Below, one piece after another: positions 1-35,229 of a stretch of 35,229 nt of DNA; the first letter of the stretch is position 1; each line of letters starts with the position of its first letter. Origin of the DNA: a virus; the IMG/VR virus record IMGVR_UViG_3300004460_000255, positions 1 through 35,229 of that record; one strand, 5' to 3'. The position numbers and the translations under genes are program-made. Under the pieces are notes generated by a model. That model did no database searches, was not told the DNA's origin, and saw only the letters and a program-made list of their open reading frames with translations.

Positions 1-758
1 ACAACCCCTAAAGACTTAGATAATTCTTCTACAGTTGTTACACCATATTTTTGAGTTGTAAATAGTATTTCAGCAACTTCCCTTGCTTTATCTGAAGATT
101 CTCCGTAAGCGTTTAATGCTGTAGTAATACCTAGTGTTGCAGATTTCAAGTCAGTAACACCTGCCATTGCTAAAGTAGACGCCTCTCCTAAAAACTCGAT
201 AGCCTCTCCTCCTTTAACTCCTGCTGAAACAGCGTTGAACATCGCTTTATTTATATCTGCCAAACCAAAACCAAACTTTCTACCTATGTCTAAAGCTCCT
301 TGATATAACTTTGGTTGAAGTAAAGAACTCTCATCCCCACTTAATAAAGTTGAAACATTTTTAACTCCTTTTTCAAAAGCGGCAAAATCCTTAACTCCTG
401 TAAGTAAAAATTGAGATAACTTCCTAAAGGCTTGAATAGCAATTCCAACTGAAGCTCCCATCTTAAGCATACCTGCCGCTGAAGACTTCCCTGCTTTTGT
501 ATTTCTGTTCTTGGCTGTAGTGCTTCTATCTAAGCTTTTTATATGTGAATCAACGGCTCTTTTTTGCTTTTTCTGAAGTACCGTTAGTTTTGCTATTTGA
601 CTAGCTTGAGCTGCGTTTGCAGACTTTTGACCTTTTACTTTCTTGTTTAAAGCGGCTAAAGTTTTGTTTGTAAGCCTTAAGTCTTTTTGATATTCTTTCA
701 GTTTATTTAACCCAACAATGTCTAGGTCAATCTGATACTTATCTTTTTTAGTTGCCAT
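1..758 (-). CDS. Tail tape measure protein, N-terminal part (cut by window edge)
   Basis: This gene begins at ATG 758-756 and runs off the left end, giving 252 complete codons. The product starts MATKKDKYQIDLDIVGLNKL, followed by a Lys/Gln-rich coiled-coil segment (about residues 20-95). A conserved tape measure block follows: a short hydrophobic stretch near 100-120, then FAAFEKGVKNVSTLL, then ALDIGRKFGFGLADINKAMF and GVTTVEELSKSLGV. That block is typical of the TP901/PhageMin tail tape measure family, which sets tail length and occupies the tail lumen. It starts 12 bases after the tail hub gene. Its C-terminal part is most likely the open frame at the right end of the window. Family assignment is from motif recognition. 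Confidence 0.85.
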   Translation of the reverse strand, partial: MATKKDKYQIDLDIVGLNKLKEYQKDLRLTNKTLAALNKKVKGQKSANAAQASQIAKLTVLQKKQKRAVDSHIKSLDRSTTAKNRNTKAGKSSAAGMLKMGASVGIAIQAFRKLSQFLLTGVKDFAAFEKGVKNVSTLLSGDESSLLQPKLYQGALDIGRKFGFGLADINKAMFNAVSAGVKGGEAIEFLGEASTLAMAGVTDLKSATLGITTALNAYGESSDKAREVAEILFTTQKYGVTTVEELSKSLGV

Positions 759-769
759 TACTATATATT

Positions 770-3700
770 CTATTCAGTTATTAATAATAATTCTACTTCT
801 GTTGCTTCTCCTGAGAAGTTATAATCTTTCACTTTGCTTATAATATACTTATTATTGTTTATATAAACTAACCTTCTAAAGTCTAAATTAAAAATATCGA
901 AAGGAGTTAAGTGAACTTTTGCGGTTATTAACTTGTCTGCCTTTTTAAGATTATTAATTAACTTGCTATGATAAAGCTCAGTTAAACTAGAACCATTAAT
1001 CGCACTAGAAAAAGATAAGTTTGGGTAGCCTGAAGATGTGTCTGAAAATGAAGCATACTCTCTATAATAATTAGCGTTCTTTCCATCCCCTACAAAACCT
1101 CCATTATAAGCTTCAATCCCAAATTGAGTGAAGCGTTTTTCAACTACATATCTAATAAAATGACCGCTCTCTAATTCAACTAATTCGCCTTCATAAGCTA
1201 ACTTATATCCGTGAGAATTATTCGCTTCAGGTTTTTGCTCAACTATATCAGGAGTTAATGTAGATGAAGAGTTTCCCCAAACTTTAGGTAGCCTTATAGA
1301 TGAATAAGTTATTTCATTCCAAGCTGACAGGCTTCTAACAATAAACTTGTCAAAATCCATTTCTAAGAAAGAAAATATGTTTAAACCTATTACTGTAGGT
1401 TCTGATAAGTTATCAGGATTTATTTGAGCGTGGAAATCGCCAACACCTACAGTTGTTCCTCCAACCGTATAAGAACTTGCGTCTTCTCCGTCTTCATTCA
1501 TTTTAAGTATTATATTAGAATTACTTACGTTGTTTTGCTTAATGTTTGTTATTGTAGATTTTTCAGTCCAATCTAATGCTTCTATAGTTTCAGCATCTAA
1601 ATCAAAAAAGCTTGAATAAGGCTCTGCTGTAACAACATTACTATATGGATTGAAAGACCACACTAAATTAAACATTTTAGTTACATCACTAATAAATTCT
1701 AAGCAAGTAGCGTCAGGTAAAACTTCTCTATACGAAACTTTAGGTGTAGCCTCTGAGTTGTAAACAGCCATAGACTTCCCTTTTAATGGAGAAATACTTT
1801 TACTTAACTTCATTGAAATATCAAATTCTTTTACAACATAAGTAACAGAGCCTAAAGTTGGTTTACTTGTGTGGTTAGGGCTAGTAGCATTAGTCTTAGA
1901 CCCTGTAGCGGTCATCACAATGTATTCTTGCCCTGCTTTTAAGTATTGAAATCTATTTAATTCTATTCTCGTATTATCAAGTCGATAAGTCTCAGTTGCC
2001 ATACCTTCTGCATCCGTAACGTCATTCATTATTGACTTTTCTATTAATATAGACGCATCGTCTTCTAAGTCAAATAATTCTCCTCCAAACTTATTATTAT
2101 TTGTTCCATAAATAGAATCATCAGCATATTGAGCAGGCATTAGCATAGTTGTGTAAATAAACTCGCTAGGTTTATGAAGGTAGTATGAAGTGCTAGTATT
2201 CCCTGGACTCCTCCACTTAAAAGATACTTTTGATTGAGTTGAAATCTCGTAGTAACCACTTTTCTTAACGGTTATTCTAGACCTTTCAGGATTGTAGTCA
2301 AGTATAGGTTGCCCTGTTCCACTTGCGTATCCGTGAACTGAAGAAGCAAACGGTCTAGAACCAAAAGTTGAAGACGAATCATACAAGTTGTCTTGATTGT
2401 CAGGATGATACAATCCATTTATAGTTGTAACATTAGAACTGTAAGAATGAGTAGAGCCTACATCGGTAAGTATGCTACTAAGCTTTATAGGACACCAATC
2501 AACGACATAGGCATAAATACCACTATTAGATAGGATTGATGATTTTAAATAACATCTAAAAGAAGGAGCTATTGAAGAAGTCCCTTCTCCACTATCTAAT
2601 ATAGTGTAAGAACTAAGAGTTCCAAGTTCGGTTGTTGCTTCAAATCTAGAGTTTAAAATATCATCCTCGTGTATTCTCATCTCAGGAGCTATAGACACAA
2701 GTTTAGATGGTAGGTCTGTAAATTCAGTAGAAAAATCCGAACTCCACTCGTCTTGATTGTTAAAGAAGTTACTGTCAAGAGTATATCCCTCTGATTCAAA
2801 TATTTTTACTAGTAAGTTTTTAATTCTAAAAGCAGCTTTTACATTATCGAATCCAACTGAAGCTTCATTTTCTACATCTCCATTAGTGTCTTGCATTAAA
2901 TCCCATAACCCATTATCTACTAAAGGGAATACTATCTCATTATCAAGAGAGTTAAATTCTTGAGAATCTATAATGTTATTACTGCTAACTAAGTAGGTAT
3001 TTGATTCTATGTCTCTTAAGTTTTTGTTTGAAATAGGATTTGCCCAAGAACTATTTCCTGTTTTTAAATTAAAAACTAACTCATCAAAACCATTAACGCC
3101 TAGTGAAGACTCAGTTAAATGTAATTGACCTTTAAGTATGTCTAGCCCTTTAGACTTTACTATGCAAGGAAAGCCATTTGAATCAATTAAACTTTTAGTA
3201 GCGTTTATTTCGTTTGTGAAAAGCAACGCTTTTTTATTGTTATTAGTCGCAGGAACTCTAATTGTTTTAGAGTAACTACCACTACTTTTACTTACCTCAT
3301 TAAAATCTTTAACAGAAAAATTTAAAGAAGTATTAAAGTCCTCGCTTAAATCTAGGCTTGTAAGTGTGAAAGTTGTAGTTGGAGTAGAAACTCTGCAAGT
3401 AATTTTGACTGAGTTTATAATAGTATCTACAATACTGCTATTCCCTTTTATTTTTAAAGTTAATACTTGAATATTATCTGCTTGCCCCCAAACTTTATCT
3501 TCACAATCTATAGTTGTTATTCCCGTAGAGTTTACGGTAGTAACCCTATCAGCTATGCTAGAGTAGTTTTCTATAACTTCTATAGAATTTCCTGTGTTAA
3601 TTTTTTTAACATCAATTATAATCTTAAAAATATAAGATATATTTGCATCTTCTATATTTGAAAACAAAAGATAGTCAAATAAACTAGGGACAATAACGTG

Positions 3701-6145
3701 TTCTTTTTGAAGTGTTATTACAGGATTAGCTACAGCAGCACTACCTGTTAAGTGGTCATAACTTCTTACTCTAAAAGCTGCTTCATAAGGAGAAACTAAA
3801 AGTCCCGTATTAATAGTCGTTTCGTCTCCGTATTTTTCTAAACCTACTACTGTTCCCACATTAACCCCTGCGTTTAAAATAACGTAAGTTATCACAGCGG
3901 AAGTTGTACCTAGTGCTTGATTGCTATTTTCTTGAACTGTAGCTAATCTTATTCTTAACTTACCGCCTGTAAGCGTTATAGTATGAGAGGTAAGTCCTGC
4001 TGAACTTATTTCTGAAGCCTCAGTTCCGTCTCCCGAGTCTAAAAACAATGAATCTCCTGAGTGACTTGCTAAGTGAATCTGAATTGTTATAGGGGTGGTT
4101 GTGTCTGTAATTTCTTGATTTAATACAATGTAAGGAGGTTCAATATCTGCTGAAGTAGCATTATAGTAAAATTGTATTTCATTACCTCCTGAAGTTCCTT
4201 GGCTTATGTATGCGTTTTCAGCAGTTTTAAATTCGATAGAAGATAATATAACGCTTGAGTTTAATAGAGTAGTTCCTGTTATTGAATCAGAAAATATGTG
4301 CATATCTGTAGAACCTATTATAAAACTCCCACTTATTAAATTTATAGTGTCTGTTTTATTTCCTTCTGCGTCTACTGCAAAGTCATTTTTAGGATTTACT
4401 CTGAAAGACTCTTCTTCATTAAATTTAGGATTCCCGTTAGTGTCGAAGAAATTTATTGTTTGTTGTTTAGAGAGAACAGGCTCTTGAAGATTATCTGAAA
4501 CACTTTCTATTTCATCTATAACAACGTGAGAACCATCATAATAGTGATATTTATTAATAAATGTATCGTCAGAAAAATCAGTTGAAGTTATTATAACATC
4601 TTTGTCTGAACGTACAGCTCTTTCGCCTGGATACGAGCCAAGGATTAGAGAATTTAATAAAGCATAATCTCCATTAAGTTTTATTATAGGGGTTGTATCA
4701 CTAAACTCTCCTGCTGCTGTAATTAACTTTATATATCCTAATCTAAGTATATCTGAGTTAAAATCTGAGCCTTGTATTTTTATTATTATTTTAAAAGGAG
4801 TAAGTGTTTCTTGCAAAGGAGTTGTGAAAAATCCGTGCCTAGCCCCCGTAAGGCTACTTAATCCTGCGTTAGTGGTCACTAGCTCATTGTATTCTAACTC
4901 CTCATTCGTTACACGTATAGTGAACGTGCAAGTAGATTCAAGTATATATACTCCTAAATTAAATTCACTTCCTGCTTGAAGGTTTAGCCTAGTCTCAGCT
5001 TGAGTAGTGTAAAACCCTTCTTGATTATTTCCTCTTAATTCTATTAGAGCTGTATCTGTTGCCGTGCTTGATTGTAAAGCATTACCAAAACCAATATAAG
5101 GATATGGATTCCAAAAAGTGTGACTATTAACTGCGGGCTCGTTAGTCAAAGATATAGCGTCTGAAGTTATAGAGTTTGTATGACCCCCACTTAAAGACCA
5201 AGTATTGTCTAGTCTTGAAGTTGTAGTTAGAGCATTTATCTTAAGTCCAATGATAAATGAAACTCTTTTGCCTATATCTGATTTAGAAAATATATTTTCA
5301 AGAGTAAGAGCTGTAGGTTGCCCAACTCTAGTGTGATTACCATAATTTAAAGATTGAGGTATTTCAGGAATCTTATTATTAACAAAAAACTCTTGATTAT
5401 AACCTTCCCATAAGTGAAAGTGCGCTAAACTGAAGCCATATGATGTTGCAAAAGTTAGTTGAGAGGTGTCAGCGTGTTTAATCCTAAGTGTATTATTACT
5501 ACTCAGGTATGCAATACTACTATTAGTTTGGCTTGTTGAAGATTGATTTGTAGTTCTATAAGAACCAAATTCATACATTAAATTAGGAGCTTGAGTATAA
5601 GGTAAAAGAGTTACATCTCCTCCTCCGCTAATAGTATTTACAGGAGAAGGTAGTCCTGAAAAATCATCAGTAGTCCCTATTCTTTCAGCGTGAGTATTAC
5701 CGCCACCCAAATGGCTCATAAAGTTTAAACTAGGAATTATAGCTCCATTATTTCCGTTGTAATAAGGATAACCATTGGTTGTATCTTCTTCAGACAGGTG
5801 ATTACCTGCTGCGTTTAATCCTGAATTTGCTACAGAGGCATTGTAGACAGTCCAACCAACAGGCTCATAAAAAGAATGATGAGCTGAAGGGTATAAGCTG
5901 TCGGCATCATTGTTAAATCCTTCATCAAACCCATTAGCAAATATATCAAGAAGAGCATTGCCTTCAAAGTCAGGTATAGGAGAGTACCCTTGTACATACC
6001 AAAATTTAGGAACTTTTTGATTTGAATAATCATCGTATAAAAAAAAGTTAGAATTAGTAAGGTTTATCTCTTCAAATATACTAAACAACCCGCTTTCAGG
6101 AGCTAAAGGGTTTTGAACTATTATTTCAAATATATTGTTATCCAT
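770..6145 (-). CDS. Very large tail protein, probable tail hub/tail tip (1791 aa)
   Basis: This is the largest gene here. Residues 1 to about 900 are Ser/Thr/Asn-rich, look mostly beta-structured and carry no motif I recognise; they may hold carbohydrate-binding modules. From about residue 925 there is a block (SLNFSVKDFNEVSK, SYSKTIRVPATNNN, then PCIVKSKGLDILKGQLHL) that I know from tail proteins of Bacteroidetes phages. The C-terminus (FDIFNLDFRRLVYINNNKYI, then SGEATEVELLLIT) is the usual end of the same family. The role is inferred as the tail hub or tip carrying host-contact domains. It lies between a distal-tail-like gene (1-base gap) and the tape measure gene. The fusion of a roughly 900-residue N-terminal half to the hub-like half is notable. 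Function is inferred; the reading frame is certain. Confidence 0.75.
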   Translation of the reverse strand: MDNNIFEIIVQNPLAPESGLFSIFEEINLTNSNFFLYDDYSNQKVPKFWYVQGYSPIPDFEGNALLDIFANGFDEGFNNDADSLYPSAHHSFYEPVGWTVYNASVANSGLNAAGNHLSEEDTTNGYPYYNGNNGAIIPSLNFMSHLGGGNTHAERIGTTDDFSGLPSPVNTISGGGDVTLLPYTQAPNLMYEFGSYRTTNQSSTSQTNSSIAYLSSNNTLRIKHADTSQLTFATSYGFSLAHFHLWEGYNQEFFVNNKIPEIPQSLNYGNHTRVGQPTALTLENIFSKSDIGKRVSFIIGLKINALTTTSRLDNTWSLSGGHTNSITSDAISLTNEPAVNSHTFWNPYPYIGFGNALQSSTATDTALIELRGNNQEGFYTTQAETRLNLQAGSEFNLGVYILESTCTFTIRVTNEELEYNELVTTNAGLSSLTGARHGFFTTPLQETLTPFKIIIKIQGSDFNSDILRLGYIKLITAAGEFSDTTPIIKLNGDYALLNSLILGSYPGERAVRSDKDVIITSTDFSDDTFINKYHYYDGSHVVIDEIESVSDNLQEPVLSKQQTINFFDTNGNPKFNEEESFRVNPKNDFAVDAEGNKTDTINLISGSFIIGSTDMHIFSDSITGTTLLNSSVILSSIEFKTAENAYISQGTSGGNEIQFYYNATSADIEPPYIVLNQEITDTTTPITIQIHLASHSGDSLFLDSGDGTEASEISSAGLTSHTITLTGGKLRIRLATVQENSNQALGTTSAVITYVILNAGVNVGTVVGLEKYGDETTINTGLLVSPYEAAFRVRSYDHLTGSAAVANPVITLQKEHVIVPSLFDYLLFSNIEDANISYIFKIIIDVKKINTGNSIEVIENYSSIADRVTTVNSTGITTIDCEDKVWGQADNIQVLTLKIKGNSSIVDTIINSVKITCRVSTPTTTFTLTSLDLSEDFNTSLNFSVKDFNEVSKSSGSYSKTIRVPATNNNKKALLFTNEINATKSLIDSNGFPCIVKSKGLDILKGQLHLTESSLGVNGFDELVFNLKTGNSSWANPISNKNLRDIESNTYLVSSNNIIDSQEFNSLDNEIVFPLVDNGLWDLMQDTNGDVENEASVGFDNVKAAFRIKNLLVKIFESEGYTLDSNFFNNQDEWSSDFSTEFTDLPSKLVSIAPEMRIHEDDILNSRFEATTELGTLSSYTILDSGEGTSSIAPSFRCYLKSSILSNSGIYAYVVDWCPIKLSSILTDVGSTHSYSSNVTTINGLYHPDNQDNLYDSSSTFGSRPFASSVHGYASGTGQPILDYNPERSRITVKKSGYYEISTQSKVSFKWRSPGNTSTSYYLHKPSEFIYTTMLMPAQYADDSIYGTNNNKFGGELFDLEDDASILIEKSIMNDVTDAEGMATETYRLDNTRIELNRFQYLKAGQEYIVMTATGSKTNATSPNHTSKPTLGSVTYVVKEFDISMKLSKSISPLKGKSMAVYNSEATPKVSYREVLPDATCLEFISDVTKMFNLVWSFNPYSNVVTAEPYSSFFDLDAETIEALDWTEKSTITNIKQNNVSNSNIILKMNEDGEDASSYTVGGTTVGVGDFHAQINPDNLSEPTVIGLNIFSFLEMDFDKFIVRSLSAWNEITYSSIRLPKVWGNSSSTLTPDIVEQKPEANNSHGYKLAYEGELVELESGHFIRYVVEKRFTQFGIEAYNGGFVGDGKNANYYREYASFSDTSSGYPNLSFSSAINGSSLTELYHSKLINNLKKADKLITAKVHLTPFDIFNLDFRRLVYINNNKYIISKVKDYNFSGEATEVELLLITE

Positions 6146-6146
6146 A

Positions 6147-7517
6147 TTAATAATTTATTGTATGTGATTCTTTGATGAAGGACAGCTCGAAAATATAAGG
6201 CTTACCGTCTCCATTAGATATAACCATATCGCTTTGAATGACTGATATAGCAACAAAAGAATTATCTTCGTATATAAATACTTTTTTGCTTCTTTGTATC
6301 TCAGATAAAAACTCTAACGTATCTTCGTTCGCTAAAGTCCTACACGTATTAACCTCTACTGTAGAGCCTCTAGACACACCTCTGTTGTTTTTATTTCTAG
6401 AAGTATGCCTTGTGTATGATGACTTTGATTTAGCAAAAGTTGTAGCACTTTGTTGATGAGATACGCTAGTAAATCCTTCAAAAAGATAGAAATCTAAAAC
6501 CCCGAAATCATTGTAAAAATATATAAGAGCTGAATCAATCGGAACTGAACCGAAAGCTTGATTAATAACATTAACGCCTCTCTCTACTATTTCAAAGTTT
6601 AGCTTAACACCTGTAGCATCAGTAGTTTTTAAAGCTACAGAAAACTTTCCGCTTTTCAATCCTGTTTCAGTTCCTGCATTTAGCAATCCAAAAAGGTTGT
6701 TATCTATAGATAGATTAGATATTAATATATCTGTAGTGTCATTTGTATATGTAGTGTGAAGACTTTCGCTAGCTACAAAAACTCCTGAATCATTAGTGTA
6801 GTCTACAACTAAATCAATTTCATTCAATGTAGCTGCTTGAGCTAGAGATTGAATTAATAACGGTGCTTTACGAGGAATCTTTCTTGTTATTGATGAAGGG
6901 CAGTTTGTTAGAGGTCTTCTAAATAAACCACTTACAGCTCCAACTATTCTATCATTACTAATCCATCCTGCTTTTGGTATAGAGATTGTTGCAGCATATA
7001 AATTTGAAAACTTGTTTGCTATAATTAATTCGTCTTTAGCGTATGCGTTTATAGCTCTAATTTCGTGAGATTGGATGTGACTACTAAGGTCAAGAGTTAA
7101 AGCACCCGTATCTGCATCTTTAAAGTAAGAACGCCCAAGAACTCGTACTTTCATTACAAGCCCCGTACTTAACCCATAAACAGGTGCTGCTGTTTGCAAA
7201 GACCCGTTAATTACATCTTCAAATACTTTAATCTCATCATATATATAAGCCGAAGCAAACGAAGAAACATCAAATGTGAAAGTAGGGTTGGTAGAGTTTG
7301 AGTCAAAGTCCCTAGATTGAACCATAGGAGTACCTAACCTAGTCCAAGCAAACGTAGCCCCTTCATCAAAAGTAGCGTAACCCTCTACCGTACATTCAAC
7401 TGAATGAGGAATATCTGTTCCTGAATCTTTCCCAAATTGAAAAAAAATAGGTCTTTTAGTTGATTGAAGTCCTAATTCGGTAACAGCTTGATTTGTTAAT
7501 ATTATATTATGAGCCAT
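6147..7517 (-). CDS. Tail structural protein, distal-tail-like (456 aa)
   Basis: The protein starts MAHNIILTNQAVTELGLQST and has no signal peptide or membrane segment. The C-terminal third contains a pattern I associate with tail proteins of Bacteroidetes phages: FYNDFGVLDFYLFEGFTS, a Ser/Lys-rich linker, then CRTLANEDTLEFLSEIQRSK with VFIYEDNSFVAISVIQSD, ending in a beta-rich tail. The gene sits directly upstream of the large hub-like protein with a 1-base gap, so both are probably produced together. A distal tail or tail-tip adaptor is the most likely role. A tube or sheath role is possible but less supported, because there is no matching contractile machinery. Naming is from context and partial motif memory. 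Confidence 0.6.
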   Translation of the reverse strand: MAHNIILTNQAVTELGLQSTKRPIFFQFGKDSGTDIPHSVECTVEGYATFDEGATFAWTRLGTPMVQSRDFDSNSTNPTFTFDVSSFASAYIYDEIKVFEDVINGSLQTAAPVYGLSTGLVMKVRVLGRSYFKDADTGALTLDLSSHIQSHEIRAINAYAKDELIIANKFSNLYAATISIPKAGWISNDRIVGAVSGLFRRPLTNCPSSITRKIPRKAPLLIQSLAQAATLNEIDLVVDYTNDSGVFVASESLHTTYTNDTTDILISNLSIDNNLFGLLNAGTETGLKSGKFSVALKTTDATGVKLNFEIVERGVNVINQAFGSVPIDSALIYFYNDFGVLDFYLFEGFTSVSHQQSATTFAKSKSSYTRHTSRNKNNRGVSRGSTVEVNTCRTLANEDTLEFLSEIQRSKKVFIYEDNSFVAISVIQSDMVISNGDGKPYIFELSFIKESHTINY

Positions 7518-7523
7518 TTTTTA

Positions 7524-8015
7524 TTATTTTAATGTATTTAAAGTTGCTTTTCTGAAAGCGTTAAGCAAGTCTTTACGAACGTTTGACTTTAATCTTTGCA
7601 TCTCTTTAGCTAATATTATATCAGCCCAACCTACTTTGTATTTATTAACGCTAGCAAACCCATTTTTCTTTATGCTGATAGCAATAATTAAAGCTAATTG
7701 CCTCCTAGTTCTAAATTTTGCTTTAGTCTTAGACCTGTCTATCTTTATTCCTTTAGCATCCATCCAAGCAAGTATTGCATCTATGTTTGGAAGGGAGGTA
7801 GGTTTTATGTTTCTGTTTAGTATGTTCCCGTAGCTTAACATTAATGTTTGAAGAGATAATCCTACTTTAGTTTCAACAACCCTAGTCTTAATGCTTCTCC
7901 TTAAACTTCCTGTAGCTACGTGACCTCTATCGTCTAACCCCTCCCTGAGTTTTAAACTCAATCTACCACCATAGGCAGCTAAACTTTTTTTAAGATTTTC
8001 TAAACCTTTACTCAT
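7524..8015 (-). CDS. HK97 gp10-like tail/neck protein (163 aa)
   Basis: I choose ATG at 8015, two bases past the stop of the preceding gene, rather than an upstream TTG at 8036. The product begins MSKGLENLKKSLAAYGGRLS and is very basic. The N-terminal half (GHVATGSLRRSIKTRV, then LQTLMLSYGNILNRN) fits the HK97 gp10/minor capsid-like fold, whose members act in tail completion at the head-tail interface. The C-terminal half is rich in Lys/Arg (TKAKFRTRRQLALIIAISIK; VGWADIILAKEMQRLKSNVR). It lies between the terminator-like/LamG protein and the distal-tail-like protein, consistent with a neck or tail completion role. Family placement is by short motifs only. Confidence 0.6.
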   Translation of the reverse strand: MSKGLENLKKSLAAYGGRLSLKLREGLDDRGHVATGSLRRSIKTRVVETKVGLSLQTLMLSYGNILNRNIKPTSLPNIDAILAWMDAKGIKIDRSKTKAKFRTRRQLALIIAISIKKNGFASVNKYKVGWADIILAKEMQRLKSNVRKDLLNAFRKATLNTLK

Positions 8016-8016
8016 C

Positions 8017-9237
8017 CTATAAATTATTAAGAGCAAGCATTACGTTAATCACATCTTGTTGTGATACGGCTTCATTATATATAGCGACATTACTAACTTC
8101 GGCAATTAATCCTGAATTGTTATCTGAACCTGTTTGTTTAGCTCCAACTCTAAAAGTCTTTGAACCAAAACCTACATACTCTTCCTCTATTTCTCGGAAT
8201 TGCACAACATCAAGCTCATTTTGCCAATAGACTCTAATTTTACCCTCAGAGCTTTCGTGAATTAAGGCTATAGTCTTAGGATTTCCTAAAGTACCATAAG
8301 GTTTAGCTATTGCTGACGGAACAATATAAGACCCTACGGATGTTCTAGGGATAGTTCCTGAACCATTGTCTTGGACTATATCTAGATAAAGCTGACCTTG
8401 ATTACCGCTAAATGTTTGAATCTTTAAAGATAATTCGTCAAGGTCATTATTACCTTTTATATTAAATATAATTGAACCGTCATTAGAGGTAGGCTCTTCA
8501 GGTGTTTGCAATGTTACGAATACGGTAAAGTTTGCGTTATTCAAGGTTAAAAAACTATTTGATAAGGACTCCGAAGAGCTAGTATCGTTAGGGGCAGAAA
8601 AAGCTATCGTATTCCTTGTTGTAAGAGTTGGAACTTGGTCTGACTCTTCGTTTGTTAAAGCAAAAGTTCCGCCTGTATTATTAATTAAAGGCAGCCAAGA
8701 CATATAACCATCTGTTGTTGTAACTCCAAATACCGAAGTGTGAAACGACCATAAGTTGTTTGTATAAGGTAAGGTAGATAGAGCGGGTATTGTTCCTGCA
8801 AAAGCTAATTTAGACGGAGCTAATAAAGTAAAGTTAACCTTAATTCCAATACTCATATCAGAGCCAAATCTAGAAACTCTTTCTATATCAAAAGACTCTC
8901 CGTCTATAACGTACTGCCCGTTTCTTTGAGCAGCTAAAAATCCAATAAAGTTATTGAATAAAGATAAGGATTCATCATATAGTGCGGCAGGATTGTAATC
9001 AACTTCTCGCAATGATTTTTTTATTAAAATAAAACAAGTTAAATCGTATTCCTCTCTAGCTCTATTTATGTCTGATATTTTTGAAGATGGTGGCTCTACA
9101 ACACACAAAGGGTATGAAATATTTTTTAATCCATTTATCTCACTTTCTGTGATTAAGTGAAACGACTTTGAAGTCGAAGCTAAATACCAAGATGAAGCAA
9201 AGTCAGTCGCTAGGTTTTGTATATTCTTAAAACTCAT
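8017..9237 (-). CDS. Tail terminator-like protein with C-terminal LamG-like domain (406 aa)
   Basis: Two parts are visible. Residues 1 to about 150 (MSFKNIQNLATDFASSWYLA, then EEYDLTCFILIKKSL, SFDIERVSRFGSDMSIGIKV) match in size and pattern the small tail terminator-like proteins of Bacteroidetes phages. Residues from about 165 to 406 look like a LamG/concanavalin-type jelly roll: TRNTIAFSAPNDTSSSESL, NFTVFVTLQTPEE, GKIRVYWQNELDV, FRVGAKQTGSDNNSGLIAEV and the closing VAIYNEAVSQQDVINV. The second module would be displayed at the tail and could bind glycans. The gene follows the tail chaperone by 3 bases. Both domain calls are by pattern recognition; the N-terminal one is the weaker. Confidence 0.6.
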   Translation of the reverse strand: MSFKNIQNLATDFASSWYLASTSKSFHLITESEINGLKNISYPLCVVEPPSSKISDINRAREEYDLTCFILIKKSLREVDYNPAALYDESLSLFNNFIGFLAAQRNGQYVIDGESFDIERVSRFGSDMSIGIKVNFTLLAPSKLAFAGTIPALSTLPYTNNLWSFHTSVFGVTTTDGYMSWLPLINNTGGTFALTNEESDQVPTLTTRNTIAFSAPNDTSSSESLSNSFLTLNNANFTVFVTLQTPEEPTSNDGSIIFNIKGNNDLDELSLKIQTFSGNQGQLYLDIVQDNGSGTIPRTSVGSYIVPSAIAKPYGTLGNPKTIALIHESSEGKIRVYWQNELDVVQFREIEEEYVGFGSKTFRVGAKQTGSDNNSGLIAEVSNVAIYNEAVSQQDVINVMLALNNL

Positions 9238-9240
9238 AAT

Positions 9241-9525
9241 TTATTTTTTATATCTAATATCATTTATTTCAGAGTCGTAATTAGCTTTGAGCGCAAGATA
9301 CGATAAATATCTGAATACTTCTCCTGTATTTGTATATAAAACACTATTAATCGGAGTTTTATCAGGTTGGTTAAATATACCACACTCTGCCAACTCGTAT
9401 AGCGTTTTAATCCAACCAAGCCCAGCAAAAGCCTTTTCGTAAGCGGCAATTTCTTTAGCTGAACCGCTGCTTCGTATTGAAGGTATGCTAGACTGTATAC
9501 TTGACACTTCTTGGACAAAAAAAAA
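9241..9525 (-). CDS. Tail assembly chaperone, -1 frame extension (GT-like product)
   Basis: This frame opens at the T9 run and gives, after slippage, VQEVSSIQSSIPSIRSSGSA followed by a balanced, protein-like sequence ending NDIRYKK. An isolated start would have to be GTG at 9507, giving 88 residues with no clear ribosome site. Its composition looks like real coding sequence, whereas the overlapping zero-frame tail is poor in acidic residues and rich in Leu/Lys/Tyr. I therefore read it as the C-terminal part of a frameshifted chaperone, as in the lambda G/GT arrangement, made by -1 slippage at the homopolymer. A miscalled homopolymer length joining the two frames into one gene would look the same. 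Confidence 0.6.
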   Translation of the reverse strand, partial: FFFVQEVSSIQSSIPSIRSSGSAKEIAAYEKAFAGLGWIKTLYELAECGIFNQPDKTPINSVLYTNTGEVFRYLSYLALKANYDSEINDIRYKK

Positions 9526-10076
9526 GCGAAGTCAAAGCCTACTGACATAGGCAGTTCTTCAAATTTCTCCGCTAACAAATCTCTTTCTTTAGCATCCCAC
9601 TTTTCTCCGTAGTCCACTATGTGTGCGGCTTGATGAGCTAAGTAGATTACAGAGTTTTTATCTGTGTACTTAGAAACCATTTCCGCCTGCAAAGACTCTA
9701 TGTATTGCCCAAACTTGGTGTTCATTGGTAATAACTCAGGTAAGTTGTACTTTCTACCTTGGAACTCAAAAGATGTTAATTTTTTAGGCTTGTACTTTTC
9801 TCTTAAGAAAAACAACTTGCCAACGTAGTCTAAAGCTACAGCGTAATCTAAGGCGTAAGTATCTTCCTCGCTTAACTCTGTAAAACTTTTGACTATCTCA
9901 AAGTTTAACTCTAATTCTTTTGTTAATATCCTTTGGCTATACTGCTCATCAGATTCATCTTCATTAGGCTCTGTAGCTTCTTGAAAATCAACCAACGCTT
10001 TATTATAAGCTGAGAATTGACGTAAGTTTACGTCATCCCAAGATTCAGGTAATTTCAAGCCATTTAATTCCGTCAT
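9264..10076 (-). CDS. Tail assembly chaperone, zero-frame product (270 aa)
   Basis: The protein begins MTELNGLKLPESWDDVNLRQ, a start I know from tail assembly chaperone-like proteins of Bacteroidetes phages. Residues 1-186 are acidic and mostly helical (LDYAVALDYVGKLFFLREKY; LPELLPMNTKFGQYIESLQA; SVIYLAHQAAHI), ending in MSVGFDFAFF at the slippery T9 run. After residue 186 the zero frame continues for 84 residues that look like a shadow of the -1 frame. Chaperones of this type coat the tape measure protein during tail assembly. Unusually, the gene is far from the tape measure gene: five frames and about 9 kb separate them. It follows the large terminase by 7 bases. Confidence 0.65.
   Translation of the reverse strand: MTELNGLKLPESWDDVNLRQFSAYNKALVDFQEATEPNEDESDEQYSQRILTKELELNFEIVKSFTELSEEDTYALDYAVALDYVGKLFFLREKYKPKKLTSFEFQGRKYNLPELLPMNTKFGQYIESLQAEMVSKYTDKNSVIYLAHQAAHIVDYGEKWDAKERDLLAEKFEELPMSVGFDFAFFLSKKCQVYSLAYLQYEAAVQLKKLPLTKRLLLGLVGLKRYTSWQSVVYLTNLIKLRLIVFYIQIQEKYSDIYRILRSKLITTLK
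9517..9525 (-). promoter_or_regulatory. T9 slippery site for -1 frameshift in tail chaperone gene
   Basis: On the minus strand the zero frame reads GCT TTT TTT TTG TCC. A uniform run of nine T residues allows both A-site and P-site tRNAs to slip back by one base into the frame of the downstream 9241-9525 segment. It lies at codons 184-187 of the chaperone gene, directly before the point where zero-frame coding quality drops. Transcriptional slippage in the same run is an alternative mechanism. Confidence 0.6.
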
Positions 10077-10083
10077 AATTTGT

Positions 10084-11529
10084 TTATCTAAATGCTGTTA
10101 TTCGTTTTCCTTTACTATATAAATCTAATGCTATTTGCAAACAGTCTACCATATCATCGTGCCTTGCGTTAGGGAACTGCGAGCATTGGCTTACAAAGTT
10201 ATCCACCCACATTCCATCCAATAGGTTGACCCTACCTCCTTCTATTATATTTACTACGTCAGAAATTCTAGCCACTTTGTCTTTAGAAGGGGACTTAGAT
10301 TCAATAACTGTAAGCCTAGTGTTTCGTCTTAAAGTTTGAACTATTGATTTACCACTAGCTTTAGGTTCTACATATATCTTTGAAGCTCTTGAGTACCCAT
10401 TTCTTTGGCAAAAAGTCTGTATGTATTTTACTAATTCAGGAAACTCTAAGTACTTCTCCTCCACGCACCTAATGTAATATTCGTTTTCGTATAAAGCGTA
10501 AGCCAATAAAGCCGAAGGGTCGTTATTTTCTTTTGAAGTGTAAGCAGGGTCTATAACAAAATTCCAATTCATAAAGACATCATCACTAAAACTCTTCTGT
10601 ATATTAAACCACTCTTTCTTTATTATTCCTCCGTCAGCAGGAGCAGGTTGTTGTTGAAGTTGCCCTGCGTATTCGTAGCTTCCTAATTGGTATTTATAGT
10701 CTTGTAATATTTTTCTAGAAAACCTAGTATCCCAAAACAAGTCGTTTTTATAGAATTTAAGGAGTCCTTTAGGACTCAAAATTTTTGAGGATTCCGCAGG
10801 TATGCAAACGTGCTTATAACCATCAGGATTGTTACGCAAAAGGTATCCACTTAAATCATCTTCGTGCAGCCTTTGCATTATTATTATCCTTACGCCTGTT
10901 CTAGGGTTGTCTAAACGACTATAAAGAGTTGTGTTATACCAATCGTTAGCGTGAGTTCTTTCAGCTTGCGAGGCAGCCTGTTTTGGGCTTATAGGGTCAT
11001 CTACTATTATAATAGACGCACCTGCTCCTGTTACAGTCCCTCCAACAGAAGTTGCTCTACGATTTCCCGTGTGGTCGTTAACGTAATGTTGTTTAGTGTT
11101 TTGGTCAGGTTTTATAGAAAACAAATCTCCCCAATTCTCTTGAAACCACTTACTCTGTATAACATCCCTTGATTTAGCACTATGCTCAACACTTAATGAA
11201 GCAGAATAGGATGCTGTTATGAACCTAAGCTTAGGGTCTCTAATCCAACACCAAACAGGGAATAGTATCGTACACATAAGAGATTTAGATGCACGAAAAG
11301 GGACATTTATGATTAAGTCTTCTGTTTTAGGTTTATCGGCTATAATTCTTTCAGCTTCCTTCTGTAGAAGTTGGCAAATATATTGATGATGCCAATTAAC
11401 ATCTAACTGAACCGCAGGCTCAACAACTTTAAATGCCTCTTTGAAAAATTCAAAGTAAGACATCTCACAGAGCTTTCTCCTCAGAGCGTCTGCCATTTCC
11501 TTAGTTGTAGCTGTGTTCAAGTGATTCAT
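10084..11529 (-). CDS. terL: Terminase large subunit (481 aa)
   Basis: This is the DNA packaging motor and nuclease. The ATPase part shows a Walker A-like segment IINVPFRASKS (K82, S83), a Walker B at IIIVDDPI (D177, D178) and a coupling-type segment RIIIMQRLHEDDL. The nuclease part shows FVIDPAYTS (D327), a middle segment KIYVEPKASGKS (E388) and HDDMVDCLQIALD (D458, D459), matching the RNase H-like acidic cluster of the family. The length is typical. The phosphate-binding loop is non-canonical (PFRASKS instead of GxxxxGKS), as in many large terminases. It lies downstream of the small subunit with one unknown gene between. Confidence 0.93.
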   Translation of the reverse strand: MNHLNTATTKEMADALRRKLCEMSYFEFFKEAFKVVEPAVQLDVNWHHQYICQLLQKEAERIIADKPKTEDLIINVPFRASKSLMCTILFPVWCWIRDPKLRFITASYSASLSVEHSAKSRDVIQSKWFQENWGDLFSIKPDQNTKQHYVNDHTGNRRATSVGGTVTGAGASIIIVDDPISPKQAASQAERTHANDWYNTTLYSRLDNPRTGVRIIIMQRLHEDDLSGYLLRNNPDGYKHVCIPAESSKILSPKGLLKFYKNDLFWDTRFSRKILQDYKYQLGSYEYAGQLQQQPAPADGGIIKKEWFNIQKSFSDDVFMNWNFVIDPAYTSKENNDPSALLAYALYENEYYIRCVEEKYLEFPELVKYIQTFCQRNGYSRASKIYVEPKASGKSIVQTLRRNTRLTVIESKSPSKDKVARISDVVNIIEGGRVNLLDGMWVDNFVSQCSQFPNARHDDMVDCLQIALDLYSKGKRITAFR

Positions 11530-11536
11530 TCTTAAA

Positions 11537-11935
11537 TTAAGCTTGTATTATAAATCTTTCTCTACTAGCAGTATGTTCTATTGTTAAAGTCCCTCTAGCC
11601 CCACTCTTTCCTGCTCTGTATGTAAAAGTAAACGGAGCTATTTTAGCAACCTCAGCAGCACTATTAGTTATGCTTGCGGCTTGAGAAGAGCTAAGTCCTT
11701 TTTTAGCTGTATTAGCTGTGATAGCTGCAGCTTGAGCAGGTGTTATAGCTGCTTTACTTTCGTTTAAAGCTGAAAGGTCGCACATAGCGTTTAAATCGTC
11801 TCTTAAATCTTCGATAACATCTTCTATCTCAGGTTCTCTTCCTTGCTTGTCGTTGTCTTCAGTTAAAGGTGGTCTAACGCCTATTACTTTTTTGTATTTA
11901 GGGTCAGTATTCTTTTCTCTTCTTGCTACTGCCAT
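11537..11935 (-). CDS. Unknown protein between terminase subunits (132 aa)
   Basis: The product starts MAVARREKNTDPKYKKVIGV and has three parts: a basic N-terminus, an acidic segment (EPEIEDVIEDLRDDLNAMCD), and an Ala-rich segment with an internally repeated pattern (ITPAQAAAITANTAKKGLS, then SSQAASITNSAAEVAKI). It ends FTFTYRAGKSGARGTLTIEH, a short beta-like segment. I do not recognise a family. The start is 2 bases after the small terminase stop, so translational coupling is likely. The Ala-rich repeat with the pattern ITxxQAxxIT resembles low-complexity segments of phage virion or scaffold-like proteins, but no function can be claimed. Confidence 0.75.
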   Translation of the reverse strand: MAVARREKNTDPKYKKVIGVRPPLTEDNDKQGREPEIEDVIEDLRDDLNAMCDLSALNESKAAITPAQAAAITANTAKKGLSSSQAASITNSAAEVAKIAPFTFTYRAGKSGARGTLTIEHTASRERFIIQA

Positions 11936-11937
11936 TT

Positions 11938-12300
11938 TTATAAGTCTTCAAAGTTTATATCCTCAACACTTTCTGAGCCTTCTCCTAATAATTTTTTTAG
12001 GTCAGCCGTTGTAGTGTCTTCAGTTAAATTAATTTCTATTTTATGCGACTTCTCTTCGTTTATCTGAGCTGCTAATAACTTAGGAGTAACGTAAGGAAGT
12101 AATTTTACTATGCAATCTATGTAATCTTTAGCGCTTTTCTCTCGAACTTCTTCTAAAGCTTTTTTTATCTCTATAGTACTACCCTTTAAGGCAAAAGCTA
12201 TAGTTTCTCTAGTGATTTTAGTTAGCTTATTGGGTTCTCCTTTTTTTCTCCCGTTAGGATTTGCACTTACCCCTGCTTTAAATTTGGTTGATTTAGCCAT
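11938..12300 (-). CDS. terS: Probable terminase small subunit (120 aa)
   Basis: The N-terminus (KFKAGVSANPNGRKKGEPNK) carries the FxxGxSxNPNGRPKG-type signature of DUF5681-like proteins, many of which sit directly before large terminases. It is followed by a helical segment with TKITRETIAFALKG and IKKALEEVREKSAKDYIDCI, and an acidic C-terminus. The size and position, upstream of the large terminase, support a DNA-recognising small subunit. Its ATG overlaps the stop of the preceding 45-residue gene by one base (TAATG). The role is inferred from family and context. Confidence 0.7.
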   Translation of the reverse strand: MAKSTKFKAGVSANPNGRKKGEPNKLTKITRETIAFALKGSTIEIKKALEEVREKSAKDYIDCIVKLLPYVTPKLLAAQINEEKSHKIEINLTEDTTTADLKKLLGEGSESVEDINFEDL

Positions 12301-12437
12301 TAATATCCTTTTTTCTTCTTTGCTTTAGGTTTAGTGTGCCCCCAACCCTTTGCTTTAAGGGCTAAGTGTTCTTTGTTAGTCTTAACTGTCTTTACTTGAC
12401 CTGACTTGTTATACATTTTGTGTGGTTTAAATGCCAT
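12300..12437 (-). CDS. Small basic protein (45 aa)
   Basis: This short gene reads MAFKPHKMYNKSGQVKTVKT, continues with KEHLALKAKGWGHTKPKA and ends in a lysine run and GY. Similar small proteins with the H-L-A-L-K-x-K-G-x-G-H-T-K-P-K pattern are common in marine phage genomes, with no function known to me. The frame is coupled at both ends: it starts 2 bases after the upstream gene and its stop overlaps the small terminase ATG. It may be a DNA-associated virion component. Confidence rests on the recurring motif and tight packing. Confidence 0.7.
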   Translation of the reverse strand: MAFKPHKMYNKSGQVKTVKTNKEHLALKAKGWGHTKPKAKKKKGY

Positions 12438-12439
12438 AA

Positions 12440-12718
12440 CTATTTTTTACCTCGGTTTCTAGCTCTATTTTTAGATGCTTTTTCTTTTACTAACTTACCT
12501 TTTTTGGTGTGAGACATATCCATTCCGTCTTTATTACCATAAGTTCCCGCCTTTCTGTTTGCAGCGTTCAATTCTGCTCTATACTTCTTGGCTTTCGCAG
12601 TTTTATTGTATTTTTTTTGGTAGTCAGCTTTTTTCTTTTTAGCCTTTGGATTTTCAGCGTAGTACTTAGCACTCTTGCTTTTTCCTGTACTTTTGCCTGC
12701 TAATGTATTTCTTGCCAT
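12440..12718 (-). CDS. Small lysine-rich protein, first gene of the late arm (92 aa)
   Basis: The chosen start is ATG 12718, giving MARNTLAGKSTGKSKSAKYY. A frame extension upstream to 12838 is A+T-rich and reads like untranslated leader. The protein is extremely basic (SAKYYAENPKAKKKKADYQK; ending SKNRARNRGKK), with repeated KK and few hydrophobic residues. The upstream stretch has an AAAGG-like ribosome site and a TACATTTG box, which favours this start. Related YYAENPxAKxKK-type proteins occur in other phages, possibly as DNA-binding virion proteins. It opens the leftward late operon. Confidence 0.75.
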   Translation of the reverse strand: MARNTLAGKSTGKSKSAKYYAENPKAKKKKADYQKKYNKTAKAKKYRAELNAANRKAGTYGNKDGMDMSHTKKGKLVKEKASKNRARNRGKK

Positions 12719-12735
12719 AATATTACCTTTATTGG

Positions 12736-12743
12736 CAAATGTA
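12736..12743 (-). promoter_or_regulatory. Candidate late-arm promoter (-7 box TACATTTG)
   Basis: The minus strand reads TACATTTG, matching the Bacteroidetes -7 consensus TAnnTTTG, 17 bases before the ATG of the first late gene. No clear TTG -33 element lies at the expected distance, so it may need an activator or a phage factor, or be a chance match. Confidence 0.4.
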
Positions 12744-13020
12744 AGAAAAAAAATCGTAAAATCCTTGACTTTACGGAAATAAAAGTATAACTTCGCTCGA
12801 AGTATTCGCTGAGTCTTTACGAAGCTATCTAAAAACAAGGGCGCACTGTATTCTTTTTTCGAATCAACCTTGACTATACCCCCCTATTATTTTTGAGTAT
12901 ACCCCTTAACCCTTACCTCAACACTATGGGAGAGTTCACAATTTATGTGTTGTGTATAATAATACCCCCCAACATATTGACGGTTTTACATATATAACTA
13001 GCTGAGTATGTAGTAGCGGT

Positions 13021-13040
13021 CATATATAGTTATCTATATG
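13021..13040. repeat. Imperfect palindrome, possible operator
   Basis: The sequence CATATATAGTTATCTATATG pairs CATATAG with CTATATG around TTAT, with one extra T in the left arm. A related half-site (CATATATAACTA) lies about 40 bases to the left at 12989-13000. A dyad of this size in the divergent region could bind a dimeric regulator. A+T richness makes chance dyads common. Confidence 0.35.
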
Positions 13041-13181
13041 CTTAAGTGTTTAGGTAGTTAAGTATTGAGTTAGTTGATAGTGAAGATAGAACTGTTGAAT
13101 TGCCTCTGTAATTTATTGCAATCTTTTTAACATATCCTTGCGTATCTCGTTTAAAAGCCCTAACTTTATCGAAGATAAAAA

Positions 13182-13198
13182 GAGGATAAAGTATCCTC
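13182..13198. repeat. Perfect palindrome GAGGATA-AAG-TATCCTC ahead of early genes
   Basis: Seven base pairs, GAGGATA and TATCCTC, flank a 3-base centre, 26 bases before the first early ATG. It is G+C-richer than its surroundings. It could be an operator for the early arm or a small hairpin at the start of the early transcript. Confidence 0.45.
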
Positions 13199-13224
13199 AT
13201 ATGTAACAAACTAAATATCTAATT

Positions 13225-13443
13225 ATGATAACTAAAATTAAAAAACTTTTTACTAGAGCGGACTTAAAATTCGAGGCTAGTGAATTCGAAAACTTAATGT
13301 GCGCAGCTACTTTGCTAGTTCTTATAGTTTTGTGCATTGTTTTGACTTTAACATTTGCATTGTTCGGTGACGTTCTTTATTTTGTTCCCGTTCCTTTTAT
13401 CGCATATGCATCACACAAATTAATTAACCAAAACCAATTTTAA
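13225..13443 (+). CDS. Small membrane protein, first early gene (72 aa)
   Basis: A basic N-terminus (MITKIKKLFTRADLKFEASE) is followed by two hydrophobic segments, AATLLVLIVLCIVLTLTFAL (about 28-47) and VLYFVPVPFIAYAS (about 50-63). A short polar tail, HKLINQNQF, ends the protein. This looks like a two-span inner-membrane protein. Its place as the first gene of the rightward arm suggests early expression, perhaps acting on the host envelope or on superinfection. I know no family for it, so any role is speculative. The start has an A-rich leader and no Shine-Dalgarno box. Confidence 0.7.
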   Translation: MITKIKKLFTRADLKFEASEFENLMCAATLLVLIVLCIVLTLTFALFGDVLYFVPVPFIAYASHKLINQNQF

Positions 13444-13456
13444 TCCTTCAGAAATT

Positions 13457-13735
13457 ATGACTAAAGCTAAATTAAATTTTCAACAAGAAATTGAAAGAGT
13501 AGAAAAAACAAAAAATTTCTCTGAGAAGTTTGCAATTCTTGTAGAGATAGAAAACAAAAAATACTCAATAGAAGGTTACTCATATGAGTTATGGAACGAA
13601 ATAAAAAGCGATGCAATCGGATTGTTTAATAAAAAGGAAAAATTATTCTTTGATACTGACCTAAATAAAAAGTCAGACTTAATAAACTTTTTCTATTTAA
13701 GTTTAAGATTCGAACCAACAAAAATAAAAAGCTAA
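13457..13735 (+). CDS. Unknown early protein (92 aa)
   Basis: The protein starts MTKAKLNFQQEIERVEKTKN and has mixed charge. An N-terminal helical segment is followed by a short beta-like stretch (AILVEIENKKYSIEGYSYEL) and an aromatic C-terminus (DLINFFYLSLRFEP). There is no membrane segment or metal motif. It lies 13 bases after the membrane protein and is followed by an unusual CAAACAAAAAC-rich leader for the next gene. I do not recognise it. Confidence 0.65.
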   Translation: MTKAKLNFQQEIERVEKTKNFSEKFAILVEIENKKYSIEGYSYELWNEIKSDAIGLFNKKEKLFFDTDLNKKSDLINFFYLSLRFEPTKIKS

Positions 13736-13778
13736 ACAAAAACAAACCAAACAAAAACCAAACAAAAACAAAAACAAA

Positions 13779-14261
13779 ATGAAAAATCAAACAACAACAA
13801 CAGCAACAAAAGAATTGTCTATTTTAGAACAAATCGAACTTCTAAAAAGTCAACTAACTGCAAAAGAGCAGGCAAAATTAAATGACAAAAATAAAACTGA
13901 GGCTCAAGAATTTGAAGCAAAAGAAAAACAAACTACAAAAGATATAAAAACCTATTTAGAAACTGCAATATTAGAAACGATAGAAAATTGTAGAATTGAA
14001 ATGCAAACTAAATTTGATTCTAACGAATGGTTGGAGACGTGTATTGATACAACAAAACAATATATTTCTATTGGCGTCACCCAATTCAACCCAAAAGCAG
14101 AGAACAACAAAAGCGACAAAAATTTGAAAGTAACTTGCAACTTTCGAACGTATGCAGATTTGTCAGATGAAGCCAACAAAAAACAAAATAAAGATGTTGC
14201 AAAAAATATTAAAACAACTTCGAGCGATAAAATAAAAAGTTTTGAGCGAAGCCAAAAATAA
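13779..14261 (+). CDS. Unknown early protein with helical N-terminus (160 aa)
   Basis: The product is Lys/Glu/Gln/Thr-rich. An N-terminal region likely to form a coiled coil (LEQIELLKSQLTAKEQAKLN, then KEKQTTKDIKTYLETAILET) covers about residues 15-75. A middle part with ISIGVTQFNPKAENN and VTCNFRTYADL follows, and the end is polar and disordered. The start is preceded by about 45 bases made almost only of A and C, which is probably an unstructured translation-enhancing leader. It is the last gene before a strong terminator at 14286. No family is recognised. Confidence 0.65.
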   Translation: MKNQTTTTATKELSILEQIELLKSQLTAKEQAKLNDKNKTEAQEFEAKEKQTTKDIKTYLETAILETIENCRIEMQTKFDSNEWLETCIDTTKQYISIGVTQFNPKAENNKSDKNLKVTCNFRTYADLSDEANKKQNKDVAKNIKTTSSDKIKSFERSQK

Positions 14262-14285
14262 ATCAAACCAAAAAGAACTGTATAA

Positions 14286-14315
14286 AAGGGGGCTAAAAAA
14301 TAGCCTTCTTTTTTT
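14286..14315 (+). terminator. Intrinsic terminator after first early operon
   Basis: AAGGGGGCTA and TAGCCTTCTT form a 10-bp stem with two G-T wobbles around AAAAA. The stem runs into a T tract (seven T, 14309-14315). It lies 25 bases after the stop of the 160-residue gene and closes the 13225-14261 unit. Confidence 0.8.
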
Positions 14316-14356
14316 ATGCACAATATCTAAAAAACTAACTATAAAAATACGAAGCT

Positions 14357-14524
14357 ATGAAACTATTTAAATTCTCAACTAACAAATTAATTAACTATTC
14401 AACTACCCATATATTTAACTATCTATTTTTTTCGATTTCCACTCTCACTCTCACGGGGGGCGGAACTTTAAACGCTGTTTTTCCGCAGGGGCTTTTTAGG
14501 GATAGACACACTCATAAGAAATAA
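14357..14524 (+). CDS. Possible small ORF (55 aa), low confidence
   Basis: Without this frame, 14262-14569 would be a roughly 300-base gap. The ORF starts MKLFKFSTNKLINYSTTHIF, is low in complexity and has an odd TLTLTGGGTLNAVF middle. It ends in QG, seven residues, then HTHK, the same pattern as the end of the 63-residue gene at 17933-18124. Both ends lie inside the repeated DNA element described separately. The shared ending may come from the DNA repeat rather than from a real protein. An inverted repeat (GCGGAA 14460-14465 and TTCCGC 14481-14486) lies within it. Confidence 0.3.
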   Translation: MKLFKFSTNKLINYSTTHIFNYLFFSISTLTLTGGGTLNAVFPQGLFRDRHTHKK

Positions 14525-14544
14525 ACTAGGGGAAATTTACAAAC
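14507..14544 (+). repeat. 38-bp repeated element, copy A
   Basis: It matches 18104-18141 at 32 of 38 positions without gaps: CACACTCATAA at the left and GGGGAAATTTACAAAC at the right are identical. Similarity seems to extend upstream through AGGG and GCAGGG blocks. The copy ends 25 bases before the ATG at 14570. Confidence 0.7.
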
Positions 14545-14569
14545 AAACAAAAACTAAAAAAACAAAATT

Positions 14570-14755
14570 ATGAAAATGTGGTTTAATACTCAGCAACTTA
14601 CAAAGTCTTTCTTTTTGTTTCAATACAATAGGTATGAAAGCGGGTATGGAAATGTTTACTTCAGATTATGGAGATTTCACTTACTCATTTATACTTATAA
14701 AATTTTTGGTAAAATGAAAGAGGGAATAAGAAAACATAAAACAATTAAATTTTAA
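14570..14755 (+). CDS. Small aromatic-rich early protein (61 aa)
   Basis: The product MKMWFNTQQLTKSFFLFQYN is rich in Phe, Tyr and Lys, with a semi-hydrophobic middle (FRLWRFHLLIYTYKIFG) that could touch a membrane, and a basic end. It is preceded by repeat copy A and by the leader AAAAAAACAAAATTATG, which also precedes the gene at 14999 and the capsid gene. That shared leader is the main reason to believe it is translated. No family is recognised. Confidence 0.55.
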   Translation: MKMWFNTQQLTKSFFLFQYNRYESGYGNVYFRLWRFHLLIYTYKIFGKMKEGIRKHKTIKF

Positions 14756-14789
14756 TCAACTAACAAACAAAAACTAAAAAAACAAAGCT

Positions 14790-14975
14790 ATGAAAAAAGC
14801 AGAAAAAATATTCGTTATAATTGAATTTCCAAAGACGAGAGTATTAAAGGAAAATATGTCGATGTTTAATCTATACCGCGCCCCAATGGGAACTATTGTA
14901 GGATTTGAAGACGAAAATGGAGTTGAATGTAGCGAAGCAGGTTTCCCTATGGAATCTAAAAAAGAAAACAAATAA
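14790..14975 (+). CDS. Small unknown early protein (61 aa)
   Basis: The product MKKAEKIFVIIEFPKTRVLK continues with MSMFNLYRAPMGTIVGFEDE and ends in a charged tail. The alternating hydrophobic pattern suggests a small beta-rich fold. Its leader (AAACTAAAAAAACAAAGCTATG) is a variant of the recurring A-rich leader. It lies between two genes with the same leader type. No family is recognised. Confidence 0.6.
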   Translation: MKKAEKIFVIIEFPKTRVLKENMSMFNLYRAPMGTIVGFEDENGVECSEAGFPMESKKENK

Positions 14976-14998
14976 ACAAAAACCAAAAAAACAAAATT

Positions 14999-16657
14999 AT
15001 GAATAAATTAATTTTAAGTCCGCTTCTAATAACACTAATTGAAGACGCAAAAAACATCAAAGAAACTAACACGGGTAAATTATTACTAAATGCTCACAAA
15101 GGATTTGTTGGAGAGCAAACAATTTTATTTGGAGATGAAATGCCTAACTACTTAAGTATTTCTCAAGATGAGATAGGTAAAATTTCTTACGCAACAAATA
15201 GAAAGATACAACATTACTCTTGGGAAACTGAAGAAGATATTTTTGGCTCACACACTCATAGGACTAAAGCCAAGGTAGGGAAAACTCTAAAGAAAATATT
15301 TTGTTCTACTTTACTAGAAGCAAACGAAGTTACTCCAAACGACATAGAAACATTTGTAAATCAATTAAAATCTTTGTCGGGAGATTCTGAAGAAAGATTT
15401 GATTCAATAGAAATAACTAACGATTACGCTTATTACTTAGATGAAAATACTTCTATTTACGCTCAAGAAGGAAACGGAAGTTTAGGAGAGAGTTGTATGA
15501 GATATGATTCTTGTTATGAAAATAATTATTTTGACATGTACGAAAATAATTGTTCAATGCTTATAAGTCTTGATGAGGATAGTTTGCTAGATATAAGGGC
15601 TTTGCTTTGGGAAACTACTTGTGGTGTAAAAATTATGGATAGAATTTATACTGACGAACGACACAAGGAAGAATTATTTAAATTATGGGCTTCTAAGAAT
15701 GGTTACATTCACAAACAACAACAATCTTATTCTCAAAAAACTAACTTTATTTCTAATGGGGTAAAGCTAGAGGATAAAACTTATCTAATAAAAACAGATG
15801 CTTGTTCGGCAGAATTATGCGATGATTATAGAAGATTTCCTTATATGGATACTTTTACTTATGCTTTTAGAGATAGTGAAGACGGGTATTGGTATTTAAC
15901 AAATAATCCTGCGGGAGTTGCTGAAAAGTTTGGGATTGAAAACTTTAGAAAATTCGAAAGCACAGACGGAGATTATGGTTTCCATTCTATATACAAAGTT
16001 CACGCTGTAAAATTTGACGAAAATAAAAATCTTGTCATTAACAAAATATATTCATCTTCAGATTATATTGAGAGGGAGTACTCTGATAGTTTATTTCATA
16101 AAGGTTCGGTTTTGTTTGAATTATTTAAAAACGAAAGTGGGAACTTAAAACTATCTCGAGAATCCTTCTTAAGTAAAGACGGGCAGAACGATAGAATAAT
16201 TAGAGCGGGAGGTTCTAACAATAATAGTTCTTATTGTTTAAAATCTGAAACTTTTTATTGTTCAAGTGAGGGTACAAGCTATTTTAAATCCGTCAAAAAA
16301 ATAACAACATATGACGGAGATATTTGTGCAGAAAAAAATACAATGAAAGATTTTGAGGGGAGAATAATAAGAAATTCTAAAGCTAAAGTTGTTTACATAA
16401 AAGGTAGGGCTTCAGTTATAGATAGAGAATTAATGAATACAATAACTACTTTTGACGGGATTAGTAGACCTTCAGATGAATGTGTTGAATTAAAATCTTT
16501 TGGTAGTTGGCAATATTTCTCTAAAGTTATCCACAAAAAAGAAATAGATTTTTGTAACTTAGTGAGTGCTAAGTCTTCGAGAAAAAGAGATTTTAGAGAT
16601 AACATCACACTCACTCAGATTTCAGAGGGGAATTTCGACAAAAGAAGAAAGATATAG
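14999..16657 (+). CDS. Large conserved phage protein of unknown function (552 aa)
   Basis: Residues of roughly 160-250 carry a set of motifs I have seen in unrelated phage genomes: SLGESCMRYDSC, a Tyr/Asn-rich stretch, CSMLISLDEDSLLDIRALLW, then GVKIMDRIYTDE and LFKLWASKNGYIHKQQQ. This SCMR / R-ALLW / MDRIYT pattern is a conserved phage family without a known function. The rest has several Asp/Tyr-rich segments and repeated YDG/FDG turns (TYDGDICAEKN, FDGISRPSDEC). It ends in a basic tail (SSRKRDFRD, DKRRKI). There is no signal peptide. It is followed at 27 bases by the metallopeptidase gene, probably in the same transcript. Confidence 0.8.
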   Translation: MNKLILSPLLITLIEDAKNIKETNTGKLLLNAHKGFVGEQTILFGDEMPNYLSISQDEIGKISYATNRKIQHYSWETEEDIFGSHTHRTKAKVGKTLKKIFCSTLLEANEVTPNDIETFVNQLKSLSGDSEERFDSIEITNDYAYYLDENTSIYAQEGNGSLGESCMRYDSCYENNYFDMYENNCSMLISLDEDSLLDIRALLWETTCGVKIMDRIYTDERHKEELFKLWASKNGYIHKQQQSYSQKTNFISNGVKLEDKTYLIKTDACSAELCDDYRRFPYMDTFTYAFRDSEDGYWYLTNNPAGVAEKFGIENFRKFESTDGDYGFHSIYKVHAVKFDENKNLVINKIYSSSDYIEREYSDSLFHKGSVLFELFKNESGNLKLSRESFLSKDGQNDRIIRAGGSNNNSSYCLKSETFYCSSEGTSYFKSVKKITTYDGDICAEKNTMKDFEGRIIRNSKAKVVYIKGRASVIDRELMNTITTFDGISRPSDECVELKSFGSWQYFSKVIHKKEIDFCNLVSAKSSRKRDFRDNITLTQISEGNFDKRRKI

Positions 16658-16684
16658 TTAATAACAAAAAAACAAACAAACAAA

Positions 16685-17803
16685 ATGAATTACAAAAACC
16701 TAAAAGATAGTTTGAGGGAAGTATTAAGTACCCAAGCTACAAGTTATGAATATACTGACACTATGAATTTTTTGATAGATAAATCTATTGAGTTCGGTGC
16801 AGATGATTTCGAAGTAGATGAAAACGACAATATATATATTACTAAGGGTAAAGCTAAGGCATATCCTTGCGTTGTTTCTCATACGGATACAGTTCACGAT
16901 ATTTATAAAGAATATAAAGTTTATCAAGTCAAGGGCAATTTTGTTGCGTTCGATTCATATTCTATGCAACAAGTTGGAACAGGAGGCGATGACAAAGTTG
17001 GTATGTGGGTATGTTTAGAAATGCTACGCAAATTTGACAATATAAAAATATGCTTCTTCGCTCAAGAAGAAATTGGTTGCATAGGAAGTTCTAAAGCTAA
17101 AGCAGAATTTTTCGATGATGTTGGTTATGCTTTCGAATGCGACAGAAAAGGTAACGGAGATTTTGTTCAAGAATCTTCGGGAGTTAAAATGTTTGGCGAT
17201 GTTTTCAAAGAAGCCATAAAATCAACATTAAATACTTACGGATATAAAATTACTACGGGAGGTTTGACTGATGTCCACGAAATTTCTCAGATTGCAAATA
17301 TTGCTTGTGCTAATATGAGTTGTGGATATTATAAACCACACTCAAAACAAGAGTACGTAAATATTGAAGATGCAATAAATACGTGCAAAATGGTTGGGGC
17401 TTTAATTACTAAGTTAGGAGAAGTTAGGTACGAACACGAAGCAGAAGATTCTTATTCTTCTTTCGGTTGGGGTAATTATAGTTCTTATGGTGCTTATGGT
17501 TATTCAAAACCAAAATATAAACCCACAAAGAAAATATCTAACAAAGCAAAACTATTTTCAGGTTGCGATATGTGTGGGGCTATTTCTACCGATGGTTGCG
17601 ATTTTTGTGAAGTCGAAACTTCAGCGGACTTAAAAATTGAAATAGACGGAGTGTCGGAAAACGAACCTGTAAACGCAGCATATTCGGGAATGAGTTACGC
17701 TTGTAGCTGTGGAGGCACTCAAAAATCTTATACGGATTCAGAAGGAGAGTTTTTGCATTGTGCTACTTGTGGAATGTACAAACCTTCAGTTGTTCCACTT
17801 TAA
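16685..17803 (+). CDS. M20/PepT-like zinc peptidase with two C-terminal zinc ribbons (372 aa)
   Basis: Residues 1 to about 245 match a di-zinc aminopeptidase fold: VVSHTDTVHD (H66, D68), GTGGDDKVG (D102/D103), FFAQEEIG (E128, E129), ECDRKG (D153) and PHSKQEYVNI (H219), in the order and spacing of PepT/M20 enzymes. These would be the metal ligands and the general base. A Tyr/Gly/Ser-rich linker (about 255-285) leads to two four-cysteine clusters: C294, C297, C305, C308 and C340, C342, C359, C362. The ribbons are not usual for M20 peptidases. A role in cleaving a peptide or deacylating a host metabolite is inferred. A hairpin terminator follows. Confidence 0.8.
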   Translation: MNYKNLKDSLREVLSTQATSYEYTDTMNFLIDKSIEFGADDFEVDENDNIYITKGKAKAYPCVVSHTDTVHDIYKEYKVYQVKGNFVAFDSYSMQQVGTGGDDKVGMWVCLEMLRKFDNIKICFFAQEEIGCIGSSKAKAEFFDDVGYAFECDRKGNGDFVQESSGVKMFGDVFKEAIKSTLNTYGYKITTGGLTDVHEISQIANIACANMSCGYYKPHSKQEYVNIEDAINTCKMVGALITKLGEVRYEHEAEDSYSSFGWGNYSSYGAYGYSKPKYKPTKKISNKAKLFSGCDMCGAISTDGCDFCEVETSADLKIEIDGVSENEPVNAAYSGMSYACSCGGTQKSYTDSEGEFLHCATCGMYKPSVVPL

Positions 17804-17823
17804 AAATTTGTTTGTTTGGTGTG

Positions 17824-17851
17824 GGGGTATGCTCAGAAGTGAGTACACCCC
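17824..17851 (+). terminator. Hairpin after the peptidase gene, probable terminator
   Basis: GGGGTATGCTCA and TGAGTACACCCC pair over 12 positions with one A-C mismatch and one wobble around GAAG. No long T tract follows (CTACTTAAAAA), so termination may be partial. It sits 20 bases after the stop. Confidence 0.55.
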
Positions 17852-17932
17852 TACTTAAAAATGAGCAATATATAACAAAGTTTATATCTTATATATAGTC
17901 GAATTACTAATTGTTTAAAACTTACACGAATT

Positions 17933-18124
17933 ATGTTTAAAAGATGTTTAGTCAATCAAGTTCTTACAGAATTAACGAACAAAGGGAAGTCTATCCACGT
18001 TGTAGATAGGTATTTAAGACGTTTCTACGGATTAGAATGCAGTTTACCCACACTCACTAGGAGATTATTTTTTCTAAAGGTGCAGGGTAAGTTAAAGGGT
18101 GGCCACACTCATAAAAATTATTAA
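17933..18124 (+). CDS. Small HTH-like protein (63 aa)
   Basis: The protein MFKRCLVNQVLTELTNKGKS continues with VVDRYLRRFYGLECSLPTLT and RRLFFLKVQGKL. It is basic and helical, and the middle part could form a helix-turn-helix (YGLECSLPTLTRRLFFL). Its last codons lie inside repeat copy B. It is the first gene after the terminator at 17824, so it probably has its own promoter in the A+T-rich gap 17852-17932, although I see no TAnnTTTG box there. Function unknown; DNA binding is a guess. Confidence 0.5.
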   Translation: MFKRCLVNQVLTELTNKGKSIHVVDRYLRRFYGLECSLPTLTRRLFFLKVQGKLKGGHTHKNY

Positions 18125-18141
18125 AGGGGAAATTTACAAAC
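18104..18141 (+). repeat. 38-bp repeated element, copy B
   Basis: This is the second copy of the element at 14507-14544 (32 of 38 identical). It overlaps the end of the 63-residue gene and ends 17 bases before the ATG at 18159. After the element both copies continue into an A-rich leader. Confidence 0.7.
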
Positions 18142-18158
18142 TATTTAAAAACCAAAAT

Positions 18159-18455
18159 ATGAAAAAAGAAAAAGCACCTATCTTTCTACACGAAAGAAAG
18201 CAAAAGCAAAAAGAATACAAAGCTAAAGGGAGAATTTCAGAGTATCACAAAGATAGATACATTGAGAGTCTTAAAAAAGAAAAAGAAAGGGATAGAAGCT
18301 CTTTTGTAACAAAGTCTAACTACGAGCTTGTTATGGGCTTTAAAATGGATAATATTTACGGGGATTATAAGGGAGTTCGTAGTAATTTAGTTAAAAAATA
18401 TTATAGCAAGTTCGGACTTTATAGAGGTACTCACGAAACAAAACAAACTAGATAA
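18159..18455 (+). CDS. Basic unknown protein (98 aa)
   Basis: I take ATG 18159 (MKKEKAPIFLHERKQKQKEY), preceded by AAAAACCAAAAT. The frame is open back to a GTG at 18099, but that part overlaps the repeat and the previous gene. The product is highly charged and helical (KAKGRISEYHKDRYIESLKK), with the C-terminal segment FKMDNIYGDYKGVRSNLVKK and many Tyr residues. No family is recognised. It is coupled to the next gene through TAATG at 18453-18457. Confidence 0.6.
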   Translation: MKKEKAPIFLHERKQKQKEYKAKGRISEYHKDRYIESLKKEKERDRSSFVTKSNYELVMGFKMDNIYGDYKGVRSNLVKKYYSKFGLYRGTHETKQTR

Positions 18456-18619
18456 TGAATCCTGAAGATATACAAAACGTAATATGTCAGCTTTGCGGGC
18501 ATCCTACACCCGAAGATGAGCTAATGTTCTCAGATTGGGACTATGCAATGTGTGGTCAATGCTACACGGGTAATAACGAAATGAATAGTGCTGAATTTAT
18601 TAAAAACAAAAACAACTAA
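18455..18619 (+). CDS. Small zinc-ribbon protein (54 aa)
   Basis: The product MNPEDIQNVICQLCGHPTPE has two CxxC knuckles, C11/C14 and C33/C36, separated by an acidic, aromatic loop (DELMFSDWDYAMCGQCYT). This is a compact four-cysteine zinc ribbon. The ATG overlaps the preceding stop. Such small ribbons in phages often bind nucleic acid or RNA polymerase, but nothing here proves that. Confidence 0.65.
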   Translation: MNPEDIQNVICQLCGHPTPEDELMFSDWDYAMCGQCYTGNNEMNSAEFIKNKNN

Positions 18620-18623
18620 GATT

Positions 18624-18896
18624 ATGGGAAAGATGAAAGAATTATCAATCAATAAACACAACAAAACAATTATGAGAGAAACTAACAAAACAAGGGTAAT
18701 TAAGTACATAAAAACGTACGGAAGTATTACACCTATCCAAGCTATAAACGACTTGGGTAACACGAGATTGTCTGCGACAATATTTGAGTTGAAAGAATTA
18801 GGTTGGAACTTTGAAACAGAGCTAATCAAAGTCCAAAATAGATTTGGGAGAACTACTAATGTAGCAAAATATTCTTTAAAAACTGTTGAGAATTAA
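18624..18896 (+). CDS. Winged helix-turn-helix protein (90 aa)
   Basis: The start is ATG 18624 (MGKMKELSINKHNKT); the frame is open further upstream but overlaps the zinc-ribbon gene. Residues of about 24-90 carry a pattern I know from small phage HTH proteins: TRVIKYIKTYGSITPIQAIN, then DLGNTRLSATIFELKELGWN and NRFGRTTNVAKYSL. This is a winged helix that binds DNA. It lies directly upstream of the recombination promoter at 18886-18915 and could regulate it; that is inference. Confidence 0.75.
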   Translation: MGKMKELSINKHNKTIMRETNKTRVIKYIKTYGSITPIQAINDLGNTRLSATIFELKELGWNFETELIKVQNRFGRTTNVAKYSLKTVEN

Positions 18897-18915
18897 AATA
18901 AAAACACTATATTTG
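18886..18915 (+). promoter_or_regulatory. Promoter of recombination/replication operon
   Basis: TTG (18886-18888), a 19-base spacer and TATATTTG (18908-18915) match the Bacteroidetes promoter consensus exactly. It overlaps the end of the winged-helix gene and lies 26 bases before the annealing protein ATG, which has a GGGAAAC stretch nearby. Confidence 0.8.
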
Positions 18916-18941
18916 TATAACTAATCAATAACAGGGAAACT

Positions 18942-19541
18942 ATGGCAAAGAAAACAAACAATTTGCAGTTTTGGGATTCAGTACAAACTACTGACCCGAA
19001 TTTCACTAAAGAAGTAGGCTTCGGTCGGAAGTTTACGAGTATCAATGCACAATACCAAGTTCGGGAACTTACACGAGCATTCGGTCGTATAGGCGAGGGT
19101 TGGGGTATTAGCGAAGAGCAGTTCTACAATCTTAACGGAATAGAGGGGCTTATATGCTATCAAGCAATCCTTTGGTATAAAGACGGAGATGAAGTTCGTA
19201 ACTTTTCTATAAACTCATCTATTGCATCTCACAATGGGAAAGGTAAGCTCGATGATGAATGTTTTAAAAAGGTATCTACCGATGCACTTACAAAGGGATT
19301 ATCTAAGTTGGGATTCAACGCAGATATATTCTTAGGTATGTGGGATGATAACCGATACGTTAATCAAGTAAAGGAGTCTTTCAAGACTAAAACAAAACTA
19401 ACACCTACAAAATTAGATGCGATGATTGTTGCAATCGAAGGAGGTAAGGGGGATGTTGTGAAGTCTAAAATGGGAGACTACGAGATTTCCAAAGAACAAT
19501 CCGAACAACTTAAAAAAGCGTTTGATAATGCGGTTAAGTAA
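18942..19541 (+). CDS. Single-strand annealing recombinase, Rad52-like/Sak3-like (199 aa)
   Basis: Residues 10-135 carry the pattern of phage annealing proteins in the Rad52 superfamily (Sak3 type): WDSVQTTDPNFTKEV, GRKFTSINAQYQVRELTRAF, GRIGEGWG, then DDECFKKVSTDALTKGLSKL followed by GFNADIFLGMWDDNRYV. Such proteins anneal single-stranded DNA during phage recombination and replication. The C-terminal 50 residues are Lys-rich and probably flexible. It is the first gene after a strong promoter and overlaps the 5' nuclease gene by 14 bases. With that nuclease and the SSB-like gene downstream it forms a recombination set. Family placement is by motif memory; no alignment was run. Confidence 0.75.
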   Translation: MAKKTNNLQFWDSVQTTDPNFTKEVGFGRKFTSINAQYQVRELTRAFGRIGEGWGISEEQFYNLNGIEGLICYQAILWYKDGDEVRNFSINSSIASHNGKGKLDDECFKKVSTDALTKGLSKLGFNADIFLGMWDDNRYVNQVKESFKTKTKLTPTKLDAMIVAIEGGKGDVVKSKMGDYEISKEQSEQLKKAFDNAVK

Positions 19542-20274
19542 AGGAGATATTCAGACAGCCTTGATAGATGCAGATATTATGCTCTATCGGGCTGCTTGGA
19601 AACACGAGGGCGATGACGTGGAAAACGCTTACGAAACTATAGACGCTATGTTTGAGCATTTATTTTACGTAACGAAAGCGGATAGCTATATAGGGTTTCT
19701 AACGGGAAAAGGTAATTTCAGAAAAGAATTAGCTACAATAAAACCTTACAAGGGTAATCGTAAAGATATGGTTATGCCTGAGCATTTAGATGCAATAAAA
19801 GAGTATTTAATAGACACTTGGAAATGTGAAAATGTAGAGGGGCTTGAAGCTGATGATGCTTTAGGTATTTGTCAAACTGAAATGGAAGATTCAACAATCA
19901 TTTGCAGTATAGATAAAGACTTACTTCAAATACAAGGGTATCATTATAATTGGAACAAGAACGAGGTTTCTTTTGTGAGCGAATACGATGCTTGGCAAAA
20001 ACTTTACGAACAAACTCTATCGGGGGATTCTACGGATAATATTGTTGGAATACCTAGAGTTGGAGAAAAGAAAGCTAAGAAATTATTAGAAGAGTGTTTT
20101 TCTGTCGAGGAAGCAAAAAACATTTCTATATTTGCTTACGCAAAATACTACGAAGAAGATAATCATTTAACTATATTTCAAGAAAATCACAACTTAGTTA
20201 AGATATGTACTTCTTCAGATGATAGTAGGTTGAAAGAAAAATTTATAATACCAAAAACAAATTACACATTTTAA
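19528..20274 (+). CDS. 5'-3' exonuclease, FEN/Pol I 5'-nuclease family (248 aa)
   Basis: I use ATG 19528, with TTG 19522 also possible. Acidic metal-site motifs are in the order of the family: ALIDADIMLYRAA (D14, D16), GLEADDALGI (D109, D110), SIDKDLLQI (D129, D131) and LSGDSTDNIVGIP (D167, D170), followed by the helix-hairpin-helix VGEKKAKKLLEE. IKPYKGNRKD is the usual substrate-binding segment. The enzyme trims 5' ends or flaps and primers; paired with an annealing protein it could supply the resected single strands. The length is typical for phage T5/T3-like nucleases without a polymerase domain. Confidence 0.88.
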   Translation: MRLSKGDIQTALIDADIMLYRAAWKHEGDDVENAYETIDAMFEHLFYVTKADSYIGFLTGKGNFRKELATIKPYKGNRKDMVMPEHLDAIKEYLIDTWKCENVEGLEADDALGICQTEMEDSTIICSIDKDLLQIQGYHYNWNKNEVSFVSEYDAWQKLYEQTLSGDSTDNIVGIPRVGEKKAKKLLEECFSVEEAKNISIFAYAKYYEEDNHLTIFQENHNLVKICTSSDDSRLKEKFIIPKTNYTF

Positions 20275-20275
20275 T

Positions 20276-20539
20276 ATGAGCTTTGAACAAGATAGAAGGA
20301 AGTTAAGACAAAAAATACTTAAAGCGTTGGTTGAATCTAACGATTGTATTCTTTGCGCTGTAGGAAATTACGAAGAAGATAATCAAATTGAAATTGAGTT
20401 TGCAGTACACGCAGACCCTGATGAATTATTTAACATATTGTTAGAATTATTCAAAAATAAAGTAGTCAAGGATGAAGCAAGGAAGGCTATCCTTTATTCT
20501 GACTACGGAAAAACAGATGATAGCCTTAATATTAATTAA
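20276..20539 (+). CDS. Unknown acidic protein in replication operon (87 aa)
   Basis: The protein starts MSFEQDRRKLRQKILKALVE and continues with NDCILCAVGNYEEDNQIEIE and DELFNILLELFKNKVVKDEA. An alpha/beta pattern with a leading basic helix is visible, with no catalytic motif. It starts one base after the 5' nuclease stop and lies 6 bases before the SSB-like gene, so it is expressed with them. No family is recognised; a role in recombination or replication is suggested only by place. Confidence 0.7.
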   Translation: MSFEQDRRKLRQKILKALVESNDCILCAVGNYEEDNQIEIEFAVHADPDELFNILLELFKNKVVKDEARKAILYSDYGKTDDSLNIN

Positions 20540-20545
20540 TCAATT

Positions 20546-20884
20546 ATGCAAAACACAATTACGGGAACTTTAGTCAAGGTACTAGAGACTGAAACAGGAA
20601 CAACCAAAGCAGGAAAAGAATGGAATAAGAAAGCTTTTGTCGTAAAAACAGAGGACAAATTCCCGAAAGAGGTTTGCTTTACTCTGTTCGGAGAAAAGGT
20701 AAGTCTTATAGGTTCTCACAAGGTTGGGGATATGATAAGTACCCACTTCAATCTTTCTTCAAGAGAATACAATGGTAAATATTACCACAATATTGATGCG
20801 TGGAAAATTGATTCTTCATCTGCGTCTGCAACAGAATCTGAATGGAAGTCAACAAAAGATGAGTCTTCAGATTTACCTTTCTAA
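20546..20884 (+). CDS. SSB-like OB-fold protein, DUF3127 type (112 aa)
   Basis: Residues 1-90 match the DUF3127 pattern found in Bacteroidetes: ITGTLVKVLETETGTTKAGK, KKAFVVKTEDKFPKEVCFTL, FGEKVSLIGSHKVGDMISTH and SSREYNGKYYHNIDAWKI. This is an OB-fold single-strand-binding domain. The last residues, DESSDLPF, are acidic and end in a hydrophobic tip like the DDIPF tail of bacterial SSB that recruits repair and replication proteins, which supports function as an SSB. It is the fourth gene of the recombination operon and is followed by a hairpin at 20917. Confidence 0.82.
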   Translation: MQNTITGTLVKVLETETGTTKAGKEWNKKAFVVKTEDKFPKEVCFTLFGEKVSLIGSHKVGDMISTHFNLSSREYNGKYYHNIDAWKIDSSSASATESEWKSTKDESSDLPF

Positions 20885-20916
20885 TTAGTTAATTAGAGTT
20901 TTTTTAGTTATTGAAT

Positions 20917-20938
20917 GTAAGGGGGTTCGCCCCTTTAC
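20917..20938 (+). terminator. Short G+C hairpin after the SSB-like gene
   Basis: AAGGGG and CCCCTT pair around GTTCG, with GTAA and TTAC around them. No T tract follows, so it may act as a weak terminator, a processing site or an RNA stabiliser. It separates the recombination genes from the next set. Confidence 0.4.
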
Positions 20939-20961
20939 TTAACCTTTAAAGTGTTTAGATT

Positions 20962-21165
20962 ATGTCTAAAGAAAGAAAAGTATCTCAGTCAGAGATAAAC
21001 AAGAGAATTAAGCAAGTAACAATGGAAGCTGAGTTTCGTTTTAAATGCTTAGAATTAGCAAGCCCTATGTCTAAGAAGATTGAGGACTTATTGGAAAATG
21101 CTTCTGAAATTTACAACTATGCGTTCCATATAAAACCAAAGCAAGATGAATCAGATTCTAACTAA
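20962..21165 (+). CDS. Unknown small helical protein (67 aa)
   Basis: The product MSKERKVSQSEINKRIKQVT continues with MEAEFRFKCLELASPMSKKI. It is highly charged and helical, with an acidic end (KPKQDESDSN). Its end overlaps the start of the DnaA-like gene by 20 bases, so the two are probably translationally coupled. No family is recognised. Confidence 0.65.
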   Translation: MSKERKVSQSEINKRIKQVTMEAEFRFKCLELASPMSKKIEDLLENASEIYNYAFHIKPKQDESDSN

Positions 21166-21583
21166 ATCGGAGGAGTTTAGAAATGGTTTAGAACTTATTT
21201 CTAATATAGTAGGAATTGCTCCTGAAAGAATATTAGAGAAAACTAGATTAAGAGATGTCGTAATTGCGCGGCATCTTTTAAGATATTATTTAAGGAATAA
21301 ATGTATGCACACATACCCTTTGATAGCTAAGTTTACAAAATGTAATCACGCTACAGCTATACACTCAGTAAGGTATATAGAAGATTGTGCTGAATACGAC
21401 AAACTATATTCTCTATATAAACATAGTATAGATACGGGAGTTTTAAAAACAAACGCAATCGTTAGAGATGAAGTAACTAAAATACTAAAAGCTTCAAGGT
21501 CGATTGAATTTAAGTGTAACGAAATAATAACATTATACAATGAAAGGATTAGGAATAAATCAGAAGAACAGGGGGTACTCTAG
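21146..21583 (+). CDS. Stand-alone DnaA domain IV-like protein (145 aa)
   Basis: Residues of about 15-85 follow the C-terminal DNA-binding domain of DnaA: IVGIAPERILEKTRLRDVVI, ARHLLRYYLRNKCMHTYPLI, then AKFTKCNHATAIHSVRYIED. The NHATAIHSVRYIE segment corresponds to the DnaA signature helix that contacts the DnaA box. The ATPase domain is absent. The C-terminal part is helical and basic. It could bind phage or host DnaA boxes, recruiting or blocking replication initiation. It is encoded just upstream of the initiator and helicase genes. Homology is clear at motif level; function is inferred. Confidence 0.78.
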   Translation: MNQILTKSEEFRNGLELISNIVGIAPERILEKTRLRDVVIARHLLRYYLRNKCMHTYPLIAKFTKCNHATAIHSVRYIEDCAEYDKLYSLYKHSIDTGVLKTNAIVRDEVTKILKASRSIEFKCNEIITLYNERIRNKSEEQGVL

Positions 21584-21806
21584 ACCTGTAGTAGCTATAT
21601 GCTTAGACGATAAGTGCGATAGTTATAAAGAAGTAATTTACTTCGGAAGTGTGCGTAGTTGCGCTAAGTATTTAGAAAGGAATCCTGCGGCAGTAACAAA
21701 AGTTTGTCAAGGGGCTTGGAATACCTGTAACAAACACAAACTATACTACGAAGAAGATTACGAAAAACAATTCGGTAAGATTAACAAACAAGACTGGGAG
21801 GACTAA
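21540..21806 (+). CDS. NUMOD1-like DNA-binding protein (88 aa)
   Basis: The central part (VVAICLDDKCDSYKEVIYFG, SVRSCAKYLERNPAAVTKVC, then QGAWNTCNKHKLYYEEDYEK) follows the pattern of NUMOD1-like modules, small helix-turn-helix elements usually attached to homing endonucleases. No HNH or GIY-YIG nuclease is attached or nearby, so here it would be a free DNA-binding protein. It overlaps the DnaA-like gene by 44 bases and precedes the initiator by 3 bases. Confidence 0.6.
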   Translation: MKGLGINQKNRGYSRPVVAICLDDKCDSYKEVIYFGSVRSCAKYLERNPAAVTKVCQGAWNTCNKHKLYYEEDYEKQFGKINKQDWED

Positions 21807-21809
21807 AAA

Positions 21810-22460
21810 ATGAGCAGAGGTTTTAAGGGAATATGGATTCCAAAAGAGATTTGGGAATCTAAAGAAATGTCTATGCAAGAAAAAGTTTTCTTAGCAGAGA
21901 TTCATAGCTTAGATAACGAGAATGGTTGCATCGCTAGTAACGCTTATTTTGCTGAGTTCTTTGGACTTAGTAAATCTAGTGTTAGTAGGGTTGTATCTTC
22001 TCTATCTAAGAAAGGATTGATAGATGTAACTCTTTTGTACAAAGATAACAAAGAAGTTGATAAGAGAATTATTAGATGTAAAAAGTACGGGAACAAAGAG
22101 ATTAAGGTAATAGAGAAAGAAAAATCTATAACTAAAGTTCCGTCTATGTCTATTGATTTTGTATCTGAAATTGTTGATTACTTAAATGAAAAAGCAAATA
22201 GAAGACTTAGAGTAGGATACCCTATAAAAAAGTTAGTAAATGCTAGAGTAAGTGAGGGTTATAATTTAGATGATTTTAAACACGTTATAGATGTTAAGTG
22301 TTCTCAATGGCTAGGAACTGATTTTGAGAAGTTTTTAAGACCTTCTACATTATTTAACGCAACTAGGTTTACTGAATATCATTCAGAGAAACTAAAGGCT
22401 TCTAAAGACGTTAAGTCAGAGGAAATTACTAACTCTCAAATAGGTTTCTACGATGTATAA
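21810..22460 (+). CDS. Replication initiator: wHTH plus Phg_2220_C-like domain (216 aa)
   Basis: The N-terminal half is a winged helix: FKGIWIPKEIWESKEMSMQE, then NAYFAEFFGLSKSSVSRVVS and KKGLIDVTLLYKDN. The C-terminal half (about 120-195) matches the conserved phage C-terminal domain found in replisome organisers: VDYLNEKANRRLRVGYPIKK, NARVSEGYNLDDFKHVIDVK, WLGTDFEKFLRPSTLFNATR. Such proteins bind the phage origin and load the helicase encoded next. It overlaps the helicase gene by 8 bases. A ribosome-binding GGAGG lies at 21797-21801. Confidence 0.85.
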   Translation: MSRGFKGIWIPKEIWESKEMSMQEKVFLAEIHSLDNENGCIASNAYFAEFFGLSKSSVSRVVSSLSKKGLIDVTLLYKDNKEVDKRIIRCKKYGNKEIKVIEKEKSITKVPSMSIDFVSEIVDYLNEKANRRLRVGYPIKKLVNARVSEGYNLDDFKHVIDVKCSQWLGTDFEKFLRPSTLFNATRFTEYHSEKLKASKDVKSEEITNSQIGFYDV

Positions 22461-23388
22461 AATAACTAAACGAGAAGACATAAAAAGATACGCAGGGAAC
22501 GTATTTAGAAATGGACTACCTAAAGGAGTACCTACGGGTATTCCTAATTTAGACCCCCACTATAAATATAGAAAAGGCGAGTTAGATGTTATTATGGGAT
22601 TAGCTAATATAGGAAAAACTACAACTATGTTTTATCTTATGTTAAATGCTTCTATGCGTTACGGTTGGAAGTGGCTTTGCTACTGCCCTGAGAACGAACC
22701 TGTCGGGGATATGATTTCAGACATAGCAGAAATGTTTGTAGGAAAAAGTGCTGACAAGGATAGGTCTGACAGAATGAATAGTACTGAATTTAGCACTGCT
22801 ATTGATTGGGTTCTAGACCACTTTACTATAATTTCATTTGAAGAGCAACCAACTGCGAATCAAGTATTAGAAGCTTTTGAAGAACAAATGGAAGTTATAA
22901 AATACGATGGGTGTTTAATAGACCCCTTGAATGACTTGAGGGTTGAGAATGGGTTTAGTAAATACGATTACTATTATAATATGTTGTCAAGTATTAGAAG
23001 GTTTAAACAAAAACATAACGTAAAGTTTATACTTACTACTCACGCAGGAACTGCTGCAGCTAGGAAAAGAGATGACTCGGGAAGAATACCCGCACCCTCA
23101 ATGTACGATGTAGAATTTGGAGGAATGTTTGCAAACAGGACTGACAACTTTATAGTTATTCATAGGCATTTAAATAGCGAACAATGGGATATAACAGAAA
23201 TTCATATAAGAAAGATTAAGTTTCAAAAGCTAGTAGGATTGCCTACTCAAGATGATAGACCTGTTTATTTGAAATTTTCCCCTAAAAATTGTAGATTTGC
23301 TTATCTAAATAATATGAATGGCGGTCATTTTATAGACCCTATGATAGACTTGGAGATAAAACAACTTAAAAACGAACTAGGATTTTAA
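22453..23388 (+). CDS. DnaB/RecA-like replicative ATPase (311 aa)
   Basis: The sequence starts with a DnaB-like linker (PTGIPNLDPHYKYRKGELDV), then Walker A VIMGLANIGKTTT (K and T of GKT), then LCYCPENEPVGD and the Walker B-like segment YDGCLIDPLND. A sensor-like FILTTHAGTAA and the final GMFANRTDNFIVIHRH fit the DnaB C-terminal ATPase. There is no N-terminal primase-interacting domain, so it is shorter than host DnaB (about 450 aa). Probably the phage helicase or a helicase loader-type ATPase, acting with the initiator upstream. Confidence 0.85.
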   Translation: MYKITKREDIKRYAGNVFRNGLPKGVPTGIPNLDPHYKYRKGELDVIMGLANIGKTTTMFYLMLNASMRYGWKWLCYCPENEPVGDMISDIAEMFVGKSADKDRSDRMNSTEFSTAIDWVLDHFTIISFEEQPTANQVLEAFEEQMEVIKYDGCLIDPLNDLRVENGFSKYDYYYNMLSSIRRFKQKHNVKFILTTHAGTAAARKRDDSGRIPAPSMYDVEFGGMFANRTDNFIVIHRHLNSEQWDITEIHIRKIKFQKLVGLPTQDDRPVYLKFSPKNCRFAYLNNMNGGHFIDPMIDLEIKQLKNELGF

Positions 23389-23391
23389 ACT

Positions 23392-23571
23392 ATGGGAAGA
23401 TTAAAAGAGTTCTTGATAAATGAGCAAATGCGAATATCAGGAGATTGGAGAGAACAAAATCATTATGAATATTTAGCTTGGAGAAGAAAATTAGAAGAAC
23501 AAGAATATGGAAAACAAGAAAGGATTAGGATTGTATCACATAGACGAGGAGACGAGACTAAAGATAGATAA
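23392..23571 (+). CDS. Small unknown protein (59 aa)
   Basis: The product MGRLKEFLINEQMRISGDWR continues with EQNHYEYLAWRRKLEEQEYG and a basic tail. It is charged and helical, and starts 3 bases after the helicase stop. Its last 65 bases overlap the start of the next gene in another frame. The N-terminal two thirds look like real coding. No family is recognised. Confidence 0.55.
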   Translation: MGRLKEFLINEQMRISGDWREQNHYEYLAWRRKLEEQEYGKQERIRIVSHRRGDETKDR

Positions 23572-23725
23572 TATGTTGCGGCAGAACGCAATCAATGTAG
23601 CAAATTCAGGAACAGGTAGTAGGTTGGATATTGGAGATGAAAATGAAGTGCAAAAAGCTTGGCTTGAGCTTCAATTTGAAATAAGAAGACTAGACCCTAT
23701 ATTTTATAACATAATAAAAAACTAA
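23507..23725 (+). CDS. Small unknown protein (72 aa)
   Basis: The product MENKKGLGLYHIDEETRLKI continues with NMLRQNAINVANSGTGSRLD and ends QFEIRRLDPIFYNIIKN. It is a compact mixed-charge protein of unknown family. It overlaps the preceding 59-residue gene by 65 bases and is followed after 1 base by a further small gene, suggesting a coupled series. Confidence 0.65.
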   Translation: MENKKGLGLYHIDEETRLKIDNMLRQNAINVANSGTGSRLDIGDENEVQKAWLELQFEIRRLDPIFYNIIKN

Positions 23726-23726
23726 G

Positions 23727-23879
23727 ATGATTAAAAAAGAAGAAAAAACAGAAGCAGAAAAGCGCGCAGAAGAGATAGCTAGAGAAACTTGGGACTCTTG
23801 GATTGTAGATTTAACAGAAGCAGACCAACCCGATGCTTGTTCTATAGACAATGATGATTGTGAAGCGTGCGGTAGCTAA
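23727..23879 (+). CDS. Small acidic cysteine protein (50 aa)
   Basis: The product MIKKEEKTEAEKRAEEIARE is a charged helix up to about residue 20, then TWDSWIVDLTEADQPDAC. The end, CSIDNDDCEACGS, has three cysteines and several acids, possibly a metal site. It is followed directly by a non-coding stretch with a probable structured RNA. No family is recognised. Confidence 0.55.
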   Translation: MIKKEEKTEAEKRAEEIARETWDSWIVDLTEADQPDACSIDNDDCEACGS

Positions 23880-24012
23880 ATCATTAACGAGAGTTTCCTG
23901 CGTGAGTGGAGCATAACTAAAGTCCTACTGATGATTTTAATACCTTATGGGATAGGCGTTATTTGAAGTAGGCAGTCAGTGTCAAAAGTGGGTATCCCCC
24001 ACTCTTGGCTTT
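23880..24012 (+). ncRNA. Candidate structured non-coding RNA ending in a terminator hairpin
   Basis: No gene of useful length fits here. CCTAC (23923-23927) pairs with GTAGG further on (about 23968-23972), enclosing TGATGA on one side and TGAA on the other, with the inner stretch AATACC ... GGCGTTATT able to form a second helix. The stretch ends in the strong hairpin at 23981-24012. The combination suggests a folded RNA of about 130 bases. No known RNA family is recognised, and no promoter with the TAnnTTTG box is seen. Confidence 0.35.
23981..24012 (+). terminator. Strong hairpin, probable terminator
   Basis: GTCAAAAGTGGG and CCCACTCTTGGC pair over 12 positions with one mismatch and one wobble around TATCC, followed by TTT. 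It ends the transcript that includes the replication genes and the candidate RNA. Confidence 0.6.
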
Positions 24013-24034
24013 GATTAAAACAAAACAAATTACA

Positions 24035-24118
24035 ATGATTGGAAATATTTTTATTATATTAGCAACAATAACTTCATTTTGGGTTATTATAGATTCATTT
24101 TCAACTAAAGAAAAATAA
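24035..24118 (+). CDS. Tiny membrane peptide (27 aa)
   Basis: The ORF reads MIGNIFIILATITSFWVIID followed by SFSTKEK. Residues 4-20 form one hydrophobic helix with a short charged tail, and the leader is AAAACAAAACAAATTACA, the usual A-rich type here. The stop is 2 bases before the next ATG. A single-span membrane peptide is plausible. Its shortness keeps confidence moderate. Confidence 0.5.
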   Translation: MIGNIFIILATITSFWVIIDSFSTKEK

Positions 24119-24120
24119 TT

Positions 24121-24450
24121 ATGCAGATAGCAGAGGAAGCATTAAAAGTTCTTAGGGAGTCCCAAACAACTTCCGATGAAAATAATTATATGCACGCATA
24201 CTCTAGTATGGTTGTAGAGGTTTCAAAAATGAGAGATGAATTAAACACTAAAGCAGGAATAATTGCTAACGATGTTTATGATTCTAAATTAAAAAGAGTT
24301 GAAGACTTAGAGCGATGCTTGTTGTTATTCAACGAGTGTTATTTTAAGATGATGTACTACAAGCAGGAAATGGTTGCTAACAAGTCAAAGTTAGTTAGTA
24401 AAGAACTTGAGTTTGTTAATTTTGTTACAAAACATATAGATAGTGAGTAG
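24121..24450 (+). CDS. Unknown helical protein (109 aa)
   Basis: The product MQIAEEALKVLRESQTTSDE continues with YMHAYSSMVVEVSKMRDELN, then SKLKRVEDLERCLLLFNECY. It is mostly helical and probably a coiled coil. It overlaps the MazG-like gene by 8 bases. No family is recognised. Its place before a nucleotide-pool enzyme suggests but does not prove a metabolic role. Confidence 0.65.
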   Translation: MQIAEEALKVLRESQTTSDENNYMHAYSSMVVEVSKMRDELNTKAGIIANDVYDSKLKRVEDLERCLLLFNECYFKMMYYKQEMVANKSKLVSKELEFVNFVTKHIDSE

Positions 24451-24757
24451 TATAGAACAGAACGTAGTTCATAAGATTTTAAAGCGAGCAGACTTAGGTA
24501 AATCTAAATACGGAACTACTATGGAGCGAGTTGATTTAAGTGGCTTAGAATGGCTTATACACGCTCAGGAAGAAGCTATGGACTTATCTGTATACCTTGA
24601 AAAGTTAATAGAGCTTGAGCAAGAATTGTTATTAGCAAAAAAACTTATAGATGAGGAACAAAAGAAAAAGCCCTGTAAGAACTGCCGCTGTGAAGGCGGG
24701 ATTTCGGAGTGGACTAGAACATCGAGTTTGGAAGAATTTGATTCAGAGAAAGGTTAA
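24443..24757 (+). CDS. MazG-like nucleotide pyrophosphohydrolase (104 aa)
   Basis: Residues of about 10-60 show the all-helical MazG-like pattern: KRADLGKSKYGTTMERVDLS, GLEWLIHAQEEAMDLSVYLE. The EExxD metal-binding motif is in QEEAMDL. This type hydrolyses NTPs or dNTPs and is common in phages. The start is GTG 24443, overlapping the preceding stop. The last 35 residues, with CKNCRC and an acidic end, share DNA with the start of the endonuclease gene in another frame. Confidence 0.7.
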   Translation: MSSIEQNVVHKILKRADLGKSKYGTTMERVDLSGLEWLIHAQEEAMDLSVYLEKLIELEQELLLAKKLIDEEQKKKPCKNCRCEGGISEWTRTSSLEEFDSEKG

Positions 24758-25067
24758 AGGTGCTGCCTACGAGCCTATAAAGATTTCATACGTTATCCCC
24801 CTGAGTGAACACTCTTATACCCCCGATATAGTATTAGCCAATGGTATTATATTGGAGGTTAAGGGTCGTTTAGTAAAAGCAGATAGGGATAAGCACTTAT
24901 TAATCAAAGAGCAATACCCTAATATAGACCTTAGATTTGTATTTCAGAACGCAAACAATAAGATTAGAAAGGGCAGTCAAACGACTTACGCTCAATGGTG
25001 TGAAAAAAATGACATAAAATGGTGCGAAAAATTAGTACCTGATAGTTGGCTTAAAGAGAAAAAGTAG
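24651..25067 (+). CDS. T7-type endonuclease I, Holliday junction resolvase (138 aa)
   Basis: The catalytic set of the T7 gp3 family is complete: FRSGLE (E23), YTPDIVL (D59) and IILEVKG (E69, K71). Further family motifs are KHLLIKEQYPNIDLRFVFQN and KGSQTTYAQWCEKNDIKWCE, and the C-terminal LVPDSWLKEKK. The enzyme cleaves branched DNA, resolving junctions made by the recombination proteins before packaging. ATG 24651 puts its first 107 bases inside the MazG-like gene; GTG 24690 is an alternative start nearer the conserved FRSGLE. Confidence 0.9.
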   Translation: MRNKRKSPVRTAAVKAGFRSGLEHRVWKNLIQRKVKGAAYEPIKISYVIPLSEHSYTPDIVLANGIILEVKGRLVKADRDKHLLIKEQYPNIDLRFVFQNANNKIRKGSQTTYAQWCEKNDIKWCEKLVPDSWLKEKK

Positions 25068-25075
25068 TATATTTG
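25046..25075 (+). promoter_or_regulatory. Promoter upstream of short RNA
   Basis: TTG (25046-25048), 19 bases and TATATTTG (25068-25075) match the Bacteroidetes consensus as closely as the recombination promoter. It lies at the end of the endonuclease gene and points into the 75-base stretch that ends in a terminator. Confidence 0.75.
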
Positions 25076-25080
25076 AATAT

Positions 25081-25155
25081 TCCCTGTTTATCTCTGCATT
25101 GTTTGTTTGGTTAGAGACTTAGTAGCCCTTGCGTTTGCAGGGGTTGCTTTTTTTT
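25081..25155 (+). ncRNA. Candidate small RNA or attenuator leader, about 75 bases
   Basis: A consensus promoter lies just before it and a strong T-tailed hairpin lies at its end, with no reading frame of any length between. Transcription from 25081 would stop near 25155. The 5' half (ATTCCCTGTTTATCTCTGCA, then TTGTTTGTTTGGTTAGAG) is unstructured by eye. The next gene has its own promoter box after the hairpin, so this can be an independent small RNA. An alternative is an attenuator controlling the phosphoesterase. Confidence 0.5.
25124..25155 (+). terminator. Intrinsic terminator (9-bp stem, T8)
   Basis: AGCCCTTGC and GCAGGGGTT pair over nine positions (two G-T wobbles) around GTTT, then GC and eight T residues at 25148-25155. 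It sits between the short RNA promoter and the phosphoesterase. Confidence 0.8.
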
Positions 25156-25165
25156 ACTATATTTG
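25134..25165 (+). promoter_or_regulatory. Second promoter, directly at phosphoesterase start
   Basis: TTTG (25134-25137), 20 bases and TATATTTG (25158-25165) match the consensus. The ATG lies only 4 bases after the box, so the transcript would be almost or fully leaderless. The -33 element is inside the terminator hairpin. Confidence 0.65.
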
Positions 25166-25169
25166 TTTT

Positions 25170-25901
25170 ATGGAAAAACAATACAGACCTCGACTATCTG
25201 AATTTGAATGGAGTTTAATTAAAAAATCTAGAGAGTCAGAATCCCCATCAACAGGAAACGTCTTAGTTATAGGAGACATTCACGAACCTTTTTGTATAGA
25301 CGGTTATTTAGAACATTGTAAAGAGCAGATGCGAAAGTATCAATGCTCTGAAGTTGTGTTTATAGGCGATATAATAGACTCGCACTACTCTAGTTTCCAT
25401 AGGCAAGACCCTGACGGATACGGAGCAGGAGAAGAGCTAGAAAGGGCTATAGATAAGATACAAGCGTGGTACAATGCCTTCCCAATAGCAAAGGTTTGTA
25501 TAGGGAATCACGATGCAATCGTTAGACGTAAGGCTTTTGATAGCGGAGTATCTAAGGTTTGGATACGGGATTTCGATGAAGTTTTAGGCGTTGAAGGTTG
25601 GGATTTTAAGGAGCATCACAAAATAGGTGGAGTTCTTTATGTTCACGGAACAGGAACTTCAGGTCGTAATGCTGCAGCAGGAAAGTCTTTACAGTTTGGT
25701 TGCCCCGTAGTTCAAGGGCATATACACACCGAAGCTTCAGTTATTTACAACGGAGGACATTGGGGTATGCAAGTAGGATGTGGAGTTGATAGAGACTCTT
25801 ACGCTATGGCTTACGCAAAGCACTTCGCTAAGTCTTATAAATTGGCTTGCGGAGTTGTCCTCAACAACGGGACTTTACCTGTAGTAATTCCTTTTACTTA
25901 G
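25170..25901 (+). CDS. Calcineurin-like metallophosphoesterase (243 aa)
   Basis: I start at ATG 25170 (MEKQYRPRLSEFEWSLIKKS); the open frame upstream covers the terminator and the promoter. Motifs follow the family: VLVIGDIHEP (D36, H38), VFIGDIIDSH (D67), IGNHDAIVRR (N113, H114), VLYVHGTGTS (H159) and VQGHIHTEAS (H184, H186). Two metal ions bound by these residues hydrolyse phosphoesters. In phages such enzymes may act on nucleic acid ends or cyclic nucleotides; the substrate here is unknown. The stop overlaps the end of the opposing late arm by 8 bases. Confidence 0.87.
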   Translation: MEKQYRPRLSEFEWSLIKKSRESESPSTGNVLVIGDIHEPFCIDGYLEHCKEQMRKYQCSEVVFIGDIIDSHYSSFHRQDPDGYGAGEELERAIDKIQAWYNAFPIAKVCIGNHDAIVRRKAFDSGVSKVWIRDFDEVLGVEGWDFKEHHKIGGVLYVHGTGTSGRNAAAGKSLQFGCPVVQGHIHTEASVIYNGGHWGMQVGCGVDRDSYAMAYAKHFAKSYKLACGVVLNNGTLPVVIPFT

Positions 25902-26178
25902 AGTCAGGAGCGTAAACGGTTGCAGTAGCTAAGGCTAGCATAACTAAATGCTGCCAAGCCACCACTCCGTTAAGTTCTATTTGATGAACAGCGGCTATGG
26001 CTATAACGCCACCTATGGTTCTTTTACTAGACCACTTTCCGTGCTTATCTTTAAACATTTTCGGAACTATTACAGACATTATTTTAGCACCTAAGCTAAC
26101 CATAGGATTAATTTTCATAGGCTTAACATCTTTTAACTCCTCTTCTTTTAGTTTTCTATTCTTCCTTCTTAGACCCAT
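25894..26178 (-). CDS. Small membrane protein, lysis-cluster candidate (94 aa)
   Basis: A charged N-terminus (MGLRRKNRKLKEEELKDVKP) is followed by NPMVSLGAKIMSVIVPKMFK and, after KDKHGKWSSK, two hydrophobic segments (TIGGVIAIAAVHQIEL; WQHLVMLALATATVYA). It ends in APDSK. This resembles small two-span holin-like proteins in size and topology. It is the last gene of the late arm and lies next to another small membrane protein and the DUF5675-like gene. A holin role is inference from context. Confidence 0.6.
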   Translation of the reverse strand: MGLRRKNRKLKEEELKDVKPMKINPMVSLGAKIMSVIVPKMFKDKHGKWSSKRTIGGVIAIAAVHQIELNGVVAWQHLVMLALATATVYAPDSK

Positions 26179-26335
26179 AGTTCGGGATTAAAAATTCAAA
26201 TACTTTATCTATCTTACCGAAGATAGCGTCATCTTTTACGTTAGGGGTTAACCTTACAAATACTTTTGCGGCAGCCATTAAACCTGCTAATACAGCAATA
26301 ATATCTGCTCCGTTTTGTGAAATGTACTCAATCAT
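26156..26335 (-). CDS. Small membrane protein, holin-like (59 aa)
   Basis: The ORF reads MIEYISQNGADIIAVLAGLM, continues AAAKVFVRLTPNVKDDAIFG and ends with KIDKVFEFLIPNYGSKKEE. Residues of about 11-27 form one membrane helix. The VRLTPxxKDDxxxGKI pattern is one I know from small phage membrane proteins of the holin type. It overlaps the start of the 94-residue gene by 23 bases and follows the DUF5675-like gene by 6 bases. Short, but both motif and place support it. Confidence 0.65.
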   Translation of the reverse strand: MIEYISQNGADIIAVLAGLMAAAKVFVRLTPNVKDDAIFGKIDKVFEFLIPNYGSKKEE

Positions 26336-26341
26336 TTTTTC

Positions 26342-26743
26342 TTAAATTATGGTTATGTAAAATGAATCAGGAAGTACAGACAATAATGAATCCATAGTAT
26401 CCCTACTAGAAGTAATGTCTAGCTCTCCGTCTTTATTTATATCAGCGTAAGTCTTTCCAACAGCAATACAACCTCTTAATTGAGAATGGTAATTAGCTGC
26501 GTGTATAAGGATATAATCTCTGCCTTCGACATCTTCAATTATAAAATGCTCTCCGTGCTTAGCTGAGAACCTTATATTTACAAGATACTCCCCTCTAGGA
26601 ATGCAAGACACATTTGTCTTATTTTCTTTCCAAGACAACTCTAAGGTTTTACAAGAGAAACACTCTTTAATTTCATCGTGAATCGTTAGCTTTCCTAACG
26701 TCTCTTTCCCTGTATCTACTAATCTATTTAAAACTACTTTCAT
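26342..26743 (-). CDS. DUF5675-like protein, lysis enzyme candidate (133 aa)
   Basis: The pattern matches DUF5675: LELSWKENKTNVSCIPRGEY, FSAKHGEHFIIEDVEGRDYI, then LIHAANYHSQLRGCIAVGKT and SSRDTMDSLLSVLP. The segment with H81 (LIHAANY) and C92 (RGCI) resembles the His...Cys active site of YkuD L,D-transpeptidases (HG...S.GCI). No standard endolysin (lysozyme, amidase or peptidase) is visible elsewhere, and two small membrane proteins follow. I infer a possible peptidoglycan-related role. DUF5675 itself has no established function that I know. Confidence 0.75.
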   Translation of the reverse strand: MKVVLNRLVDTGKETLGKLTIHDEIKECFSCKTLELSWKENKTNVSCIPRGEYLVNIRFSAKHGEHFIIEDVEGRDYILIHAANYHSQLRGCIAVGKTYADINKDGELDITSSRDTMDSLLSVLPDSFYITII

Positions 26744-26810
26744 CTCTATTTGTTAAGGCTTCTCCCATTTCAGCTATTAACTTAGTTAAATGCTTAAAAA
26801 AACTTTTCAT
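26724..26810 (-). CDS. Tiny basic peptide (28 aa)
   Basis: The ORF reads MKSFFKHLTKLIAEMGEALT followed by NRDESSFK, an amphipathic helix. Its ATG overlaps the preceding stop (TAATG) and its end overlaps the DUF5675-like start by 20 bases, a pattern of translational coupling. Short amphipathic peptides of this kind occur in other phages. Coding is plausible but not proven. Confidence 0.45.
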   Translation of the reverse strand: MKSFFKHLTKLIAEMGEALTNRDESSFK

Positions 26811-27058
26811 TACTTAGCTTTATTTACTTTTTTAGCAACCTTCTTGCTGTAAGAAGCTTTTTGCTTTCCTTTAGCAGTTGCTTTCTTTTTCTTTTTGTTT
26901 TCTGCAGCTTTTTGAGCAGGTGTAAGGGACTCTCTAACACTCTTTGGTAAGTATCTACCCCTTTTACTTTTAGGCTTCTTCTTATCCTTCTCTGAGATGT
27001 AATCCCATTCTTGCTTAGTCCATTTTTTAAGACTCTTTTGAGGTTTTTTAGTAGCCAT
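26810..27058 (-). CDS. Small lysine-rich protein (82 aa)
   Basis: The protein MATKKPQKSLKKWTKQEWDY continues with PKSKRGRYLPKSVRESLTPA and a lysine-rich end. The S-L-K-K-W-T-K-Q-x-W start and the RYLP...SLTPAQ segment recur in proteins from diverse marine viruses. Extreme basicity suggests DNA or RNA binding, perhaps packaged in the virion. It is coupled to the preceding gene through TAATG at 27058. Confidence 0.75.
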   Translation of the reverse strand: MATKKPQKSLKKWTKQEWDYISEKDKKKPKSKRGRYLPKSVRESLTPAQKAAENKKKKKATAKGKQKASYSKKVAKKVNKAK

Positions 27059-27243
27059 TATTTATATCCTCCTCCTGCTTTTTTATATTCGTTAGCTAAT
27101 AGTTGTGCTTTTCTTGCAGACCATTGACCTGCTCTACCACCTTTAGTTCCTGCCTTTATCTTATTAAATAAACGCTTTCGCATAGCTGGCTTAGTGTAGT
27201 TTCCTGAACTATTAACCGTACTTTTCTTTTTCTTTACAGGCAT
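27058..27243 (-). CDS. Small basic protein with NYTKPxMRKRLF motif (61 aa)
   Basis: The product MPVKKKKSTVNSSGNYTKPA continues with MRKRLFNKIKAGTKGGRAGQ and WSARKAQLLANEYKKAGGGY. The GNYTKPxMRKRLFNKIKAG, GQWSARKAQ-LA and KxxGGGYK parts form a compact conserved protein seen in many marine phages and giant viruses, of unknown function. It is one of three consecutive lysine-rich genes in the late arm. Confidence 0.8.
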   Translation of the reverse strand: MPVKKKKSTVNSSGNYTKPAMRKRLFNKIKAGTKGGRAGQWSARKAQLLANEYKKAGGGYK

Positions 27244-27246
27244 AAC

Positions 27247-27528
27247 TTACCACTTTACTTTATCAGCCCAATAAGCAGCAGACATCTTGCCTTTAGCAAT
27301 ATTCTTTGCGTGTCGAGCCTTAAATGATTTACGTTTTGCTTTCATCTTATCAGACTCTCCTTTCTTTGGCTTTCCCGCAGTACTTGCGCCTTGTTCTCCA
27401 AATCTAATAGTCTTTATTTTATCCCCTTCTTTAGCCACAACAACGTGTGATTTCTTAGGATGATTAGGGGTTCGCTTAGGTTTATTAAAGCCTGTAACGC
27501 CTGCTTTTTTTAGTCTAGAGTCTTTCAT
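27247..27528 (-). CDS. Small basic conserved phage protein (93 aa)
   Basis: The protein begins MKDSRLKKAGVTGFNKPKRT and continues PNHPKKSHVVVAKEGDKIKT and IRFGEQGASTAGKPKKGESD. It ends FKARHAKNIAKGKMSAAYWA, then DKVKW. The KSHVVVAKEG, RFGxQG and ARHxKNI-KG-MSAAYWAxKVKW pattern is a well-conserved phage family of unknown function (possibly DUF6321, from memory). High basicity and its place near structural genes suggest a virion or DNA-compaction role; that is inference. Confidence 0.82.
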   Translation of the reverse strand: MKDSRLKKAGVTGFNKPKRTPNHPKKSHVVVAKEGDKIKTIRFGEQGASTAGKPKKGESDKMKAKRKSFKARHAKNIAKGKMSAAYWADKVKW

Positions 27529-27529
27529 A

Positions 27530-28258
27530 TTAACTTGCTGTCCAATTAGCAGAACGCTTAGTTCCGAGTAAAGTTGCTTGTATATTTATAATCTCACTAC
27601 CTGATGCAGTATCATTCTTTAACATAATCCAAACCATTTTATTAGCCTCAACTTTACCTGCTAAACTAAAACCAAAGTTATAGTTAGTGTTTGTTGCTGC
27701 TATATTAATGACTTGAGAACCTATTAAAGTCATATTTTGAGCATAAAGATTTGAGCCATCATCTTGGTCTGAATAGTACGCGTGAATACTAATATTACCT
27801 GTGCTGCTAGAGTTTTTAACAAACCCTCTAACTGTAAGGTTATGCATATCGTAAGGTAATCTAATAGCGTTGTGAGAATAAGCAGCATCTATAGAATTTA
27901 CGTTTGTAGTAAAAGAACTCCAAGAGGAATACATATATCCATAAGTAGTGCTTCCGTAATAAAATCGGATTGTACTACTAGCAACTATTCTTCCTGACCT
28001 TTGTGCTATTACCTGAACGGGACTATCGTCAGCAATAACAAAACAAGACTTAACTAAAGTGTGTAAAAAAGCTCTTAAGTTACTAAGAGTTACTCCTCCT
28101 TTTTTATTTGTTTTGAATTTATCTTCAATAAAATGAAGTAAATTATCTCTATCAAATTGTTGATTACCTGTTAGTGCAGCAGAATCATTATTCCTAGCTT
28201 GAGCTGAAAAAGCCAAGCCGTAAGACGCTGCCGAGTCTGTATAATTATCTGTAGGCAT
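27530..28258 (-). CDS. Structural protein, possible head fibre or decoration (242 aa)
   Basis: Residues 1-80 form a helical base (DRDNLLHFIEDKFKTNKKGG, then TLSNLRAFLHTLVKSCFVIA). The rest (VQVIAQRSGRIVASSTIRFY; YSHNAIRLPYDMHNLTVRGF; SISIHAYYSDQDD-like beta strands) is a Ser/Thr/Asn-rich beta fold. The arrangement, a short attachment part and a beta-sandwich, is typical of fibres or decoration proteins on the head or neck. It follows the head-tail connector and a small membrane gene. Not recognised as a named family. Confidence 0.5.
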   Translation of the reverse strand: MPTDNYTDSAASYGLAFSAQARNNDSAALTGNQQFDRDNLLHFIEDKFKTNKKGGVTLSNLRAFLHTLVKSCFVIADDSPVQVIAQRSGRIVASSTIRFYYGSTTYGYMYSSWSSFTTNVNSIDAAYSHNAIRLPYDMHNLTVRGFVKNSSSTGNISIHAYYSDQDDGSNLYAQNMTLIGSQVINIAATNTNYNFGFSLAGKVEANKMVWIMLKNDTASGSEIINIQATLLGTKRSANWTAS

Positions 28259-28262
28259 ATTG

Positions 28263-28439
28263 TTATTTTTCTTTAGTTAGTGTTTGATATATTCTAACAG
28301 AAGTATACGCTACAGCAACCACTAAAGATAATATTCTAAGAGTTTGCTCAACCTCTGCCATAGTTGAAACCATTACAGCCCCACCATTAACGGCAGTTAC
28401 TTCTATCGAGTCTTTTATTTTAGCTATAGTATCGTTCAT
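28263..28439 (-). CDS. Small membrane protein (58 aa)
   Basis: I use ATG 28439 (MNDTIAKIKDSIEVTAVNGG) with the AAGAAG-like site before it; the upstream ATG 28466 would add nine residues inside the connector gene. One hydrophobic helix (LRILSLVVAVAYTSVRIYQT) precedes a charged end. It overlaps the connector gene by 20 bases. Holin-like in size and topology, but separated from the other lysis candidates. Confidence 0.6.
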   Translation of the reverse strand: MNDTIAKIKDSIEVTAVNGGAVMVSTMAEVEQTLRILSLVVAVAYTSVRIYQTLTKEK

Positions 28440-29025
28440 CTTTATTTCTTCTTGCAATGGAATCATATCTATTTATTTTGTTCCCATAAGCTAGAATACC
28501 TCCAAGCCTAGTTACGTTATCTCCATCTATGTGTCTGTCGTTATTTGCGTGGTCGTAATTAGGAAACTCTCCGTTATTATCAGAGTCTTCTATCCACTCA
28601 ATCATATCTTTAACTAAAATTTCTGCTTTTCTAAAAGTGTCAGACTTTAATATTGATAATTCACTAGATTCTACAGGGTCGCTCCAATCGTCATCGTTAG
28701 TGACAACACCTGCTGAAGTTGTATTAAATTGAATATCATTTAAAACTTCGTATTTAACAAAAAAAGCTAAAGCAGGTTTTATGTAATCATTTAAAAGTAT
28801 ATATTCATTAGACGATAAAACATACCCTGAATTACTAGTATTGCCTTGTCTTAGCTTTCCCCAAAAATAATCTCCCAACCTTTGTTTTAAGTGAGTAATC
28901 TCAGCTATAAGAATAACATCCGACTCTATTAATGAGTGGTCTAAGTTATCATTAGCCATAGCTTTATTAACAACTTCTTCCGCTGTTATTAGATTATTGT
29001 ATTGTCTATAATTTACAACAGCCAT
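28420..29025 (-). CDS. Head-tail connector-like protein (201 aa)
   Basis: It follows the portal gene by 1 base. The first 150 residues are helical (ITAEEVVNKAMANDNLDHSL; LIAEITHLKQRLGDYFWGKL; LLNDYIKPALAFFVKYEVLN; TFRKAEILVKDMIEWIEDSD), the pattern of head-tail adaptor proteins of the gp6 type in Bacteroidetes phages (possibly DUF6712, from memory). The C-terminal part is Asn/Asp/Arg-rich and flexible. It would join the portal to the tail. Assigned by pattern and place. Confidence 0.65.
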   Translation of the reverse strand: MAVVNYRQYNNLITAEEVVNKAMANDNLDHSLIESDVILIAEITHLKQRLGDYFWGKLRQGNTSNSGYVLSSNEYILLNDYIKPALAFFVKYEVLNDIQFNTTSAGVVTNDDDWSDPVESSELSILKSDTFRKAEILVKDMIEWIEDSDNNGEFPNYDHANNDRHIDGDNVTRLGGILAYGNKINRYDSIARRNKDERYYS

Positions 29026-29026
29026 A

Positions 29027-30322
29027 TTATTCTTTATTAGTTAGTTTTTCTAAATAAATATCTTCTAAGTCTGGTCGCTCTTCTAGTCCTATTAAAGCTC
29101 TCAATTCATTTACATCAGCTATCTTAGTAATATCAATATCAGCAGCAAAACCAATAGGAGACTCAAATTGAACCTCTAATGATGAAGCGTCAGTTTTTAA
29201 GACTTTACCTAAAGCATCTCGCATAGGCTTAAATACTTGCTCTATAGTATCTTGAATCACAGTTCTCATAACTAAGTCGTAAGATATTCTAATCTCACTA
29301 CCTGTGTTATTCATTTTACCACTAGAAACAATACCCGAAAGAGCAGGTTGCCACCTATGAGCTGTAACTATGTTGTTACGTGTAAGTTCTTGATACTCCA
29401 TAAAGCTTCCGTCTTTGTCGTCTTTAAGTATCTGAACATTAGAACCTCCACCGCCTGTTCCGTCTTTTACTAAGAATAAAATCTTACCATTATTCCCTTC
29501 TCCTGTAAGCTTGTCTTGAGCTAAAGATATTAATTCTTCAGCTTCTCCGTCACTCATAGCTCCGTCTATTTCAATAATAGCAGAAGGCATAAATCCATTC
29601 TCAAACTTTGTTCTATTGTATTTTTGTATAAGATAATCTATTTCTATAGAACCACTTTCTGCGGCAGCTATGTAGTCAGGAATACCGTATCTTTGGAATC
29701 CACTTTCGTAATCCTTAAACATAAGGATGGAGCGACCGTTTTTAAAGTTTGGAAACATAGGTAACTTACGAACCTCTTTATCTTTTAGGTCGTAGTAATT
29801 CCAATCAGGATTAATGTAAACTGAATCCATATTCTTACCTACACGAACCATAGTCGCATCAACGTGATACATATTGCATCCGCCTTCGTATTCAACAAAC
29901 TCTATGTAAGAATTACCAAACGTATAAAAATCATCTACAACTAACCTAAATAGGTTTCTTAGAGACTGTCCTGTAGGATTAATTTCCTTTATGTAGCTCT
30001 CTAATTTTGCGTTTACGGTAGTTATTTTACTACCCGCTGTATAAGTAGCTTTCTGAGAAAGGATAGCTCTGTGGGTACTAGATTTTCTTTTTAACTCAGC
30101 TAAATATTGAGGAAATAAATTATCATCTCCAAATCGGTAATACTCCTTAGAAGTTATGTCGTGTTGTCGCTCTAATATATTAGGCATAGGAGCTAAGTTT
30201 ACTATATCAAACTTAACCTTACCACTAGCCTTTTTTCTTATAGTATCTGAAGCACTAGCAATAAATCTACCTTTAGAATCTCTTTTTCTTTCAGCCAAAA
30301 CTTGTGTATAATGATTAAACAA
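29027..30322 (-). CDS. Portal protein (431 aa)
   Basis: This is the dodecameric portal at the capsid vertex, through which DNA enters. Visible are a basic N-terminus, then YYRFGDDNLFPQYLAELKRK, TYTAGSKITTVNAKLESYIK, FRLVVDDFYTFGNSYIEFVE and IEIDYLIQKYNRTKFENGFM, followed by the clip/stem/crown portion (AQDKLTGEGNNGKI; ELTRNNIVTAHRWQPALSGI) and NNTGSEIRISYDLVMRTVIQ. The pattern is that of PBSX-type portals. The start is uncertain: TTG 30322 lies inside a TATATTTG box, and no ATG is close; TTG 30298 is an alternative. The gene follows the two paralogous structural genes. Confidence 0.88.
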   Translation of the reverse strand: MFNHYTQVLAERKRDSKGRFIASASDTIRKKASGKVKFDIVNLAPMPNILERQHDITSKEYYRFGDDNLFPQYLAELKRKSSTHRAILSQKATYTAGSKITTVNAKLESYIKEINPTGQSLRNLFRLVVDDFYTFGNSYIEFVEYEGGCNMYHVDATMVRVGKNMDSVYINPDWNYYDLKDKEVRKLPMFPNFKNGRSILMFKDYESGFQRYGIPDYIAAAESGSIEIDYLIQKYNRTKFENGFMPSAIIEIDGAMSDGEAEELISLAQDKLTGEGNNGKILFLVKDGTGGGGSNVQILKDDKDGSFMEYQELTRNNIVTAHRWQPALSGIVSSGKMNNTGSEIRISYDLVMRTVIQDTIEQVFKPMRDALGKVLKTDASSLEVQFESPIGFAADIDITKIADVNELRALIGLEERPDLEDIYLEKLTNKE

Positions 30323-30327
30323 ATATA
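30320..30327 (-). promoter_or_regulatory. TATATTTG box upstream of portal
   Basis: The box matches the -7 consensus exactly and lies directly after the hairpin at 30332-30366. No TTG is at the right distance upstream. The TTG of the annotated portal start is the last part of this box, so either the box or that start is probably not used. Confidence 0.4.
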
Positions 30328-30331
30328 AGAA

Positions 30332-30366
30332 ATTAAAGGGATACTCCCGTAGTTTCGCCCTTTAAT
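30332..30366 (-). terminator. Inverted repeat between structural genes and portal
   Basis: ATTAAAGGG and CCCTTTAAT are perfectly complementary over nine bases with a 17-base loop. On the minus strand the stem is followed by TTCTTATATTTG, a short T-rich tail. Partial terminator or RNA processing site. Confidence 0.5.
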
Positions 30367-30379
30367 CTTATAAATACTA

Positions 30380-30949
30380 TTATGCTTCCGTAGTGTACGG
30401 CAATTCTCCTTGAACAGCAGTAAGCTTTACTGTAGCCCCTGCACCGTCTTCCATAACAGCCCCTGAAGAAGCTTCTACGGATTCTAAGAATAATCCAAAT
30501 TTAGAGTGAAGATAACCCCCTGAACTTTCGTGTGTTCCTAGTATATTATCCCAACCAACTAAAAAGTTGTTAGTTATACCGCCTGCTTTAGTAGCCATTT
30601 CTACTTGACCCATTAAGCATTTACCTACAAGCTCTTGTAGTGCGTTAAATTCAGTTTTACTTATTTGAGGAATATAACCCTCTATAGAAATAGTAGCTAA
30701 AGCTAATCCTTTTTCTTGAGAAAGAGAAACATCCATTTTACCTGTTCCTTGAGCAAACTTATAAACCCCAACATTTCCTTCGGTAGTAGGCGCAGCAAAA
30801 GAAGTGATAACACCTGTTCCTACTGTTCCATTTGCTGAGTCAGTAGCTGCGTGTCCTGTAGATAATTGCTCCCACAAGTTTACTTTTACGATTCCTCCTA
30901 CCTTATCTTTACCACCTTGAAAGGCGATACTTAAATCTGTTAATGCCAT
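30380..30949 (-). CDS. Structural protein, paralog of the upstream gene (189 aa)
   Basis: Residues of about 75-185 (ATISIEGYIPQISKTEFNAL, NNFLVGWDNILGTHESSGGY, SVEASSGAVMEDGAGATVKL, TAVQGELPY) align by eye with the 168-residue protein next to it; both start MALT. The LVGW and EGYIP-x-I motifs recur. This looks like a beta-sandwich structural protein. Being between capsid and portal genes, it may be a head decoration protein or a tail tube-like protein; I cannot choose. It has an A-rich leader (AAAAAAATAAAATG). Confidence 0.65.
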   Translation of the reverse strand: MALTDLSIAFQGGKDKVGGIVKVNLWEQLSTGHAATDSANGTVGTGVITSFAAPTTEGNVGVYKFAQGTGKMDVSLSQEKGLALATISIEGYIPQISKTEFNALQELVGKCLMGQVEMATKAGGITNNFLVGWDNILGTHESSGGYLHSKFGLFLESVEASSGAVMEDGAGATVKLTAVQGELPYTTEA

Positions 30950-30974
30950 TTTATTTTTTTTTAAGTATTAATTA

Positions 30975-31481
30975 TTAAAATGTAGCAGGTAAGTGAACTT
31001 GCTTGCAAGTAAACGTAAGAGTACAACCATTTTGGTCTGACAGACTTGAACCTGTAGCAACTTCTAATCCTGACATAACCATAGGAAATTCAGTAGATGA
31101 AGCTGAAGTAGATGTAGATTCTTCCCAACCAACTAAATAAACAACACCATCCCAAGTAGTTACTTTACCCACTAAAGGAGCATCAAGTAAAGATTGTAGT
31201 GATTCTAATTTGTCATTTGTGATTTTAGGAATATACCCTTCTATTGTGATTGTATTTACAGATAAACCAACCAATTCGCTAGAAGAAGATATAGTCATAT
31301 TTGCGCTTTCTTTTTCAAACTCAATAACTTGACCTGTACCTATAGAACCTGCAGCTACATTCGTTCCCGCTGTGTAGGTTATATTTTGACCGCCCTCTGC
31401 GTAAGAAGCCACCTCGATAGATTTTACCCCACCTTTTCCAAAGTGGTCTGCAGCCCCTACTGATATTGCTGTTAATGCCAT
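30975..31481 (-). CDS. Structural protein, paralog of the downstream gene (168 aa)
   Basis: This protein starts MALTAISVGAADHFGKGGVK and has the same two central motifs as its neighbour: NTITIEGYIPKITNDKLESL and VVYLVGWEESTSTSASS, followed by SGLEVATGSSLSDQNGCTLT and CKQVHLPA. The order and spacing of motifs indicate a tandem duplication. It is the first gene after the capsid gene and behind a strong terminator, so its level may be lower than that of the capsid protein. Head decoration or tail tube-like, undecided. Confidence 0.65.
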   Translation of the reverse strand: MALTAISVGAADHFGKGGVKSIEVASYAEGGQNITYTAGTNVAAGSIGTGQVIEFEKESANMTISSSSELVGLSVNTITIEGYIPKITNDKLESLQSLLDAPLVGKVTTWDGVVYLVGWEESTSTSASSTEFPMVMSGLEVATGSSLSDQNGCTLTFTCKQVHLPATF

Positions 31482-31503
31482 TTTATTTTTATTTTAAAGT
31501 TAT

Positions 31504-31539
31504 AAAAAAAGGGAGCGGAGCAGAACCCCAACTCCCTTT
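31504..31539 (-). terminator. Strong intrinsic terminator after major capsid gene
   Basis: On the minus strand AAAGGGAG and CTCCC(TTT) pair around a 16-base loop with further G+C pairing possible, followed by seven T residues. It lies 22 bases after the capsid stop and probably lets a fraction of transcripts pass to the next genes. Confidence 0.8.
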
Positions 31540-31560
31540 AGTATTAATCATTATACTATA

Positions 31561-32625
31561 TTATGCGTGAATCGCAGTAACAGCTAATTTACCATCCATT
31601 AACTGAGTACCACAAGCATATCCAAATCGCATTCTGTAAGCTTTTTGGTCTAAAGAATACCAATTTTCAACTGAAGCACCTTGGAAGTCAGAACCTATAG
31701 CTACTGCTCCATCAGCAATAAGAGCTATACGACCTGCAGAAGCAGCATCACTAGCTCCCTCAATTAAAGCGTAGTCATTAATAATGTGAGAATCCCAATC
31801 TCTACGAACTACGATAGGGATACCTGCGAAGCTTAGGTTAGCAGGAGTACCATCTTGTAAGTAGATGAAAGACTCAGAAATAACTTGAGAACGTAAATAC
31901 TTCATATAAGCATTAGCGATAACTCCTGAAACGTATAGTGTTTTAGGAAGCTCTTTTAACTCAGCAGGCGCAGCATCTACAACAGCTTCAAGAATTGAAA
32001 GAACTTCAGCTCCTGTGTAAACACCCGAAGCAGCTAAAGTACAACCCGTTGCAGGCGTATCAGCACTAACACCGATAGTTAATTTTTGTCCTGAAGGTAA
32101 ACCATCTCTAAGAACTTCAAATATCCCGTCATAAACATTGTAATCTGCATTACGACCCGTTCCGTCAGCATCATCTCCTGCAGCAGTTGAGTTTATGTTT
32201 GCAAACCATAATTGTCTGTGGAAGTCACGCTTCACAGCTTGCATCATAACGTTAGCCATTATTTCTTTAACAACAGTTCCGTCAATATTATCTTTAGCAG
32301 TCCCCATTTTTAAAGCTTGAGATTTTACTGTAGCAAAAAATACGTTTGCTCTTTGCTCCATTTCAGCTTCAAGGTGTCCTACTACTAAAGTTTTTTGACT
32401 GTAAGCAGAGCTTTCAGCGTCAGCAGCAAAAGCATCGCCTGCATTTGAATTTGTAATGTACTCAGCAGAAGCGAAGTGGTCTAGCTTCATACTTGATTTT
32501 ACGTCAGGATAAACCGTAAACTTACTTAAGTATGAATCGTCTCCTAAAAATAAAGGAGAAAGAAAATACTTTTGCACCTCTTCTTGGTGGTATCCTGTAA
32601 TTGATGTACTAATAGCGTTAGCCAT
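31561..32625 (-). CDS. Major capsid protein, HK97 fold (354 aa)
   Basis: It follows the prohead protease gene, has the right length and the composition of a major capsid protein. Visible are a long helical spine region (AKDNIDGTVVKEIMANVMMQ, then AVKRDFHRQLWFANINST), a beta-rich part ending in AYMKYLRSQVISESFIYLQD, and a final FAGIPIVVRRDWDSHIINDY and FGYACGTQLMDG. Its leader, AAAAAAAACAAAATTATG, is shared with two early genes, and a strong terminator follows, a combination fitting very high expression. No cross-linking Lys/Asn pair can be assigned from sequence alone. Confidence 0.88.
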   Translation of the reverse strand: MANAISTSITGYHQEEVQKYFLSPLFLGDDSYLSKFTVYPDVKSSMKLDHFASAEYITNSNAGDAFAADAESSAYSQKTLVVGHLEAEMEQRANVFFATVKSQALKMGTAKDNIDGTVVKEIMANVMMQAVKRDFHRQLWFANINSTAAGDDADGTGRNADYNVYDGIFEVLRDGLPSGQKLTIGVSADTPATGCTLAASGVYTGAEVLSILEAVVDAAPAELKELPKTLYVSGVIANAYMKYLRSQVISESFIYLQDGTPANLSFAGIPIVVRRDWDSHIINDYALIEGASDAASAGRIALIADGAVAIGSDFQGASVENWYSLDQKAYRMRFGYACGTQLMDGKLAVTAIHA

Positions 32626-32649
32626 AATTTTGTTTTTTTTAAATTACTA

Positions 32650-33693
32650 TTACTTATTAAAAATTTGATTTGCTAATTCATCCCAAGCATTAGGGGTTTT
32701 AGATTTTTCAACTATTTTAGGCTCGTTTTCAGCTAAAGTAACTGAGGGTGTAGCCTCTAGTCTAGAAATTCTTTGAGCCATAGTCTCAAATTGAGTTTTA
32801 AACTCTTCCTTAGATTCATTTGACTTTTCTTTTTGAACGCTTAGTTTCTGAGATAAAGAATCTCTTTCTTGAGTCAATGCTTCTAATTGAGCCTTTAAGT
32901 CATCTACATTAACAGCCTCCTCGGTTGCTACTGATTCTGTCTGTGCGGCAGGCTCTGCTTGTGCCGCTTCTTCTGCTTTACCTACGATTAGGTTTTTGAT
33001 TTCGGTAAACCAATTTTTCATAGTTTCTTCGTTCATTTTACTCTCTGTTTTTATTTCTTCGTTTCCGAAGGTGGTTAATATATCCTCTGCTGTTTTGTTT
33101 TCGAAGCCACTCATATCGTACTTAGCTACAATTTCCATTTTACCTGATATGCTATCTACAAAGCCCATCTCTTTAGCTTCTTCAGCACTAAGCCAAGTCT
33201 CAGCTTCTAGCATAAAAGAAATCTTTTCTTCATCTAAACCTGTTCGTTTAGAGTACACATTAAGCATAGTCGATTCTACTTTCTCTAAAGCGTTTACTTG
33301 TCTTCGCATTTGAGACTTATTACCAAACACATTACTCATAGGAGAATGAATCATAAATAAGCTGTTAGAAGTCATTTCTATGGTGTCTGCTGCTAAAGCT
33401 ATTACTGTAGCCATAGATGCCGCCAAACCCTCTATTTTTGCCGTTACTTTACCTGTATAGTTTTTTAACGCTGTATAGATTGCTTGCCCTTCGAAAACAT
33501 CTCCACCTGTACTATTAATGTGGAGGGTAATATCTTTACCTTTCAAGTCTTTAAGGTCTTGCAAAAAACTTTTAGCAGTAATTCCGTGAACACCTATTTC
33601 ATCATAAATGAAGATGTCAGTAGACTTACCTTTAGCTTTTGCCTCTATTGGGCTTATAGCATACCAAGACTTATTTTCATAGATATTTTCCAT
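32650..33693 (-). CDS. ClpP-type prohead protease with C-terminal scaffold-like tail (347 aa)
   Basis: Residues 25-185 are an S14 serine protease of the phage ClpP type: ITLHINSTGGDVFEGQAIYT, then GLAASMATVIALA (S93), SLFMIHSPMS (H116) and AETWLSAEEAKEMGFVD. After about residue 220 there is an Ala/Glu/Gln-rich region and a coiled coil (LKAQLEALTQERDSLSQKLS, FKTQFETMAQRISRLEATPS), looking like a built-in scaffold. It cleaves capsid precursors inside the prohead. The capsid gene follows after 24 bases. It has a TATATTTG box just upstream. Confidence 0.9.
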   Translation of the reverse strand: MENIYENKSWYAISPIEAKAKGKSTDIFIYDEIGVHGITAKSFLQDLKDLKGKDITLHINSTGGDVFEGQAIYTALKNYTGKVTAKIEGLAASMATVIALAADTIEMTSNSLFMIHSPMSNVFGNKSQMRRQVNALEKVESTMLNVYSKRTGLDEEKISFMLEAETWLSAEEAKEMGFVDSISGKMEIVAKYDMSGFENKTAEDILTTFGNEEIKTESKMNEETMKNWFTEIKNLIVGKAEEAAQAEPAAQTESVATEEAVNVDDLKAQLEALTQERDSLSQKLSVQKEKSNESKEEFKTQFETMAQRISRLEATPSVTLAENEPKIVEKSKTPNAWDELANQIFNK

Positions 33694-33697
33694 AATA

Positions 33698-33705
33698 CAA
33701 ATATA
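33698..33705 (-). promoter_or_regulatory. TATATTTG box upstream of prohead protease
   Basis: An exact -7 consensus box, TATATTTG, ends 4 bases before the ATG, so the transcript would be leaderless or nearly so. No TTG -33 element is visible at 19-20 bases. A promoter here would drive protease and capsid genes separately from the tail genes. Confidence 0.45.
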
Positions 33706-33716
33706 GTTAATTAATT

Positions 33717-33998
33717 TTATATAGTGTTGCCATTGATTGACACTTTGTTTTTCATATAATCATAAACCACTCTTTGAGTTTGCCTTATTGATATTCCGTA
33801 CTTTTCTGATAAGTCTATAAATATATTTTTTATAAGTTCAGAATTGTTTTTAGTTAAGGCTTCGTCAAAGTCAGCTCTAATTAAATAGTTTCTAACTAAG
33901 TTGTTATTAAGTAAACCCTCATTGTATAGAGAGTTCACTACTTCAGAAGAATCTAATTCGCAAAGATTTGTTATTCTTTTTATAAGTTCCTGTTTCAT
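33717..33998 (-). CDS. Small HTH-like protein (93 aa)
   Basis: The product MKQELIKRITNLCELDSSEV is helical. The C-terminal third, LSEKYGISIRQTQRVVYDYM, looks like a helix-turn-helix. It lies between the tape measure gene (2-base gap) and the protease gene. A similar HTH-like small protein occurs near structural genes in other Bacteroidetes phages, as far as I recall. It could regulate capsid expression or act in packaging; function unknown. Confidence 0.55.
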   Translation of the reverse strand: MKQELIKRITNLCELDSSEVVNSLYNEGLLNNNLVRNYLIRADFDEALTKNNSELIKNIFIDLSEKYGISIRQTQRVVYDYMKNKVSINGNTI

Positions 33999-34000
33999 AT

Positions 34001-35229
34001 TTAAAATCTAGATGAAGATTCAATTACTTTTAATCTATTTTCAGTTTCTCTTAATGCTTCTACAGGTAGAACTACATTTGTGTTTCTACCAACAGCAGCA
34101 CCGATAGCGTTATAATCTATAAATCCTGAGTTACCAAAGTTAGGGGATGAAAACCCGACACCTCCGCCTGCTTGATTCATTGCACTTAAAGCTCCTCCAA
34201 ACATAGCCGTACTCCTTTTATTTATAACAGCTTCGCCACCTTCTAACTCGACTACTCTACCACCAACTGAAAACTTTTCTCCACCTCTTGAGTGAGGGTT
34301 TCCGTAAACCATACCTCCGTTAGCAAACTTCTGAGATTTTATTGAGTCTACGTTCGCAGCATATCTACCTAAAGCTAATGCAGCCATAATCGTGTATTGA
34401 GCGCCACCCGCAGCACCAAAAGTAAATGCGTTCCCAGGATTAGCTGCCGCTTGAACAGCGATATTAGCAAGCTCTTGAGCTAGGCTTATTTTAGCTAACT
34501 TTAATTCGTTTTCTTTTCTTAACTTAAAGGACTCTCTTTCTATCGCATCTTTTCTTTTCTTAGCAACTCTATCGTTTATGAGTCCGTCTTGATTAGCCTT
34601 TTCATTGGCTTCGTTTTTCTTATCTAAGATTCTTTGTTGGTTCTCAAGCTCTACTTCCGCAGCTTTCTTTGCAGCATCAGCTATTAAGTTTATACCCTCT
34701 ATTGCAAACTTAACTTTTTGGTCACGCTTACTTTTTTCAGTTTGTTCATCAATTTTAGTCAACTGAACCTCAGCATTTGCTTTTTGTTTTTTAAGCTTTT
34801 CCAACGTTTCCTCACTTTTTCTTTCTGTAGCATTTATTAACTCATCAAAATAACGTATATCTGTTTCTAACATAAGTCTTCTAAACTCTGCGTTAGTAAG
34901 GTTGTTTTCTTTCGCTTCTCTTTTAGCTTCAAATATTTTTGTGTCAGCAAGCTCTGTAGCTAATTGAGTTTGCATATCGTCATACTCTTTACTATTAGAG
35001 CGTTCTACTTGCAGCCTTTTTTTCTTTATATCTAATTCAGTTTTAGCAATTTCATCTTTTATTCTAGCTAACTCAGTTGCATCTTCAATGTTGTTTAAGT
35101 AATACTTTAGCTCTAAACCTCTAAATGAATCTAGCTTTGTTTCTAGCTTCTCTAATTCTATTACGTTAGCGTACTCTCCGTCTTCAAATCCTTTAGCATC
35201 TAAGTCTTGAAGGTCTTTTTGCAAAGTTA
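34001..35229 (-). CDS. Tail tape measure protein, C-terminal part (cut by window edge)
   Basis: The open frame runs from the right window edge to the stop at 34001 without a natural start, since TTG 35224 lies only 5 bases from the edge. From the edge it reads QKDLQDLDAKGFEDGEYANV and a long coiled coil (about 240 residues, EIAKTELDIKKKRLQVERSN; EKLKKQKANAEVQLTKIDEQ). A hydrophobic stretch (ELANIAVQAAANPGNAFTFG, then AGGAQYTIMAALALGRYAAN) and the glycine-rich end GGMVYGNPHSRGGEKFSVGG follow. The FANGGxVxGxxHxxGG pattern is a typical tape measure C-terminus. It is probably the same gene as 1-758. Confidence 0.85.
   Translation of the reverse strand, partial: TLQKDLQDLDAKGFEDGEYANVIELEKLETKLDSFRGLELKYYLNNIEDATELARIKDEIAKTELDIKKKRLQVERSNSKEYDDMQTQLATELADTKIFEAKREAKENNLTNAEFRRLMLETDIRYFDELINATERKSEETLEKLKKQKANAEVQLTKIDEQTEKSKRDQKVKFAIEGINLIADAAKKAAEVELENQQRILDKKNEANEKANQDGLINDRVAKKRKDAIERESFKLRKENELKLAKISLAQELANIAVQAAANPGNAFTFGAAGGAQYTIMAALALGRYAANVDSIKSQKFANGGMVYGNPHSRGGEKFSVGGRVVELEGGEAVINKRSTAMFGGALSAMNQAGGGVGFSSPNFGNSGFIDYNAIGAAVGRNTNVVLPVEALRETENRLKVIESSSRF

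Follow-up and report, generated by a model that had tools for sequence, protein, structure and literature searches.

Most of the small RNAs known from bacteriophages belong to phages of enterobacteria and vibrios, and frequently they affect lysogeny or host genes. The antisense RNAs that control plasmid copy number, such as CopA of R1 and RNAI of ColE1, are cis-encoded and fully complementary to their targets, and many plasmid copy-control RNAs act on a leader or a primer and not on an initiator AUG. Among phage RNAs, P22 sar and lambda OOP are short (68-77 nt), have their own promoter and terminator, and pair as antisense RNAs with the phage mRNAs of ant and cII, respectively, sar blocking translation initiation of ant (PMC12197685). 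Lambda PreS (∼88 nt) acts in trans on host dnaN and needs Hfq (PMC12197685). The Vibrio RNAs OppZ and CarZ are autoregulatory and derive from 3' UTRs (PMC7398697). In the Bacteroidota, Bacteroides GibS and Flavobacterium Rfp18 are intergenic, terminator-ended RNAs with sigma-A-type promoters (PMC7366714, PMC9723704), and Bacteroides are without obvious Hfq and ProQ (PMC7366714). In the literature that we searched, mainly open-access, we found no phage RNA from Bacteroidota, and none acting on a phage replication initiator in the manner proposed below.

The locus described here lies in the 35,229-nt virus record IMGVR_UViG_3300004460_000255 (IMG/VR), positions 1 to 35,229, the whole of which was analysed and is referred to as the window. 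We consider it likely, from comparison of related sequences, that this locus encodes a small antisense RNA which acts in trans to repress translation of the replication initiator made by the phage itself. Such an RNA would resemble sar and OOP in size, in its own promoter and terminator and in pairing with a phage mRNA, but its gene lies at a distance from the target on one and the same strand, it would pair imperfectly and in two parts, and it would be directed at a replication initiator and not at a lysogeny regulator. It would resemble CopA and RNAI in limiting replication initiation in proportion to copy number; however, cis-encoded antisense RNAs of the CopA/RNAI and OOP type lie on the strand opposite their targets, whereas here RNA and target are on one strand at different loci. 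As with PreS, the RNA would act in trans on a replication gene, but one belonging to the phage itself, in hosts that are probably without obvious Hfq. There is also a likeness to OppZ and CarZ in that an RNA encoded at the end of a gene block would feed back on an upstream gene of the block, although a promoter of its own is predicted for the RNA described here. GibS and Rfp18 share the phylum and the general architecture, but are cellular RNAs with other targets. If our reading is correct, a Bacteroidota phage would here direct a small RNA at its own replication initiator, with RNA-mRNA co-variation across lineages backing the target; the timing of replication in such phages could then be tested concretely, as could base-pairing RNAs in a phylum that has no obvious Hfq or ProQ.

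Gene content and phage group

The window encodes a terminase, a head protease, an exonuclease, a replication initiator, a helicase-like protein, endonuclease I and a phosphoesterase, and no tRNA was found in it. The cultured relatives nearest to its genes are mostly flavobacterial phages with single genes only in common, and the phages that carry the unit described below are a marine family with probably flavobacterial hosts. The gene for endonuclease I, of the Holliday-junction resolvase type (24651-25067, plus strand; Pfam Phage_endo_I, E 1.4e-49), lies directly 5' of the RNA unit in every phage that has the unit. In the window the unit is followed by a gene for a calcineurin-like phosphoesterase (25170-25901, plus strand; PHROG 221, E 2.8e-43; Pfam Metallophos). 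The predicted target mRNA is that of the replication initiation protein (21810-22460, plus strand; PHROG 428, E 1.5e-36; Pfam Phg_2220_C, 5.3e-23, and HTH_36, 2.5e-8), which is encoded 3.3 kb upstream of the RNA on the same strand.

A predicted small RNA between endonuclease I and the phosphoesterase

The initial annotation of this region had proposed a promoter, a non-coding stretch, a terminator and a second promoter, and all of these are present between 25045 and 25170 on the plus strand. Promoter 1 has a -33-like GTTG (25045-25048) inside the endonuclease ORF, a 19-base spacer, and the -7 box TATATTTG (25068-25075) directly 3' of the stop codon TAG. The -33 element falls on the TTG of a Ser/Ala-Trp codon pair and is under coding constraint, so that its conservation is not independent evidence; every variant keeps the -7 box as TAnnTTT[G/A], 2-3 bases 5' of a conserved block. 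The non-coding stretch (25076-25120) is followed by an intrinsic terminator (25121-25155) with a stem at 25121-25148 (12 pairs, loop of 4) and then Ts to 25155. Promoter 2 has its -33 TTTG (25134-25137) in the loop of the terminator hairpin, a 20-base spacer and a -7 box TATATTTG (25158-25165), then TTTT and the ATG at 25170; the overlap with the hairpin and the four-base distance to the ATG are confirmed as first annotated. A consensus scan of the window likewise picked up the terminator and the two promoter-like pairs.

The promoter consensus of Bacteroidota is TTTG, about 20 bases, and TAnnTTTG (PMC7366714). In the window this -7 box is over-represented (83 occurrences against 48.7 expected), as is TATATTTG (12 against 3.3), and E. 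coli-type promoter-like matches are not above chance (49 against 49.6). Because flavobacterial sigma-A -7 boxes span -12 to -5 (PMC9723704), we place the predicted start of promoter 1 near 25080, at the 5' end of the conserved block, and that of promoter 2 on the A of the ATG, position 25170. The phosphoesterase mRNA is accordingly predicted to be leaderless, close to the nearly leaderless mRNA of the initial annotation, which the position of the box and its conserved spacing support; leaderless mRNAs make up ∼5.5% in the flavobacterium of PMC9723704.

The predicted small RNA (25079-25155, plus strand; ∼77-78 nt) is conserved from its predicted start to the terminator, and its fold is more stable than that of shuffled sequences (z -4.5). 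From 5' to 3' it consists of block 1, AUUCCCU (25079-25085), a variable spacer, block 2, AUCUCUGCAU (25090-25099), a variable flank with lineage-specific hairpins (UGUUUGUUU in the window, 25100-25108) and the 12-bp terminator hairpin. Conservation is concentrated in the two 5' blocks, beginning at the predicted transcription start. Some variants fold part of block 2, and the middle hairpin differs between lineages, so a single consensus fold was rejected and no shared helix is claimed there. The strong conservation of the unpaired 5' blocks suggests a pairing function.

Conservation of the unit in related phages

Using the phosphoesterase as query we located 38 related loci, from which 21 relatives (L005-L025) that are at least 80% identical and include sequence further upstream were chosen by the phosphoesterase alone, with no RNA pattern imposed. 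The unit lies directly upstream of the phosphoesterase in 19 of the 21; in the remaining two (L018 and L020) a diverged unit stands behind the endonuclease with another gene next. Altogether, related IMG/VR contigs contain about 20 sequence variants of the unit, and in every one of them the same endonuclease I gene is the immediate upstream neighbour. The distance from the TTG of promoter 2 to its -7 box is 20 in all 18 distinct variants despite insertions and deletions in the loop, the box itself varies in these only as TAnnTTT[G/A] (TAACTTCG in an additional variant, L067), and 4-8 bases separate it from the ATG in 17 of the 18. Pairing of the terminator helix is kept, with one compensatory change. 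A covariance search of relatives, suggested in the initial annotation, recovered the RNA in 10 of 10 related phage contigs (model R1; two at weak E-values), and weak matches elsewhere (L092 326-402 and others) were rejected as a hairpin behind an SSB gene or opposite-strand palindrome matches. The short independent RNA that had been proposed is supported by this conservation of promoter boxes, hairpin and RNA, and the view that such packing is unlikely by chance is borne out, the decisive evidence being the conservation in relatives.

Searching through the endonuclease revealed clade B (L090, L091 and L103), which has the promoter, TTATCCTGTTGTGCTTCTCTGCATATCG..., the terminator and the second promoter, with a DNA methyltransferase gene following the unit, between it and the phosphoesterase. 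The methyltransferase is of the C5 type, named from its translated start and not from a family search, and appears to use promoter 2. L112 contains a more diverged copy of the unit, and the RNA was not found in more distant endonuclease relatives. By these comparisons the RNA is tied to the upstream endonuclease gene, and the predicted promoter 2 serves whichever gene is next; the nested terminator and promoter form a compact layout kept across the clades.

A pattern search that demanded both blocks exactly gave 43 matches, about 20 of which are due to chance, and its true members all lie between endonuclease I and the phosphoesterase; our statements on conservation rest on the phosphoesterase- and endonuclease-based sets and not on this exact-pattern set. 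No relevant family was found in Rfam (15) at gathering or relaxed thresholds, in keeping with the initial annotation, which had recognised no known RNA family. No homologous RNA was found in phage records, and the exact RNA pattern had no match in 84,980 cellular species genomes.

The initial annotation had also allowed for a cis-acting attenuator, and an attenuator or riboswitch in which the 5' block and hairpins govern read-through into the phosphoesterase would have the usual layout, in which a terminator-containing leader precedes the gene; moreover, UGCAGGG in the terminator offers a possible pairing partner for CUCUGCA. However, the unit precedes a methyltransferase gene in L090, L091 and L103 while staying with the endonuclease, and is therefore not a phosphoesterase attenuator by linkage. 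Promoter 2, with its fixed 20-base spacing, would serve the downstream gene without read-through. Where a GC pair of the terminator became AU the 5' block did not follow, and the antiterminator pairing was rejected, having no support from co-variation. The block furthermore matches the start of another gene, with co-variation, and we regard attenuation as very unlikely.

It is similarly improbable that the region holds only the terminator of the upstream operon and the promoter of the next gene, with no functional RNA and with the block kept for another reason such as a DNA-binding site. The terminator does stand after the last gene of a block, and promoter 1 does overlap the end of an ORF. 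Against this, the two blocks and the -7 box are conserved at a fixed distance while the middle part varies, and the complementarity and co-variation with the initiator start described below would not be expected.

Complementarity to the start of the replication initiator gene

A search of the 5' half against the phage genes, as the initial annotation had suggested, identified a conserved target in the beginning of the replication initiator message, at 21810. The predicted site (21800-21832, plus strand) takes in the start codon and the first eight codons, and its duplex of -30.0 kcal/mol ranks first of 69 gene starts in the window. The duplex is bipartite. Block 1 is complementary to AGGGAAU at 21826-21832, block 2 to GCAGAGGU at 21814-21821 and to the AUG at 21810-21812, and the variable flank pairs, and co-varies, with the bases immediately 5' of the AUG. 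The pairing bases are the conserved bases of the RNA, and the variable spacer between the blocks forms an internal loop in the duplex.

In a duplex scan of ten phage genomes, the initiator start is at or near the top in several. Set against every ATG start of an ORF of at least 50 aa in the respective genome, its ranks in six clade A genomes are 1/69, 2/61, 2/71, 1/63, 1/44 and 1/51, the better-ranked site in the 2/71 genome being the RNA's own antisense; these energies ignore proteins and kinetics. Composition-matched shuffled RNAs reach the energy of the initiator duplex in 0-12 of 1000 cases in clade A, and cofolding brings a gain of -16 to -28 kcal/mol. Pairing is weak in the clade B genome G004 (-21.8 kcal/mol, rank 4/67, cofolding gain -9.6 kcal/mol, reached by 71 of 1000 shuffled RNAs). 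The support for pairing covers clades A and B, and none was seen for the diverged RNA of L112 with its initiator.

When the 52 gene families that occur in four or more genomes are compared, the initiator comes first by a margin (mean log10 p -2.55), followed by a 109-aa gene (24121-24450, plus strand; mean log10 p -1.85), the start of which is a possible second target with a weaker and less consistent signal. This second conserved target, together with the fact that several phage RNAs act on host genes (PMC12197685), leaves some room for an RNA that acts mainly on host mRNAs or on several phage mRNAs, the initiator being one or a minor target, or for a pairing that activates. The co-variation is with the initiator start, however. 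Activation also sits poorly with the general observation that pairing over an AUG usually blocks translation initiation, and we consider these variants unlikely, although less so than those dismissed above.

Co-variation of the RNA and its predicted target

Both sites are strongly conserved and rich in A and G, and the complementarity might be no more than a by-product, arising from an A-rich leader and from conservation of the protein start MSRGFKGIWIP. However, initiator homologues that keep MxRxFKGIWIP in phages without a recognisable RNA mostly lack the complementarity, pairing with the 21-nt core of the RNA mostly at -7 to -17 kcal/mol, against mostly -19 to -24 kcal/mol for the initiators of clade A phages; a few homologues without a found RNA (for example L257, L265 and L272) pair fairly well. 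Furthermore, bases upstream of the AUG, which do not code for the initiator, co-vary with the RNA, and there is little to recommend the by-product explanation, which we hold to be very unlikely.

The base beside the AUG and its partner in the RNA are U-A, A-U or G-C according to lineage, the co-varying segments of RNA and target being CAUUGUUU with AAACAAUG, CAUAGUUU with AAACUAUG, and CAUGGUU with AACCAUG. The G-C case was joined from two contigs of the same lineage that overlap by 628 nt at 98.7%. In clade B the region is rewritten into a perfect 12-bp helix between CAUAUCGUGUUU of the RNA and AAACACGAUAUG of the target, joined from two non-overlapping contigs of one sample that are likely to come from one phage. 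Mismatches occur in three places: A.A beside the AUG in the c008012/c030085 lineage, G.A one base further from the AUG in the window, and A.C in c020470.

When partners were permuted among 12 lineages, the cognate sum of -332.6 kcal/mol compared with a permuted mean of -292.4 (sd 9.7), and was reached by 3 of 200,000 random re-pairings (208 of 200,000 without clade B); common descent couples the alleles of RNA and target without on its own giving preference to complementary ones. As a prediction from sequence, the pairing of the RNA with the initiator start is well supported.

A proposed role in replication control

By its predicted anatomy the RNA is a trans-encoded base-pairing small RNA: it has its own promoter and intrinsic terminator, as judged from sequence and conservation, it is encoded 3.3 kb from a target to which it is partially complementary, and it has a conserved seed that co-varies with that target. 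What the comparison of relatives brings out is that the unit is conserved, that the RNA is complementary to the initiator start and that the two co-vary, and the following scheme is built on these points. Host RNA polymerase would transcribe the ∼78-nt RNA from promoter 1, the transcript ending at its own terminator, and the 5' region would base-pair in trans with the translation start of the initiator mRNA, blocking ribosome access and repressing the initiator. Read-through from the early genes may also supply the RNA, and mRNA decay may act beside or in place of the translation block. Promoter 1, to judge by its sequence, would need no phage factor, and because it looks host-type the amount of RNA should increase as genomes accumulate and so exert negative feedback on replication initiation. 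We infer repression rather than activation from the position of the pairing over the AUG, and the feedback logic and its timing remain conjectural in the same way. The loop of the terminator would double as the -33 element of promoter 2, yielding a leaderless mRNA for whichever gene is next. More tentatively, the RNA may form a plasmid-like antisense brake, by which the phage would gauge its own copy number through an RNA that shuts off translation of the initiator and perhaps also of the 109-aa gene at 24121; we see this as possible, somewhat short of probable.

Other features of the window

Near the start of a 67-aa gene at 20962, CAGAGATAAAC (within 20962-21020, plus strand) has eleven perfect matches to GUUUAUCUCUG of the RNA; this match is mostly kept in G001 and not in the other phages. 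A non-coding stretch between two small genes (23885-24010, plus strand) begins TAACGAGAGTTTCCTGCGTGAGTGGAGCA and shows nothing unusual in folding energy. Similar pieces occur in the same gap in L244 and elsewhere in G007 (∼20,600-20,650) and G005 (∼670-690), and in L244 the element is followed in that gap, within the last 1200 bases, by a tRNA-like sequence (GTAGGGTGGTGGAATTGGCAGACACGC...CCCTACA).

The box TATATTTG is also found at the head maturation protease gene (32650-33693, minus strand), where it ends 4 bases before the ATG (33686-33710, minus strand). Since this promoter box and a gap of 4-7 bases to the ATG are kept in about 10 relatives, the head maturation protease mRNA is likewise predicted to be leaderless or nearly so.
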